Source of the DNA: Paracoccaceae bacterium
GTDB lineage: Bacteria; Pseudomonadota; Alphaproteobacteria; Rhodobacterales; Rhodobacteraceae
Assembly: GCA_030758115.1 (NCBI GenBank)
Contig: JANREX010000048.1
Coordinates: 20,775-84,774 of the forward strand
DNA length: 64,000 nt
Direction of reading: 5' to 3'
Numbering within the stretch: the first letter of the stretch is position 1; every line of letters starts with the position of its first letter. The position numbers were made by a program, and so were the translations under genes. The notes below the pieces were generated by a model. It was not told the origin of the DNA. It worked only from the letters and a program-made list of their open reading frames with translations, and did no database searches. Below are positions 1 to 64,000 of the stretch, piece by piece.

Positions 1-48
1 AGCGCCTTGGCGCGGTTGCTGGACTTTGCGGCGGAACGGGCGGCTTGA
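1..48 (+). CDS. C-terminal fragment of an unidentified CDS truncated by window start
   Basis: Open frame SALARLLDFAAERAA* ending at 48, followed by a terminator hairpin. Confidence 0.4.
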   Translation, partial: SALARLLDFAAERAA

Positions 49-87
49 GAGGCCGCGCCTATGGTCCGCGCGGTGAGGCGGACATGA

Positions 88-117
88 AAACGGGGCCAAG
101 CGGCCCCGTTTCGTTTT
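88..117. terminator. Intrinsic terminator hairpin
   Basis: AAACGGGGCC-AAGC-GGCCCCGTTT, then TCGTTTT. Confidence 0.7.
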
Positions 118-134
118 GCATCATGGCGCGGTGA

Positions 135-683
135 TCATTCGATCACGGTGACGGTCTTCATCACGTCGGGCTGACCGGTGACCATGCCGTTCTGGCCTTT
201 GCCGCGCTTGATCGCGTCGACCACCTCCATGCCTTCGGTGACGCGCCCCACGACCGTGTATTGCCCGTTCAGGAAATAGCCCTCATCGAACATGATGAAG
301 AACTGGCTGTTGGCCGAGTTCGGGTTCTGGCTGCGCGCCATGCCCACGACGCCGCGATCGAACGGAATGTCCGAGAATTCGGCGCGCAGGTCGGGGCGGT
401 TCGACCCGCCCATGCCCGCGCGGGACATGTTGCCGCCCAGCTTGCCGAATTCCACGTCGCCGGTCTGGGCCATGAAGCCTTCGATCACCCGGTGGAAGAC
501 CACGCCGTCGTAACCGCCCTCGGCGGCGATGGCCGCGATCTGGGCGGTGTGTTCGGGGGCCACGTCTTCCAGCAGGTCGATGGTGATGGTGCCGCTGGCC
601 TCGCCCTCGACCTGGATCTGGATGCCGGTGGCCAGCGCGGGGCCCGCCAGCAGCATCAGCACGGCTGCGATTGCGTTACGCAT
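135..683 (-). CDS. Peptidylprolyl isomerase, cyclophilin type, with N-terminal signal peptide
   Basis: FHRVIEGFMAQTGD...NSANSQFFIMF cyclophilin motifs; hydrophobic N-terminus. Confidence 0.93.
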   Translation of the reverse strand: MRNAIAAVLMLLAGPALATGIQIQVEGEASGTITIDLLEDVAPEHTAQIAAIAAEGGYDGVVFHRVIEGFMAQTGDVEFGKLGGNMSRAGMGGSNRPDLRAEFSDIPFDRGVVGMARSQNPNSANSQFFIMFDEGYFLNGQYTVVGRVTEGMEVVDAIKRGKGQNGMVTGQPDVMKTVTVIE

Positions 684-1182
684 CGGCGGCCACCTTGACG
701 CTGATCATGCGGTCGGGGTTCGCGGGCGGCTCGCCGCGGGTGATGGCATCGACATGTTCCATCCCGCCGATCACCCGGCCATAGACCGTGTACTGACCGT
801 TCAGGAAATGGTTGTCCTTGAAGTTGATGAAGAACTGGCTGTTGGCCGAGTTCGGGTTCTGGCTGCGCGCCGCCCCCAGCGTGCCGCGGTCATGCGGCAG
901 GCGCGAGAATTCGGCCGGCACATCCGGCAGGTCCGATCCGCCAGTGCCCGCGCGACGGATGTTGAAGCCGTCTTCCATGTCGCCATGTTCCACGTCGCCG
1001 GTCTGGGCCATGAAACCTTCGATCACGCGGTGAAAGCAGACGTTGTCATACTGACCCGACCGCGCCAGTTCCTTCATCCGCTCGCAATGCTTGGGCGCAA
1101 CGTCCGGCAGAAGTTCGATCGTGACGGTGCCGCCCTTCAGCTCGATGAGGATGGTGTTCTCGGGGTCTTTGATCTCGGGCAT
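676..1182 (-). CDS. Peptidylprolyl isomerase, cyclophilin type, no signal peptide
   Basis: FHRVIEGFMAQTGD...SQNPNSANSQFFINF; overlaps the neighbouring ppi by 8 nt. Confidence 0.93.
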   Translation of the reverse strand: MPEIKDPENTILIELKGGTVTIELLPDVAPKHCERMKELARSGQYDNVCFHRVIEGFMAQTGDVEHGDMEDGFNIRRAGTGGSDLPDVPAEFSRLPHDRGTLGAARSQNPNSANSQFFINFKDNHFLNGQYTVYGRVIGGMEHVDAITRGEPPANPDRMISVKVAADA

Positions 1183-1308
1183 CTGGGCCTCCTCTGATAT
1201 GTTCTGGCCAGATACCTAAGGCCGTTGCGCGCGAATGCCAAGCGGGGTGTTGACGCAAGCGCGCGTTCACGCCAAGAGGTGCGCGGGCTGATCCTGAGGA
1301 GTGCGGGC

Positions 1309-2493
1309 ATGACGTGGAAGACCCTTGATGACATGGACCTTGAGGGAAAACGGGTCCTGGTGCGCGTGGATATCAACGTGCCCGTCGAAAAGGGCAAGGT
1401 GACCGACGCCACCCGGATCGAGAAGATCGCCCCCACCGTGCGCGACATCCTGAACCGCGGAGGCCGCGTGTTGCTGGTCGCGCATTTCGGACGGCCCAAG
1501 GGCAAGGTCGTGCTGGACATGTCCTTGCGCGTCACGATCCAGGCGCTGGAAAACGTGCTGGCCCGCCATGTCACCTTCGTCGAGACCTTCGACGGGGCCG
1601 AGGCCGCCACCAATGACGTGGTGCTGATGGAGAACATCCGCTTTCATCCCGGCGAGGAGGCCAATGATCCCGCCTTCGCCGCCGAACTGGCGGAGCTGGC
1701 GCAGATCTATTGCAATGACGCGTTTTCGGCGGCGCACCGGGCCCATGCCTCGACCGAGGGGCTGGCGCATCTGATGCCGTCCTGCGCGGGCCGCCAGATG
1801 GAGGCCGAGCTGCGCGCGCTGGAGGCGGCGCTGAGCACGCCCAAGCGCCCGGTCGGCGCGGTCGTGGGCGGGGCGAAAGTATCGACCAAGATCGAACTGC
1901 TGGAAAACCTTGTCGAAAAGCTGGACGTGCTGATCATCGGCGGCGGCATGGCAAATACATTCCTGGCCGCACAAGGCGCGCAGCTGGGCAAATCCCTGCG
2001 CGAGCCCGATTTCGAACAGACCGCGCGCGAGATCCTGGAAAAGGCCGCGCGTACCGGTTGCCGCGTGATCCTGCCCGTCGATGGCAAGGTCGCGCGCAGC
2101 TTTGGCGCGGGTGTGCCCTTCGACGTGGTGCCGCTGACGGCCAAGACGGTGCTGGACGAGGACCAGATGGTTCTGGACGCAGGCCCGCAATCCATCGCCG
2201 CGATCTGCGCGGCCTTCGACGGGCTGAAGACGCTGATCTGGAACGGGCCGCTGGGCGCCTTCGAGATCGAACCCTTTGACGAGGCCACGATGGCGACCGC
2301 GCGCCATGCCGCCGCGCTGACCACGGCGGGCGGGTTGATCACCGTGGCCGGCGGCGGCGATACGGTGGCCGCTCTGCATGCGGCGCAGGTGGCGGATGAC
2401 TTCACCTATATCAGTACCGCAGGTGGCGCTTTCCTTGAATGGATGGAAGGCAAGACGCTGCCGGGCGTCGCCGCATTGGAGGCCAGCGCCTGA
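1309..2493 (+). CDS. pgk: Phosphoglycerate kinase
   Basis: [31 protein letters not shown]..., [28 protein letters not shown] at 1309 preferred over upstream ORF start. Confidence 0.97.
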
Positions 2494-2672
2494 CGCCGCC
2501 GTGGCGTCTGGATATTTGCAGCAAGAAGAAGCGCGGGGCCGGTTTATCGGCAGTTTTCTGCGATTTTTCAGGGTTTTTTGCGTGATTTCAACCGAAAGGG
2601 GATTCACACGGCGAATCGCTTGTGCCATTGTGTGACAAGGCGCCGAAAACAGGCGCGAAGATAGGCAGAGCA

Positions 2673-2972
2673 ATGACATCCCGCACCCGTCCGGCCTTTG
2701 GCGTCATGATCTTTTTCGCCGTGGCCTTCAGCCTTGGCGCCTATTTCACCTTTGCCGCGGTGCAGGGGAATTACGGGCTGTTCCGCCGCGCGGAAGTGCA
2801 GGCCGACGCCGCGAAGCTGCGCGCCGAGCTGGAGGTGCTGCAGACGCGCGTGGCGCGGATGGAAAACATGACGCGCCGCCTGTCGGACGAGTTCCTGGAT
2901 CTCGACCTGCTGGACCAGCAGGCGCGCGACGTGCTGGGCCTGATGCGCGCCGACGAGATCGTGGTGCGCTGA
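2673..2972 (+). CDS. Septum formation initiator family protein (FtsB/DivIC-like)
   Basis: Single N-terminal TM then coiled coil (RAELEVLQTRVARMENMTRRLSDEFLDLDLLDQQARDVLGL); just upstream of pdhA. Confidence 0.85.
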   Translation: MTSRTRPAFGVMIFFAVAFSLGAYFTFAAVQGNYGLFRRAEVQADAAKLRAELEVLQTRVARMENMTRRLSDEFLDLDLLDQQARDVLGLMRADEIVVR

Positions 2973-3054
2973 CCCCTTTCGGCCGACCCTGACCGGCTGC
3001 GCTGAAATTGCGCGAAAAACTTTGCACTCGCATCACCGGGATGAATCCTGTATT

Positions 3055-3078
3055 AGATAGTTTAACGCTAAACTATCT
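3055..3078. promoter_or_regulatory. Perfect inverted repeat upstream of pdhA, candidate operator
   Basis: AGATAGTTTA-ACGC-TAAACTATCT, 25 nt upstream of pdhA ATG. Confidence 0.6.
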
Positions 3079-3102
3079 TTACCGATGGGAGGGGGATGCC
3101 GC

Positions 3103-4113
3103 ATGGCTACCAGAAAAAGCCAAAAGGTTTCAAACGTTTCCGCCGACGAGCTGAAAGGCTTTTACCGCGACATGCTGCTGATCCGGCGATTCGAGGAGAA
3201 GGCCGGCCAGCTTTACGGCATGGGTCTGATCGGCGGGTTCTGCCATCTCTACATCGGGCAGGAAGCGGTTGTCGTGGGTCTGGAAGCTGCCGCCGAGGAA
3301 GGCGACAAGCGCATCACATCCTACCGCGATCACGGGCACATGCTGGCCTGCGGGATGGATCCCAACGGCGTCATGGCCGAGTTGACGGGCCGCGAGGGGG
3401 GCTACTCCAAGGGCAAGGGCGGCTCGATGCACATGTTCTCGAAGGAGAAGCATTTCTACGGCGGGCACGGCATCGTGGGCGCGCAGGTGCCGCTGGGTGC
3501 GGGGCTGGCCTTTGCGGACAAGTACCTGGACAACAAGCGCGTGACCTTCGCCTATTTCGGGGATGGCGCGGCCAACCAGGGCCAGGTCTACGAGACCTTC
3601 AACATGGCGGCGCTGTGGAAGCTGCCGGTGATCTTCGTGATCGAGAACAACCAGTATGCGATGGGCACGTCGCAGCAGCGCTCGACCTCGTCGGCGGAAA
3701 TCTATGAGCGCGGCCATGCCTTCGGCATTCCGGGCGAAGCCGTGGATGGCATGGATGTTCTGGCGGTGAAGGCGGCGGGCGAAAAGGCCGTGGCGCACTG
3801 CCGGGCGGGCGATGGCCCCTATATCCTCGAGATCAAGACCTATCGCTATCGCGGGCATTCGATGTCGGACCCGGCGAAGTACCGGACCCGCGAGGAAGTG
3901 CAGAAGATGCGCGACGAGAAGGACGCCATCGAACATGTGCGCGACCTGCTGCTGTCGGGCAAGCACGCGACCGAAGATGACCTGAAGGCCATCGACAAGG
4001 AAATCAAGGATATCGTCAACGCGAGCGCCGAGTTCGCCAAGGAAAGCCCGGAACCCGCGCTGAGCGAACTCTGGACCGATATCTATGCCGACGAAGTGCC
4101 GCAGAGCGCGTAA
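3103..4113 (+). CDS. pdhA: Pyruvate dehydrogenase E1 component subunit alpha
   Basis: [61 protein letters not shown]. Confidence 0.96.
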
Positions 4114-4127
4114 GGGAGAAAAGACCA

Positions 4128-5498
4128 ATGGCAACTGAAATCCTGATGCCCGCCCTGTCGCCCACGATGGAAGAGGGCACGCTGGCCAAATGGCTGGTCA
4201 AGGAAGGCGATACCGTCAAGGCCGGTGACATCCTGGCCGAGATCGAGACCGACAAGGCCACGATGGAATTCGAGGCGGTGGACGAGGGCGTGATCGGCAA
4301 GCTCTTGGTGGCCGAGGGCACCGAAGGCGTGAAGGTCAATGCGGCGATCGCGGTACTGCTGGAGGATGGCGAAAGTGCCGATGCGGCACCGGCCAAGGCA
4401 GAGCCCAAGGCAAAGACGCCGCAAGCCGAAGCTGCCTCCCCTGCCCCTGTGGCACCTGCGGCCCCTGCGGCCCCCAAGGCCGCGACACTGCAGCCCGACT
4501 GGCCCGAAGGCACCGAAACGCGCAAGCAGACCGTGCGCGAGGCGCTGCGCGATGGCATGGCCGAGGAAATGCGCCGCGATCCCAATGTCTTCCTGATGGG
4601 CGAGGAAGTGGCCGAATACCAGGGCGCCTACAAGATCAGCCAGGGGATGCTGGACGAGTTCGGTCCCAAGCGGGTGATCGACACGCCGATCACCGAACAT
4701 GGCTTTACCGGCATCGCGGTGGGTGCGGCCTTTGGCGGCTTGCGCCCCATCGTGGAGTTCATGACCTTCAACTTCGCCATGCAGGCGATCGACCAGATCA
4801 TCAACTCGGCCGCCAAGACGCTTTACATGTCGGGTGGCCAGATGGGCGCGCCGATGGTGTTCCGTGGCCCCAACGGGGCGGCGGCGCGGGTGGGTGCGCA
4901 GCACAGCCAGGATTACGCGGCATGGTATGCGCAGATCCCCGGCCTCAAGGTGGTGATGCCCTATTCGGCGTCTGATTACAAAGGCTTGATGAAGACCGCG
5001 ATCCGCGATCCGAACCCTGTCATCTTCCTCGAGAACGAGATCCTTTACGGCCGCAGCTTCGATGTGCCGGTGCTTGAGGATTACACCGTGCCCTTCGGCA
5101 AGGCCAAGATCTGGCGCGAAGGCACGGATGTGACCATCATCAGCTTCGGCATCGGCATGACCTATGCGCTGGAAGCGGCGGAGCGCCTGGAAAAGGACGG
5201 GATCAGTGCCGAGGTGATCGACCTGCGGACCCTGCGCCCGCTGGACTATGACACGCTGATTGCATCGGTGATGAAGACCAACCGTTGCGTGACCGTCGAG
5301 GAAGGCTTCCCCGTTGCCTCGATCGGGAACCACCTGTCGGCCTATATCATGGAAAACGCCTTCGATTACCTGGATGCGCCCGTGATCAACTGCTGCGGCA
5401 AGGATGTGCCCATGCCCTATGCGGCCAACCTTGAAAAGCTGGCGCTTGTGACCACCGACGAGGTTGTCGCGGCCGTGAAAAAAGTGACCTACCGCTAA
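4128..5498 (+). CDS. pdhB: Pyruvate dehydrogenase E1 subunit beta with N-terminal lipoyl domain
   Basis: N-terminal lipoyl domain ([17 protein letters not shown]), Ala/Pro linker, then transketolase-type E1beta. Confidence 0.96.
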
Positions 5499-5509
5499 GG
5501 AGACACGCG

Positions 5510-6826
5510 ATGCCTGTTGAAATTCTGATGCCCGCGCTGTCGCCCACGATGGAAGAGGGCACGCTGGCGAAATGGCTGGTCAAGGAAGGCGATACCGTGT
5601 CTGCGGGCGACCTTCTGGCCGAGATCGAGACGGACAAGGCCACGATGGAGTTCGAGGCCGTGGACGAGGGCGTGATCGGCAAGCTCTTGGTGGCCGAGGG
5701 CACCGAAGGCGTGAAGGTCAATTCGCCCATCGCGCTGCTGTTGGAGGATGGCGAAAGCGCCTCCGACGCCAAGGCGGCGGCACCCAAGGCCGAGGCGGCA
5801 CCGAAGGCCGAAGCCCCGAAAGCCGAGGCTGTCACGGTTGCGGCGACGCCTGCCCCTGCCGCGCCCAAGGCCGCCGATGGTGGCCGCGTCTTCGCCTCGC
5901 CGCTGGCGCGGCGGATCGCGGCGGACAAGGGGATCGACCTGGCCGGCCTGACCGGATCCGGCCCGCATGGGCGGATCGTCAAGGCCGATGTGGAGGGTGC
6001 AAGCCCGCAGGCGAAACCCGCGGCGGCGGCCACTGCAATGCCTGCAGCTTCTGCCCCTGCGGCGGGCAAGGCCCCTGCCCCTGCGATGGCGTCGGGTCCG
6101 TCCACGGACACGGTTCTGAAGATGTACGAGGGTCGCGCCTATACCGAGATCAAGCTGGACGGGATGCGCAAGACCATCGCCGCCCGCCTGACCGAGGCCA
6201 AGCAGACCATCCCGCATTTCTACCTGCGCCGCGATATCCAGCTGGATGCGCTGATGGCTTTCCGTGGTCAGCTGAACGCGCAGTTGGAAGGGCGCGGCGT
6301 CAAGCTGTCGGTCAACGATTTCATCATCAAGGCCTGCGCCCTGGCGCTGCAGCAGGTGCCCGCCGCCAATGCGGTCTGGGCGGGCGACCGGGTGTTGCAG
6401 CTCAAGCCCTCTGATGTGGCGGTGGCGGTGGCCATTGACGGCGGGCTGTTCACGCCCGTTCTGAAGGATGCCGAGGCGAAGTCGCTGTCCGCGCTGAGTG
6501 CCGAGATGAAGGACCTGGCCGCGCGCGCCAAGTCCAAGAAGCTGGCCCCGCATGAATACCAGGGTGGCAGTTTCGCGATTTCCAACCTTGGCATGTTCGG
6601 GATCGACAATTTCGACGCGGTGATCAACCCGCCGCACGGGGCGATCCTTGCGGTCGGTGCAGGGGTCAAGAAACCCGTCGTGGGCAAGGATGGCGCGCTG
6701 GCCGTGGCCACGGTGATGTCGGTCACGCTGTCGGTGGATCACCGGGTGATCGACGGGGCGCTGGGGGCGGAACTGTTGCAGGCGATCAAGGACAACCTTG
6801 AAAACCCGATGGCGATGCTGGCCTGA
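5510..6826 (+). CDS. pdhC: Dihydrolipoamide acetyltransferase, E2 of pyruvate dehydrogenase
   Basis: Lipoyl domain, E3-binding domain ([33 protein letters not shown]), catalytic [14 protein letters not shown]. Confidence 0.95.
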
Positions 6827-6850
6827 TCCACCGGGTCGGATAAAGGAACA

Positions 6851-6884
6851 GGGCCGGATCACTGCGATGATCCGGCCCTTTTTT
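6851..6884 (+). terminator. Intrinsic terminator after pdhC
   Basis: GGGCCGGATCA-CTGCGA-TGATCCGGCCC then TTTTTT. Confidence 0.9.
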
Positions 6885-6901
6885 GTTGCATCAAGAATGG
6901 G

Positions 6902-7711
6902 TTACAGGCTGTCGCGCAAGAGCTGATCCATGGTGATCGAGGGTGTCGCGCACCCCGCCTCGCCCACGACCTTGGCCGGCACGCCCGCCACGGTGGTCTT
7001 GGGCGGCACGTCATGCAGCACGACGGAACCGGCCGCAATGCGCGAGCAATGGCCGATGTGGATATTGCCCAGCACCTTGGCCCCTGCCCCGATCAGCACG
7101 CCTTCGCCGATCTTGGGGTGGCGGTCTTCCTCTTCCTTGCCGGTACCGCCCAGCGTCACCGAATGCAGCATCGAGACATTGTCGCCCACGACGGCGGTTT
7201 CGCCGATCACGATGGAATGGGCGTGGTCGATCATGATGCCCTTGCCGATCCGCGCGGCGGGATGGATATCCACGCCGAAAGCCTCGGACACGCGCATCTG
7301 GAAGAAATAAGCCAGATCCTGACGCCCGCTGTTCCACAGCCAATGGGCGATCCGGTAGGATTGCACGGCCTGGAAGCCCTTGAAGAACAGCAGCGGTTGC
7401 AGGAACCGGTGGCAGGCCGGGTCGCGGTCATAGACCGCCATGATATCGGCGCGCGCCGCCAGGGCGAGGCTGGGATCATCCGCATAGGCCTGATCGCAGA
7501 TTTCGCGGATCAACTGCTCGGACATCTCGCCCGAGGCCAGTTTCAGCGCGATTCGATAGGCCAACGCACATTCGATGGATCCGTGATGCAATACGCTGGA
7601 ATGGATCAATCCGCCCAGCATGGGCTCGTCCACCACGGCCTTTTCGGCCTCGGTCAGGATGCGGTTCCAGACCGGGTCGATCTGGGCGATTTTGGTCTTG
7701 GTCTTGGTCAT
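6902..7711 (-). CDS. cysE: Serine O-acetyltransferase
   Basis: MTKTKTKIAQIDPVWNRILTEAEKAVVDEPMLGG; hexapeptide repeats GKGIMIDHAHSIVIGETAVVGDNVSMLHSVTLGGTG; AAAGGA SD before ATG at 7711. Confidence 0.95.
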   Translation of the reverse strand: MTKTKTKIAQIDPVWNRILTEAEKAVVDEPMLGGLIHSSVLHHGSIECALAYRIALKLASGEMSEQLIREICDQAYADDPSLALAARADIMAVYDRDPACHRFLQPLLFFKGFQAVQSYRIAHWLWNSGRQDLAYFFQMRVSEAFGVDIHPAARIGKGIMIDHAHSIVIGETAVVGDNVSMLHSVTLGGTGKEEEDRHPKIGEGVLIGAGAKVLGNIHIGHCSRIAAGSVVLHDVPPKTTVAGVPAKVVGEAGCATPSITMDQLLRDSL

Positions 7712-8080
7712 GGGGCCTGTCCTTTTCGACGCCATATTAGACCAGATAGAGGGGGCGCGCCAAACGCAAAGCCGTGACATCGGAAAAATTCCTGCATCGG
7801 GGGTGTGGCGCGCGGCCAGTTGGGTCAGCACCAACGCAAGGCAGGCGGCGTAATCGGGATCGCTCAGACCCGGCTCGGGCGGCGGGACGGTGGCCAGCGC
7901 GCGGGCCATCAAGGTGCCATTGCCCCATGCGGGATGCGTCCGGCCAAAGCGCTTGCGATAGCGGTCCGCGGCATCGGCCTGCGCCATGAGGCGCGCAGAG
8001 GCCGCATGACGCACCGACGGGGGCAGGATCAGCAGATGCCGCGCGAGGGCGGTCAGATCGCCATGCATGACCGGGCGCAT
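6902..8080 (-). CDS. Alternative long ORF: small GTA-adjacent DUF-type protein (MRPVMHGDLTALARHLL...) continuous in frame with CysE
   Basis: ATG at 8080 overlaps the g15 stop (ATGA); ORF track shows no stop before the cysE stop at 6902 (393 codons). Confidence 0.55.
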   Translation of the reverse strand: MRPVMHGDLTALARHLLILPPSVRHAASARLMAQADAADRYRKRFGRTHPAWGNGTLMARALATVPPPEPGLSDPDYAACLALVLTQLAARHTPDAGIFPMSRLCVWRAPSIWSNMASKRTGPMTKTKTKIAQIDPVWNRILTEAEKAVVDEPMLGGLIHSSVLHHGSIECALAYRIALKLASGEMSEQLIREICDQAYADDPSLALAARADIMAVYDRDPACHRFLQPLLFFKGFQAVQSYRIAHWLWNSGRQDLAYFFQMRVSEAFGVDIHPAARIGKGIMIDHAHSIVIGETAVVGDNVSMLHSVTLGGTGKEEEDRHPKIGEGVLIGAGAKVLGNIHIGHCSRIAAGSVVLHDVPPKTTVAGVPAKVVGEAGCATPSITMDQLLRDSL

Positions 8081-11000
8081 CAGCCCCCCAAGGTCAGGGT
8101 GGCGCGGAAACCCGGGCCGAAACGGGCCGAGACCTGCGCCACCTCGATGCGGAGGTCCCCGCCCTGCGCATCGGCGGCCCGGTCCGCCGCCGCATAGGTC
8201 CATTGCGGGCTGGACAGGGTGATGTCGCGCAGGATGACCGCACCCTGCATGACACGCAGATGGTAGCTTTCGCTTTCCTCGCCCAGGGGGATATCGGGCG
8301 CCTCCCATGCGTCGGCGTCGATCCGGCCGCGCCGGGTCCATGCGACATGCAGATCCCCGCCCGGCGCCGCGACGGCCCGCAGATGCACGGGCGCCAGCGG
8401 TTTCAACCCGATTCCGGCAAAGCTGTCCTGAATCGCCACATAGGACGGATCATCAAACGGCCGCCACGCCGGGCCGATGCGGTAGTGTCGCAACAGGCCA
8501 CGGGCGTCGGATGGCAGGTCGATCTGCAGGGGTCGGCCATCCATCAGGACAAAGAAACTGCCCTCGGGCCAGGCCGATGGCATCACCGCATCGCTGCCAA
8601 GCTGACCGCGCAACAAGGTTTCCAGCCGCCAGGTATCGGGGGCAACCAGCGTGGCGGTGGCAAATTGAAAAAGCTCCCACCGGTCGGGGGTGCCATCGCC
8701 CAGCGCCGCAAGGTTGCCCCCCGCCAGCAGCGTGGGCAGGTCGATCGAGGAGAGCGAGCCGGATGTCAGCCTGACGGTCACCGCGTCCTGGCGGTGCAGA
8801 AGACCGGGGCGCGCGGCAGGCAAGCCATCCTGCGTGAGGCCGATCACGGCGGGCTGCGGCACGGTGCGGTTCAGCGCGAAGCCCTGACCCGTGGGCGAGG
8901 CATAGACGGCCGCGGCACCGGGCCAGGGATCGGCGGTCACGGCGATATGGGGCGCATGTGGCACCTCGTCCCCGGTCATCAGGGGAAGGTCCAAGAACAG
9001 CGGAAAGACCGGCAGCGGCGCCAGCGCGGGGCGCGTGCGCGGGGTTTCATCCTCGAGCGCGGCGGGCAGGTAGACGCCGGGTTCGACGCGCAGCGCCTCG
9101 ATCAGTTGCGCGCCCGCCAGTTCGACCCGGTCGATGCGATAGCTGGCACCGGTCGCGTCCCCCTCAAGCTGCAGCAGATCACCTGCCCCCAGATGCAGCA
9201 GCGAGGGCGGCAGGGCCAGACGCAGGCCGTCGCGGGCGATCCGCGCCTCGGCCAGCCAGCGTTCGGCGATCTGCCGCCCCTCGCCGCGGGTCAGCAGCAA
9301 GGGCAGTTCGGAGGCGGCGACCGCATGGGTCGCCTCGTCCGGCAGCACGGCTTCCTCGCTGATGGCGGGATAATCCGTATCGGCCTGCACGAAGCGCAGC
9401 CGCACACGCCCTGTCATCGCCGCTTCGGCGGCGCGGCTGTGCTGCGGGCGTGGCGGGCTGTCGGACTGATCGACAAGGGCGGCCAAGGGCACGGTCTGCG
9501 CCACCCCGTCGCGGCGCATCACGAAGCGCAGCGTCCCGTCGCGGTCCACCGCATCGAAGCCATGGGCCAGCATCAGCGGTTGCAGGGCCGCGCGGGCATC
9601 GGTGACCTGTGAGACGGCATAGCCGCGCACGATCCCGTGCAGCGTACTGGTGTCCCGCGCGGTGATCCCGGCGCGCGCGCAGATCTCGGACACCACCGAG
9701 GCCAGCGATCGCGACGCAAGCCGCCCCGTCACCCAGTGACCGCGCGCGTAATTGGGGGCATCGCCCCAAAGTGCCTCATTGCCGGGAAAGAACGGATAGG
9801 GCCGCGCATCCCAGGCCCAGACGAAGGCGCGCCCCATGTCCAGCATCGGCGCGCCATAGACGGCCGAGACCGGGTTGTTTTCGCCCTCGCGCCAGTAGCC
9901 CAGCATGGCGCGCAGGTATTGCATCTGGATCACCTCGTCGCGCTGCCCGTTGGAATAGGCGGGCAGGAAGGATTCCGAGGACTTGGGATCCAGAAACACG
10001 TTCGGCTGGTTGGTGCCCTTGTCCACCGCCGGACAGCCCAGTTCGGTGAACCAGACGGGTTTCGATTGCGGCACCCAGGCTGTGGGCTGGGCGCTGCGTT
10101 GCCCGCCGACCCGCTCGTGATGCGCGTTCAGCCACCAGTTGCGGATATCCTTGTAGCGCCAGATCCACGGCTCGTCATGGGCGGCATCGGTGATCGGGGT
10201 GCGGATCTGGGCGGCTTTCGCCTCGGGCGAGTGGTAGAACCAGTCGTAGCCCTCGCCGCCTTCGATATTGGCGCGCAGATAGGCGGGGTTGTAGATCGTG
10301 TTCCACTGCGCATCGGCATGATCGCGCCCCTCGCGCCAATCCGACAGCGGCATGTAATTGTCGATGCCCACGAAGTCGATATTGGCATCGGCCCAGAGCG
10401 GATCGAGGTGAAAGAACCTGTCGCCGGTGCCGTCGTTCGGCTGATAGCCGAAATATTCGGACCAGTCCGCCGCATAGCCGATTTTCACATTCGGCCCCAG
10501 GATCGCACGGACCTGGGCGGCCAGCGCGCGCAGGGCGGCGACGGCGGGAAAGCTGTTGTTCGCCCCGCGCAACTGCGTAAGGCCGCGCATTTCCGACCCG
10601 ATGCAGAAACTGTCCACCCCGCCCGCCGCCGCGCAAAGCGCCGCATGGTGCAGGATGAAGCGGTTGTAGCGCCATTCCTGCGGGCCGCTGTAGCCCACCT
10701 GCCCCGCTGCCACGGTGAAATGCGCGGCCTGCGCGCTGCCGAAGAAGGCCGCGACCTCGGCCTCGGCCTGGGTGGTGCCATCGGGGCTGCCGGGCCGCCC
10801 CGGTGCTTGCGACCCCGTGATGCGCCCGCGCCAGGGCAGGACGGGTTGATCGGCGGCGTCGCTATAGGGATCGGCGCGGCCGTTGCCGGCCAGCTGATCC
10901 ATCAGGATGAAGGGATAGACCATCACCGCCTGGCCCGACGCGGACAGGCGGCGGATCGCGCCGATCACGGATTGATCGGTGGGCGTGCCGCCATAGACGG

Positions 11001-12006
11001 GCCGGCCATTCAGTTGCGCGATCTGGGTCGCGGCGGCGCGGGTCAGGCCCGACACGGTCCAGGGCATTTCCTGCCCGTCGACGCCGCGCTGTTCGACCTT
11101 GGGGCGGATCGTGCAATCGCCACAGCGCAGATCGTCGCCGAACCAGCTGACGATCAGGGATGTGGCGCGGGTATGGGGCGCCTCGGCCAGAAGGCGGTGC
11201 AGGGAGGTGACCAGATCGGGCTGGCCGGAGGGCGAATTGACATTGGCGCTGCGCGCCTGTCCGGGGCCATGGACATAGCTGACGGGCGTATCGGCCAGGG
11301 CATATTCGCCGCTGCCGGGCATCATGGCGACCGCACGCACCAGATGGGCGGGATCGGGATCATCGGCCAGGTGCCAGCCCTGATCGGGGCGGATCACCTC
11401 GAATTCCAGCTGCGGCACGCGGTTGCCGAAACGCGCCAGCGGCAGATCCTCTATCACCACATAGGCGGTGCCACGATAGGCGGGGACCTGCCCTGTGCCC
11501 TCGACCGCCTCGATCCGGGGATCGGGTTGCTGCTGGGCGTCGCCGTGATGCACACGCATGTTCAGGTCCCAGGGCGCGATTTCCACACCGTCCGCCCAGA
11601 CACGCGGCACGCCGCTGATGACCCCTTCGCAGAGCGCAATGGCCAGGCTGATCGAATAGCTGTAGCTGGTCTGGGTGACACGCGGGCTGCCCTTGCCGCC
11701 GCCGGTGCGGGTCACCGTGACGGTTTCGTTGAAATCGCTGGCCCAGATCACGTGACCGCCAATCCGCATGCGGCCATAAAGCTGGGTGATCGCCTCGCCC
11801 TCGCCCGAGCCGGTCAGACGGAAGCGGTCGACGCGGCCCGTCTCGACCGCCTCGGACCCTTGGCCCAGCAGGCGCTGATCGATGGCACGGCCAAGGGTGG
11901 CCCCCACAAGGCGGCCGACCGTGACCATGGACAGGCCCAGCGCCGTGCCCCCGATCGAGCCGCCGATCGCGGCACCTGCGGCGGACAGGAGTATCGTTGC
12001 CATCAC
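8080..12006 (-). CDS. orfg15: GTA g15: tail tip/host-specificity protein with TIM-barrel glycosidase-like domain
   Basis: 1308 aa; FVGIDNYMPLSDWREG, VWFTELGCPAVDKGTNQPNVF; last gene of the RcGTA-like cluster. Confidence 0.92.
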   Translation of the reverse strand: MMATILLSAAGAAIGGSIGGTALGLSMVTVGRLVGATLGRAIDQRLLGQGSEAVETGRVDRFRLTGSGEGEAITQLYGRMRIGGHVIWASDFNETVTVTRTGGGKGSPRVTQTSYSYSISLAIALCEGVISGVPRVWADGVEIAPWDLNMRVHHGDAQQQPDPRIEAVEGTGQVPAYRGTAYVVIEDLPLARFGNRVPQLEFEVIRPDQGWHLADDPDPAHLVRAVAMMPGSGEYALADTPVSYVHGPGQARSANVNSPSGQPDLVTSLHRLLAEAPHTRATSLIVSWFGDDLRCGDCTIRPKVEQRGVDGQEMPWTVSGLTRAAATQIAQLNGRPVYGGTPTDQSVIGAIRRLSASGQAVMVYPFILMDQLAGNGRADPYSDAADQPVLPWRGRITGSQAPGRPGSPDGTTQAEAEVAAFFGSAQAAHFTVAAGQVGYSGPQEWRYNRFILHHAALCAAAGGVDSFCIGSEMRGLTQLRGANNSFPAVAALRALAAQVRAILGPNVKIGYAADWSEYFGYQPNDGTGDRFFHLDPLWADANIDFVGIDNYMPLSDWREGRDHADAQWNTIYNPAYLRANIEGGEGYDWFYHSPEAKAAQIRTPITDAAHDEPWIWRYKDIRNWWLNAHHERVGGQRSAQPTAWVPQSKPVWFTELGCPAVDKGTNQPNVFLDPKSSESFLPAYSNGQRDEVIQMQYLRAMLGYWREGENNPVSAVYGAPMLDMGRAFVWAWDARPYPFFPGNEALWGDAPNYARGHWVTGRLASRSLASVVSEICARAGITARDTSTLHGIVRGYAVSQVTDARAALQPLMLAHGFDAVDRDGTLRFVMRRDGVAQTVPLAALVDQSDSPPRPQHSRAAEAAMTGRVRLRFVQADTDYPAISEEAVLPDEATHAVAASELPLLLTRGEGRQIAERWLAEARIARDGLRLALPPSLLHLGAGDLLQLEGDATGASYRIDRVELAGAQLIEALRVEPGVYLPAALEDETPRTRPALAPLPVFPLFLDLPLMTGDEVPHAPHIAVTADPWPGAAAVYASPTGQGFALNRTVPQPAVIGLTQDGLPAARPGLLHRQDAVTVRLTSGSLSSIDLPTLLAGGNLAALGDGTPDRWELFQFATATLVAPDTWRLETLLRGQLGSDAVMPSAWPEGSFFVLMDGRPLQIDLPSDARGLLRHYRIGPAWRPFDDPSYVAIQDSFAGIGLKPLAPVHLRAVAAPGGDLHVAWTRRGRIDADAWEAPDIPLGEESESYHLRVMQGAVILRDITLSSPQWTYAAADRAADAQGGDLRIEVAQVSARFGPGFRATLTLGG

Positions 12007-12449
12007 TGGACCCTTTCAGAAAATGCGAACCGTGCCGCGATGCGACGCTGCCAGGGCAGGCCCAGCGCGCTTTCGACCACCCCGTGACCGGAATAGGCAT
12101 GGATGAAGGCCGGGGCGGTCCCGGCCCGGGCAAGGATGCCCAGATGCTTGGCGACCGATCCCTCGCGCATGCGAAAGAGCAGTACATCACCGGGCTGCAT
12201 TGATCCGGTTACGGGGCGCAGGTGCCGGGCCATGGCCTGCCACAGCCATTCGCGCCCCTGCGGTTCCGACCAGTCGGACGCATAGGGCGGTATGGTTTCG
12301 GGTTCGGGGCCGATCACCTCGCGCCAGATGCCCCGGATCAGGCCCAGGCAATCGCACCCGACACCCCGGACCGAGGCCTGATGCACATAGGGCGTGCCGA
12401 TCCAGCCGCGCGCGACTTGCACCACGGGGTCCACCGGTCCGGCCGTCAT
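12003..12449 (-). CDS. orfg14: GTA g14: NlpC/P60-type cell wall peptidase
   Basis: GTPYVHQASVRGVGCDCLGLIRGIWRE, GDVLLFRM, KHLGIL. Confidence 0.92.
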   Translation of the reverse strand: MTAGPVDPVVQVARGWIGTPYVHQASVRGVGCDCLGLIRGIWREVIGPEPETIPPYASDWSEPQGREWLWQAMARHLRPVTGSMQPGDVLLFRMREGSVAKHLGILARAGTAPAFIHAYSGHGVVESALGLPWQRRIAARFAFSERVQ

Positions 12450-13333
12450 CTGCGGCTGCCCCCGCGCAAGCGGCCCGAGAGGGCCGGATCAACGATGCGC
12501 CAGTCATCGCCGGGCAGGTCGGGAAAGCCCTGGAAGTTCACCAGATTGGCGAACTTGTCCCGGCAAGTGGCAAAGCGTTTGTCGCAGCCTGCCTGCAGGC
12601 GCAGGCTGTCGCCGGGCGCAAGGGGCGCGCGCAGCGGCTCCCACAGCTCGATCTCGCGCTGACTGCCCTGCGGGCTGTCGCGCTTGATGGTGCCCTGCAG
12701 GCCGGTGGCGGCGCCATCCAGCACCAGCAGGCGACCGCGGCGAAACCAGCCATGGGGCAATGCCGCCGCACCCGCGCCCGCAAGCTGCAGGATGCACGCG
12801 CCTTCAACGGTGGCGACGGACAGGGTCAGGCTGTGATCGGGCGCTGACAGGTCGACGCGGCAGGCCGCATCGCCCAGAACGGCGGTGCATGGCTTTTGAA
12901 AGATGCGCCCCAGCGGGCGGTTCAGCGCCTCGGTCAAGCCGCGCAATTCGGCGGTGAAGGATGCGCCGTTGCGCTGCAATTCCCCGATGGTACCGCGAAA
13001 CTGCATCAGGCGCTGTGCCGGATCGGCCCAGTTGACGCGCCAGCATCGCACCTCGGCACCGTCGAAACGCCCCGCAACGATATCGGCCTCGGACAGGCCC
13101 GCGTCGCTGAGCAGGCCCAGCGCCTCGGTATTGTCGACAGACAGGCCAGTGCCCTGTTGCAGCGCCCGCGCGGACAGGCCGCTGTCGGCGCGAAAGGTCA
13201 TGCCCTCAAAGGTCAGGTCACGGTCGTGATCGGTAAATCCGAAGACCGTCCCATCGGTGCGCGTCACGGCCCAGGCGTGACAAAGCGTGGTCAGCCCGCC
13301 CGCCAGATGGGCGGCAAGATCGGGGGCGATCAT
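12446..13333 (-). CDS. orfg13: GTA g13: DUF2163-family tail protein
   Basis: LCHAWAVTRTDGTVFGFTDHDRDLTFEG, CDKRFATCRDKFANLVNFQGFPDLPGDDW. Confidence 0.92.
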   Translation of the reverse strand: MIAPDLAAHLAGGLTTLCHAWAVTRTDGTVFGFTDHDRDLTFEGMTFRADSGLSARALQQGTGLSVDNTEALGLLSDAGLSEADIVAGRFDGAEVRCWRVNWADPAQRLMQFRGTIGELQRNGASFTAELRGLTEALNRPLGRIFQKPCTAVLGDAACRVDLSAPDHSLTLSVATVEGACILQLAGAGAAALPHGWFRRGRLLVLDGAATGLQGTIKRDSPQGSQREIELWEPLRAPLAPGDSLRLQAGCDKRFATCRDKFANLVNFQGFPDLPGDDWRIVDPALSGRLRGGSRR

Positions 13334-13962
13334 GACCGCACCTCGAGCACGGGCACGTTCGGCACCTGCCCTGCCTTGAAGCTGGCAACGCTGGTGACGA
13401 TCCGGTCCGTGTCAAAGCGCACCGGCACGTCGAATTCGAAACCTGCCGTCACCTCGAGCCCGGCGGTCGGCGCCTCGGCCAGGGTGACAAGGCCGGTGGT
13501 GATGTCGACCGTGTAATCCACCCCCTCGTAAAGGCGCGTCCCCTCGATCCCCAGAACGACGGTGCCGAGGACCGGCTTGGCGATGGGGCGGGCATAGCTT
13601 TGATCGCCCGAACGGTAAGTCTTGATCAGCTGGAAGGCGCGGGTCTGCCCATCGGCGCGGGCGATGACCTGATCATCCGGCCCCGGCGTCCCCGAAGGCA
13701 GGCAGGAGCGGTAATCGGCCCAGTCCTTCCAGCGAAAGCCGAACATCTGGGCGCGGCGCGCCTCGAAGAAGGCGATCAGCCGCGCCACGTCATCCAGCGA
13801 GCGCAGCCCCAGCCCCGCGTCATAGCGGCGGCGCGAATGTGCCCATGGGGTGTTACGCTCTTCGTGGCCATTGGCCAGGGTGACGATCTCGGTGCGCCGT
13901 TCCGGCCCGCCAAGCGAGCCGAAGCTGAGGCTTGCGGGAAACCGCACTTCGTGAAAGCTCAT
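13330..13962 (-). CDS. orfg12: GTA g12: DUF2460-family tail protein
   Basis: MSFHEVRFPASLSFGSLGGPERRTEIVTLANGHEERNTPWAHSRRRYDAGLG. Confidence 0.92.
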   Translation of the reverse strand: MSFHEVRFPASLSFGSLGGPERRTEIVTLANGHEERNTPWAHSRRRYDAGLGLRSLDDVARLIAFFEARRAQMFGFRWKDWADYRSCLPSGTPGPDDQVIARADGQTRAFQLIKTYRSGDQSYARPIAKPVLGTVVLGIEGTRLYEGVDYTVDITTGLVTLAEAPTAGLEVTAGFEFDVPVRFDTDRIVTSVASFKAGQVPNVPVLEVRS

Positions 13963-13980
13963 GGCGTTGTCCTTTTTTGC

Positions 13981-14643
13981 TTAGCGGTTGCGCTGGCCCT
14001 GCCCCAGAAGGCGACCCATCTGCGCCGCGATCTGGGATTGCGAGCGTTGAAAGCCCTCGACATCGGGTGTCTGGATATTGATCACCACGTTGACGGGCGC
14101 GCCGCCCCCACCGCCGCGCACCCCCAGCTTGCCGTCGGGGCCACGGGCCAATGGCATGATGGCTTCCGGCCCTGCCTCGCCCATCAGGCCCAGCCCCCCG
14201 CGCATCGGGAACATCGCAGGCCCCGACACGATGCCGCCATTGGCGAAGGGCATGACGCGCCCCTGCGCAAAGCTGCCCCCATTGGCAAAGGGCAGCGCCC
14301 CCCCGACCAGCGCGCCGACGCCCTTGGACAAAAGCCCCCCGAAATGATCGGTCACAGGGCGCAGGGCGGATTGATAGGTCGTGTTGACCATGGTCTTCGC
14401 CACCGTCTGCAGGGCGTCCGACAGTTTCATCCCGTCAAAGGCCACACCGTCGAAGGCGCGCCGGAGCCCGCCGCTGAAGCCACGCTCCAGCGTGGTCAGG
14501 TCGCGGCCGGTATCGGCCAGCGCCCGGCGCATGCGTTGCAATTCCCCGTCAAAGGCCCCCGCGACACCGGCTGCCGCCCCAAGCGAGGCATCAAGCGCCG
14601 TGACCTTTTCCTGAAAAGCCTCGATCCTGTCCGTCTCAGTCAT
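13981..14643 (-). CDS. orfg11: GTA g11: short tail tape measure protein
   Basis: GGSFAQGRVMPFANGGIVSGPAMFPMRGGLGLMGEAGPEAIMPLARGPDGKLGV. Confidence 0.9.
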   Translation of the reverse strand: MTETDRIEAFQEKVTALDASLGAAAGVAGAFDGELQRMRRALADTGRDLTTLERGFSGGLRRAFDGVAFDGMKLSDALQTVAKTMVNTTYQSALRPVTDHFGGLLSKGVGALVGGALPFANGGSFAQGRVMPFANGGIVSGPAMFPMRGGLGLMGEAGPEAIMPLARGPDGKLGVRGGGGGAPVNVVINIQTPDVEGFQRSQSQIAAQMGRLLGQGQRNR

Positions 14644-14839
14644 CCGCCTGTCCTTTCATCCTGTCGGGAAAGGCCTGCATCAGCCGATCCAGACCACCGC
14701 GCCCCATCGGCGCCGTGCCCGCCCCCTGCCCCAGCATCAGCACCAGTTCCGCCGGGGTCAGCGCCCAGAAGGTGGCGGGCGTCAGCCGCAGGCCGCGCAG
14801 CCCCGCCTGCATGAGGGCAGGCCAGTCAAACCCGTTCAT
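14636..14839 (-). CDS. orfg10.1: GTA g10.1: phage tail assembly chaperone-like small protein
   Basis: MNGFDWPALMQAGLRGLRLTPATFWALTPAELVLMLG; position in cluster. Confidence 0.85.
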   Translation of the reverse strand: MNGFDWPALMQAGLRGLRLTPATFWALTPAELVLMLGQGAGTAPMGRGGLDRLMQAFPDRMKGQADD

Positions 14840-15165
14840 GTCGCCCCCCCGTCACCCGGCAGGCTGAAGGCGCGCACCAGCAGCGTGGCGGCCGTCCGCG
14901 CGGCCACCACCGGGCCGCCCGCGATCTCGGCGCTCAGAAGGTCGGCGGCAGTGCCACGCCACCCACCCCCGCGCAAACCCGCCACGATCAGGGCAAGGAC
15001 ATCGCGGCTTGAAAAGCCGCCGCTCTCGAAGCGCGCCACCAGATCGACAAGCGAGGTGTCGCCCAGCCCGGCCTCAAGCTCGGCCAGGGCACCAAGGGTC
15101 AGTTTCAGCACATGGGCCTGACCGTCGATCACCAGATCGACCTCGCCCGTCCAGGGGTTGGCCAT
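14836..15165 (-). CDS. orfg10: GTA g10: gene transfer agent family protein
   Basis: MANPWTGEVDLVIDGQAHVLKLTLGALAELEAGLG; position in cluster. Confidence 0.87.
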   Translation of the reverse strand: MANPWTGEVDLVIDGQAHVLKLTLGALAELEAGLGDTSLVDLVARFESGGFSSRDVLALIVAGLRGGGWRGTAADLLSAEIAGGPVVAARTAATLLVRAFSLPGDGGAT

Positions 15166-15166
15166 G

Positions 15167-15580
15167 TCAGAGCGCCGTGAAGACAAGCGCGCCCGCCGAG
15201 GCCAGCGCCACCTCGTAGGTCGCCTCGCCATTGTGGCTGCCGGCATAGTCGATGCCGGTCAGCTGGAACGCCCCCTCGACGATGCCGAAATCCGGGATCA
15301 CCACCTGGAAGGCGGGGGTTTCCCCGTCAAAGAAGATCTGGCGCGCGCGCTCATCGCTGGCCGCGTCGCGGAAAACCCCCGACCCGCTGATCGCGGCGGA
15401 TTTGACCCCGGCCCCGCCCAGCAATTCGCGCCAGCCCCCCTGGCTTTCCAGGCTGGTCACATCCACGCTTTCCGCGTTGAAACTGACGCGGGTGGCGCGC
15501 AGTCCCGCCAGTGTTTCAAACTGACCATCGCCGGTCAGATCCACCTTGATCAAAAGATCCTTGCCGTTCTGGGCACCCAT
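15167..15580 (-). CDS. orfg9: GTA g9: major tail tube protein
   Basis: MGAQNGKDLLIKVDLTGDGQFETLAGLRATRVSFNAESVDVTSLES. Confidence 0.92.
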   Translation of the reverse strand: MGAQNGKDLLIKVDLTGDGQFETLAGLRATRVSFNAESVDVTSLESQGGWRELLGGAGVKSAAISGSGVFRDAASDERARQIFFDGETPAFQVVIPDFGIVEGAFQLTGIDYAGSHNGEATYEVALASAGALVFTAL

Positions 15581-15605
15581 GGCGACCCCTCCGTTGATTG
15601 AGATT

Positions 15606-16016
15606 TCAGATGTCGTCGAGCCGCGCGCGGAACGTCAGTTCGATCCGGCGGCGTTGTCCCGATCCCTCGCGCCGGGCGTTGGCGCGCAGGAAATGCACCC
15701 CGACAAGCCGCCCCCGGTCCAGCACCAGATCGGGGTCCAGCAGCGCATCGCAGACCACTGCCGCCACCTGCTTGGCCTGCTGGAACCCCGCGACATCGGT
15801 CATGACGGTCAGGACGATGTCATGCTCGGCCCCGCGCGCGGTCTGGTCGGACCTGTCGCGCGCGGCCTCTGGCCCCAGCAGCAGATAAAGCGGCGGCACC
15901 GGCCCGGCCGGCAGCGCGTCATAGATCGCCCCATCCAGCAGGGCGGTCAGCGCAGGCGCTGCGGACAGATGTGCAAAGATGGCCGCCTGAAGCGCGGCCG
16001 CAGCGGCATAGCTCAT
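15606..16016 (-). CDS. orfg8: GTA g8: DUF3168-family tail terminator-like protein
   Basis: MSYAAAAALQAAIFAHLSAAPALTALLDGAIYDALP; overlaps g7 stop. Confidence 0.9.
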   Translation of the reverse strand: MSYAAAAALQAAIFAHLSAAPALTALLDGAIYDALPAGPVPPLYLLLGPEAARDRSDQTARGAEHDIVLTVMTDVAGFQQAKQVAAVVCDALLDPDLVLDRGRLVGVHFLRANARREGSGQRRRIELTFRARLDDI

Positions 16017-16351
16017 GGGGCCACCTCTTCCTGGGTGAAACAGGTCAGGTAGCGGCCCGCCGGATCGCTGTCGCTGACCGCGAGGATGGTGAAGATGCGT
16101 GCACCCTCGCGCAGGCGCTGATCGGGGCGCGGTCGCATGTCGGACCCATGGGGGGCGGCGCGCAGCACCATGCGATGCGCGTTGCGCGACAGCGTCTGGC
16201 CGCCTTGGGTGACTTCGCGGCCCGGCATGGCCGTCACCTCGACCCAGACCTCGCCCAGCGTCACCCAGGTCTCGACAAACCCGCCGGCCCCGTCCGGGCT
16301 GCGCGCGGGCTGTTCCAGCGCCATGCGGCGGCGCAGATGAACCCCGGTCAT
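16013..16351 (-). CDS. orfg7: GTA g7: head-tail adaptor/head closure protein
   Basis: MTGVHLRRRMALEQPARSPDGAGGFVETWVTLGEVWVEV. Confidence 0.9.
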   Translation of the reverse strand: MTGVHLRRRMALEQPARSPDGAGGFVETWVTLGEVWVEVTAMPGREVTQGGQTLSRNAHRMVLRAAPHGSDMRPRPDQRLREGARIFTILAVSDSDPAGRYLTCFTQEEVAP

Positions 16352-16962
16352 GCCGCCCCCCCGTTGCCTGGCACACCCATCGTCAGGCGCAGGCTGCGAT
16401 AGCGTTCGATCAGGCTGGTCACGCCGAAAGGCATGCAACCGCTGCCAAGCCCGGTGTCCTGCCGATATTCGTAGAAATGCGCCGCCAGCAGCAGCACCGC
16501 CTGGGCCAGATCGGCAGGCAGACCCAGCCAGTCATCCGACAGCCCCGCGCGGAACCGCAACAGGGCCGTGCCGCCCTGCGGAATGGCCGGCAATACGCCG
16601 CCCGCCGCCCGCAGGCAGGGACGCTGCATATCCCGTTCCAGACGCCAACGCGCGACAGGCACCGGGGTTTCGCCCCCCTGTGCATCGCGCAGCATGACCG
16701 AGGTCACCTCGGTCACGGGGGCCAGGGGCAGCGGCTGACCTGCCGGATCGGCCCAGCGGGTCAGTTCCAGAACGAAACCGCGCTCCAGCAGCACCTTGCC
16801 GATCCGCGCCTCGATTGCCGCCATGGAGGCACGCAGGAACCCCTCCAGCAGGGCGTCCTGCAGGTTATCCTCGGCAAAGCCCGTGCCCAGATGCAGATGC
16901 GCCTTGAACGCGGCCAGCGGCAGTTCCGCGGAAGCCAGCGTCGTTTCTTCCGTCAACATCAT
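16348..16962 (-). CDS. orfg6: GTA g6: head-tail connector protein
   Basis: LAAFKAHLHLGTGFAEDNLQDALLEGFLRASMAAIEARIGK. Confidence 0.9.
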   Translation of the reverse strand: MMLTEETTLASAELPLAAFKAHLHLGTGFAEDNLQDALLEGFLRASMAAIEARIGKVLLERGFVLELTRWADPAGQPLPLAPVTEVTSVMLRDAQGGETPVPVARWRLERDMQRPCLRAAGGVLPAIPQGGTALLRFRAGLSDDWLGLPADLAQAVLLLAAHFYEYRQDTGLGSGCMPFGVTSLIERYRSLRLTMGVPGNGGAA

Positions 16963-17036
16963 GGAAAATCTCCAGTTCTTGCACCCTGCGTCGGTCCGTT
17001 TCCGGCCATGCAACGCCGGGATCGGGACGCGCGCAT

Positions 17037-17062
17037 CGGAAGGCCGGGGACCCGGCCTTCCG
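17037..17062 (-). other. Very stable stem-loop just 3' of the capsid gene
   Basis: CGGAAGGCCGGG-GA-CCCGGCCTTCCG, 12-bp perfect arms, 10 nt after the g5 stop; no U-tract. Confidence 0.8.
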
Positions 17063-17072
17063 GTCACAGGGA

Positions 17073-18278
17073 TCAGGCGACCGCGAAACGCAGCAGCTTG
17101 ATCGCGGCGAAATCGCTGACGTCACCGCCGACGCGCTTGGTTGCGTAGAACAGCACATGCGGCTTGGCGCTGAAGGGATCGCGCAGGACCCGCAGGTCGG
17201 GACGTTCCGCGATGGTGTAGCCTGCGGCGAAATCACCAAAGGCGATGGCATGGGCGCCGCTGGCGATGTCGGGCATGTCCTCGGCGATCAGGACGGGGTA
17301 GCCCAGCAGGCGGGCAGGTTCGGCGGCGGCCAGACCGTCCGACCACAGGAAGCGGCCATCGTTGTCCTTCATCTTGCGCACGGCGCCCGCAGTTTTCGAA
17401 TTCATCACGAAGACCGCGCCCGCGCGATATTGCGCGCCCAAGGCATAGACCAGATCGACGATGGCATCGGCGCCGTCAAAGGCGCCATCCGCCCCCGTGG
17501 GCACGGTGCCAAGATTGCCCCAGGCCCAGACATCGTTGTCCACCGTGGCATGGGTCAGGAACCCGCGCGGCTTGTCGATACCATTGCCACTGACGAAGGC
17601 CGCGGCCTCGGCGCGGGCGAAACGGTCGGCGATACGGCCCGCCAGCCAGCCTTCCAGATCAAAGGCGCTGTCATCCAGCAGGCGCTGGCTGGCCTTGGGC
17701 AGGGCGCTGAGTTCATGCAGCGGGATGGTGATGCGGTCGATCACGGGCGTGCCGGTTTCCGCGGTGCTGCCGGTTTCGGTGGCCCAGCCGTGGCCGATGT
17801 CGGAATGGTCGACCAGCACATCGTAGGATGTGGCCTCGACCTGGACCACATTTGCAATCGCCCGCAGTGACGCGCCCGAGGTCAGGACGGACTGGATGCG
17901 GCCCGCTGTTTCGGGATCGACAAGGTAGCCGCCATCGCCTGCAACGGCGGTCGACATGGCCTTTCCCTCAAGGATCAGGCCGCGCAGCGCGTCATCGTCG
18001 CCATTGCGCAGATAGGCGGCAAATGCCTTTTGATGCGGGGCCTCGGCCTCGGCGTGGCGTGACAGGATGGGGCGGGCGCCACTCTGCGCCTGCACGGTCC
18101 GGGATTTTTGATCAAGCATGGTCATTCGCTCTTCCTGCTGTTGAAGCCTTGTGTGAATTTCGGCCCGAAAGCCTTTCAGATCGCTCATGAATTCCGCAAC
18201 TGCGGATTTCAGCCCTGCGGTCGGAGACTGGTCATCGGACAGACCTTCCCCGGCCCGAGACATCTTCTCGGTCGTCAT
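17073..18278 (-). CDS. orfg5: GTA g5: major capsid protein (HK97 fold)
   Basis: EGKAMSTAVAGDGGYLVDPETAGRIQSVL...; AVFVMNSKTAGAVRKMKD; LLGYPVLIAEDMP. Confidence 0.95.
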   Translation of the reverse strand: MTTEKMSRAGEGLSDDQSPTAGLKSAVAEFMSDLKGFRAEIHTRLQQQEERMTMLDQKSRTVQAQSGARPILSRHAEAEAPHQKAFAAYLRNGDDDALRGLILEGKAMSTAVAGDGGYLVDPETAGRIQSVLTSGASLRAIANVVQVEATSYDVLVDHSDIGHGWATETGSTAETGTPVIDRITIPLHELSALPKASQRLLDDSAFDLEGWLAGRIADRFARAEAAAFVSGNGIDKPRGFLTHATVDNDVWAWGNLGTVPTGADGAFDGADAIVDLVYALGAQYRAGAVFVMNSKTAGAVRKMKDNDGRFLWSDGLAAAEPARLLGYPVLIAEDMPDIASGAHAIAFGDFAAGYTIAERPDLRVLRDPFSAKPHVLFYATKRVGGDVSDFAAIKLLRFAVA

Positions 18279-18316
18279 CCTTTGTATCCTTCTGTTGTTG
18301 CCTGAACCCGGCCCGG

Positions 18317-18889
18317 TCAGCCTTGCGTCAGGATCTGTCGCCCTTCGCGGAACAGGGCCGCGAGGTCACGCAACCCCGCATCGTTCACCCCGTCCGCCTT
18401 GGCCGCCACCCGCGCCGCGGGCAGCATGGGGAAGGTCACGACAGAAACCTCCCACAGATCCAGTTCGGTCAGCAGCCTGTGACCCTCTGCGGTCTTTGTC
18501 GCCCGGATCGTACGATAGCCGATCGACAGCCCCTCGATCGCGCCTGCCGCGATCAGCGCCGCCGCCTCGCGGCCGCGCGCAACCCCGTCCAGCAGACGGC
18601 CCTTGACCCGCAGGCCGCGCGCATCCTCGGTCACCTCGTCCCACAGGCCGATGGGCTGCGCCGGATCGTGCTGCCACAGCATCCGCACGCGCCGCCCTTC
18701 CGCCGCCATCGCCTTGAGCGAGGCCGCATAGGCGCCGCGCGCCACCACATCGCCACCCTGATCAGGCGCATCGAACAGGCTGGCATAGCCTTCGATCACC
18801 TGGTCGGTTCCCTCGGTGGTCAACCGCAACCCGATGCCGGGCTGGCAGAACTTGCGCTGCAGTTCCATGTCCATCAATCGTCCTTTCAT
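18317..18889 (-). CDS. orfg4: GTA g4: HK97-family prohead protease
   Basis: IEGYASLFDAPDQGGDVVARGAY...MLWQHDPAQPIGLW, GLSIGYRT. Confidence 0.93.
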   Translation of the reverse strand: MKGRLMDMELQRKFCQPGIGLRLTTEGTDQVIEGYASLFDAPDQGGDVVARGAYAASLKAMAAEGRRVRMLWQHDPAQPIGLWDEVTEDARGLRVKGRLLDGVARGREAAALIAAGAIEGLSIGYRTIRATKTAEGHRLLTELDLWEVSVVTFPMLPAARVAAKADGVNDAGLRDLAALFREGRQILTQG

Positions 18890-19152
18890 GGCAGGCCCGC
18901 CATCGGGGCCGCTGTCATTATCGACTGGAACGCCTGGGCCAGGATCACGGCCACGACGCCGTAGACCGTCAGCCAGAGCCGTTTTTCCAGCTTCTCGATC
19001 AAGGCCTCGAGCTTTTCGGCGCGCCGGTTCAACCCTTCGATATGCAGGTTTGATACGCGCTCATGGGCCTCCAGCCGCAGCGCGGGTGCGCAATCGAAGG
19101 CTTCGAACCCATAGCGCCCCGCTTCGCGCGGGACCCCGCGTGTCTCGCTCAT
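18886..19152 (-). CDS. orfg3.5: GTA g3.5: small membrane-associated protein
   Basis: Coiled coil + C-terminal TM (NRRAEKLEALIEKLEKRLWLTVYGVVAVILAQAF); between portal and protease. Confidence 0.85.
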   Translation of the reverse strand: MSETRGVPREAGRYGFEAFDCAPALRLEAHERVSNLHIEGLNRRAEKLEALIEKLEKRLWLTVYGVVAVILAQAFQSIMTAAPMAGLP

Positions 19153-20354
19153 TCCGCGGCTCCCTGCCCGTCAGGCCCGACCAAGGCGAGCGCAGGCAAA
19201 CCCAGCAACGCGCGCTTTTCGGCATCGGTCAGAAAGGTCGCATCGGCCACGCGGCGCCATTGCAGGTCACGCTCGGCCGCAAGGGCGGGCACCTGGTCCA
19301 GATCGGGGTGCAGGTCCAGCACCTCGCCGGTGAAACGTGACAGCCATTCGGCCAGGGCGGCCACCACGCGCGTCGCCATCGGCAGCACCGTCAGCCGATA
19401 AAGCGCGCGATTGGCCTCCTGATAGTTGGCAAAGGTCGCATCACCCGGAATGCCCAGCAGCATCGGCGGCACGCCGAAGGCCAGCGCGATCTCGCGCGCG
19501 GCACTTTCCTTGGTCTGCTGGAATTCCATGTCCGAGGGCGAAAAGCCCATCGGCTTCCAATCCAGACCGCCCTCCAGCAACATGGGCCGGCCTGCGTTGC
19601 GCGCCCCCTGGTGGTGGCTTTCCATCTCGGACACAAGCCGGTCGTATTGATCGGCACTCAGGCTGCCCTGCCCTTCGGCCCCGCGATAGACGATCGCGCC
19701 CGAAGGCCGCGCGGCATTGTCCAGCAGCGCCTTTGACCAGCGGCTGGCGGCATTGTGCACATCCACCGCCTGCGCCGCCGCCTGCATGGGCGAAAAACCA
19801 TAGTGATCATCCTGCGGATGAAAGCTCTTGATATGGCAGATCGGTGCCAGGGGCGTGCTGACATCGAAACGATGCTTGCGTCCGCCAACGTTGTAATCAT
19901 AGGCCACCGGCCAGCCATCGGGGCCGGGGATCAGGCTCATGCGGTCCGAGCGCAGCACATGCAGTTCGGCAAGCGCCCCCGCATCCGTCGTGACCAGCTC
20001 CAGATAGCCATTGCCGGTCAGCAGCAGCTGCGCATAAAGCGCCTCGAGCAATTCGGCGCGGCCCTGTGCGGGGTTGGGATTGCCCAGCAGGGCCAAGACG
20101 GGGTGCGCCTCGAAACGACGCCCCGCCCCTTGCAGTACCAGCGGCAGGGCCGCCGCCGCCTCGGACAGCAGCTTGACACAGCGAAATCCGACCGGATTGC
20201 CGGTATAGCCCGTCCGCGTCAAAGATACGGTGTCACGCGGGCTCCAGGCGACGCGGCCCGCGCCCTGGAAGGCCAGCACGGGACCTGCGGCGCTGGCCTT
20301 CTGCTCGGGCGCTGCCTGATCCGCGCCACCGCGTTTGAGGAATTGAAAAACCAT
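19149..20354 (-). CDS. orfg3: GTA g3: portal protein (HK97 family)
   Basis: TGNPVGFRCVKLLSEAAAALPL, AFGVPPMLLGIPGDATFANYQEANRALYRLTVLP. Confidence 0.95.
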   Translation of the reverse strand: MVFQFLKRGGADQAAPEQKASAAGPVLAFQGAGRVAWSPRDTVSLTRTGYTGNPVGFRCVKLLSEAAAALPLVLQGAGRRFEAHPVLALLGNPNPAQGRAELLEALYAQLLLTGNGYLELVTTDAGALAELHVLRSDRMSLIPGPDGWPVAYDYNVGGRKHRFDVSTPLAPICHIKSFHPQDDHYGFSPMQAAAQAVDVHNAASRWSKALLDNAARPSGAIVYRGAEGQGSLSADQYDRLVSEMESHHQGARNAGRPMLLEGGLDWKPMGFSPSDMEFQQTKESAAREIALAFGVPPMLLGIPGDATFANYQEANRALYRLTVLPMATRVVAALAEWLSRFTGEVLDLHPDLDQVPALAAERDLQWRRVADATFLTDAEKRALLGLPALALVGPDGQGAAE

Positions 20355-20398
20355 GACCTGCTCCCTGATCCTGCCGCTATTCGCGCCGGATCGGATCG

Positions 20399-20434
20399 CC
20401 CCCGCCTACAGCGCCTTCGGCGTGCTGGCGGGGG
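20399..20434. other. Extended GC-rich hairpin in the g2-g3 noncoding gap
   Basis: CCCCCGCC...GGCGGGGG outer arms with inner AGC-GCC-TTC-GGC-(GT)-GCT pairing, inside a 131-nt gap. Confidence 0.7.
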
Positions 20435-20485
20435 GTGTCCGACCTGATGTGCAGACAATCTGACGAAAAGCTTAACAATTCCGGA

Positions 20486-21862
20486 TCAGAGCGCGCGCAC
20501 CTGCGGGCGTCGCCATTGGGCCGAGGGTGCGATGATCAGCTCGTGCAGCGCCCAGACCAGCGCATCAAGGCGGTCGGGGCTGCCCTTGCCGACATAGCCC
20601 TGCGCCGTCATCGCGCACATCTGGTCCTCAAGATCGCCCAGCGGACCGTGATGAAAGACCCGGCCCTGCTCGTACAGGGCTGCCACCGGCTCGGCCCGTG
20701 CCGCCTTGCCGCGCGAGGCATGCACCTTGCGGAAAGGCACCAGGGGATCGACCTGCCGGATCACCGCCTCGACCATGTCGCCGCCCTGGTTGACCTCGGC
20801 CACCAGGCGTTCCGCGCCCCAGCGTTCCATCAGGGCAATCGCGCGCTGTGCCCATTGCGCGGGGCTGGCACCTGCGATGCTGGCATCCTCCAGCACGAAG
20901 GCGCGCCAATCCTGCACCGGGCCGCGCGTGACCGCCCCCACCGCGACGATGCCGCATTCATCCGATCCGCCATGGCCGGTCGTGGCCGGGTCGACCGCCA
21001 CCACGATACGGTCAAGTTCGGGCAAGACCGGCGCGCGCACCTGTTCCAGTTGCGCCCCCGTCCACAGCGCACCTTCCGCATCCTCCAGCAGGACACCATC
21101 CAGTTCCTGCCGCCCCAGGCGCGTGCCCGCATAGCGGATGCGCACCTCTTCCAGGAAAGAGCTGGCCAGGTTGGCCGCATTCGCCTCGGTCGGGGCGTGG
21201 GTCACCACCGTGCTGGGCAGTTTCAACAGCTCTTTCAGAACCCCCACATTGCGCGGGGTCGTGGTGATGCAGACCTGCGGGTCGTCACCAAGACGCAGGG
21301 CGAATTGCAGCATGTCCCATGTCTCGGCGCTTTTCTTCCACTTGGCCAATTCATCCACCCAGGCGCCGTCGAATTGCGGCCCGCGCAGGGATTCCGGCTC
21401 ATGCGCCGAAAAGGCCTGCGCCGTGGCGCCGTTCGGCCAGATCAGCATCCGCCGCGTGGCATGCCACTCGGGCCGCCGATCGGGGGGCGAACAGGCCAGG
21501 ATGCCGCTTTCGCCAAAGACCATGACCTCGCGCACCTGGTCGAGTGTCTCACCCACCAGGGCGATGCGACGGCAGCGCCCATGATCCAGCGGGCGCGAGC
21601 CTTCCACGCAGGCGCGGATCCATTCCGCCCCGGCCCGCGTCTTGCCTGCGCCACGACCGCCCATGATTACCCAGGAACGCCAGTTGCCCGCAGGGGGCAA
21701 TTGATGCGGCATGGCCCAGAAATCGAACAGGAACGGCAGCGCGAGGATCTCGGCCTCGTCCAATTCGTCAAGGAACGATTTTTGGACCTCGACAGGTTCG
21801 CAGGCGATCCAGTCGGCACCTGAGCTGAGATCGTGCTGCGTCGAAGTCAATGGCATATTCAT
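20486..21862 (-). CDS. orfg2: GTA g2: terminase large subunit
   Basis: Walker A GGRGAGKTRAGAEWI, GAWVDELAKW, VVAVDPATTGHGGSDECGIV. Confidence 0.95.
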   Translation of the reverse strand: MNMPLTSTQHDLSSGADWIACEPVEVQKSFLDELDEAEILALPFLFDFWAMPHQLPPAGNWRSWVIMGGRGAGKTRAGAEWIRACVEGSRPLDHGRCRRIALVGETLDQVREVMVFGESGILACSPPDRRPEWHATRRMLIWPNGATAQAFSAHEPESLRGPQFDGAWVDELAKWKKSAETWDMLQFALRLGDDPQVCITTTPRNVGVLKELLKLPSTVVTHAPTEANAANLASSFLEEVRIRYAGTRLGRQELDGVLLEDAEGALWTGAQLEQVRAPVLPELDRIVVAVDPATTGHGGSDECGIVAVGAVTRGPVQDWRAFVLEDASIAGASPAQWAQRAIALMERWGAERLVAEVNQGGDMVEAVIRQVDPLVPFRKVHASRGKAARAEPVAALYEQGRVFHHGPLGDLEDQMCAMTAQGYVGKGSPDRLDALVWALHELIIAPSAQWRRPQVRAL

Positions 21863-22130
21863 GGGCGACACCTGTAGCTGCCTTGCGGTATGTTTCAATT
21901 TCGGTCTCCACGTCATTTGCTTGTTTCAGCCAGTACCGGATGTCGGACAGCAGGCGCGCACCCTCGCGGATCGCGCCCTGATCGCCTTCGGCAAAACGGG
22001 ACTGGTAGTCGATGAGTTCCGATTTCATGATCCCAAGCTGGAGGTCGATGAGATCGATCCTGGCCTGCAAGGCCGTTGACCTGTCGTGCAATTGGTCATC
22101 GGGCCCCGCGCGGGGGGCTGTTTCTGACAT
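21768..22130 (-). CDS. orfg1: GTA g1: small terminase-like protein
   Basis: MSETAPRAGPDDQLHDRSTALQARIDLIDLQLGIMKSELIDYQSRFAEGDQGAIREGARLLSDIRYWLKQAND; first gene of cluster, overlaps g2. Confidence 0.85.
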   Translation of the reverse strand: MSETAPRAGPDDQLHDRSTALQARIDLIDLQLGIMKSELIDYQSRFAEGDQGAIREGARLLSDIRYWLKQANDVETEIETYRKAATGVAHEYAIDFDAARSQLRCRLDRLRTCRGPKIVP

Positions 22131-22177
22131 GATGCTTGCTGTGCCTCGCTTCTGTGTGTCTCGGACCGCAAGACATG

Positions 22178-22210
22178 AAAAAACGGCGACCGGGTTTCCC
22201 CGGCGCCGTT
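22178..22210 (-). terminator. Intrinsic terminator-like hairpin in the presumptive g1 leader
   Basis: Minus strand AACGGCGCCGGG-GAAA-CCCGGTCGCCGTT followed by a T-run. Confidence 0.85.
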
Positions 22211-22235
22211 GACGCATTTCTTCCAGCTTTCACAA

Positions 22236-22264
22236 CCTATACGCTAGACCGCGCGGAATGTCAA
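22236..22264 (-). promoter_or_regulatory. Candidate sigma70-type promoter for the GTA cluster
   Basis: Minus strand TTGACA-N17-TATAGG; predicted start near 22229, about 100 nt upstream of g1. Confidence 0.6.
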
Positions 22265-22290
22265 GTTTTCTGGACAGTCCAAAACTGACA
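22259..22290. promoter_or_regulatory. Imperfect dyad overlapping the candidate -35
   Basis: TGTCAAGTTTTCTGGACAGTCCAAAACTGACA. Confidence 0.55.
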
Positions 22291-22301
22291 ACCGCCCGAT
22301 A

Positions 22302-22322
22302 TTGTTAAGAAATTCTTAACAA
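22302..22322. promoter_or_regulatory. Perfect 21-bp palindrome containing a CtrA-type box (TTAA-N7-TTAAC)
   Basis: TTGTTAAGAA-A-TTCTTAACAA. Confidence 0.7.
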
Positions 22323-22347
22323 CCGTCACGGGCATAGCCCGACCGGA

Positions 22348-23514
22348 TCAATCGGACTGGCCCTGTCTTTCCCGCTCGGCTTCGATGCGGCGCCATTCGG
22401 CCACGTTGCGGTTATGCTCTTCCAGGGTCACCGCAAAGGCATGACCGCCGGTGCCGTCAGCCACGAAGAACACGAAAGGCGTGTCATCGGGATCAAGTGC
22501 CGCCTCGATGCTGGCGCGCCCCGGATTGGCGATGGGCGTCGGCGGCAGACCCTCGATCACATAGGTGTTCCAGGGTGTCTGTCCGCGCAGCTCGCTCTGG
22601 CGCAGACCGCGCCCCAGCACGCCCTGCCCCTTGGTGATGCCATAGATCACCGTCGGGTCCGTTTGCAGCCGCATGCCACGGTTCAGCCGGTTCACGAAGA
22701 CCGAAGCCACCTGGCGCCGCTCCTCGGCCACGCCGGTTTCCTTTTCGATGATCGAGGCCAGGATCAGCGCCTCTTCGGGGCTGGCCAGCGGCAGCCCGTC
22801 GACACGGTTGGCCCAGGCTTCGGCAAGGATGGCCTGTTGCGCAGCGGTCATCCGCGCCAGCAGATCGACGCGCGACTGGCCGGGAATGACCTCATAACTG
22901 TCAGGCGCCAGCGTTCCTTCGGCAGGAACCTCGGTCACCTCGCCCTCGAGGATTTCAAGGCGCGACAGCGAGTCGACGACCTGCCAGCTGGTCACGCCTT
23001 CTGCCAGGGCCACGCGGTAGCGGGTGTCGTTGCGCGCACGGACCTGGGTGTAATCTGCGGGAGGCACTTCTTCGGCCGGGTTGAAGCTGGCCTTTTCCTC
23101 GTAACGCGAGGTGACGGGATCCAGCTCGCGCACCACGACCGAGGCGCTGTTGACCCCGATGCGGTAAACCACCTCGGTGCCGCAGGTGCTTGGCCCGCCG
23201 CGCGTGATGATGTCCACGATGTCGGACATCGGCGTGCCGGGGGGTATCAGGAAACTGCCTGCCTTCAGCAGGTCGGATTTCTCGCTGTAATCCGCGCCCA
23301 GCCGGAAGATGCGCGCATTCGTGATGGCGCCCTGGTCCTGCAGGTTGCGGCTGACGCGCGCGATGGAAGAGCCGCGTTCGACCTGCAGGCAGATGGCCTG
23401 GTCCAGCGGCCCCTGTGCCGAATATTCACGCTGCCCCCAAAGGATCACCCCGGCCAACAGAAAGACCGCCACGATCAGAAAGGTGACCGCGTTCGAGGCG
23501 ATGTGCCGCCACAT
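22348..23514 (-). CDS. mltG: Endolytic transglycosylase MltG
   Basis: EEALILASIIEKETGVAEERRQVASVFVNRLNRGMRLQTDPTVIYGIT...NTYVIEGLPPTPIANPG. Confidence 0.96.
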   Translation of the reverse strand: MWRHIASNAVTFLIVAVFLLAGVILWGQREYSAQGPLDQAICLQVERGSSIARVSRNLQDQGAITNARIFRLGADYSEKSDLLKAGSFLIPPGTPMSDIVDIITRGGPSTCGTEVVYRIGVNSASVVVRELDPVTSRYEEKASFNPAEEVPPADYTQVRARNDTRYRVALAEGVTSWQVVDSLSRLEILEGEVTEVPAEGTLAPDSYEVIPGQSRVDLLARMTAAQQAILAEAWANRVDGLPLASPEEALILASIIEKETGVAEERRQVASVFVNRLNRGMRLQTDPTVIYGITKGQGVLGRGLRQSELRGQTPWNTYVIEGLPPTPIANPGRASIEAALDPDDTPFVFFVADGTGGHAFAVTLEEHNRNVAEWRRIEAERERQGQSD

Positions 23515-24773
23515 CAGTCAAGCTTTCCGAAGATCACGCTGGCATTGGTGCCGCCAAAGCCGAAGGAATTGGACAGGGCCACATCGATCTTGCGCGCGCG
23601 TTTGGCATTGGGCGCAAGGTCGATCGGCGTTTGGACCGCCGGATTGTCCAGGTTGATCGTGGGCGGTGCCACCTGATCGCGGATCGCGAGGATCGAAAAG
23701 ATCGCCTCGATCGCGCCGGCGGCCCCCAGAAGATGGCCTGTGGCGGATTTGGTCGAACTCATCGTGACATTCGGGGCCGCGTCACCCAGCAGGCGTTCAA
23801 CCGCCGCCAGTTCGATGACATCGGCCATCGTGCTGGTGCCGTGGGCGTTGATATAGTCGATATCCGAAGGTTCCAGACCGGCCCGTTCCAGCGCCGCCTT
23901 CATCGAGCGGAATCCGCCGTCACCATCCTCGGCCGGGGCCGTGATGTGATAGGCATCGCCCGACAGGCCATAGCCCAGGACCTCGGCGTAGATCTTGGCG
24001 CCGCGCGCTTTGGCGTGTTCGTATTCCTCCAGCACGACAACGCCCGCGCCCTCGCCCATGACAAAACCGTCACGATCCGCGTCATAGGGCCGGCTGGCGG
24101 CCTTGGGGTCATTCCCGCGCTTGGTGCTCAGCGCCTTGCAGGCGTTGAAACCGGCGATCCCGATCTCGCATATCGCGGCCTCGGCGCCGCCGGCCACCAT
24201 CACTTCGGCATCACCCCACTGGATCAGCCGCGCCGCATCGCCGATGGCATGCGCCCCGGTCGAACAGGCCGTCACGACCGCATGGTTCGGCCCCTTGAAG
24301 CCATAGCGGATGCTGACCTGACCCGAGATCAGGTTGATCAGCGCACCGGGAATGAAGAAGGGTGACACACGCCGCGCGCCCTTTTCCTTGATCAGAAGGG
24401 TCGTCTGTTCGATCGACTGCAAGCCGCCGATCCCCGAGCCCAGCATCACGCCGGTGCGCAGGCGGTCTTCCTCGGCTTCGGGCTTCCAGCCGGAATCCTC
24501 GACCGCCTGGGTCGCAGCGGCCATGCCGTAGAGGATGAAGTCATCGACCTTGCGACGTTCCTTCGGCTCCATCCAGTCATCGGGATTGAATGTGCCGTTT
24601 GTGCCATCGCCGAAGGGGATTTCGCAGGCATAGGAGGTCAGCACGTTGCTCGGATCGAACCGCGTGATCGGACCCGCGCCCGATTCTCCGGCCAGCAGGC
24701 GAGACCAGGTTTCCTCGACACCGCAGGCCAAAGGTGTGACCAGGCCCAGCCCCGTGACAACCACTCGACGCAT
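23514..24773 (-). CDS. fabF: Beta-ketoacyl-ACP synthase II
   Basis: MRRVVVTGLGLVTPLACGVEETW, TACSTGAHAIGDAARLI, NAHGTSTMADVIE, SSTKSATGHLLGAAGAIEAIF. Confidence 0.96.
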   Translation of the reverse strand: MRRVVVTGLGLVTPLACGVEETWSRLLAGESGAGPITRFDPSNVLTSYACEIPFGDGTNGTFNPDDWMEPKERRKVDDFILYGMAAATQAVEDSGWKPEAEEDRLRTGVMLGSGIGGLQSIEQTTLLIKEKGARRVSPFFIPGALINLISGQVSIRYGFKGPNHAVVTACSTGAHAIGDAARLIQWGDAEVMVAGGAEAAICEIGIAGFNACKALSTKRGNDPKAASRPYDADRDGFVMGEGAGVVVLEEYEHAKARGAKIYAEVLGYGLSGDAYHITAPAEDGDGGFRSMKAALERAGLEPSDIDYINAHGTSTMADVIELAAVERLLGDAAPNVTMSSTKSATGHLLGAAGAIEAIFSILAIRDQVAPPTINLDNPAVQTPIDLAPNAKRARKIDVALSNSFGFGGTNASVIFGKLD

Positions 24774-24936
24774 GACTTACCCCTTCCCTCATGTTCCTTC
24801 GTGCTCATAGCGCGCCTTCCCCCCCATGAGCAAGAGCGCGAGCGCCGCCACAGGCCCGCGACGCCGGTGCCGGCAGATATCTGCGCGCCATTTGCGCATC
24901 CATGGCGACCGTTTCCGGGCGCGGCGGACGGCCATG

Positions 24937-24968
24937 AAAAAACCCCCGTCCGACGGACAGGGGTTTTT
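24937..24968. terminator. Bidirectional-looking intrinsic terminator between fabF and acpP
   Basis: AAAACCCCCGTCC-GAC-GGACAGGGGTTTTT. Confidence 0.85.
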
Positions 24969-24992
24969 CCGAATTTTGACGTCAGTCGCGCC

Positions 24993-25226
24993 TCAGGAGG
25001 CTTCGGTGATGAATTTCACCGCGTCGCCGAAGGACTGGATCGTTTCTGCCGCGTCATCCGGGATCTCGATGCCGAATTCTTCTTCGAACGCCATCACCAG
25101 TTCGACCGTGTCCAGGCTGTCGGCGCCCAGATCGTCGATGAACGAAGCGTTCTCGACAACCTTGTCCTCGTCCACACCCAGATGTTCCACCACGATTTTC
25201 TTTACGCGGTCTGCGATATCGCTCAT
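24993..25226 (-). CDS. acpP: Acyl carrier protein
   Basis: [57 protein letters not shown]. Confidence 0.97.
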
Positions 25227-25454
25227 GTCCAAGTCCTCATACCGTTCGGGCGCTTTGCCCATTTGTCTGCCCTTGCCCGCAGGCTCGGCACTTCGTGATG
25301 CCCTGTGTATCGGGCGGCTCGTCATCCCGCAAGCAGGACGTCCAAGGGCGCCTTGAACGGCGCCCCCGGCAAATCTGCGTGGCCTATAGCACATGGTGCG
25401 CCATTGGCAAACGCTTTCACTGCAGGGTCAGGTCCAGCCCGGCGACACGCCGGA

Positions 25455-26192
25455 TCAGATCATGGCCATCCCGCCGTTCACATGCAGTGTCGTGCCTGTG
25501 ACATAACCCGCCTCGGGGCTGGCCAGATACAGCACGGCAGCGGCGATTTCCTGCGCCGTGCCCATGCGCGCGGCGGGGATCTTGGCGTTGATCGCAGCCT
25601 TCTGATCGTCGTTCAGCTTGTCTGTCATGGCCGTCGCGATGAAGCCGGGTGCCACGGCATTGGCGGTGATTCCGCGGCTTGCCACCTCGTAGGCGATGGA
25701 TTTCGTCATCCCCACCATCCCGGCCTTGGAGGCCGCGTAATTCGCCTGCCCCGGATTGCCCGTGGCCCCCACGATCGACGAGATGTTGATGATCCGGCCC
25801 CAACGCGCCTTCATCATCGGACGCATCACGCCACGGCACAGGCGCATGGTCGAGGTCAGGTTCACATCCAGAACGCTCTGCCATTCCTCATCCGACATGC
25901 GCATGAAGATCTGGTCGCGGGTGATGCCTGCGTTGTTGACCAGAATGTCGACAGCGCCCATCGCCTCGACCGCCTGTTTCGGCAGCGCCTCGACGGCGGC
26001 GGCATCGCTCAGGTTGCAGGGCAGCACATGGGCGCGGCTGCCCAGTTCGGCGGCCAGCGCCTCGAGGGGTTCCACGCGGGTGCCGGACAGCGCGACCGTA
26101 GCGCCCGCGCCATGCAGCGCATGGGCAATCGCGCCGCCGATTCCGCCCGATGCGCCGGTGATCAGCGCGCATTTTCCTGTCAGATCAAACAT
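25455..26192 (-). CDS. fabG: 3-oxoacyl-ACP reductase
   Basis: TGKCALITGASGGIGGAIAHALH, NNAGITRDQIFMRMSDEEW, YAASKAGMVGMTKS. Confidence 0.95.
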   Translation of the reverse strand: MFDLTGKCALITGASGGIGGAIAHALHGAGATVALSGTRVEPLEALAAELGSRAHVLPCNLSDAAAVEALPKQAVEAMGAVDILVNNAGITRDQIFMRMSDEEWQSVLDVNLTSTMRLCRGVMRPMMKARWGRIINISSIVGATGNPGQANYAASKAGMVGMTKSIAYEVASRGITANAVAPGFIATAMTDKLNDDQKAAINAKIPAARMGTAQEIAAAVLYLASPEAGYVTGTTLHVNGGMAMI

Positions 26193-26195
26193 GTC

Positions 26196-27140
26196 TCATC
26201 CTTGATTATGGGCAGCCACCGCTGCGACAACATCTTCGGGGGTGCCGATGGCACGGCATTCAATGTCCCGCGCAATCCGCCGGATCATGCCGGACAGCGC
26301 CTTGCCTGCCCCCACTTCCCAAATCTCGGTCACGCCGGCACCCGCCATCCACATCACGCTTTCGCGCCAGCGGACCGACCCTGTCACCTGCTCGATCAGC
26401 AGCGCCCGGATCAGATCGGGATCGCTGACGGCCTCGGCGCGCACATTGGCCACCAGCGGCACGACTGGCGTGTTCATGGTCACATCCGCCAGTGACGCGC
26501 GCATGACCTCGGCCGCGGGCTGCATCAGCGCGCAATGAAAAGGTGCGCTGACAGGCAGGATCACGGCCCGCTTGGCGCCACGACCGCGCGCGATCTCGAC
26601 CGCGCGTTCAACGGCTGCCCGATGCCCCGAGACCACGACCTGCCCCGGATCATTGTCATTCGCCGCCTGGCAGACCTGACCTTGCGCGGCCTCCTCGGCC
26701 ACGGCGCGGGCGCCGTCGAAATCCAGCCCCAGCAAGGCCGCCATGGCCCCCACACCGACCGGCACCGCGTCCTGCATGGCACGGCCACGGATGCGCAGCA
26801 GGCGTGCGGCATCGGCCACGCTCAGGGCGCCCGCCGCCGCAAGGGCAGAATATTCGCCCAGCGAATGGCCCGCCACGAAACCCGCATCGCTCAACTTGAT
26901 GCCCTCGGCGTCCAGGGCGCGCACAACGGCCATCGAGGTGGCCATCAGCGCCGGCTGCGCGTTCTGGGTCAGCGTCAGCTCGTCCTGGTCCCCCTCCCAG
27001 ATCAGGGCCGAGAGTTTTTCGCCCAAGGCATCGTCCACCTCGTCGAACACGGCTTTCGCCGCAGGATAGGCCTGCGCCAGATCGCGCCCCATGCCGATGG
27101 CCTGCGCGCCCTGGCCCGGAAATACATAGGCTCTGCTCAT
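26196..27140 (-). CDS. fabD: Malonyl-CoA-ACP transacylase
   Basis: MSRAYVFPGQGAQAIGMG, VAGHSLGEYSALAAAGALS; ATG at 27140. Confidence 0.95.
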   Translation of the reverse strand: MSRAYVFPGQGAQAIGMGRDLAQAYPAAKAVFDEVDDALGEKLSALIWEGDQDELTLTQNAQPALMATSMAVVRALDAEGIKLSDAGFVAGHSLGEYSALAAAGALSVADAARLLRIRGRAMQDAVPVGVGAMAALLGLDFDGARAVAEEAAQGQVCQAANDNDPGQVVVSGHRAAVERAVEIARGRGAKRAVILPVSAPFHCALMQPAAEVMRASLADVTMNTPVVPLVANVRAEAVSDPDLIRALLIEQVTGSVRWRESVMWMAGAGVTEIWEVGAGKALSGMIRRIARDIECRAIGTPEDVVAAVAAHNQG

Positions 27141-27339
27141 GCTGTCCCCTCCGTCATGCCGCATGAAGGCCCCCGGCCCTGCGCGGTCTTGTCCATCCGA
27201 TCCGGCCCGAATACCGCGCCAAGCCCCCCGGCGCAACGCCTCAGCGCATTGCTGCACCAAGCCTGTGCGGCTGGGCAGATTGGCCCCGCGGCCGCAACCA
27301 CTTAAGTTTGCAACACGTAACCAGTAAGAGGAGCCTTCC

Positions 27340-28560
27340 ATGGCCCGCACCAACACGGCCCAGACCTATGGCAGCGTGACAAAGACATTTCACTGGCTGA
27401 CGGCGCTGCTGATCTTGTCCGCCATACCGCTCGGGTTGATCGCCACCGATCTGGCGCACCGGATCGCAGCAGGCGAGACGGACCTGATCGCGCAAACCAC
27501 GCTGCTGTTTTCGCTGCACAAGACCATCGGGATCGCCGCGTTCCTCACGGCCCTGGGGCGCATCACATGGGCGCTGATGCAACCGCGTCCGGGTCTTCTG
27601 AATGGTGCGCGAAAGGCCGAGGCGACGTTGGCGGGCATCGTGCACTGGCTGCTTTACGGGGCCATGCTGATCACGCCGCTGTCGGGCTGGGTGCATCATG
27701 CCGCAACGACCGGTTTCGCGCCGATCTGGTGGCCGCTGGGCCAGACCCTGCCCTTCGTGCCGCAAAGCACACTGGTCGCGGATGCCGCAACCACGATCCA
27801 TTTCCTGTCTTCCCGCGTGCTGATCGTCGCCATCCTGCTGCATGTGGGCGGCGCGCTGAAACACCATCTGATCGACCGCGACGATACGCTGCGCCGGATG
27901 CTGCCGCGCGCGCCCGTGCGCCAGAGCCCCAGCACGACACAACCGGGCCATGCGCTGCCGCTGCTGGCGGCAACCGTGATCTGGGTCGGTATCATCTCGG
28001 CGGGGGCGGCACCCGCGCTGATGTCGGTCACAGCACCGGCCAGCCCTGCCTCTGTGGCGGCCGCACCCGGTGACTGGCAGGTCCAGCAAGGCACGCTGGC
28101 CCTGACGATCCGGCAAATGGGCAGCCCGGTGCAAGGCGAATTCACGGATTGGGCCGCACAGATCAGCTTTGCCGACGATCCTTCGCAGCAGGTGAACGGC
28201 CGCGTCCGGGTCGAGGTGACGATTGCATCGCTGTCGCTTGGCTCTGTCACCGGTCAGGCGATGGGCGGGGATTTCTTCGACGAGGCGACGCATCCGCGCG
28301 CCGTGTTCGAGGGCGACATCCTGCGCCGCGAGGCGGGTTTCGTGGCCGACGGCACGCTGACGATCAAGGGCAATGCCGTGCCGGTCGCCCTGCCCTTCGA
28401 CCTGGTCCTGTCCGACGATCAGGCCCAGATGACCGGGTCCTTGACCCTGGACCGCCGCGATTTCGGCATCGGCGGCAGCGTCACCGAAGAAGGCACGCTG
28501 GCTTATGGTGTCGACATTGCGGTCAGCCTGACAGCGCAGCGCATGCCTGCCGCCAACTGA
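27340..28560 (+). CDS. Cytochrome b561-like membrane domain fused to C-terminal YceI-like domain
   Basis: FHWLTALLILSAIPLGLIATDL, HKTIGI, LHVGGALKHHLIDRD; C-terminal YceI-like region. Confidence 0.88.
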   Translation: MARTNTAQTYGSVTKTFHWLTALLILSAIPLGLIATDLAHRIAAGETDLIAQTTLLFSLHKTIGIAAFLTALGRITWALMQPRPGLLNGARKAEATLAGIVHWLLYGAMLITPLSGWVHHAATTGFAPIWWPLGQTLPFVPQSTLVADAATTIHFLSSRVLIVAILLHVGGALKHHLIDRDDTLRRMLPRAPVRQSPSTTQPGHALPLLAATVIWVGIISAGAAPALMSVTAPASPASVAAAPGDWQVQQGTLALTIRQMGSPVQGEFTDWAAQISFADDPSQQVNGRVRVEVTIASLSLGSVTGQAMGGDFFDEATHPRAVFEGDILRREAGFVADGTLTIKGNAVPVALPFDLVLSDDQAQMTGSLTLDRRDFGIGGSVTEEGTLAYGVDIAVSLTAQRMPAAN

Positions 28561-28585
28561 TCCGGCATCGCATCGCAAACCATGA

Positions 28586-28617
28586 AAAAGGCCGCCGGAG
28601 ATATCCGGCGGCCTTTT
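28586..28617. terminator. Bidirectional intrinsic terminator between convergent genes
   Basis: AAAAGGCCGCCGGA-GATA-TCCGGCGGCCTTTT. Confidence 0.9.
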
Positions 28618-28641
28618 GCGTTGCAGGTGTTCGAAGACCGA

Positions 28642-29223
28642 TTATTCAGCGGCCTTCATGGCTTCGATCGAGATCTGGATCGTCACTTCGTCGCTGACGA
28701 AGGGGGCGAAAGCGCCGACGTTGAAATCGCTGCGCAGCAATGTGGTGGTGGCATCAAAGCCAGCCCAGGGCTGCTTTGCCATCGGGTGATCACTGGCCTG
28801 GTTCAGCTTGGCGTCCAGCACGACCGACTTGGTCACACCGTTCAGGGTCAGATCGCCGGTGATCAGGGCGGTGTTGTCGCCCGTCACTTCGATACCGGTC
28901 GAGGTGAAGGTGACCATCTCGTCCTCGGTGGCGCCAAAGAAGTCGGCGGACATGAAATGCGCAAAACGCTCTTCCCAACCGGTCATCATCGACATGACGG
29001 GCATCGACACGGTCACGCTGGAATTGGCGGGATCTTCCTGATCGAACATGATCTCGCCGGCAAAGCCCGAAAACATGCCCCAGGTCGTGGAATAGCCCAG
29101 GTGGTTGTAGGAAAACAGGATCTGGCTATGGCTGGAATCCAGCATGTATTTTTCGGGTGCGGCAAATGCCGGTGCGGCGGTCAGGGCAGCGGCAAGTCCG
29201 ATTGCGGCGATCGTGGTCTTCAT
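28642..29223 (-). CDS. YceI family periplasmic protein
   Basis: Signal peptide; YMLDSSHSQILFSYNHLGYSTTWGMFSGFAGEI; GDLTLNGVTKSVVLDAKLN. Confidence 0.93.
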   Translation of the reverse strand: MKTTIAAIGLAAALTAAPAFAAPEKYMLDSSHSQILFSYNHLGYSTTWGMFSGFAGEIMFDQEDPANSSVTVSMPVMSMMTGWEERFAHFMSADFFGATEDEMVTFTSTGIEVTGDNTALITGDLTLNGVTKSVVLDAKLNQASDHPMAKQPWAGFDATTTLLRSDFNVGAFAPFVSDEVTIQISIEAMKAAE

Positions 29224-29372
29224 CTGGGCTCATCTCCTTGGGGATGGGGTTGCACATGACCTCAAGTTGCCGCCTTTTGCCCTGGCTACAACTCCGCATG
29301 AAACCACATCACCTGTGAGAAGATGAACAACCCCTCAGGTTGTCCGCCTCGCCCGGCGGTTGCCGGGCGGGT

Positions 29373-29888
29373 TCAGGCGGCCTTGACCTGCTGCTGGACC
29401 GCCAGCAGCTGGTCGCGGTCCATCCCCGACAATTCCAGCAGGACCTGACCATCGCGCCCCCGCAGCACAAGGCGGTCCTCGTCGATCACGACCTCGGACA
29501 GATCACGCAGCGCCAGCCGCTGGCGCACCCTTGCGATCCCGTCATGGCCGCGCCGGACATGGCGCAATTCGCGGGCGCGCTGGTCAAGATGGATTTCGTC
29601 GCGTGCCGTTCTGCGACCGGCATGCAGAAGCGCCAGCCCCAGGCACATGAAGACAACCGACACGCCCAGGCGCAGCAACATCATCTCGGCATCCCAGAGC
29701 GATCCCGACAGCAGCCAGATGCCGACCGCGGCCAGCATCAGCACCACACCGGTGAAGCGCGACAGGCCGGACAGGGCACGCCATCCGTGGCGCGGCGCCC
29801 TTTTCGGTGCGGCTTTTCCAATTTGCCTGTCGTCCATCGCGGGCGACAGCACAGATGCGGTCGGCAAGACATCTGAAAAAGATACCAT
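29373..29888 (-). CDS. Hypothetical membrane protein with two TM segments
   Basis: Open frame of 171 aa with hydrophobic segments; terminates before a GC hairpin. Confidence 0.6.
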   Translation of the reverse strand: MVSFSDVLPTASVLSPAMDDRQIGKAAPKRAPRHGWRALSGLSRFTGVVLMLAAVGIWLLSGSLWDAEMMLLRLGVSVVFMCLGLALLHAGRRTARDEIHLDQRARELRHVRRGHDGIARVRQRLALRDLSEVVIDEDRLVLRGRDGQVLLELSGMDRDQLLAVQQQVKAA

Positions 29889-30143
29889 TTCACTTCCTCC
29901 GTACTACATCTCTATCCTTCGCGCGAAACAAGGCAGCAGTACGGCACAAATCCGGAAAACTCGGGTCACGGCATCGCGCCACCGGCACGGTGCGACAGGT
30001 CGCCTTGGCGCTTGCCATGGGCACGGAAGCATCGTATAGCCCCCGTTCCTTCCGCAGTTTCGTTGAACCGCGCAGTCTCTCGTGGATGGGTCGCGGAAGG
30101 ATCGGCCCTCCTATGAAATGCGCTTGAAAAACAAGGAGTGCAC

Positions 30144-30578
30144 ATGCCGCTTTACGAGCATGTCTTCATTTCCCGTCAGGACCTGTCGAACACGCAGGCC
30201 GAGGGTCTCATCGAACATTTCGGCACAGTTCTGGCTGACAACGGCGGCACCGTCGTTGATCACGAGTACTGGGGCGTCAAGACGATGGCCTACAAGATCA
30301 ACAAGAACCGCAAGGGTCACTATGCCCTGCTGCGCACCGATGCACCGGCCACCGCCGTGCAGGAGATGGAGCGCCTGATGCGCCTGCATGACGATGTCAT
30401 GCGCGTTCTGACCATCAAGGTCGATGAACATGTCGCAGGCCCCTCGGTGCAGATGCAGAAGCGTGACGACCGCGACCGTGGCGACCGCCCCGACCGTGGT
30501 GATCGCCCTGACCGTGGCGACCGCCCTGACCGCGGTGACCGTGGTGACCGTGGCGGCGAACGCCGCGAACGCCGTTGA
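30144..30578 (+). CDS. rpsF: 30S ribosomal protein S6 with Asp/Arg/Gly-rich C-terminal tail
   Basis: [27 protein letters not shown]...; followed by rpsR and rplI. Confidence 0.96.
30474..30555 (+). repeat. Imperfect 18-bp tandem repeat encoding DRGDRP units in the S6 tail
   Basis: GACCGTGGCGACCGCCCY-like units repeated in tandem. Confidence 0.8.
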
Positions 30579-30607
30579 TCAAACGCCAGAACAAAGGACG
30601 CTAAACC

Positions 30608-30835
30608 ATGGCTACCAAACCGTTTTTCCGTCGCCGCAAGGTCTGCCCCTTCTCGGGCGACAATGCACCCGCGATCGACTACAAGGACACCCGTCTGCTG
30701 CAGCGCTACATTTCCGAGCGTGGCAAGATCGTGCCGTCCCGCATCACCGCCGTTTCGGCCAAGAAGCAGCGTGAGCTGTCGCGCGCCATCAAGCGCGCCC
30801 GCTTCCTCGCCCTGCTGCCCTATGCCGTGAAGTAA
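30608..30835 (+). CDS. rpsR: 30S ribosomal protein S18
   Basis: [67 protein letters not shown]. Confidence 0.97.
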
Positions 30836-30847
30836 GGAGAGAAGCAG

Positions 30848-31432
30848 ATGCAAGTTATCCTTCTTGAGCGCGTGGCCAAGCTGGGCCAGATGGGCGACGT
30901 CGTCTCCGTCAAATCCGGCTTCGCACGCAACTACCTGCTGCCCCAGGGCAAGGCGCTGACCGCTTCCGAGCGCAACATCGCCGATTTCGAAGCCCGCAAG
31001 GCGCAGCTGGAAGCCCGCAACCTGGAAACCCGCAAGGAAGCCGAAGCCCTCGGCGAACGCCTGGCCGGTCAGATCTTCGTCGTGATTCGCTCTGCCTCGG
31101 ATGGCGGCGCGCTTTACGGTTCGGTCACGCCCCGTGACGCGGCCGAAGCAGCCGAGACCGGTGGCTTCACCGTGGACCGCAAGCAGATCGTGCTGACCCG
31201 CCCGATCAAGGATCTGGGCCTGCATGACGTCAGCGTCACGCTGCACCCCGAAGTCGAGGTGACGATCCAGCTGAACGTCGCGCGTTCCGCCGAAGAGGCC
31301 GAGCTGCAGGCAGCCGGCAAGTCGATCCAGGAACTCGCCGCCGAAGCCGAAGCCGAAGCGGAATTCGAAATCTCCGAACTCTTCGACGAGATCGGCGCCG
31401 CGAACGAAGATGGTGAGGATATGGGCCGCTAA
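30848..31432 (+). CDS. rplI: 50S ribosomal protein L9
   Basis: [36 protein letters not shown]. Confidence 0.97.
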
Positions 31433-31463
31433 GGCGCATCAGTCGCAAGACACCTTACCTTGG

Positions 31464-31496
31464 AAACCGCGCAGGCCCACCCTGCGCGGTTTTTTC
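31464..31496 (+). terminator. Intrinsic terminator after rplI
   Basis: AACCGCGCAGG-CCCA-CCTGCGCGGTTTTTT. Confidence 0.9.
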
Positions 31497-31523
31497 ATGC
31501 CCTGGCATCAAGACCCCGTGCGC

Positions 31524-31940
31524 TCAGCCCGCGAAATTCTGGCCCAAGGGCAGCGGCGCGGTGCGGATCAGCCGGCTGTCTGCCACCGCCGCCTGACGAT
31601 GCACCATCGCCACGCGATAGTCAGGATCCTTGATCATCTCGACAAAGGCCGCAACAGACGGGTATTCGGCAATAAAGCACAGATCCCATTGTTCTGCGGT
31701 CGGGCCGATCAGCATCAGCTCCATCGCGCCGCGCCAGACGATCCGCCCGCCCAGACGGGCCAGCACGGGCGCAGCGCCCTGCCCATAGGCGGCATAGGCC
31801 TCGGCCCCGGAAACCTGGCGCCCATCGTCATAGCGGGCTTGGTCATGCAGCCGGACCAGGTTGATCATATGGATCGGTCCGGGCCTGTCATTGTCGCGAA
31901 AGGCGCGGAAATCCTCTGCGGTAAAGCCTGTATGATCCAT
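31524..31940 (-). CDS. DUF1330 family protein
   Basis: MIKDPDYRVAMVHRQAAVADSRLI and dimeric alpha/beta-barrel-like pattern. Confidence 0.75.
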   Translation of the reverse strand: MDHTGFTAEDFRAFRDNDRPGPIHMINLVRLHDQARYDDGRQVSGAEAYAAYGQGAAPVLARLGGRIVWRGAMELMLIGPTAEQWDLCFIAEYPSVAAFVEMIKDPDYRVAMVHRQAAVADSRLIRTAPLPLGQNFAG

Positions 31941-32037
31941 CCGGGGGGCGCTCCTTCAGCCGTGAATGCCCTCATCTGGCCGCATCCCAGGCGATGGGTC
32001 AAGCAAACCGGTCGGCCGCCACACCATCACCGCAACG

Positions 32038-32064
32038 AAAAAGGGCCACCCCGAAAGGTGGCCC
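32038..32064 (-). terminator. Intrinsic terminator of tig
   Basis: Minus strand GGGCCACC-TTTCGG-GGTGGCCC then TTTTT. Confidence 0.85.
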
Positions 32065-32106
32065 CTGTTCTTGCGGTCAGCGGCGATGCGCAGACATGCG
32101 ACAGGA

Positions 32107-33441
32107 TCACTCCTCGTCCAGCGCCTCGACGGCTTTCTGCAGATCGTCCTTGCTGACCTCTTTCTCGGTCACCGAGGCCATGCCGAGGATATGGTCCACG
32201 ACCTTGTCCTCGAAGATCGGCGCGCGCAGTTGCTGCTGCATCTGGGCGTTCTGCTGGATGAACTCGAAGAACTGACGTTCCTGGCCCGGATACTGACGCG
32301 CCTGCGCCATGACCGCCTGGGTCATCTCGGCATCGGTCACTTCGATCTCGGCCTTGCGACCGGTCTCGGCCAGCAGCAGGCCAAGGCGCACGCGACGCTC
32401 GGCCAGCTTGTTGTGCTCGTCCGTCGGCTCGATCTTGTCGTGGTTGTGATCGTGCACGTCGGGGTTTTCCTCGTGCCACAGCTGATGCGCGATCTGGTTC
32501 GCTTCGGCCTCGACCAGGCTGGGGGGCAGGTCGAACTTGACCAGACCATCCAGCGCGTCCAGCAGGCCACGCTTGACGATGGCGCGGGCAGCACCGGCAT
32601 ATTCGGCTTCCAGACGCTCTGCGATCTGACCCTTCAGGGCAGCCAGGTCTTCGGCGCCGAACTTCTTGGCCAGCTCGTCATCGATGGCCGCGGCCTTGGG
32701 TTCCTTGACCGCTTTCACGGTGCAATCGAACACGGCTTCCTTGCCGGCCAGATGGGCCGCGCCGTATTCGTCCGGGAACTTGACCGTCACGGCCTTTTCC
32801 TCACCCGCTTTCACGCCGACCAGCTGTTCTTCGAAGCCGGGGATGAAAGAGCCCGACCCCAGAACCAGCGGATAGTCTTCGGCGGAACCGCCTTCAAAGG
32901 CCTCACCGTCGACCTTGCCGACGAAGTCGATCACGACCTGGTCGCCATCCTTGGACTTGGTGCCTTTCTTGCGATCCGCGAAATCCTGCACGGTCTCGGC
33001 CAGCGAGGCCAGCGCCTCGTCAATGGCCGCATCGTCGGCCTTGGCCACCAGACGCTCCAGCTTGACGCCGCTCATGTCCAGCTCGGGGATCTCGGGCAGG
33101 GCTTCGTAGGCCATCTTGACCTTGACGTCGTCGCCCTCTTTCCAGGTCTCGCCATCGACCATGGTCACCTGCGGCTGCAGCGCGGGGCGGTCGCCGGTGG
33201 TTTCGAAATGCTGGTTCATGGCGCCATCGACGCTTTCCTGCATCGCTTCACCCAGAACCTTGGGGCCGAACTGCTTTTTCAGCAGCGCCATCGGCACCTT
33301 GCCCTTGCGAAAGCCCTTCATTTCCACTTCGGGCTGGGCCTCGGCCAATTTCTCGTTGACCTTCGCTTCCAGCTCTGCGGCTGTCACGATGATCTCGTAT
33401 TCACGCTTGAGGCCGTCTTTCAGGGTCTCGGTGACCTGCAT
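32107..33441 (-). CDS. tig: Trigger factor
   Basis: [32 protein letters not shown]...[19 protein letters not shown] at 33441. Confidence 0.96.
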
Positions 33442-33465
33442 TCTTCTCGTCCTTTTCCATATCTC

Positions 33466-33550
33466 TGGTGCGGGTGGAGGGACTTGAACCCCCACGCCTT
33501 GCGGCGCCAGAACCTAAATCTGGTGCGTCTACCAATTTCGCCACACCCGC
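33466..33550 (-). tRNA. tRNA-Leu (anticodon TAG), CCA encoded
   Basis: GCGGGTGTGGCGAAATTGGTAGACGCACCAGATTTAGGTTCTGGCGCCGCAAGGCGTGGGGGTTCAAGTCCCTCCACCCGCACCA folds as a class II tRNA; loop TTTAGGT gives TAG. Confidence 0.96.
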
Positions 33551-33897
33551 GAAAACCAAACGCAGGCAACCCCATCCGGAAATGGAGGCTGCCCGCGGTT
33601 CCGGCGCTGTCTAGCAAACCCTGATAAGGGATGCGAGAGGAAAAATCGCCCTCCGGCCAAGGTATCAAGGCCGGTCCGCGCCGTTCCTGCAGGGCTTTTC
33701 CGCACAGGTCCGATCCGGCGAAGGCTTTCGTCCGGGCGATTCAAATATCTGCAGGACATTCACCGCAAATTCACCTATGCTGAGCCAAAAAAGAAACGAG
33801 CAGAGACCATGAGACAGGACACCGCCCCGATGCCGGGACGCCGCATATTTGCATTCGAATACACCTTGATCCGCAGGATTTGCCGCAGGATGGCCGC

Positions 33898-34371
33898 ATG
33901 AGCATGGCATTCCCCCCGCCCCTGCAGACGGCACTTGTGGCCGGCACTATCGTTCTGACCGCAGAGGGTGCGATCCCGGTCGAACTTCTGGGGCCGGGCG
34001 ACAGGATCATCACCCGCAATGCGGGGATGGTCCGCCTGTTGGGCATCACCTTTCATCAACGGGCTGGCGATTTCCTGACCATCGCGGCAGGCGCGCTTGG
34101 TCCCCAGATGCCGCGTACGGACACGGTTGTGGCGACAGAACAGCCCATCCTGCTGCGCGCTGCGCTGGCCATGGCGGCATCGGGGCAGCCATCCTGCCTG
34201 TTGCCCGCCGGCGACCTGCCCCGCGCCTGCCCCGGATTGCAGGGGCTTGCCCTGTTGCGGGGGATCGAGATGACGATGGTGCAGCTGCAGCTTGACGCGA
34301 TGCAGATCGTCTATGCGGACGGGCTGGAAACGCTCTGCGCGCCCATGTCAGCCGCGATGCTGGCCGCCTGA
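33898..34371 (+). CDS. Small Hint-domain protein
   Basis: LVAGTIVLTAEGAIPVELLGPGDRIITRNAGMVRLLGI resembles a Hint-domain N-terminal block. Confidence 0.7.
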   Translation: MSMAFPPPLQTALVAGTIVLTAEGAIPVELLGPGDRIITRNAGMVRLLGITFHQRAGDFLTIAAGALGPQMPRTDTVVATEQPILLRAALAMAASGQPSCLLPAGDLPRACPGLQGLALLRGIEMTMVQLQLDAMQIVYADGLETLCAPMSAAMLAA

Positions 34372-34388
34372 GGCGCGCGCCCTGCGCG

Positions 34389-35249
34389 TCACAGGCCCAT
34401 CTCCCTGAACACGCCGGGCAGCGCTTCGGGCAGATCCTCGGCGATCAGGCCCGGCCCGAACCGCCGCGCTGCCTGCGCATGCAACCAGACCCCCAGATTG
34501 GCCGCGAGCTCTGCCGCCAGCCCGCGCGCCAGCAACCCCGTGATGAACCCCGCCAGCACATCCCCCGACCCCGCCGTCGCCAGCCATGACAGCGCGCCAT
34601 CGGTCGCGGCGGGATGCCGCCAGACCCGCCCATCGGGCAGGGCCACACAAGTGGCCGGACCTTTCAGCAGCATGGTGCAACCCAGCTGCGCCGCCGCCAT
34701 GCGCAACGCCGCCACGCGCCCGTCTTCATGCCCCAGATCGTCGCGCGTGTCAGGGAACAGGCGCAGGAACTCTCCGTCATGGGGGGTCAGAAGGCAGCCA
34801 GGATGCAGCGCGCGCCGCAGCCCTGCATCCCGCGCCAGCAGCGTCAGGGCATCGGCATCCAGCACCGTGGCGCGGGTCGCGCGCAGCGCCGCGTCCAGAT
34901 GGTGCGCCTCGACATCCGACAGCCCAAGCCCCGGCCCCAGGCAAAGCGCGGTCATCCGCGTATCGGCCAGGATCGCGGCCAGATCGGCGGGGTCATCCAG
35001 GCTGCGCAGCATGATCGCCGTGATCTGGGCCGCCACTTCGGGCTGCGCCGCCGCTGGCACGGCCAGCGTCACCAGCCCTGCCCCCACGCGCAAGGCCCCG
35101 CGCGCCGCCAGCCGCGCCGCACCGCTGCGCCCCGGCCCGCCCGACAGGATCAGCGCGTGACCTTGCATGTATTTATGCCCCATCACGGGCTTGCGCAGAC
35201 GATCACCCATGGCTTCGGTCATGGCGAATGTCCGGGGGGCTCGGTCCAT
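34389..35249 (-). CDS. nnrD: ADP-dependent NAD(P)H-hydrate dehydratase (split ORF)
   Basis: GHALILSGGPGRSGAARLAARGALRVGAGLVTLAVP, GPATCVALPDGRVW, GSGDVLAGFITGLLARGL; SD-like AAAGGA before ATG. Confidence 0.88.
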   Translation of the reverse strand: MDRAPRTFAMTEAMGDRLRKPVMGHKYMQGHALILSGGPGRSGAARLAARGALRVGAGLVTLAVPAAAQPEVAAQITAIMLRSLDDPADLAAILADTRMTALCLGPGLGLSDVEAHHLDAALRATRATVLDADALTLLARDAGLRRALHPGCLLTPHDGEFLRLFPDTRDDLGHEDGRVAALRMAAAQLGCTMLLKGPATCVALPDGRVWRHPAATDGALSWLATAGSGDVLAGFITGLLARGLAAELAANLGVWLHAQAARRFGPGLIAEDLPEALPGVFREMGL

Positions 35250-35292
35250 GGGCTATCCTTTCCGTTGCGCGCGTCGCTTGCGTATCATGGCG

Positions 35293-35970
35293 TCACAATC
35301 CGATCGGCACCACAACTGTCGTGACGCCGGCCTTGTCCAGAACATCGTGAACAGGTTTGCGCGCATGAAAGGTCACCACCAGATCAGCGGCAAAGGGGCG
35401 CAGGCCCAAGGCCTGACCAGTATCACAATCGTAGCCCGTGGGCAGATCAACCGCCACGGCCAGCAGGCTTGTGCCCGGCGCGGATTGCATGACCCGGTCC
35501 CTTGCCTGCCACCAAGGTGCCAGAATGTCATCGGTGCACCGCCCCTGCCCGATCCCCAGAAGCGCATCGACCACAAGGACAGGCTGACCAGAGGCTGCGG
35601 CCACAAGCCCGGCCAGCACGTCGGAACAGTCCGCAAGCGGCAGGCTTTCGCCCCCGGCCACCTGCCAGTCATGCGCCGCCGCCGCCGCATCCCCGCCCGG
35701 CAATGGCGGGCGGGAGGCACAAAGCCGGACCTGCCAGCCCCGGCGCAGCAATCCGCAGGCGATCACATAGCCGTCCCCGCCATTGTTGCCCGGACCGCAG
35801 AGGATCAGCGCATGATGCACGCCCTGCGCCAAGGCGGGCCATGCCTGCAATGCGGTGGCGATGACCCCTTCTCCGGCGCGCTGCATCAGGGCTTTCCCGG
35901 TCACACGACCCGACTCCATTGCCGTTTTTTCAAGCAGCCGCATCTGCTCAGCCGTGAGGATTCCGTTCAT
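35293..35970 (-). CDS. nnrE: NAD(P)H-hydrate epimerase (split ORF)
   Basis: LTAEQMRLLEKTAMESGRVTGKALMQRAGEGV, ILCGPGNNGGDGYVIA; YjeF N-terminal domain. Confidence 0.9.
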   Translation of the reverse strand: MNGILTAEQMRLLEKTAMESGRVTGKALMQRAGEGVIATALQAWPALAQGVHHALILCGPGNNGGDGYVIACGLLRRGWQVRLCASRPPLPGGDAAAAAHDWQVAGGESLPLADCSDVLAGLVAAASGQPVLVVDALLGIGQGRCTDDILAPWWQARDRVMQSAPGTSLLAVAVDLPTGYDCDTGQALGLRPFAADLVVTFHARKPVHDVLDKAGVTTVVVPIGL

Positions 35971-36123
35971 TTTCGCCCCCTACCGTTCTTTTTGCGCATA
36001 TTTTTTGATCTTTTTGCACAATTTTTGATCATCCAGCAGAAATCCCGCTGCCTCGCTTCGCATTGCACCCGCTGCCCGATTGTGGCACCCCGGCATAAAT
36101 GGTCTGACCCCTGTGGAGCATAG

Positions 36124-36477
<354 letters not shown>

Positions 36478-36506
36478 TCTACCCACAAAACGAAAGGGAT
36501 TAGGGA

Positions 36507-37913
36507 ATGAGCAAGAACGCAGTTCTCAAACTGATCAAGGACGAGGATGTCGAATACGTCGATATCCGCTTCACCGATCCGCGCGGCAAGCTGCAGCACG
36601 TGACTGTGGTTGCCGATCTGGTCGACGAAGACTTCCTTGAAGAAGGCTTCATGTTCGACGGCTCGTCGATCGCCGGCTGGAAGTCGATCGAAGCATCGGA
36701 CATGAAACTGATGCCGGATACCGACAGCGTCTACATCGATCCGTTCTACGCCGAGAAGACCATCTGCATCCATTGCTCGGTCGTCGAGCCCGACACCGGC
36801 GAATCCTATGACCGCGACCCGCGCGGCACCGCAGAGAAGGCAGAGGCCTACCTGAAGTCCAGCGGCATCGGCGACAGCGCCTATTTCGGCCCCGAGGCTG
36901 AATTCTTCCTGTTCGACGACGTGCGTTACTCCGTCACCCCGAACAAGGTCTCCTACCAGGTTGACGCCGATCACGCGGCCTGGAACACGGATACCGAATT
37001 CGAGATGGGCAACACCGGCCACCGCCCCGGCTACAAGGGCGGCTATTTCCCGGTCAACCCCGCCGATGACGGTCAGGACATCCGCTCGGAAATGCTGTCC
37101 ACCATGAAGCGCATGGGCATGAAGGTCGACAAGCACCACCACGAAGTTGCGACCTCGCAGCACGAGCTGGGCATGATCTTCGGCACGCTGACCGAGCAGG
37201 CCGACAACATCCAGAAGTACAAGTACGTCATCCACAACGTCGCACTGGCCTATGGCCGTTCGGCCACCTTCATGCCGAAGCCCATCAAGGGCGACAACGG
37301 TTCGGGGATGCACGTGAACATGTCGATCTGGAAAGACGGCAAGCCGCTGTTCGCAGGCGACAAATACGCCGACCTGAGCCAGGAGGCGCTGTATTTCATC
37401 GGCGGCATCCTGAAGCACGCCAAGTCGCTCAACGCCTTCACCAACCCGACCACCAACAGCTACAAGCGTCTGGTGCCCGGCTACGAGGCCCCCGTTCTGC
37501 GCGCCTATTCGGCACGCAACCGGTCGGGTTGCGTTCGTATTCCGTGGACGGAAAGCCCCAAGGCAAAGCGCGTCGAAGCTCGCTTCCCCGATCCGGCGGC
37601 CAACCCCTACCTGGCGTTCTCGGCCCTGCTGATGGCTGGCCTTGACGGGATCAAGAACAAGATCGATCCGGGCGAAGCCATGGACAAGAACCTCTATGAC
37701 CTGCCCGCAGAAGAGCTGGCCGGCATCCCCACCGTCTGCGGATCGCTCCGCGAGGCGCTGGAGGAGCTGCAGAAGGACATGGACTATCTGCTGGCTGGCG
37801 ACGTGTTCACGAAAGACCAGATCATGGCCTATATCGGCCTGAAGATGGAAGAAGTCGAAGAATACGACATGACTCCGCACCCGGTCGAGTTCAAGAACTA
37901 CTACAGCTGCTGA
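36507..37913 (+). CDS. glnA: Type I glutamine synthetase
   Basis: [46 protein letters not shown]. Confidence 0.97.
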
Positions 37914-37922
37914 TCAGGTCGG

Positions 37923-37991
37923 TTCCGCGACCACCGAGTCGCGGAAAATCAACCAAGGTCACAAAAAGGGCGCCTTTCGGGGCGCCCTTTG
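37923..37991 (+). terminator. Tandem hairpins after glnA; second is an intrinsic terminator
   Basis: TTCCGCGAC-CACCGA-GTCGCGGAA and AAAGGGCGCC-TTTCG-GGGCGCCCTTT. Confidence 0.8.
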
Positions 37992-38136
37992 CCGTTTCTG
38001 GGCGAAAGCATGGCAGGCGGGACGCCCAAATTCACGGAATCCGGCACTGCGCCCCAAGCTTACCGGATTTGGAACAAAAAATGCCCCATTTCATTAAGCA
38101 TAACTCGGGGGTTGGAAATCCCCCGCGGAGGCTGTC

Positions 38137-39243
38137 ATGCGCATGGACAACACTCGGTGCACGTCTGGATTGGTTTTTCTCGGTACGAGACCCCTCGATC
38201 TTCCGCTGCTGGCGAGCCGCCTTGAACGGGTGTTGGGCACGCGCGGCTTCCATGTCGGCCTGTCCGAGATGATGTCACAGGGTCACCTCAAGATGGGTCT
38301 GGGCGGTTTCGAACTGCATATGAACACCATGGAGAACCACCGCGAGGGGGACCACCGCGGTGGCATGCAGAGCATGGACCTGGCCATGAGCGATGCCTTC
38401 GCGCAGGAACAGGACACCGATCTGAAGGTCAACAGTGTCACGCAGACCCTGACGGTGACCATCATCAAGCTGCCATCGGAGCTTCCCAGCCTGCGCGAGG
38501 CGGAACGCTCTACCGCGACAGCCCATTCCGCCCTTGCACTGGCCACACTGGAACTGGCGCAGGTTCTTGATCCTGACTACGTGCAATGGCTGCAGCCCGA
38601 CATGATGCTGTCGACATCCTCTTTCCTGTCCGTGCTTGAAAAGGTCACGCCCCGCCGGGTCTCTGCAGCGGATCGCGCCGCCAAGGGACAGAACGAAACG
38701 GACAGACCCAAGCGCCCCACGCCGGTCTTGCCGCTGAACCAGAAAGGTGAAGCCACCGTGTCACGCCTTTTTCCCGATATCGAAGACACCTGCGAACGCC
38801 TGGAAAGCCAGACCCGCGTCGATGAGACACCCGAGGTGGCACCGGCCCGCGTTGACTCCTCCGGCCTGCCGTATCTGCGGGCAGTGTTCAATCGCGACGC
38901 CGAGACCGCCATGACCCCGGTGTCCGTCGCGGCACCTTCCGCAACGGCCAAGTCGGCAGAAGCCACGTATGACGCACCTGCCCTGACGGATGAGCCAAGC
39001 ACCACGTCGCGCGTGGCCACCTGGGCGATCTCGCTGACTGTCAGCCTGATCTCGGTGCCGGTCGGTCTGGCCTTGATGGTCTATAACCTTCTGCGCGGCG
39101 AAGACCTGCGCCTTGCGCTGACGGCACTGGCCCTGACGGGGGTGTTCACGGGCATGGCAAAGCTTGGCATGATCGAAACCGTGGTTGCGACCCTGTCCAC
39201 CCTGCCCGTCATCGGGCAGCTTCTGGCCTATCTGCCCATCTGA
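38137..39243 (+). CDS. Uncharacterised protein, soluble N-terminus and C-terminal TM pair
   Basis: Long ORF with no recognised family; two hydrophobic C-terminal segments. Confidence 0.75.
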   Translation: MRMDNTRCTSGLVFLGTRPLDLPLLASRLERVLGTRGFHVGLSEMMSQGHLKMGLGGFELHMNTMENHREGDHRGGMQSMDLAMSDAFAQEQDTDLKVNSVTQTLTVTIIKLPSELPSLREAERSTATAHSALALATLELAQVLDPDYVQWLQPDMMLSTSSFLSVLEKVTPRRVSAADRAAKGQNETDRPKRPTPVLPLNQKGEATVSRLFPDIEDTCERLESQTRVDETPEVAPARVDSSGLPYLRAVFNRDAETAMTPVSVAAPSATAKSAEATYDAPALTDEPSTTSRVATWAISLTVSLISVPVGLALMVYNLLRGEDLRLALTALALTGVFTGMAKLGMIETVVATLSTLPVIGQLLAYLPI

Positions 39244-39316
39244 TCCGGCACATCCGCGCGCCAATCCGATTGCCAGTCGCAAGACAGGCGGCTAGGCTTT
39301 CGGCAAAAGTGTACGG

Positions 39317-40135
39317 GTGTGTCACAAGATGCGTCATTTCGTCAAAGGGTCCATCATTTCCGTTGTCCTGGCGCTGGGGTGCGTGACCCCGGTACTGGGT
39401 GCGCAATGCGGCAATACCGCTGCCGGCTACGCGGCATGGAAGCGCGATTTCGCAAAGATCGCCGCGCGGGCCGGGGTCGGCGAACGCGGGCTTGCGGCAC
39501 TGGCCGGAACCACCTATGCGACCCGCACCATCGCAGCCGACCGCAATCAGAAAAGCTTTGGCTACACGCTTGAAAAATTCATGCAGGTGCGCGGCGCAGA
39601 TACGATCGTGGCGCAGGGCAAACGCCGCAAGGCGCGCGATGCCGCCTTCTATCAGGCGCTGGAACGGCAATATGGCGTGCCTGCGGGCGTGATCATCGCC
39701 ATCCATGGCATGGAAACCGCCTTCGGCAATTTCATGGGCGACAGCAATGTCGTGTCCGCGATTGCCACGCTGGCCTATGACTGCCGCCGCTCGGACTTCT
39801 TCGCAGGCCATACGATTGCGGCGCTGCAACTGGTGGATCGCGGCACGATCACCCCGCAATCCATCGGCGCGAAGCATGGCGAGTTGGGCCATACGCAGTT
39901 CCTGCCCGGCAACGTGCTGACCTATGCGGTCGATGCGAATGGTGACGGTCGCATCGACATGAACAACATGACCGATGCCCTTGCATCCACGGCGAATTTC
40001 CTGCGCCAGAAAGGCTGGCAACCCGGCAAGGGCTACCAGGAGGGAGAGCCGAATTTCCGTGTCATCCAGGAATGGAACGCGGCCGGCGTCTATCAGAAGG
40101 CCATCGCCATCATGGCCCGCCGCATCGACGGCTGA
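39317..40135 (+). CDS. Lytic murein transglycosylase, MltB-like
   Basis: Signal peptide; YGVPAGVIIAIHGMETAFGNFMGDSNVVSAIATLAYDCRRSDFF, GELGHTQFLPGNVLTYAVDANGDG. Confidence 0.9.
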   Translation: MCHKMRHFVKGSIISVVLALGCVTPVLGAQCGNTAAGYAAWKRDFAKIAARAGVGERGLAALAGTTYATRTIAADRNQKSFGYTLEKFMQVRGADTIVAQGKRRKARDAAFYQALERQYGVPAGVIIAIHGMETAFGNFMGDSNVVSAIATLAYDCRRSDFFAGHTIAALQLVDRGTITPQSIGAKHGELGHTQFLPGNVLTYAVDANGDGRIDMNNMTDALASTANFLRQKGWQPGKGYQEGEPNFRVIQEWNAAGVYQKAIAIMARRIDG

Positions 40136-40897
40136 TCACAGCGTGCGCGGCCACAAGGCCTGCACGACATCGCGCGCCAGCACGCTGGTATGAATGCCAA
40201 AGACAACCGCACCGCTCTGCGGAAGCCTGACCAGGCTTTGACGCTCGGTCCGCAGATAGTCGGCGCTTTGGGCACCGCGTTCGATCCTGCGGTCATTCTC
40301 GCGGCGGGGCTGGTGCAGGGTCGGGTCGACATACCACAGGGCGTTGAACCGCCACAGCGGGCGGCCCACCTGCACACCGTCGAACAACCGCTGCACCCGC
40401 CGCGCCATGGTCGCGTCATACTCGGCGACCGGCAGGTGAATCCCGATCAGCGGGCGCAGGTACTTTTCCTCCAGCGTCCAGCTTGCCGGAAAGCATAGCA
40501 CCGCAGCGGTCAGCACATGTTCGTCGCCGCGCTTTTCCATCAGGCACAGATCCTGCTGCACCAGATGGCCCAAGGTGCCCATCGGATCGTCGCGTTCTAT
40601 GGCGACCGTCACACCATCCGGCCGGCGCACCTGCCCTGCCCCGACGGCGTGATCCCCGCGCCCTGCGAGAACCTCAAGCACCGCCTCAAGAAGCTCCTCG
40701 GCCGCCGGGCGTGCGCCCTCGTCCATGGCGATGACCTTGTCACGCCGCTCGGCCAGCAGGCGCGTCCGCTCTGCCATCTGCGGTCCATGGGCATCATCCA
40801 CGATGATCCAGTCATCGGGCTCCATCGGCGCGATGCCCGGCAGCGGTTTGTGATGTGTCGGATCGTAGCCCAGGCGTGTCTGAAGGATCGGTGTCAT
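40136..40897 (-). CDS. DUF3445 family protein (heme-dependent oxidative N-demethylase-like)
   Basis: CFPASWTLEEKYLRPLIGIHLPVAEYDATMARRVQRLFDGVQVGRPLWRFNALWY. Confidence 0.82.
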   Translation of the reverse strand: MTPILQTRLGYDPTHHKPLPGIAPMEPDDWIIVDDAHGPQMAERTRLLAERRDKVIAMDEGARPAAEELLEAVLEVLAGRGDHAVGAGQVRRPDGVTVAIERDDPMGTLGHLVQQDLCLMEKRGDEHVLTAAVLCFPASWTLEEKYLRPLIGIHLPVAEYDATMARRVQRLFDGVQVGRPLWRFNALWYVDPTLHQPRRENDRRIERGAQSADYLRTERQSLVRLPQSGAVVFGIHTSVLARDVVQALWPRTL

Positions 40898-40998
40898 GGC
40901 GTCATCTGTTCCAAAAAACGACCTGTGTGCAAGTCGGTTTGGGAAGGGACAGCCCCCGCCATGCAAGAAGATGCTGGCTCAGCAGCGGAGAGACCACG

Positions 40999-42339
40999 AT
41001 GAACCAGCATTACAGCGACAGACGCAAGATCGACCCCACGCGCGGTGCCACCCTGGCCGATGGCAGCCCCAACGACATGGACCGGGTGGAAATCGGGCCG
41101 ACGCTTCTGGCCTTCGACGAATGGGCGGCGGCCGGGCTGAGCCTGCCTGATCTGCCAGCGATGCGCCAATATCGTTTCGACCGGCTGGTTCAGTTCATCC
41201 AGGCGCGCGACTATGCGGGCCTGTTGATGTTCGACCCGCTGAACATCCGCTATGCCACCGACAGCACCAACATGCAGCTGTGGAACACCCACAACCCGTT
41301 CCGCGCCGTGCTGATCTGCGCCGATGGCTACATGGTGATCTGGGATTACAAGAACGCCATGTTCCTCAGCCGCTTCAACCCGCTTGTGCGCGAACAGCGA
41401 TCCGGCGCGGACCTGTTCTATTTCGACCGGGGCGACAAGGTCGATGTGGCCGCCGATGTCTTTGCAAACGAGGTCCGTGCCCTGCTGTCGGCCCATGCCG
41501 GCACCAACAAGCGGCTGGCTGTCGACAAGATCATGCTGCACGGCCTGCGCGCGCTTGAAGCGCAGGGGCTTGAGATCATGGAAGGCGAGGAGTTGACCGA
41601 AAAGGCCCGCGCCGTGAAAGGACCGGACGAGATCCTGGCGATGCGCTGCGCCTCGCATGCCTGCGAGGCTGCCGTGGCCGAGATGGAACGCGCCGCACGC
41701 GCGGGCATCCCCGGCGGTCGCATGTCAGAGGATGACGTCTGGGCCGTGCTTCATGCGGAAAACATCCGCCGCGGCGGCGAATGGATCGAGACGCGGCTGC
41801 TGGCCTCGGGGCCACGGACCAATCCCTGGTTCCAGGAATGCGGCCCGCGCATCATCCAGAACAACGAGATCGTGGCCTTCGATACCGATCTGATCGGCGC
41901 CTATGGCATCTGCATCGACATCAGCCGGACATGGTGGGTGGGCGACCGTGCCCCGCGTCCCGACATGGTTTCGGCGATGCAACACGGGATCGATCACATC
42001 CGCCACAACATGTCCCTGCTGAAACCGGGGGTGAGCTTGCGCGACCTGACCTTCAAGTCACATCCGCTGGATCCGCAATACCAGCGCGGCAAATATGGCT
42101 GCCTGATGCACGGCGTTGGCCTTTGCGATGAATGGCCCCTGATCTGCTATCCGGACAATTTCGTCGAAGGCGCCTATGACTATGCTCTGGAACCCGGCAT
42201 GGTCCTTTGCGTCGAGGCGCTGATCAGTCCCGAGGGCGGAGATTTCTCGATCAAGCTGGAGGATCAGGTCCTGATCACCGAGGATGGGCACGAGAACCTG
42301 ACCCGCTATCCCTTTGATCCGGCGCTGTGCGGCGCGTGA
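40999..42339 (+). CDS. dddP: Dimethylsulfoniopropionate lyase DddP-like (M24 metallopeptidase fold)
   Basis: MNQHYSDRRKIDPTRGATLADGSPNDMDRVEIGPT...FDPLNIRYATDSTNMQLWNTHNPFRAVLICADGYMVIWDYKNA...; FDTDLIGAYGICIDISRTWW; MHGVGLCDEWP. Confidence 0.9.
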   Translation: MNQHYSDRRKIDPTRGATLADGSPNDMDRVEIGPTLLAFDEWAAAGLSLPDLPAMRQYRFDRLVQFIQARDYAGLLMFDPLNIRYATDSTNMQLWNTHNPFRAVLICADGYMVIWDYKNAMFLSRFNPLVREQRSGADLFYFDRGDKVDVAADVFANEVRALLSAHAGTNKRLAVDKIMLHGLRALEAQGLEIMEGEELTEKARAVKGPDEILAMRCASHACEAAVAEMERAARAGIPGGRMSEDDVWAVLHAENIRRGGEWIETRLLASGPRTNPWFQECGPRIIQNNEIVAFDTDLIGAYGICIDISRTWWVGDRAPRPDMVSAMQHGIDHIRHNMSLLKPGVSLRDLTFKSHPLDPQYQRGKYGCLMHGVGLCDEWPLICYPDNFVEGAYDYALEPGMVLCVEALISPEGGDFSIKLEDQVLITEDGHENLTRYPFDPALCGA

Positions 42340-42448
42340 TGACAGGGTAGCGCCAAACCTCGCGCCGCGTCACCTTGACGTGAGACCCCTGACACATGGG
42401 TTGCGGCTGGCCTGCCGCAAGCCCAGTCTGATGTGCAGACGTCAGGAC

Positions 42449-43669
42449 ATGGATATGGCAAGCAGACACATCACTTTCACAGGCCACGATGGCAGCGCGC
42501 TGGCCGCCCGGCTTGACCTGCCCGAGGGTCCGCATCTTGCGACGGCATTGCTGGCGCATTGCTTTACCTGCTCCAAGGATATCGCCGCCGCGCGGCGTAT
42601 CGCGCAGCGCCTGGCGGCGATGGGGATCGCTGTCCTGCGGTTCGATTTCACCGGACTTGGCCATTCGGGGGGTGAGTTCGCCAATACCGGCTTCACCTCG
42701 AATGTCGCGGATATCCTGGCCGCCGCCTCATGGCTGCGCGACAACGGCATGCCGGCCAAGCTGCTGATCGGGCATTCGCTGGGCGGTGCGGCCATCCTCA
42801 AGGCCGCGCCGGACATTGACGGGATCAAGGCGGTGGTGACGCTTGGCGCCCCCTTCGATCCGGCCCATGTGACCCATAATTTCGGGGATGCGCTGGACCA
42901 TATCCGCGACAGGGGCGAAGCCGAGGTGGACCTGGGCGGCCGCCCCTTCCGCATCACCCGCACCTTCGTCGAGGATATCGAAGCCGCATCGATCACCCCG
43001 GAACTGCAGCGATTGAAGGCCGCACTTCTGGTGATGCACGCCCCGCTGGACAAGATCGTCGGGATCGACAATGCCACACGGATCTTCACCGCCGCGCGCC
43101 ACCCCAAAAGCTTCGTCACGCTGGATGACGCGGATCACCTGATCAGCCGGGCCTCGGATGCCGACTACGCCGCCGAGGTCATGGCAAGCTGGGCCAGCCG
43201 CTATCTGGATCTGCGCCCGCCCGCGCCGCCCCCCGGCGTGCCCGAAGGGATCGTGCGCGTTTCCGAGGCCGATGCCGAGGGCTTTCTGCAGGATGTGATC
43301 GCCGGTCCCCAGCACCATGCCCTGGCGGATGAGCCACGCGCCTATGGCGGCACAAATCGCGGGATGTCGCCCTATGGCTTCATCTCGGCGGGTCTGGGCG
43401 CCTGCACCTCGATGACGATCCGCATGTATGCCCGCCGCAAAGGCTGGCCACTGGATCATGTCCGGGTGGATGTCAGCCACGACAAGATGCATGCGCAGGA
43501 TGCGAAATCAGGCCTTGGCGACAAGATCGACAGCTTTCGCCGGGAAATCCACCTTGAGGGGGCGCTGAGCGACGATCAGCGCGCAAGGCTGCTGGAGATT
43601 GCCGACAAATGCCCGGTGCATCGCACGCTCAGGCAAAGCAGCACCATCCACACGGTCCTGGCCGGCTGA
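42449..43669 (+). CDS. Bifunctional alpha/beta hydrolase-OsmC family protein
   Basis: ALLAHCFTCSKDIAAARRIAQRLAAMGIAVLRFDFTGLGHSGGEF, GHSLGGAA; OsmC C-terminus. Confidence 0.92.
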   Translation: MDMASRHITFTGHDGSALAARLDLPEGPHLATALLAHCFTCSKDIAAARRIAQRLAAMGIAVLRFDFTGLGHSGGEFANTGFTSNVADILAAASWLRDNGMPAKLLIGHSLGGAAILKAAPDIDGIKAVVTLGAPFDPAHVTHNFGDALDHIRDRGEAEVDLGGRPFRITRTFVEDIEAASITPELQRLKAALLVMHAPLDKIVGIDNATRIFTAARHPKSFVTLDDADHLISRASDADYAAEVMASWASRYLDLRPPAPPPGVPEGIVRVSEADAEGFLQDVIAGPQHHALADEPRAYGGTNRGMSPYGFISAGLGACTSMTIRMYARRKGWPLDHVRVDVSHDKMHAQDAKSGLGDKIDSFRREIHLEGALSDDQRARLLEIADKCPVHRTLRQSSTIHTVLAG

Positions 43670-43676
43670 CGCCCCT

Positions 43677-44081
43677 TCAGGCGTTTCCGTTGACTTTTTC
43701 CTGATGTGCCGCCCATGCCTTTTCGATCTCGCCGCACAGCTCGGTCGGATCAAAGGGTTTGGTGATCACGGTCAACGCGCCCTTGTTCAGCATGTTCTGC
43801 GAAAAATTCTCTTCCGCCTTGGCTGTCACGAAAACCGCCGGAATGTCCTTGAAACCCGGCAGGGTCCGCAGGGCGCTCCAGGTTTCCATGCCGTCCATGT
43901 CGGGCATCATGAAATCCAGCAGGAACAGTTGCGGCTCGCAGCCCTCTGCCCCGGCCATGGCATCCTGCCCGGATTCAAACTGATCCACGTGATAGCCCCC
44001 GATCATCTCGAGGGAGATCTTGATGATCATCCGAATGTCTTCGGCATCATCCACATGCAGGATACGTTGCAGTTTTTCCAT
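43677..44081 (-). CDS. REC-only response regulator
   Basis: RILHVDDAEDIRMIIKISLEMIGGY, LFLLDFMMPDMDGMETW, ITKPFDP; no output domain. Confidence 0.93.
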   Translation of the reverse strand: MEKLQRILHVDDAEDIRMIIKISLEMIGGYHVDQFESGQDAMAGAEGCEPQLFLLDFMMPDMDGMETWSALRTLPGFKDIPAVFVTAKAEENFSQNMLNKGALTVITKPFDPTELCGEIEKAWAAHQEKVNGNA

Positions 44082-44270
44082 CTCAGTCGCCTTTGACGCC
44101 CAAAAGCCAGGGCAATGCGCCACCAGAACAACGATTACTGCACAAAACGGGCCTGCCTGGCCCTTGATCTACACTCTGTCAGATCGGCCCCACGATCAAC
44201 CCGTGAAACCTGCCCGGCCCCCAAAGTTCCGCGGTGGTGCGGCGCAACCGCCACCGCCGGCACAAGCGGA

Positions 44271-45689
44271 TCATGCCGTCTTGCGCCTGCCCGGCTGGAT
44301 TATGTCCGAATGGGTCGCGGTTTGAGCCTGGGGAACGATATCGAATTCGATGAAGAAGGTCGTTCCCTTTCCAAGCGTGCTTTCATAATCGATATGACCA
44401 TCGTGACGTTCGACGATCTTCTTCGAGATGTTCATGCCAAGCCCGGTACCGCCGACGCGACGCTGGTCGGATGAATCCACCTGGCTGAACCTGCCAAACA
44501 CCCGCTCCTTGGCGTTGTCGGGGATACCGACGCCCTTGTCCTTGACATAGATGCGCACCTTCCCGTCATGGCGCTTGACCTGGATGTCGACCGTGCCGCC
44601 CTTGTGGGAAAACTTGGATGCATTCGAGATCAGGTTCGCCATCACCTGGGACAGTCTATCCGCGTCCCCGTTGATGAACATTTCATCGTCGGCCTGGCTC
44701 ACGGCAAGCGTGACACCCATCTGCTCGGCATAGCCTTCGCTCATCGCCACGGATTCGGCGACCAGTTCGCGCACGTTCAGCAGGTCGAACCGGAATGCCA
44801 TTTCGCCCACTTCGATCTTCTGCAGGTCCAGCAAGTCGTTGATCAGGTCGGCAAGGCGTTTGCTGTTCTTGCCGGCAACGGCCAGAACCGGCTTCATCTG
44901 GTCAGGCAAAGGCCCGAGCACACCGCTGTTCACCAGATCCAGCGTACCCTTGATCGAAGTCAGCGGCGTGCGCAGCTCATGGCTGACGGTGGACAGGAAC
45001 TGCGACTTGATCTCAAGCGCTTCCTTGGTTTTCTGGTGCTCAAGCGTGATTTCCTCGATCTGCGCCAGACCGCGACGGTAGAGCCGCAGGAACACGAAGG
45101 AGCAATCGACGATGAAGTACATCACGAAGGCGACCGTGAAGAACTGCAGCCAGACTTCGGAATCCAGCGGCGGGTTCAGACGGATGATGTCCCAGGTGCC
45201 GATGAAGATGAAGGTCAGCCCGTAGATGATCAGACGCAGGAACAGCGCCGGCAGCAGCTGATGGTTGTTCACCGCCGCAAACAGCGATGCGGCGAACAGG
45301 AAGAACAGGGGCGTGAAATGCCCGCCCGATGTCTGTTGCAGGGTGATCATGATCACGAAAAGGCTGATCGAAAGCGCGCTGGCGACGGTGTTCAGCATCA
45401 CCCAGATCAGGAAGAGGCGCGCGCGGCCAGGATTGTGATCGGTCCATTCGTTCACCCGGCGCGCCAGGATCAGATCCAGCACTTCGGTGAACAGAACGGC
45501 GGCGTAGGCCGAAAAGGATACGACGGGATCGAAATAGAAGGCCGCAAGAAGGGTCGCCGCAAGAAAGATCGCCTGGCGCTGCCAGATCAGGTTCTCGCTG
45601 ACGTTGATGTAATCCTTCAGCTGCCGTTCTAGCCGCTCGATTGGATACCAATCGTCCTTCTTGATAAGGAATTGCTCGACGATAGCCAT
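44271..45689 (-). CDS. Membrane sensor histidine kinase
   Basis: Multiple TM; STVSHELRTPLTSIKGTLDLV; NLISNASKFSHKGG; DKGVGIPDNAKERVFGRFSQVD; GGTGLGMNISKKIVERHDG. Confidence 0.94.
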   Translation of the reverse strand: MAIVEQFLIKKDDWYPIERLERQLKDYINVSENLIWQRQAIFLAATLLAAFYFDPVVSFSAYAAVLFTEVLDLILARRVNEWTDHNPGRARLFLIWVMLNTVASALSISLFVIMITLQQTSGGHFTPLFFLFAASLFAAVNNHQLLPALFLRLIIYGLTFIFIGTWDIIRLNPPLDSEVWLQFFTVAFVMYFIVDCSFVFLRLYRRGLAQIEEITLEHQKTKEALEIKSQFLSTVSHELRTPLTSIKGTLDLVNSGVLGPLPDQMKPVLAVAGKNSKRLADLINDLLDLQKIEVGEMAFRFDLLNVRELVAESVAMSEGYAEQMGVTLAVSQADDEMFINGDADRLSQVMANLISNASKFSHKGGTVDIQVKRHDGKVRIYVKDKGVGIPDNAKERVFGRFSQVDSSDQRRVGGTGLGMNISKKIVERHDGHIDYESTLGKGTTFFIEFDIVPQAQTATHSDIIQPGRRKTA

Positions 45690-46074
45690 GATCTCGAGGA
45701 TCTCCGTTTATCGGACCTATCCAGGTACGGTCCTACCTTCATTTGCCTGTCCAGTGTAAGTCTGGCCCCCGGATCGTGATCCGGATCTTCTGCCCGACTT
45801 GCAAACCTTCAACCTTGAAACGCCTGATACACCATTGCTCTGACCTGCATCCGGAAGAACCTTGTTTTCGCGGTTTACCTCTCAAACCCCGGGGATGAAC
45901 TTCTGCTCAAACCGAAGAATGAAGGGGCAAAAAACCGGAAAAATCCACCCAAACATGCAAACCTCACAGAACAATGGATAATTCGGGAATATGACAACAA
46001 AAAGGCTGCCGAATGGTAAAGTTTGAGCAACCAAACCCATATGCACCACTATGGCCTGCAAAATGCGAAATAAA

Positions 46075-46111
46075 CAAGGCAGCACACAAGGCAAGACTGC
46101 CCGCTGCCTTG
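46075..46111 (-). terminator. Nested hairpin terminator downstream of the luxI-like gene
   Basis: CAAGGCAGC...GCTGCCTTG perfect 9-bp arms with inner GGCA/TGCC pairing, then TTTATTT on minus strand. Confidence 0.65.
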
Positions 46112-46142
46112 ATTGCCCCCAGAAATAAACCGGAAGCTGACT

Positions 46143-46907
46143 TCAGTTCACATACTTGGCGACGGTGAACAGCGCAGCCTGGCTTACCGTGTCGTCGATC
46201 GAGAATTTCGGCCCGACCGGCACCGCGCTGAGATCCAGCCGCCTGAGCCATCGCGACCAGACGGCGGGAACGATCCCGATCACATGTGTCGCGCCATAGC
46301 TGCGCGCGGACTGGCTCAATTGCCCCATCAGGGCCGCCTGCACCGCAAGGCGCCGATGCGCGGGCACATCATTGGACACGAAAAGGCGCGATGCCTCCCA
46401 GATCTGCGGGTTCACAGGTGCCTCGAAGAACAGCACATCCGTGGGAATGCTTTCCAGCATGCCCTTTTGCGCGTCCCGCAGCATGTAGGAATAGACGCCG
46501 CATTGCGCGGTCGTCGGCGTCAGCCGGATGCCCGCCAGGATCTCGCCAAACTCGTGCACCACGATCCAACGGCTCAGCGGGGTGTCGTATTGATCGAATT
46601 CCATGCCCTCTGCCTCGGGCAGGCTCCAGTGCAGCTGGTCGATGAAGGTCTTCTTGCGCGCCTTCAAAAGGCTGACGAAGAGATCACCGTAAAGATGCAT
46701 GTTGGAGAAGGACAAGGTCGTCGTTTTGACATGGCCCATCACGGCCGAAACGGCCTCGGGTATCTTGGGCTTTACGGCAGGAAGATCCGGAAGCAGATCA
46801 CGCAAACGCGGACTTGCTACCTGAGGGTGTTTACTGCCTGCAGGCATGAGATCGGGAAAAACGGACCGCGAAGGCACGCCCCCTGCGGATGCTCTGCTGT
46901 GTTTCAT
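46143..46907 (-). CDS. LuxI-like acyl-homoserine-lactone synthase family protein
   Basis: LLKARKKTFIDQLHWSLPEAEGMEFDQYDTPLSRWIVVHE-FGEILAGIRLTPT...IWEASRLFV matches autoinducer synthase pattern. Confidence 0.82.
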   Translation of the reverse strand: MKHSRASAGGVPSRSVFPDLMPAGSKHPQVASPRLRDLLPDLPAVKPKIPEAVSAVMGHVKTTTLSFSNMHLYGDLFVSLLKARKKTFIDQLHWSLPEAEGMEFDQYDTPLSRWIVVHEFGEILAGIRLTPTTAQCGVYSYMLRDAQKGMLESIPTDVLFFEAPVNPQIWEASRLFVSNDVPAHRRLAVQAALMGQLSQSARSYGATHVIGIVPAVWSRWLRRLDLSAVPVGPKFSIDDTVSQAALFTVAKYVN

Positions 46908-47117
46908 TGCCTGCTCTCAATTTTTTTTTCCAGTAGATGAAAATTACCCATCACCGTCCAGACCAAAGTGGTTTTTGCTTCTCTTTTCTGCCTTATTTTT
47001 TCCATATTTGAAAAGATGCAACACTTTTGCGGTACTAATGATCGGCGAATATCCGCCTTCCAAACACCCCTAAGTTGAGGCACCTACAGGCTTTCCCTTT
47101 GAATTTGAATGGTTTTT

Positions 47118-47153
47118 CGCGCAGCCGCTGCGCGATCAGCCTGCTGGCAGGCT
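47118..47153. other. Two tandem perfect 7-bp hairpins in an AT-rich intergenic region
   Basis: CGCGCAG-CCG-CTGCGCG and AGCCTGC-TG-GCAGGCT then TTTT on plus strand. Confidence 0.65.
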
Positions 47154-47367
47154 TTTGACGCAGGTGACAGAAAGGCAATTCCGTCAAAAGATACGCGGCG
47201 CTGTGTGTCTTGCGATTTACATCGGTGAAACAGCCGGATTTCGCACAAGCAATGCCCCCGGACCCTCAGCCTTTGCCTGCTGCAAAAGACGATCCGAAAT
47301 CATGACACACCGGTGCGCAGGGCGTGGTCCTGCGGGGCGACAATACTAGATGGAGTATGCCGAAACG

Positions 47368-47394
47368 AAAAAAGCGCAACACATGGTTGCGCTT
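47368..47394 (-). terminator. Intrinsic terminator of bioY
   Basis: Minus strand AAGCGCAAC-CATGT-GTTGCGCTT then TTTT. Confidence 0.88.
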
Positions 47395-47419
47395 CCTTCA
47401 TTCACATGATGTCGCCAGT

Positions 47420-48019
47420 TCAGCCGCGGGCGCGACCAACCAGCTTCCACAGGGCGGGCAACAGTGCCGCCGCCAGCGCCAGTTTCAGCGCATCACCGAT
47501 CAGGAAGGGTGTCAGACCCCACTGAAGGATCGGCTTGTCCCAGCCATAAAGCATGCCCAGCCAGATCAGGCCCGGAACATAGATCAGAACGTTGCCCGCC
47601 AGCATCGCCAGCGCCATCTTGCCGGCCGAACGGTCCCAGCCAGCCTGCGCGAACCAACCCAGCGCCACCGTGGCCATGACATAACCCAGCAGATAGCCGC
47701 CGGTGCCGCCCATCATGTAGGACAGCCCGTAAGCCTCGGCAGAGGATCCCGCGAAGACGTCGAAACCCAGCGCGCCCACGATCATGTAACCCAGGATCGT
47801 GACCAGCCCCAGGCGCGCGCCATAGGCCGCGCCGATCGTCAGGACCGCGAAAGTCCCCATGGTGATCGGTACCGGCCACATCGGCACCTTGATCTTGGCG
47901 GCAACCGCCAGAACCGCGATACCCAGCACCACCAGCGCAGCCTGCTTGATCAGCAGCTGTGTGCCTTGACGCGGCGCGATCGCCTCGGTCAGAACCTTGT
48001 TTGTCAGTGCAAGCGCCAT
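47420..48019 (-). CDS. bioY: Biotin transporter BioY
   Basis: AKIKVPMWPVPITMGTFAVLTIGAAYGARLGLVTILGYMIVGALGFDVFAG. Confidence 0.95.
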   Translation of the reverse strand: MALALTNKVLTEAIAPRQGTQLLIKQAALVVLGIAVLAVAAKIKVPMWPVPITMGTFAVLTIGAAYGARLGLVTILGYMIVGALGFDVFAGSSAEAYGLSYMMGGTGGYLLGYVMATVALGWFAQAGWDRSAGKMALAMLAGNVLIYVPGLIWLGMLYGWDKPILQWGLTPFLIGDALKLALAAALLPALWKLVGRARG

Positions 48020-48092
48020 ACGCCAGCCTCCTATCCTGAGTTTTCTCAGCCCGTTTCTGCCCCAGCCCCCAGATCATCGCAAGAGGCAAGGC

Positions 48093-48539
48093 TCATTCTT
48101 TGGGGGATATTCCTGCATCGGGTGTGTAGACCGATTGCATCACGTAATCCTTTCGCGGCCCGGTGACGCGCCATTCTGCCTGCCAGACCGGCCAGCGGGT
48201 GAAATCATAGCGCACCTTGTACGTGTCAGGATCACACCAGTGATCGGCCTCCACCGTATCCGTGGCGGGCGCGAAACGATGGAAGGCGCGGCCATCGGCG
48301 AAAAAGACCGCAAGAGCTGCCCCATCCTGCCGCCAGATATATCTGCGCTCGGCCGCGAAGCCACCCTGCCCTGCAAGCTCAAGCCGTCCTGCCTCATGCA
48401 GCACAAGACCATCGCCATCCGGGCTGAACACGGCCGTCCCGTGAAAACGCGCATCCGGCCCCAATGCATCCTTGATATGTCGTGCAAGCCGCCAGCGCCC
48501 TTCGAAATCCTTCAGCCCGATCATCTGCGTCCCCGCCAA
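48093..48539 (-). CDS. DUF6314-like protein
   Basis: MIGLKDFEGRWRLARHIKDALGPDARFHGTAVFSPDGDGLVLHEAGRLEL...YKVRYDFTRWPVWQAEWRVTGPRKDY. Confidence 0.75.
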   Translation of the reverse strand: MAGTQMIGLKDFEGRWRLARHIKDALGPDARFHGTAVFSPDGDGLVLHEAGRLELAGQGGFAAERRYIWRQDGAALAVFFADGRAFHRFAPATDTVEADHWCDPDTYKVRYDFTRWPVWQAEWRVTGPRKDYVMQSVYTPDAGISPKE

Positions 48540-48603
48540 CCCTTGCCGCCAAGTCTAGCCCCCGTTAAAGACAGCGCCAACCGCTGCCAACCAAGGAAAT
48601 CCC

Positions 48604-49911
48604 ATGATCCCCCGCTATTCCCGCCCCGAGATGGTCGCGATCTGGTCGCCCGAGACGAAATTCCGCATCTGGTTCGAGATCGAAGCCCATGCGTGCGACG
48701 CCATGGCCGACCTGGGCGTGATCCCGCGCGAGAACGCCCAAGCCGTCTGGAAAGCCAAGGATGTGGAGTTCGATGTCGCCCGCATCGACGAGATCGAGGC
48801 TGTCACGAAACATGACGTCATCGCCTTCCTGACGCATCTGGCCGAACATGTCGGATCGGACGCCGCGCGCTTTGTCCATCAGGGCATGACATCGTCCGAT
48901 GTGCTGGATACCTGCCTGAACGTGCAGCTGACCCGCGCCGCCGATCTTCTGATCGCGGATATGGAGGCGCTGCTGGCCGCGCTCAAGCGCCGCGCCTTCG
49001 AGCACAAGGACACGGTCCGCATCGGCCGCAGCCACGGCATTCATGCCGAACCCACCACCATGGGTCTGACCTTCGCGCGTTTCTATGCCGAGATGGACCG
49101 CAACCTGAAGCGCCTGCACACCGCGCGCGAGGAAATCGCGACGGGCGCCATTTCGGGCGCGGTCGGCACCTTCGCCAATATCGATCCGGCCGTCGAGGAA
49201 CATGTCTGCAAGATGATGGGCCTCATGCCCGAGCCGATCAGCACGCAGGTGATTCCCCGCGACCGCCACGCCGCGTTTTTCGCGACCCTGGGCGTGATCG
49301 CATCCAGCATCGAGAATGTGGCCATCGAAATCCGGCACATGCAGCGCACAGAAGTGCTGGAAGCCGAGGAATTTTTCAGCAAAGGCCAAAAAGGCTCCAG
49401 CGCGATGCCGCACAAGCGCAACCCCGTGCTCAGCGAGAACCTGACCGGTCTTGCGCGGCTGGTGCGCATGTCCGTCGTGCCCGCGATGGAGAACGTGGCG
49501 CTTTGGCACGAGCGCGACATCTCGCATTCCTCGGTCGAACGCATGATCGGGCCGGACACCACCGTGACGCTGGATTTCGCGCTGGCGCGCCTGACCGGGC
49601 TGGTCGACAAGCTGGTGATCTATCCCGACAACATGCTGGCCAACATGAACAAATTCCGTGGACTGGTGATGTCGCAGCGGGTTCTGCTGGCCCTGACGCA
49701 GGCTGGCGTCAGCCGCGAGGACGCCTATACCCTCGTGCAGCGCAACGCGATGAAGGTCTGGGAGAAGGGCGCCGATTTCAAGACCGAACTGCTGGCCGAT
49801 CCGGATGTGACCGCCGCCCTCACCCCCGCCGAGATCGAGGAAAAGTTCGACCTTGGCTATCACACCAAGCATGTGGACACGATCTTTGCCCGGGTGTTCG
49901 GAACAAAGTGA
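48604..49911 (+). CDS. purB: Adenylosuccinate lyase
   Basis: MIPRYSRPEMVAIWSPETKFRIWFEIE, VHQGMTSSDVLDTCLN, GSSAMPHKRNPVLSENL. Confidence 0.97.
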   Translation: MIPRYSRPEMVAIWSPETKFRIWFEIEAHACDAMADLGVIPRENAQAVWKAKDVEFDVARIDEIEAVTKHDVIAFLTHLAEHVGSDAARFVHQGMTSSDVLDTCLNVQLTRAADLLIADMEALLAALKRRAFEHKDTVRIGRSHGIHAEPTTMGLTFARFYAEMDRNLKRLHTAREEIATGAISGAVGTFANIDPAVEEHVCKMMGLMPEPISTQVIPRDRHAAFFATLGVIASSIENVAIEIRHMQRTEVLEAEEFFSKGQKGSSAMPHKRNPVLSENLTGLARLVRMSVVPAMENVALWHERDISHSSVERMIGPDTTVTLDFALARLTGLVDKLVIYPDNMLANMNKFRGLVMSQRVLLALTQAGVSREDAYTLVQRNAMKVWEKGADFKTELLADPDVTAALTPAEIEEKFDLGYHTKHVDTIFARVFGTK

Positions 49912-49980
49912 CGCAATCGGGTGTTTTGACGAAATGAATTTGCGTGCTACCCTTGGGGTCCAATCACAAGGGAGTACGCA

Positions 49981-50136
49981 ATGAAGTTGAAGACCGCATT
50001 TGCCGCCCTCGCCCTGACCCTCGCTCCGATGATGGTCAGTGCGGAATGTTCCTCCAGCCACCAGGCGATGTCTTGCGCCGAGGGGATGGTCTGGGACAGC
50101 GCGACCCGCAGCTGCACCAAGCAGTTGAGCGGCTGA
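49981..50136 (+). CDS. Small secreted cysteine-containing protein (51 aa), below the ORF-track cutoff
   Basis: MKLKTAFAALALTLAPMMVSAECSSSHQAMSCAEGMVWDSATRSCTKQLSG*; signal peptide, Cys pattern, AAGGGAG SD-like sequence upstream. Confidence 0.75.
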   Translation: MKLKTAFAALALTLAPMMVSAECSSSHQAMSCAEGMVWDSATRSCTKQLSG

Positions 50137-50341
50137 CGAACCTTCCCGCGCCCTTCCGGCATCCGGCCAGGGCGCGGCATTTCCCGGCGCGCGTTTCGCT
50201 TGTCCGGGCTTTTCCCCAAAGCTTTGACTGATACGGGCCGCGCATTGCGGCCTTTCTTAAACTTGGCGACAACTCGCTGGCTGTGTTCAGCCTTTGTTCA
50301 TGGCTCTCGCCTTATCTGAACGCTGTTTCGATGAGGTCGCG

Positions 50342-51406
50342 ATGCTGAAGCTCAGCCAAGTTTCTCCCCGCCCCGGCTCACCGGGGTCAGTGCCGCTGTC
50401 GCAGCGCGAAAAGGCCGCGATCGTCGTCCGCTTCCTGTTGTCGGAAGGGGCGGAATTGACGCTGGCCGATCTGCCCGAGGATCTTCAGGCGGCCCTGACC
50501 GTGCAATTCGGCCAGATGCGGCATGTGGATCGCGCGACCCTGGCGGCTGTCGTGGCCGAATTCGCGGAAGAACTGGAACAGATCGCGCTGCTGTTTCCCC
50601 GTGACGTGGCCGGCGCGCTGACCGCGCTGGACGGGCGGATCAGCCCGCAGACGGCCGCAAGGTTGCGCCGCGAAGCGGGTGTGCGCCAGACGGGCGACCC
50701 CTGGGACCGGTTGCGCGCGCTGCCGGTGGACAAGTTGCTGCCCTTCCTGTCCACGGAATCCGTCGAAGTGGCGGCAGTGATGCTGTCCAAGCTGGACGTG
50801 GCCAAATCGGCCGATCTTCTCAGCCGCCTGCCGGGGACAGAGGCGCGGCGCATCGCCTATGCGATGTCGCTGACCGGCGCGGTGACGCCGGATGCCGTCT
50901 ACCGGATCGGCCTGTCGCTGGCCATGCAACTGGACGCGGTGCCGGACCGTGCCTTTTCGGATGATCCGGAAGAGCGGGTGGGCGCGATTCTCAACATGTC
51001 CAGTTCCGCCACCCGCGATGAGGTGCTGACCGGCCTGGAAGAGACCGACGCGCGTTTTGCAGAAAGCGTTCGTCGCGCCATCTTTACCTTTGCCGACATT
51101 CCGGCCCGGATCGACCCGCGCGATGCGCCCAAGATCACCCGCGGTCTGGATCAGGCGACGCTGGTCCTGGCCTTGACGCATGCAGGCGCCCTTGGCGGCG
51201 CCTCGGCAGAGGCGGCTGACTTCATCCTGGAAAACATATCGCAGCGCATGGCCGACGGCCTGCGCGAAGAGGTGGCGGAAACCGGCAAGGTCAAGGCCAA
51301 GGCAGGCGAGGATGCGATGTCCGCGGTCATCAGCGCGATCCGCGACCTTGTCGCCTCGGGCGAAATGGTCATGCGCCAGCGCGGCGGCGATGATGGCGAA
51401 GATTGA
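50342..51406 (+). CDS. fliG: Flagellar motor switch protein FliG-like
   Basis: LLPFLSTESVEVAAVMLSKLDVAKSADLLSRLPG and IFTFADIPARIDPRDAPKITRGLDQATLVLALTHA...ENISQRMADGLREEV match FliG middle and C domains. Confidence 0.83.
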   Translation: MLKLSQVSPRPGSPGSVPLSQREKAAIVVRFLLSEGAELTLADLPEDLQAALTVQFGQMRHVDRATLAAVVAEFAEELEQIALLFPRDVAGALTALDGRISPQTAARLRREAGVRQTGDPWDRLRALPVDKLLPFLSTESVEVAAVMLSKLDVAKSADLLSRLPGTEARRIAYAMSLTGAVTPDAVYRIGLSLAMQLDAVPDRAFSDDPEERVGAILNMSSSATRDEVLTGLEETDARFAESVRRAIFTFADIPARIDPRDAPKITRGLDQATLVLALTHAGALGGASAEAADFILENISQRMADGLREEVAETGKVKAKAGEDAMSAVISAIRDLVASGEMVMRQRGGDDGED

Positions 51407-51471
51407 GCAGCCCCCCGGGCAGGTGACAGTCTGATATGGACAGTGCCGGGATGTCGTCCTAACCTGACCGC

Positions 51472-51810
51472 ATGAGCGATATTTCAGGACGCCGATGGCA
51501 TGACATGGGCGGGGACGCGGCTGGGCCAGTCCCCATGGAGGGGCATGATTTCGCCCTGTGGGAAAAGCGCGTGGATGCGTTGATGGTGCTGTGCTCGTCA
51601 AAGGGCCATTTCACCGTCGACGGCCTGCGCCGCGCGCTTGAGGATATGGGCGAGGACGCTTTCGAGAAACACAGCTACTATGAACGCTGGATCGCGGCGG
51701 TGAACCAGAACCTGATCGAGGGCGGCGTCTATACGCTGGAAGAACTCGCCACCCGCATGGATGACATCGCGGCGCGTGGTGCCACCTACGGGGAAGCCGC
51801 CCGTGGTTAA
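51472..51810 (+). CDS. Nitrile hydratase beta N-terminal-like subunit (ScnB-like)
   Basis: GHDFALWEKRVDALMVLCSSKGHFTVDGLRRALEDMGEDAFEKHSYYERWIAAVNQNLIEGGVYTLEEL. Confidence 0.85.
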   Translation: MSDISGRRWHDMGGDAAGPVPMEGHDFALWEKRVDALMVLCSSKGHFTVDGLRRALEDMGEDAFEKHSYYERWIAAVNQNLIEGGVYTLEELATRMDDIAARGATYGEAARG

Positions 51811-52081
51811 GCGTGTCCGCGTCCGCAGCCTGATGCCCCCCGGCCATGTGCGCGCGCCCGCTTATCTGCGGGGCAAGACCGGCGTGATCGAACGCAGCCT
51901 CGGGGCGTTCGGCAATCCCGAACAACTGGCCTATGGCCTGCCTGCCGAGAAGAAACCCCTCTACCGCGTGCGGTTCACCATGGCCGAACTCTGGGGTGAT
52001 CGGGCCGAACGGCCCGCCGACACGCTGGATGCGGAAATTTATGGCCACTGGCTGGAAGAGGTGCCCGATCATGCCCCATGA
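51803..52081 (+). CDS. Nitrile hydratase beta C-terminal (SH3-like) subunit (ScnA-like), GTG start
   Basis: LMPPGHVRAPAYLRGKTGVIERSLGAFGNPEQLAYG...LYRVRFTMAELWGD; overlaps the preceding gene. Confidence 0.85.
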   Translation: MVKRVRVRSLMPPGHVRAPAYLRGKTGVIERSLGAFGNPEQLAYGLPAEKKPLYRVRFTMAELWGDRAERPADTLDAEIYGHWLEEVPDHAP

Positions 52082-52757
52082 CCATCACGACCATGATCAT
52101 GACCACGACCATCATCACCACGGCCTCAGCCCCTCGGGGCATCCCTACCGGCAGGATGATGACGCGCCGCTGACCTACTGGCAGCGCATGGAAATCGCGG
52201 TGCGCGAGTTGCTGATCGAAAAGGGCGTGACCACCGCGGCAGAGATCGCAAGCCAGATCGACCTGATGGACAGCCGCAGCCCCGCGAATGGCGCAGCCGT
52301 CGTCGCCCGCGCCTGGGCCGATCCCGCGTTCAAGTCGCGCCTTCTGGACAACGCGGGCGACGCCAGCCGCGAGATGGGGTTCGATATCGGCCCGCTGCAC
52401 CTGATCGCGGTGGAAAATACCGCCGACACCCATAACCTGATCGTGTGCACCCTGTGCTCGTGCTATCCGCGCAACCTGCTGGGCCTGCCGCCCGACTGGT
52501 ACAAGACCCGCGCCTATCGCAGCCGCGCCGTGCGCGAACCGCGCGCCGTGCTGGCCGAATTCGGGCTGGACCTGCCCGACAGCACCACGATCCGCGTGCA
52601 TGACAGCACCGCAGACATGCGTTACATCGTGCTGCCCGCGCGACCCGATGGCACCGAGGGCCTGTCCGAGGCCGAACTGGCCGCCCTTGTCACGCGCGAC
52701 TGCATGATCGGTACCGGCCTGCCCAGACTGCCGCAGACCGTCGCCACGCCCGGATGA
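52071..52757 (+). CDS. Nitrile hydratase/thiocyanate hydrolase alpha-type catalytic subunit, His-rich N-terminus
   Basis: MPHDHHDHDHDHDHHHHG; catalytic VCTLCSCYPR motif (cobalt type). Confidence 0.9.
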   Translation: MPHDHHDHDHDHDHHHHGLSPSGHPYRQDDDAPLTYWQRMEIAVRELLIEKGVTTAAEIASQIDLMDSRSPANGAAVVARAWADPAFKSRLLDNAGDASREMGFDIGPLHLIAVENTADTHNLIVCTLCSCYPRNLLGLPPDWYKTRAYRSRAVREPRAVLAEFGLDLPDSTTIRVHDSTADMRYIVLPARPDGTEGLSEAELAALVTRDCMIGTGLPRLPQTVATPG

Positions 52758-53632
52758 GGACACTCAGCCCGACGGCGACCGCGATTCTTCTGATGATCGG
52801 GGCAATCTTCTGTTTCTCGGTCATGGATGCCACCGCCAAGGCGCTTGCCCCGCGCATCGGCACGATCCCTGCCGTCTGGGCCCGTTATGCCGGGCAGGTG
52901 CTTGTCGTTCTGATCCTTGTCGCCCCGCGCCTGAGAACGGTCGCGCGCACCAATTACCCCTGGCTGCAACTGGCGCGCTCGGTCTTTCTGATGTTCGGCA
53001 CGGTCTTTTTCTTCTTCAGCGTCGCCAATATCGGCCTGACCGAGGCGACCGCGATCATGAACATCAACCCGGTGATCATCACCCTGGGCGCCGCGCTGTT
53101 TCTTGGCGAAAAGATCGGCCTGCGCCGCACGCTTGGGATCGGGGCCGCCATGATCGGCGCGCTGATCGTGATCCGGCCGGGGTCCGAGGTGTTTTCACCC
53201 TATGCGGTGCTGCCGCTGGTCGCGGCCTTTGCCTACTCGGCCTATAACATCACCACCCGTTTCGTGGGCCGGAACGAGGATCCCTGGACCTCGCTTCTTT
53301 ATACGGCGTTGTTCGGTGCCGTGGTCATGTCGATCGCGGTGCCATTCTACTGGCAGCCGCTTGACCTGACCTCGGGTCTGCTGATGCTGGTGATCGCCGG
53401 CTTCGGCACCTTGTCGCAACTGCTGCTGATACGCGCCCTGTCGATCGGCGAGGCCGGCATGCTGGCACCCTTCGCCTATACCGGGCTGGTTTTCGCCACG
53501 GTCTGGGGGGTGGTTTTCTTCGGGGAATACCCCGATCTGTGGACAGTGGTCGGGGCCATGATCATCGTGGCCGCCGGTGTCTATGTCTGGTACCGGGAAA
53601 CCTTCGGCAAAACCGCCCGCAAGGCAGATTGA
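52754..53632 (+). CDS. EamA/DMT family transporter
   Basis: About ten TM segments; two EamA-like halves; ATGA overlap with preceding alpha-subunit gene. Confidence 0.9.
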   Translation: MRTLSPTATAILLMIGAIFCFSVMDATAKALAPRIGTIPAVWARYAGQVLVVLILVAPRLRTVARTNYPWLQLARSVFLMFGTVFFFFSVANIGLTEATAIMNINPVIITLGAALFLGEKIGLRRTLGIGAAMIGALIVIRPGSEVFSPYAVLPLVAAFAYSAYNITTRFVGRNEDPWTSLLYTALFGAVVMSIAVPFYWQPLDLTSGLLMLVIAGFGTLSQLLLIRALSIGEAGMLAPFAYTGLVFATVWGVVFFGEYPDLWTVVGAMIIVAAGVYVWYRETFGKTARKAD

Positions 53633-53642
53633 TCAGCACCCT

Positions 53643-54368
53643 TCAGCGCAGGCGCGCCGCGGCAAGGATGGGCCCCGCCCCCTTGCGCTGCAGGATCACC
53701 ACGGCAGGCTGACTGCCGGCGGCGGGCGCCTTGATCTGCAAGGGCCCCGAGAGGTCCCATTCACCGATCGTGCTCCATTCGGTGACCACATTGGCATAGT
53801 CCATCTGGCGGCCCGCATTCTCGCCGCGCGTGATCTCGACCCGCTGCGAGGGGATGTAGCGCACCAGATGCACGACCAATGGCCCCGCAACCCCCTGCCC
53901 CGCATCGCCACGGATCAACAGCTGACCGTCCTGCGCCCGCTCCAGCGCCACGCGCACGCCCGTCTGGACATCTGCATGGCGCTTGATCAGGGATTTGGCG
54001 TCTTGCTCATGGGTGCCGACCACATGATCCTGGCCCGATACGATCATCTGCGGCGTATAGACCGAGCGGCGCCCGGCGGTCTTGGCATAGGCCTTCTGCC
54101 GCTGCGTGAAGGCGGGTTGCGCGAAACTGTCCTTCCAGCCGATGTAGTCCCAGTAATCCACGTGCAGCGCCAGGGCGATCACATCATCCCGCTGGCTCAG
54201 CTCGTGCAGGAAGGCATCGGCCGGCGGGCAAGAGGAACATCCCTGCGAGGTGAACAGCTCGACCACCACAAGGCGCGTCTCGGCCAGCGCCGTCCCCGCC
54301 GATGCGGCTGCGATCAATCCGCCCGTCAGGCATCCCGCAATCCACGCCCTGATCTGACCCATGTTCAT
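53643..54368 (-). CDS. DUF1223 family secreted thioredoxin-like protein
   Basis: Signal peptide; VVVELFTSQGCSSCPPADAFLHELSQRDDVIALALHVDYWDYIGWKDSFA. Confidence 0.9.
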   Translation of the reverse strand: MNMGQIRAWIAGCLTGGLIAAASAGTALAETRLVVVELFTSQGCSSCPPADAFLHELSQRDDVIALALHVDYWDYIGWKDSFAQPAFTQRQKAYAKTAGRRSVYTPQMIVSGQDHVVGTHEQDAKSLIKRHADVQTGVRVALERAQDGQLLIRGDAGQGVAGPLVVHLVRYIPSQRVEITRGENAGRQMDYANVVTEWSTIGEWDLSGPLQIKAPAAGSQPAVVILQRKGAGPILAAARLR

Positions 54369-54584
54369 CTGTCTCTTTCCGATGGCTACGGTCTCGTTTT
54401 AGGCGCGCGTGATTGAAATGACCAATCAAGGAATCGAGAGAGACAGGTTACTGTGTCCCATCTGCCCGATTTTTTTGTGTGCAATGGTATACATTTTGCC
54501 GTTGCCCCCCTTGATCGAAAGCCGACTATAGGCCAAAAGCAGCGCAGCAATACCCCTTATTTCCTGATCGGAGGGAGGCCACAG

Positions 54585-57359
<2,775 letters not shown>

Positions 57360-57378
57360 TCGGCGCATATCCCAAGAC

Positions 57379-57410
57379 AAAGCCCCGGTGCGATGCACCG
57401 GGGCTTTTTT
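57379..57410. terminator. Intrinsic terminator between acnA and ccmG
   Basis: AAAGCCCCGGTGC-GAT-GCACCGGGGCTTTTTT. Confidence 0.9.
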
Positions 57411-57429
57411 CATGCGCGCTGCGGATCTG

Positions 57430-57975
57430 TCAGGACCCTGCGCCGCGCGCCTTTTCGATGGCCGGAAGGATCGTGGCGTCGATCACCCGCTGGGTGATCG
57501 GCCCGGCATGGCGCAGCACGATATTGCCCTGCCCGTCGATCACATAGGTTTCCGGCACGCCATAAAGACCCCAGTTCAAGCCCATGCGCCCCGAGGTATC
57601 CGCCCCCATCGCCGCATAAGGGTTGCCCAGCTCGTCAAGAAAGCCCATCGCATTGTCGGGCTGGTCCTTGTAGTTGACGCCATAGATCGTCAGCCCGGAT
57701 GCCGCCAGCGCCTCGAGGTTGGGATGCTCCACCCGGCAGGGCGCGCACCAGCTGGCCCAGAAATTCACCAGCGTCACCTCGCCTGCGCGCAAGTCGGCAT
57801 CGCCGAAAGGCGCATCGGGGCCAAGCTGTTCCACCGCTATTGCGGGGGCTTGCCGCCCTTCCAGCGCCGAGGGCAGCTGATCGGGATCGTCGCGCTGCAT
57901 GCCGAACCAGAACATCGCGGCCAGACCCGCGAAGATCAGCGGCGGGGCCAGCATCAGGGGTGAAACCTTAGCCAT
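57430..57975 (-). CDS. ccmG: Thiol:disulfide interchange protein, DsbE/CcmG family
   Basis: VTLVNFWASWCAPCRVEHPNLEAL; end of ccm operon. Confidence 0.94.
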   Translation of the reverse strand: MAKVSPLMLAPPLIFAGLAAMFWFGMQRDDPDQLPSALEGRQAPAIAVEQLGPDAPFGDADLRAGEVTLVNFWASWCAPCRVEHPNLEALAASGLTIYGVNYKDQPDNAMGFLDELGNPYAAMGADTSGRMGLNWGLYGVPETYVIDGQGNIVLRHAGPITQRVIDATILPAIEKARGAGS

Positions 57976-58126
57976 GTTTGCGGCTCCTGCGTTCGACCTC
58001 ATCCAGCTGCGCACGCACCTTGCGCGCCCGCATCACGCTGACCGCCACGAGGGCCAGGATCAGAACGATGGACACGGCATAGGATGACAGTACCGCGTCG
58101 GCGTATTTTCCAAGATCGGGCATCAT
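57968..58126 (-). CDS. ccmD: Heme exporter protein CcmD
   Basis: MMPDLGKYADAVLSSYAVSIVLILALVAVSVMRARKVRAQLDEVERRSRKHG. Confidence 0.9.
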   Translation of the reverse strand: MMPDLGKYADAVLSSYAVSIVLILALVAVSVMRARKVRAQLDEVERRSRKHG

Positions 58127-58854
58127 CCCAGTCTCTCCCGTGCCAGAAGGGCCCGCATCCGGCGGGCACGGATTTCGGTTTGCGTGCGCAGGAACACCAG
58201 CGCGATGAACAGCAGCACAAAGCCCGCGATGCAGAACAGCAGCGGGTGATAGAACACGTCGGCCACGTTCTTTTCCTTGTCCAGGCTCAGCGACGCCCCC
58301 TGGTGCAGGCCCTGGTTCCAGAAATTCACCGCATAACGGCTGAGCAGCGCAAAGACCGATCCGACAAGGCACAGCACCGATGTCAGATCGGCGGCGGTGT
58401 CGTCATTCTCGATCGCGGCCCAAAGCGCCATGTATCCCAGGTAGAACAGGAACAGGATCAGGAAGGATGTCAGGCGCGGATCCCAGGCCCACCAGGTGCC
58501 CCACATCGGCTGGCCCCAGATCGCGCCGGTCGCAAGGGCAATCACCGTCATTACCGCGCCCACCGGTGCCGCTGCGCGCGCGGCAAGGGCCGAGACATGG
58601 TGCCGCCGCACGATCCAGATCAAGGAGGCCACCAGCATCATCAGCCAGGCATTGATCGCCATCAGGGCGGAAGGCACATGCAGATAGATGATCTTGACCG
58701 TCGAGCCCTGGCGGAAATCGTCAGGCGTGAAGAAAAAGCCCCAGATCAGCCCGATCACAAGGGTGATCGCAGACAGCACGGACAGCCAGGGCAGAAGCCT
58801 GTCCGTTGTCTGAATGAACTTCTTCGGGTTCGCATATTCCCAAATCGACGCCAT
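58123..58854 (-). CDS. ccmC: Heme ABC transporter permease CcmC
   Basis: WGQPMWGTWWAWDPRLTSFLILFLFYLGYMAL WWD domain. Confidence 0.96.
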   Translation of the reverse strand: MASIWEYANPKKFIQTTDRLLPWLSVLSAITLVIGLIWGFFFTPDDFRQGSTVKIIYLHVPSALMAINAWLMMLVASLIWIVRRHHVSALAARAAAPVGAVMTVIALATGAIWGQPMWGTWWAWDPRLTSFLILFLFYLGYMALWAAIENDDTAADLTSVLCLVGSVFALLSRYAVNFWNQGLHQGASLSLDKEKNVADVFYHPLLFCIAGFVLLFIALVFLRTQTEIRARRMRALLARERLG

Positions 58855-58900
58855 ATCCCGTTCCTATTCCATCGCCCTTCGGGCGCAAATCACATCCCCG

Positions 58901-59557
58901 TCAGCGCAGGTTTACCCGCAGAACCGCCGCCGAGGCAAAGGGTAGCAGCGCGATCGCCCCGAAGGTGATCCCCGCCAGCATCGCCAATGGCACGCCGGTT
59001 TCCAACCCTTCCGCCCCGCGCCTTGCCACTTCGGCACCGAAGATCAAGGTGGGCACGTAAAGCGGCAGCACAAGCAGGCTCAACAGAAGCCCGCCCCGTT
59101 TCAGCCCCACCGTCAGCGCTGCCCCGAAGGTCCCGATCACGCTCAGCGCCGGGGTTCCCAGCGCCAGTGACACCAGCAAGGGCAGATAGCCCTCGGGCGG
59201 CAGGCTCAGCAGCAGCGCGAAGAGCGGCGAGGCCAGCACCAGCGGCACACCCGTCGCCAGCCAATGGGCCAGGGCCTTGACACTGACCAGCGCCTCCATC
59301 GGCAAGGGTGCCGTGGCCAGCAGATCCAGCGAGCCATCCTCCCAATCCAGCGCAAAGATCCGGTCCAGCGACAGAAGGCAGGACAAAAGCGCCCCCAACC
59401 ACAGGATGCCGGGCGCGATCCGCGCCAGAAGGCCACTGTCCGGCCCCACACCGAAGGGCACCAGAACCACGACGATCAGGAAAAAGGCCAGCCCAAGGCC
59501 AAAGCCGCCCCCAGCCCGGACCGCAAGCCGGATATCGCGGATCAGCAACGCCCTCAT
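58901..59557 (-). CDS. ccmB: Heme exporter protein CcmB
   Basis: [44 protein letters not shown]. Confidence 0.95.
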
Positions 59558-60171
59558 AGAAAGGACCCGTCAAAATCGTCATGGGCCGGGGCCTTGGCGC
59601 GGTAGGGCGCCACATCCAGCACGCGCGCCTCCTCCAGGCCCAGGTCGATATGCGTGGCCATCAAGGCCATGCCACCCCCTGCCAGATGGTTGCGTACGGC
59701 CTGCGCGAACAGGCCCACGGCACTTGCATCAAGGGACACGGTGGGTTCGTCCAGCACCCAGACGGGCCTGCCGGTCACCACCATGCGCGCAAGGCCAAGC
59801 CGACGCTTCTGCCCCGCCGACAGCGCCCCGGCCACGCGGTCGGCCAGCGCCACGAGATCGAAGGCCTCAAGCGCATCGGCCACGCCGGAGGTGCCGAAGA
59901 TATCGGCCCAGAAGGTCAGGTTCTCTCGCACCGTCAGGGTCGATTTGATCCCGTCGGCATGGCCTGCATAGGCCATCGCCTCGCGCTCAAGGCCGACTTG
60001 GCCTGCAAGGGGCGGCTGCAGGCCCGCGATGGTGCGCAGGATCGTGGTCTTGCCCACACCATTGGGGCCGCGCAGGATCAACGCTTCACCGGCACGCAGG
60101 GTGAAGTCCAGCCCCTCAAGGACCGGAATGCCGCCGCGCGCAACGCTCAGACCTGTGACGTTCAATTCCAT
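59554..60171 (-). CDS. ccmA: Heme ABC exporter ATP-binding protein CcmA
   Basis: [44 protein letters not shown]. Confidence 0.96.
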
Positions 60172-60214
60172 GCGCCGCGTCTAACCCATTCTCACATATT
60201 CCGAAAGGCGCAGA

Positions 60215-60583
60215 TCACCGCAGCACCTCGCCCACCGGCAGAAGTGCCGCCGCCACGCGGCGCCCTTCGGAGACCAACACGTTGTAGGTGCGGCAGGCGG
60301 CGGGCGAATTCATCACCTCGACCCCCATCCCCAGCGCCTCCAGCCGGTCGCGCAGGGCACCCGGCGCATGGGCGATCTCGGCCCCCATGCCAAGAAAGAT
60401 CACATCGACCTGGCCGGCCAGGGCGGTCAGCGGTTCGACATCATCGACCCCGCCCCATTGGCTGGCACGCGTCACCGTCACCAGAACCGGCCCTTCGATG
60501 ATCTGTTTGCCAACGCGGAAGAACCCCGGCCCATAGCCGTCGATGGGCATTGCCCCGTCAAAGTTCACCTCGGTCACGCGCAT
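60215..60583 (-). CDS. Mth938-like domain-containing protein
   Basis: IDGYGPGFFRVGKQIIEGPVLVTVTRASQWG...VIFLGMGAEIAHAPGALRDRLEALGMGVEVMNSPAACRTYNVLVSEGRRVAAALLPV. Confidence 0.88.
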   Translation of the reverse strand: MRVTEVNFDGAMPIDGYGPGFFRVGKQIIEGPVLVTVTRASQWGGVDDVEPLTALAGQVDVIFLGMGAEIAHAPGALRDRLEALGMGVEVMNSPAACRTYNVLVSEGRRVAAALLPVGEVLR

Positions 60584-60611
60584 GGTCTTGCCTTTCGTCT
60601 TTTGTCGTCGT

Positions 60612-61364
60612 TCAGTCCCAGACAGGTAGCCCGCTGATGGCTGCGGCGGCGATGATCACATAGGCCGCCGCGCGATAGTGCCGTTCCCGTTCCGGGCGAA
60701 AGATCGCCGCACCTGCCATATTGGCCAGCATCACCGGCAAGGCAAGCAGAAGCCCCAGGATCACCGGCACGGCTTCAAGCCTGTCCTGCAAGGCCAGCAC
60801 CGCGATCAACACGATATCGAAGACGAAAAGATAGATCAGGATATTCGCGCGCACCTGCGCGGCCAGGCGTGTCGAGGCAAGGTAAAGCAGGATGACCGGT
60901 GGCCCCGGCACGCCAACGACCCCGCCCAGAAAGCCGCTGACACCGCCCGTGCCCAGCAGGATCGGCGCTGACAGCGGCCCGCGATACCGCAACCCCGCCA
61001 GCAGCAGGATCGGCACCAGCAGCGCCAAGGTCGACACCGCATAGCGAAACAGTTCCGGCCGGATCGAGGCCAGCACCATCAGCCCCAGTGGCAGGGCAAT
61101 GATCATGGCTATGCTGAGAAGAGCGACCTCACGCGGGTTCCCGTCACGCCTTGCGCGCGGCAGGTTCGGCAAGGGGCCGAATACATCCATCACCACCAGC
61201 ACGGTCAGCGCCCAGATCGGGGGCATCAGTTGTCCGGCCACGGGCATGAAGACCAGCGCCGTGCCGAAGCCCGAGAAGCCGCGCACGAATCCGGCCAGCA
61301 GGGTTCCCGCGATCAACCACCCCAGCCCGTCGAAGGCCAAGGCCGCGCCAAGGGCGTCAGGCAT
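60612..61364 (-). CDS. TSUP family (TauE/SafE) membrane transporter
   Basis: GFVRGFSGFGTALVFMPVAGQLM...GTGGVSGFLGGVVGVPGPPVILLYLAS. Confidence 0.9.
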   Translation of the reverse strand: MPDALGAALAFDGLGWLIAGTLLAGFVRGFSGFGTALVFMPVAGQLMPPIWALTVLVVMDVFGPLPNLPRARRDGNPREVALLSIAMIIALPLGLMVLASIRPELFRYAVSTLALLVPILLLAGLRYRGPLSAPILLGTGGVSGFLGGVVGVPGPPVILLYLASTRLAAQVRANILIYLFVFDIVLIAVLALQDRLEAVPVILGLLLALPVMLANMAGAAIFRPERERHYRAAAYVIIAAAAISGLPVWD

Positions 61365-62325
61365 CTATGTTCGAAAACTGCGTGCCCGCATTGCCATCCG
61401 GCTTGGACCAGTCGCGCTTGACGCCCATCTTCAACAGAACGACCGAGGCCACGAAGATCGACGAATAGGTGCCGACCACGATCCCCCAGATCATCGCGAA
61501 GACAAAGCCACGGATCACGTCACCGCCAAGAACAAACAATGCGATCAAGGCAATCAGGGTGGTCACCGATGTCATCATCGTCCGGCTGAGCGTCTCGTTG
61601 ATCGACAGGTTCAACACCTCGCGCAGGGGCTTTTGCTTGTATTTGCGCAGGTTTTCCCGCACCCGGTCGAAGACGACGACCGTATCGTTCAGCGAATAGC
61701 CCACGATGGTCAGAAGGGCGGCGATGATCGCAAGGTCGAACCTGATCTGCAATTCCGAGAAGACCCCGATCGTCAGCACGACGTCATGCACCAGCGCCAC
61801 AACGGCACCGACCGCGAATTGCCATTCAAACCGCAACCAGATGTAGACCAGCACCGCCGCGATGGCCAGAACCACGGCGATGGCAGCCGTCATGATCAAT
61901 TCACCGGACACTTTCGGTCCGACCGATTCGACCGACACGAAACGGATATCCGGTACCGCCTGCTGCAATGCCGCCTCGACCGAGGCGATCAATTCGGGCG
62001 ACACGGCCTCCTGGTCGTCCTGGGCCTGGATGCGCACCATGGCCACGTTTTCATCGGGGCCGAAGCTGGGATCGAAAATCTCGGTGATCGAGACATCGCC
62101 CAGGGCCAGCGTGTCGACCGCGGTGCGATAGACGCCGATGTCGATGGGTTGCGCGCTTTCGGTGCGGATCGTGGTGCCGCCCCGGAAATCGATCCCGTAG
62201 TTGAGGCCCTGCAAGAAGAAGGACACCATCGCCAGCACCATCATGACACCCGAGATGCCCAGCCAAAGGGTCGGCTTGCCGAAGAAATCGAAGTTGGTTG
62301 TCTGGGGAACAAGTCTCAGGCGCAT
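61357..62325 (-). CDS. secF: Protein translocase subunit SecF
   Basis: GIDFRGGTTIRTES; VALVHDVVLTIGVFS; YSLNDTVVVFDRVRENLRK. Confidence 0.96.
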   Translation of the reverse strand: MRLRLVPQTTNFDFFGKPTLWLGISGVMMVLAMVSFFLQGLNYGIDFRGGTTIRTESAQPIDIGVYRTAVDTLALGDVSITEIFDPSFGPDENVAMVRIQAQDDQEAVSPELIASVEAALQQAVPDIRFVSVESVGPKVSGELIMTAAIAVVLAIAAVLVYIWLRFEWQFAVGAVVALVHDVVLTIGVFSELQIRFDLAIIAALLTIVGYSLNDTVVVFDRVRENLRKYKQKPLREVLNLSINETLSRTMMTSVTTLIALIALFVLGGDVIRGFVFAMIWGIVVGTYSSIFVASVVLLKMGVKRDWSKPDGNAGTQFSNIDA

Positions 62326-62326
62326 C

Positions 62327-63991
62327 TCAAACCTCGATTGTCTTGGGGCGGCGGCGTTCGAACCAGATCACGATGATCAACCGCGTGACGAAAATGGCCG
62401 TGAAGACCGAGGTCATGATGCCCAGGCCCAGGGTGATCGCGAAACCGCGCACCGGGCCGGACCCCATCACATAGAGAATCAGGGCTGTCATGAAGGTGGT
62501 GATATTGGCGTCCACGATTGCGCTCAGCGCCTTTTCATAGCCAAGGTCGATGGCGCGCGCGGGCCCCTTGGCGGTCTTCAACTCCTCCCGGATACGTTCG
62601 AAAACCAGCACGTTGGCATCCACCGCCATGCCGATGGTCAGCACGATCCCGGCGATCCCCGGCAAGGTCAGCGTGGCCCCGATCAGCGACAACAGCCCGA
62701 AGATCAGCGCCACGTTGATGATCAGCGCGATATTGGCGAAGACACCGAACAGCCCGTAGCTGAGGATCATGAAGACAAGCACGGCGATACCCGCCACGAT
62801 ACAGGCGATCTTGCCCGCCTCGATGCTGTCCGCGCCCAGTTCCGGCCCGATGGTGCGTTCCTCAAGAAAGGTCAGCCCCGCCGGAAGCGCGCCCGCGCGC
62901 AGCAGCACCGCCAGCTGGGTGCTTTCCTCGACGCTGAAATTGCCGGTGATGATCCCCGATCCGCCGGGAATATGGCTCTGGATGACGGGGGCGCTGATCA
63001 CCTCGTTGTCCAGCACGATGGCGAAGGGATTGCCGATATTCTCGGCCGTGTAATTGCCGAACTTCCGCGCGCCCGTCGGGTTGAAGCGGAAGTTCACCGC
63101 AGGTCGGCCATTCTGGTCAAAGGCGGGCTGCGCATCGACCAGTTCCTCGCCGGTCACCACGGGGGCCTGTTCGAGGACATAGAATGTTCCCGCCTCGTCG
63201 ATCGAGGGCAGCAGCTCGTTGCCCGCGCCCGCGGGCATGTTTGCATTCGTGGTGCGGGTCACGACAGGCTGGAAAGTCAGTTGCGCGGTGGTGCCGATGA
63301 TCTGTTTCAGCTCGGCCGCCGATCCCACGCCGGGCACCTGGATCAGGATGCGATCCGCGCCCTGGCGCTGGATCGTGGGCTCGCGCGTGCCGACCTCGTC
63401 GATCCGGCGGCGGATGATCTCGAGCGATTGCTGCACGGTGCGGTCGTCTGTCGCCTGACGCTCGGCCTCGGAGAGGCGCACGACGATATCGGGGCCATCC
63501 ACGGTGACGTCGATGTCACTGGCCCCTGCCCCGGTCAGGGTGACGACGGGGCGGGCAAGGCCGCGCACCAGTTCCGCCGCCCGGCTGGCCTGCTCGGGGC
63601 GCTCGTTCAGCCGCACGCGCAATTCATCGGATGCGGAGGGCTGCAGGCGGATCGTGCCCACCGTGTCACGCTGGTCGCGCAGCAGGTCACGCACATCGGG
63701 CCACATGCCCTGCAACCGCGCCTCGTAGACATCGGCCACCCGCACTTCGGCCAGCAGATGCGCACCGCCGCGCAGGTCAAGGCCCAGGTTCACCAGCGCC
63801 GACGGCATGAAGGACGGCCATTGCCCCGCCTGCGCCTCAAGCGCCGCATCGGTGCTGCCCATTTCGATGGCGGCACGCGCATCATTGGCGCCTTCGACCC
63901 GCGAATAGAACCCGTTGGGCAAGGCGAGCGCCAGGCCAAGTGCCACTACCGTCCAGATCAGAAGCCGTTTCCAGAGATCAATCTGAAGCAT
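62327..63991 (-). CDS. secD: Protein translocase subunit SecD
   Basis: LGLDLRGGAHLLAEV; RRRIDEVGTREPTIQRQGADRILIQVPG; GMAVDANVLVFERIREEL. Confidence 0.96.
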   Translation of the reverse strand: MLQIDLWKRLLIWTVVALGLALALPNGFYSRVEGANDARAAIEMGSTDAALEAQAGQWPSFMPSALVNLGLDLRGGAHLLAEVRVADVYEARLQGMWPDVRDLLRDQRDTVGTIRLQPSASDELRVRLNERPEQASRAAELVRGLARPVVTLTGAGASDIDVTVDGPDIVVRLSEAERQATDDRTVQQSLEIIRRRIDEVGTREPTIQRQGADRILIQVPGVGSAAELKQIIGTTAQLTFQPVVTRTTNANMPAGAGNELLPSIDEAGTFYVLEQAPVVTGEELVDAQPAFDQNGRPAVNFRFNPTGARKFGNYTAENIGNPFAIVLDNEVISAPVIQSHIPGGSGIITGNFSVEESTQLAVLLRAGALPAGLTFLEERTIGPELGADSIEAGKIACIVAGIAVLVFMILSYGLFGVFANIALIINVALIFGLLSLIGATLTLPGIAGIVLTIGMAVDANVLVFERIREELKTAKGPARAIDLGYEKALSAIVDANITTFMTALILYVMGSGPVRGFAITLGLGIMTSVFTAIFVTRLIIVIWFERRRPKTIEV

Positions 63992-64000
63992 GTCACCTGC

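Follow-up and report, generated by a model that had tools for sequence, protein, structure and literature searches.

A conserved terminator hairpin between the promoter and the first gene of the GTA cluster in Rhodobacteraceae

Introduction

Among the closest described counterparts of the locus studied here is the GTA of Caulobacter crescentus, a homologous operon controlled by GafY, GafZ and IHF, whose activator is homologous to GafA (PMC11150451). GafZ, the homolog of the GafA C-terminal domain, binds between the −35 and −10 elements of the GTA promoter in Caulobacter and associates with RNA polymerase (RNAP) as well as NusA/G/E; it enables RNAP to read through a terminator situated after the first gene, and also through rrnB T1 (PMC11150451). 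Tran & Le (2024) raised the idea that GafA might likewise have an unrecognized anti-termination activity (PMC11150451).

GafA itself has been studied at the promoter of the Rhodobacter capsulatus GTA (RcGTA). The RcGTA start, as determined by RNA-seq, lies within a probe spanning 76 to 125 bp upstream of g1 (Fogg 2019, PMC6363796), and it was solely this 50-bp probe that GafA bound (PMC6363796); binding by the GafA C-terminal domain was subsequently placed at the same 76- to 125-bp fragment (Sherlock & Fogg 2022, PMC9638019). GafA has been described as an initiation activator, with recruitment through the omega subunit of RNAP (PMC9638019), and the on/off decision has been attributed to the regulation of gafA, through CtrA, quorum sensing and autoregulation (PMC6363796). 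A text search of PMC6363796 and PMC9638019 found no mention of a leader terminator or hairpin.

The locus described below resembles that of Caulobacter in two respects: the spacer of its promoter holds a conserved candidate element, and close to where the operon begins there is an intrinsic obstacle that would need readthrough. The two differ in the form and place of that obstacle: in Caulobacter, terGTA is made up of three repeats of 150 bp each that lie beyond the first gene and follow a leader of ~250 nt, whereas the leader in our source genome carries a single classical hairpin with a U-tract, 20 to 50 nt after the start and upstream of g1, at constant spacing. They also differ in the spacer element, CGnnCG(g)T as against the Caulobacter palindrome GCGCCCG-CTGGCGC, and in the activator, GafA being one fused protein in contrast to GafY/GafZ. 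The module is also present at the RcGTA promoter that was studied experimentally in PMC6363796 and PMC9638019.

Promoter and leader hairpin of the GTA cluster

The window, by which we mean the whole stretch of 64,000 nucleotides that was analyzed, contains a GTA cluster on the minus strand, with the following genes at its 5′ end.

21768..22130, minus strand: g1, small terminase (TerS), first gene of the GTA cluster, with its ATG at 22130; TerL and portal follow
20486..21916, minus strand: g2, large terminase, assigned by position and length
19149..20354, minus strand: g3, HK97-type portal (TIGR01537)
22348..23514, minus strand: mltG (TIGR00247), the upstream gene, which is host context outside the module

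For g2, NCBIfam gave no match; the best PDB match of g3 was the R. capsulatus GTA portal Rcc01684 (6tba, E 9e-182). Upstream of g1 lie mltG, fabF and an ORF with acyl carrier protein-like sequence. Homologs of g1 were found in 148 of the 298 genera of the family, mostly behind the same leader, and in all 7 of 7 genomes of the genus. The region ahead of g1 contains these features.

22259..22264, minus strand: TTGACA, −35 element of the promoter of g1 and the GTA cluster, read directly
22248..22255, minus strand: spacer element CGCGCGGT (consensus CGnnCGgT), a candidate contact for the GafA C-terminal domain
22236..22241, minus strand: −10 element TATAGG, without a −7T, separated from TTGACA by a 17-nt spacer
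22211..22229, minus strand: initially transcribed region from A22229, the predicted +1; its consensus in the family is CAnGCTnGAAGAagTGgGcaA
22182..22210, minus strand: leader terminator hairpin AACGGCGCCGGGGAAACCCGGTCGCCGTT, from folding, a terminator scan and family covariation
22178..22183, minus strand: terminator U-tract of six Us, the first two of which also pair in the stem
22157..22175, minus strand: second, weaker stem-loop TGTCTTG-CGGTC-CGAGACA between the terminator and g1, from folding

A consensus promoter scan missed the g1 promoter because the scan demands a T at the last position of the −10 element; this −7T is absent from most alphaproteobacterial sigma-70 promoters (PMC8407463). 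We infer that transcription starts at A22229, consistent with the RcGTA start mapped 76 to 125 bp upstream of g1. Relative to this +1, the base of the hairpin is at +20, the end of the U-run at +52 and the g1 ATG at +100.

The hairpin reads AACGGCG-CCGGG-GAAA-CCCGG-(U)-CGCCGUU, a GC-rich stem of 12 bp with one bulged U and a GAAA loop, and together with the U-run forms AACGGCGCCGGGGAAACCCGGTCGCCGTTTTTT (22210-22178, minus strand). Folding of the hairpin region gave −25.3 kcal/mol (z = −4.1), a value that none of 200 shuffled sequences equaled, and the terminator ΔG ranged from −22.9 to −25.3 kcal/mol across analyses. From upstream of g1 to the end of the cluster (window 1-22300), this is the sole classical intergenic terminator of the minus-strand GTA cluster; the other candidates lie inside coding sequence. 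An initial annotation of this DNA had placed a TTGACA-N17-TATAGG promoter (22264..22236) ahead of g1 and a hairpin with a U-run (22210..22178) in its leader, and direct reading and the fold energy bore out both. With a GC-rich stem, a short loop and a U-tract immediately after, the element has the sequence of an intrinsic terminator, and we regard it as almost certainly being one. A search of Rfam found no family matching the leader.

The second stem-loop occurs in many relatives as CTCTCGTGC...GCATGAGAG, and its R. capsulatus equivalent lies downstream of position 4088 in the locus described below. It overlaps a purine-rich, Shine-Dalgarno-like GAGAGG, and translational control is possible there.

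Conservation of promoter and hairpin across the family

To compare leaders, we took ~1.5 kb upstream of g1 homologs where available, oriented the sequences and located the start codon and mltG, which gave 134 usable loci, nearly all from different genera. A locus was scored as having the hairpin if the coding strand carried, within 115 nt of g1, a hairpin of −14 kcal/mol or lower plus a T-run. The initial annotation had suggested looking for a conserved hairpin in other Rhodobacterales GTA clusters, and one was found at 102 of the 134 loci, compared with 14 on the opposite strand and 8 to 11 in dinucleotide shuffles (Fisher 3e-29). Applied to the adjoining 110 nt farther upstream, the same test gave 17 hairpins, and inside g1 it gave 6. 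A chance hairpin is ruled out by these comparisons with shuffles and the opposite strand, together with the z score of the fold. At the other 32 loci no leader hairpin passed the test, and a few of these still matched the covariance model described below.

Alignment of 99 promoter-leaders, which had been picked for having the hairpin (the unbiased frequency being that among the 134 loci), gave the consensus cTTGAC-tttgCGnnCGgTct...GTAta..TTgtG.CAtGCTaGAAGAagTGgGcaAgCGGCcc.GGGg-loop-CCC.g.gGcCG.TTTTtc.TtTCtctCGtgCGGag. Upstream of the −35 element there was no sequence conservation, and the −35 element, the spacer CGnnCG, the −10 element and the start region were all conserved. In the −35 element, the TTGA of TTGAC was present in 100% of sequences and the C in 98%; the TA of the −10 element was conserved at 95 to 99%. 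The spacer element had its C at 91%, G at 97%, C at 97%, G at 89% and T at 85%, the rest of the spacer being variable. Its position matches that of the GafZ site in Caulobacter, and by analogy we consider CGnnCGgT a candidate contact for the GafA C-terminal domain. In the start region, CA, GCT and G..GA were conserved. In 87 of the 99 sequences, 22 nt separated the conserved CA, with its A taken as +1, from the first paired GGCC column; the T-tract was retained in 96.

The stem evolves as a paired structure. In the 99-sequence alignment, 89.0% of cells were paired, versus 76.6% in shuffles, and double-sided changes occurred in 91 cells, versus 31, with 7 of the 8 consensus pairs carrying them. 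The covariation score was 0.372, versus 0.168 after shuffling, and none of 500 shuffles reached the observed pairing or covariation values. When the partner was shifted by one column, pairing fell to 57 to 58%, a control that somewhat favors the structure, which was derived from the same alignment.

A covariance model of promoter and hairpin built from the 99 sequences (R1) found one GTA-leader match in the source genome, at 100.9 bits; the next matches (22.0 and 21.4 bits) were ordinary gene-end terminators with poor promoter parts, and we rejected them as further copies of the module. Within the family, R1 matched 217 of 298 genera (E ≤ 1e-4); within the order, it matched 331 of 395 genomes (E ≤ 0.01), some of these weakly (E 1e-3 to 1e-7), and the weak matches may represent decayed or diverged leaders. 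Every one of the 80 named loci that had been retrieved by means of the R. capsulatus portal was matched as well, including R. capsulatus itself and members of Rhodobacter, Sinirhodobacter, Thioclava, Paracoccus, Phaeovulum and Gemmobacter. In a class-wide sample, R1 matches were limited to genomes of the same family plus one in another family (G650), which we took as chance, nothing GTA-like being present in the DNA read there. We concluded from these alignments that promoter and hairpin are one deeply conserved module, with a fixed spacing, a covarying stem and a family-wide distribution.

Within the start region, the motif GCTaGAA (~+3 to +9; columns 46-58 of alignment A2) resembles an alphaproteobacterial −10 element. 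That it might serve as a sigma-dependent promoter-proximal pause signal, as in Q-type systems, is only an idea drawn from that analogy.

The Rhodobacter capsulatus promoter and the distribution of gafA

The R. capsulatus DSM 1710 locus (L159) has the same arrangement, with these positions.

L159 3944-3971: separate classical terminator after mltG, upstream of the promoter
L159 4005: −35 element
L159 4028: −10 element
L159 4039-4040: conserved CA
L159 from 4058: hairpin AAGCGCAACGGGAAACCGTTTGCGCTT followed by Ts, directly downstream of the GafA-bound fragment
L159 4134: g1 ATG

The predicted start is at −94 relative to g1. The published GafA-bound probe corresponds to L159 4009-4058 and thus covers the spacer, the −10 element, the +1 and the start region, ending where the stem begins.

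We located R. capsulatus gafA by its published CtrA site, TTAAC-N6-GTAAC. The ORF that follows 69 nt later spans 380 codons and has a helix-turn-helix-like segment at its N terminus; from these published features we infer that this ORF is gafA. A route to GafA through the DnaA-domain HMM (PF08299) was unproductive. With R. capsulatus gafA as the query, a homolog with 58% identity was found in the source genome (contig C22, 27854-29017, minus strand), and gafA was present in 274 of 298 genera. The leader occurred in 213 of the 274 genera with gafA versus 4 of the 24 without it (Fisher 3e-9), an association that could reflect the mere joint presence of a GTA. A CGnnCG motif shared by gafA promoters was set aside, since it occurs too often in GC-rich DNA to be informative. 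The regions upstream of gafA (L239, L245-L264) contain, besides the CtrA site, long conserved blocks (GTGTTGCG, TTTAGnATTTnnAAACAATTAT and CAACCCACGGTTG-like), and the conservation of these sequences suggests further conserved regulators.

Proposed terminator readthrough and alternative explanations

We propose that the GTA structural operon carries a terminator built into its 5′ leader, at which unmodified polymerase, coming from the g1 promoter or from upstream, would stop ~50 nt after the start. GafA would bind the spacer, the −10 element and the start region via its GafZ-like C-terminal domain and travel with RNAP, letting the polymerase past the leader terminator, and the lethal particle cluster would then need both promoter activation and elongation licensing. 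The initial annotation had already seen in a terminator placed between promoter and g1 a promoter-proximal checkpoint needing readthrough, an idea that the present analysis supports; the “initiation factor changing elongation” that it envisaged fits GafA, which is probably the readthrough factor. Conceivably, readthrough also sets the stochastic “on” state that the annotation had in mind, a decision that published work attributes to the regulation of gafA (PMC6363796). Overall, we think it likely that the leader terminator stops transcription that has not been licensed, and that polymerase reads through it once GafA has been loaded at the promoter. In vivo, the leader would then terminate transcription, and readthrough would depend on GafA. 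Several points weigh against this explanation: the consensus-like −35 element could allow some GafA-independent initiation, the R. capsulatus GafA studies stress omega recruitment, not elongation, the link between gafA and the leader may come from joint GTA presence, and among the 32 of 134 loci at which no leader hairpin passed the test is a group that keeps a promoter-like start region but has no hairpin.

A more far-reaching form of the proposal, to which we give an even chance, is that the family shares a licensing module that is compact and coupled to the promoter, consisting of the spacer element, an early transcribed region that does not vary and the terminator at a fixed +22. Through it, GafA would make the initiating polymerase terminator resistant within the first 50 nt, and ordinary polymerase, wherever it came from, would be unable to express the lethal GTA operon. 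If this is true, R. capsulatus GafA acts as an anti-terminator, and the leader is among the earliest-acting natural antitermination checkpoints.

The same terminator and promoter facts would fit equally well if the hairpin were a passive barrier to leaky or read-through transcription and GafA acted purely at initiation, strong initiation overcoming a leaky terminator with the elongating polymerase unchanged. Recruitment of GafA via omega, which is documented (PMC9638019), is in keeping with such a role. A barrier of this kind would, however, be expected upstream of the promoter, as is the mltG-side terminator of R. capsulatus, whereas the terminator lies within the GTA transcription unit, 22 nt after the start and at fixed spacing, where it penalizes the operon's own promoter in about 100 genera; moreover, the homologous GafZ is an anti-terminator (PMC11150451). 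We therefore regard passive insulation as unlikely.

Attenuators, too, typically have a hairpin terminator in the 5′ leader, and readthrough would then be decided by a leader peptide, by an anti-terminator fold competing with the hairpin or by an RNA that binds a ligand. Of the 86 sequences that contain the start motif, 46 have an ATG at +1. This ATG is nevertheless missing from the other 40 and from the window, and the ORFs that begin with it range from 4 to 100 codons, with no conserved leader ORF among them. Only ~20 nt separate the +1 from the stem, and no conserved fold was found between +1 and the loop, so there is little room for an RNA-only switch. On these fold and ORF results and the Rfam search, we rejected an RNA-only attenuator, whether by leader peptide or by alternative fold, as very improbable.

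The hairpin lies ~140 nt after mltG in the source genome, where no other strong mltG terminator is obvious, and the initial annotation had offered as its alternative that the hairpin is a mere mltG 3′ terminator and that GTA transcription starts elsewhere, downstream of 22178. This reading fails on the loci without an adjacent mltG, 32 of 49 of which keep the hairpin on the coding strand (1 has it on the other strand), and on the joint conservation of promoter and hairpin at a fixed spacing. Separate mltG-side terminators exist in some genera (9 of the 102 hairpin loci have an extra upstream terminator) and in R. capsulatus, and the RcGTA start was mapped upstream of the hairpin (PMC6363796). 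In sequence terms, the module is independent of mltG, and we consider the alternative scarcely credible.

It is least credible of all that the hairpin serves RNA stability or that the short terminated RNA acts itself: the position of the U-tract does predict a defined ~50-nt RNA, but the U-tract (96 of 99) is conserved as strongly as the stem, whose sequence varies freely with pairing kept, a pattern that points to termination over a sequence-specific RNA.

Relation to known antitermination systems

Antitermination of a GTA is already known from Caulobacter. It reportedly also controls the Bartonella GTA, BaGTA, as announced in the title of a 2025 paper by Korotaev et al. (eLife RP105142); as far as that title tells, BaGTA is alike in the antitermination of a GTA and differs in its separate, chimeric phage origin. 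By analogy, the GTA leader may also be likened to the Q systems of lambda and phage 21 and to Pseudomonas AlpA, in which a DNA-loaded factor at the promoter spacer, a constrained early transcribed region and a terminator shortly downstream recur. They differ in having no sequence relation, and GafZ has been stated to be unlike Q or AlpA (PMC11150451). The Rhodobacteraceae leader terminator is undescribed in PMC6363796, PMC9638019, PMC11150451 and the other literature that could be searched, with prior mention possible, for example in older RcGTA genetics; a family-wide leader terminator thus appears to be new to the literature.

For the archetypal GTA of R. capsulatus, the hairpin would be a concrete site at which the antitermination suggested for GafA by Tran & Le could act, and the question of whether GafA is an initiation activator, an anti-terminator or both is reduced to one hairpin at a well-studied promoter. 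A leader terminator would also explain the silence of a lethal operon directly behind the housekeeping genes acpP, fabF and mltG. R1 offers a ready marker of functional GTA promoters across the order.

Loci lacking the hairpin and further hairpins

Several loci (L010, L017, L018, L019, L022, L024, L027, L028, L029 and L040) have an alternative, longer g1 leader without the terminator hairpin, which ends in ...ACAGGCAA(G/C)AAAGGTATCGAGC before or near the ATG, also given as ...GGCAAGAAAGGTATCGAGC-ATG; several of these genera keep a promoter-like start region, CATGCTGGAC. Since this group exists, the terminator is not indispensable, and the group provides a natural comparison set for its role.

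A second strong terminator-like hairpin lies upstream of the portal gene, at the g2/g3 boundary (L159 5870-5899, with equivalents in L159-L238). It was found at 71 of 80 loci of the Rhodobacter/Paracoccus/Thioclava group versus 6 of 35 other genera and is absent from the window; we therefore rejected it as a general feature and regard it as lineage restricted. Where present, it would be a second antitermination target. When GafA was overexpressed, capsid was induced less than terminase (PMC6363796), and the g2/g3 hairpin could relate to this weaker induction.

Elsewhere in the window, a plus-strand terminator-like hairpin, AGGGCCGGATCACTGCGATGATCCGGCCCT-TTTTT (6850-6879), lies just past the end of the minus-strand ORF at 6902-8341, and a tRNA-Leu, the sole tRNA found in the window, lies at 33466-33550 on the minus strand.
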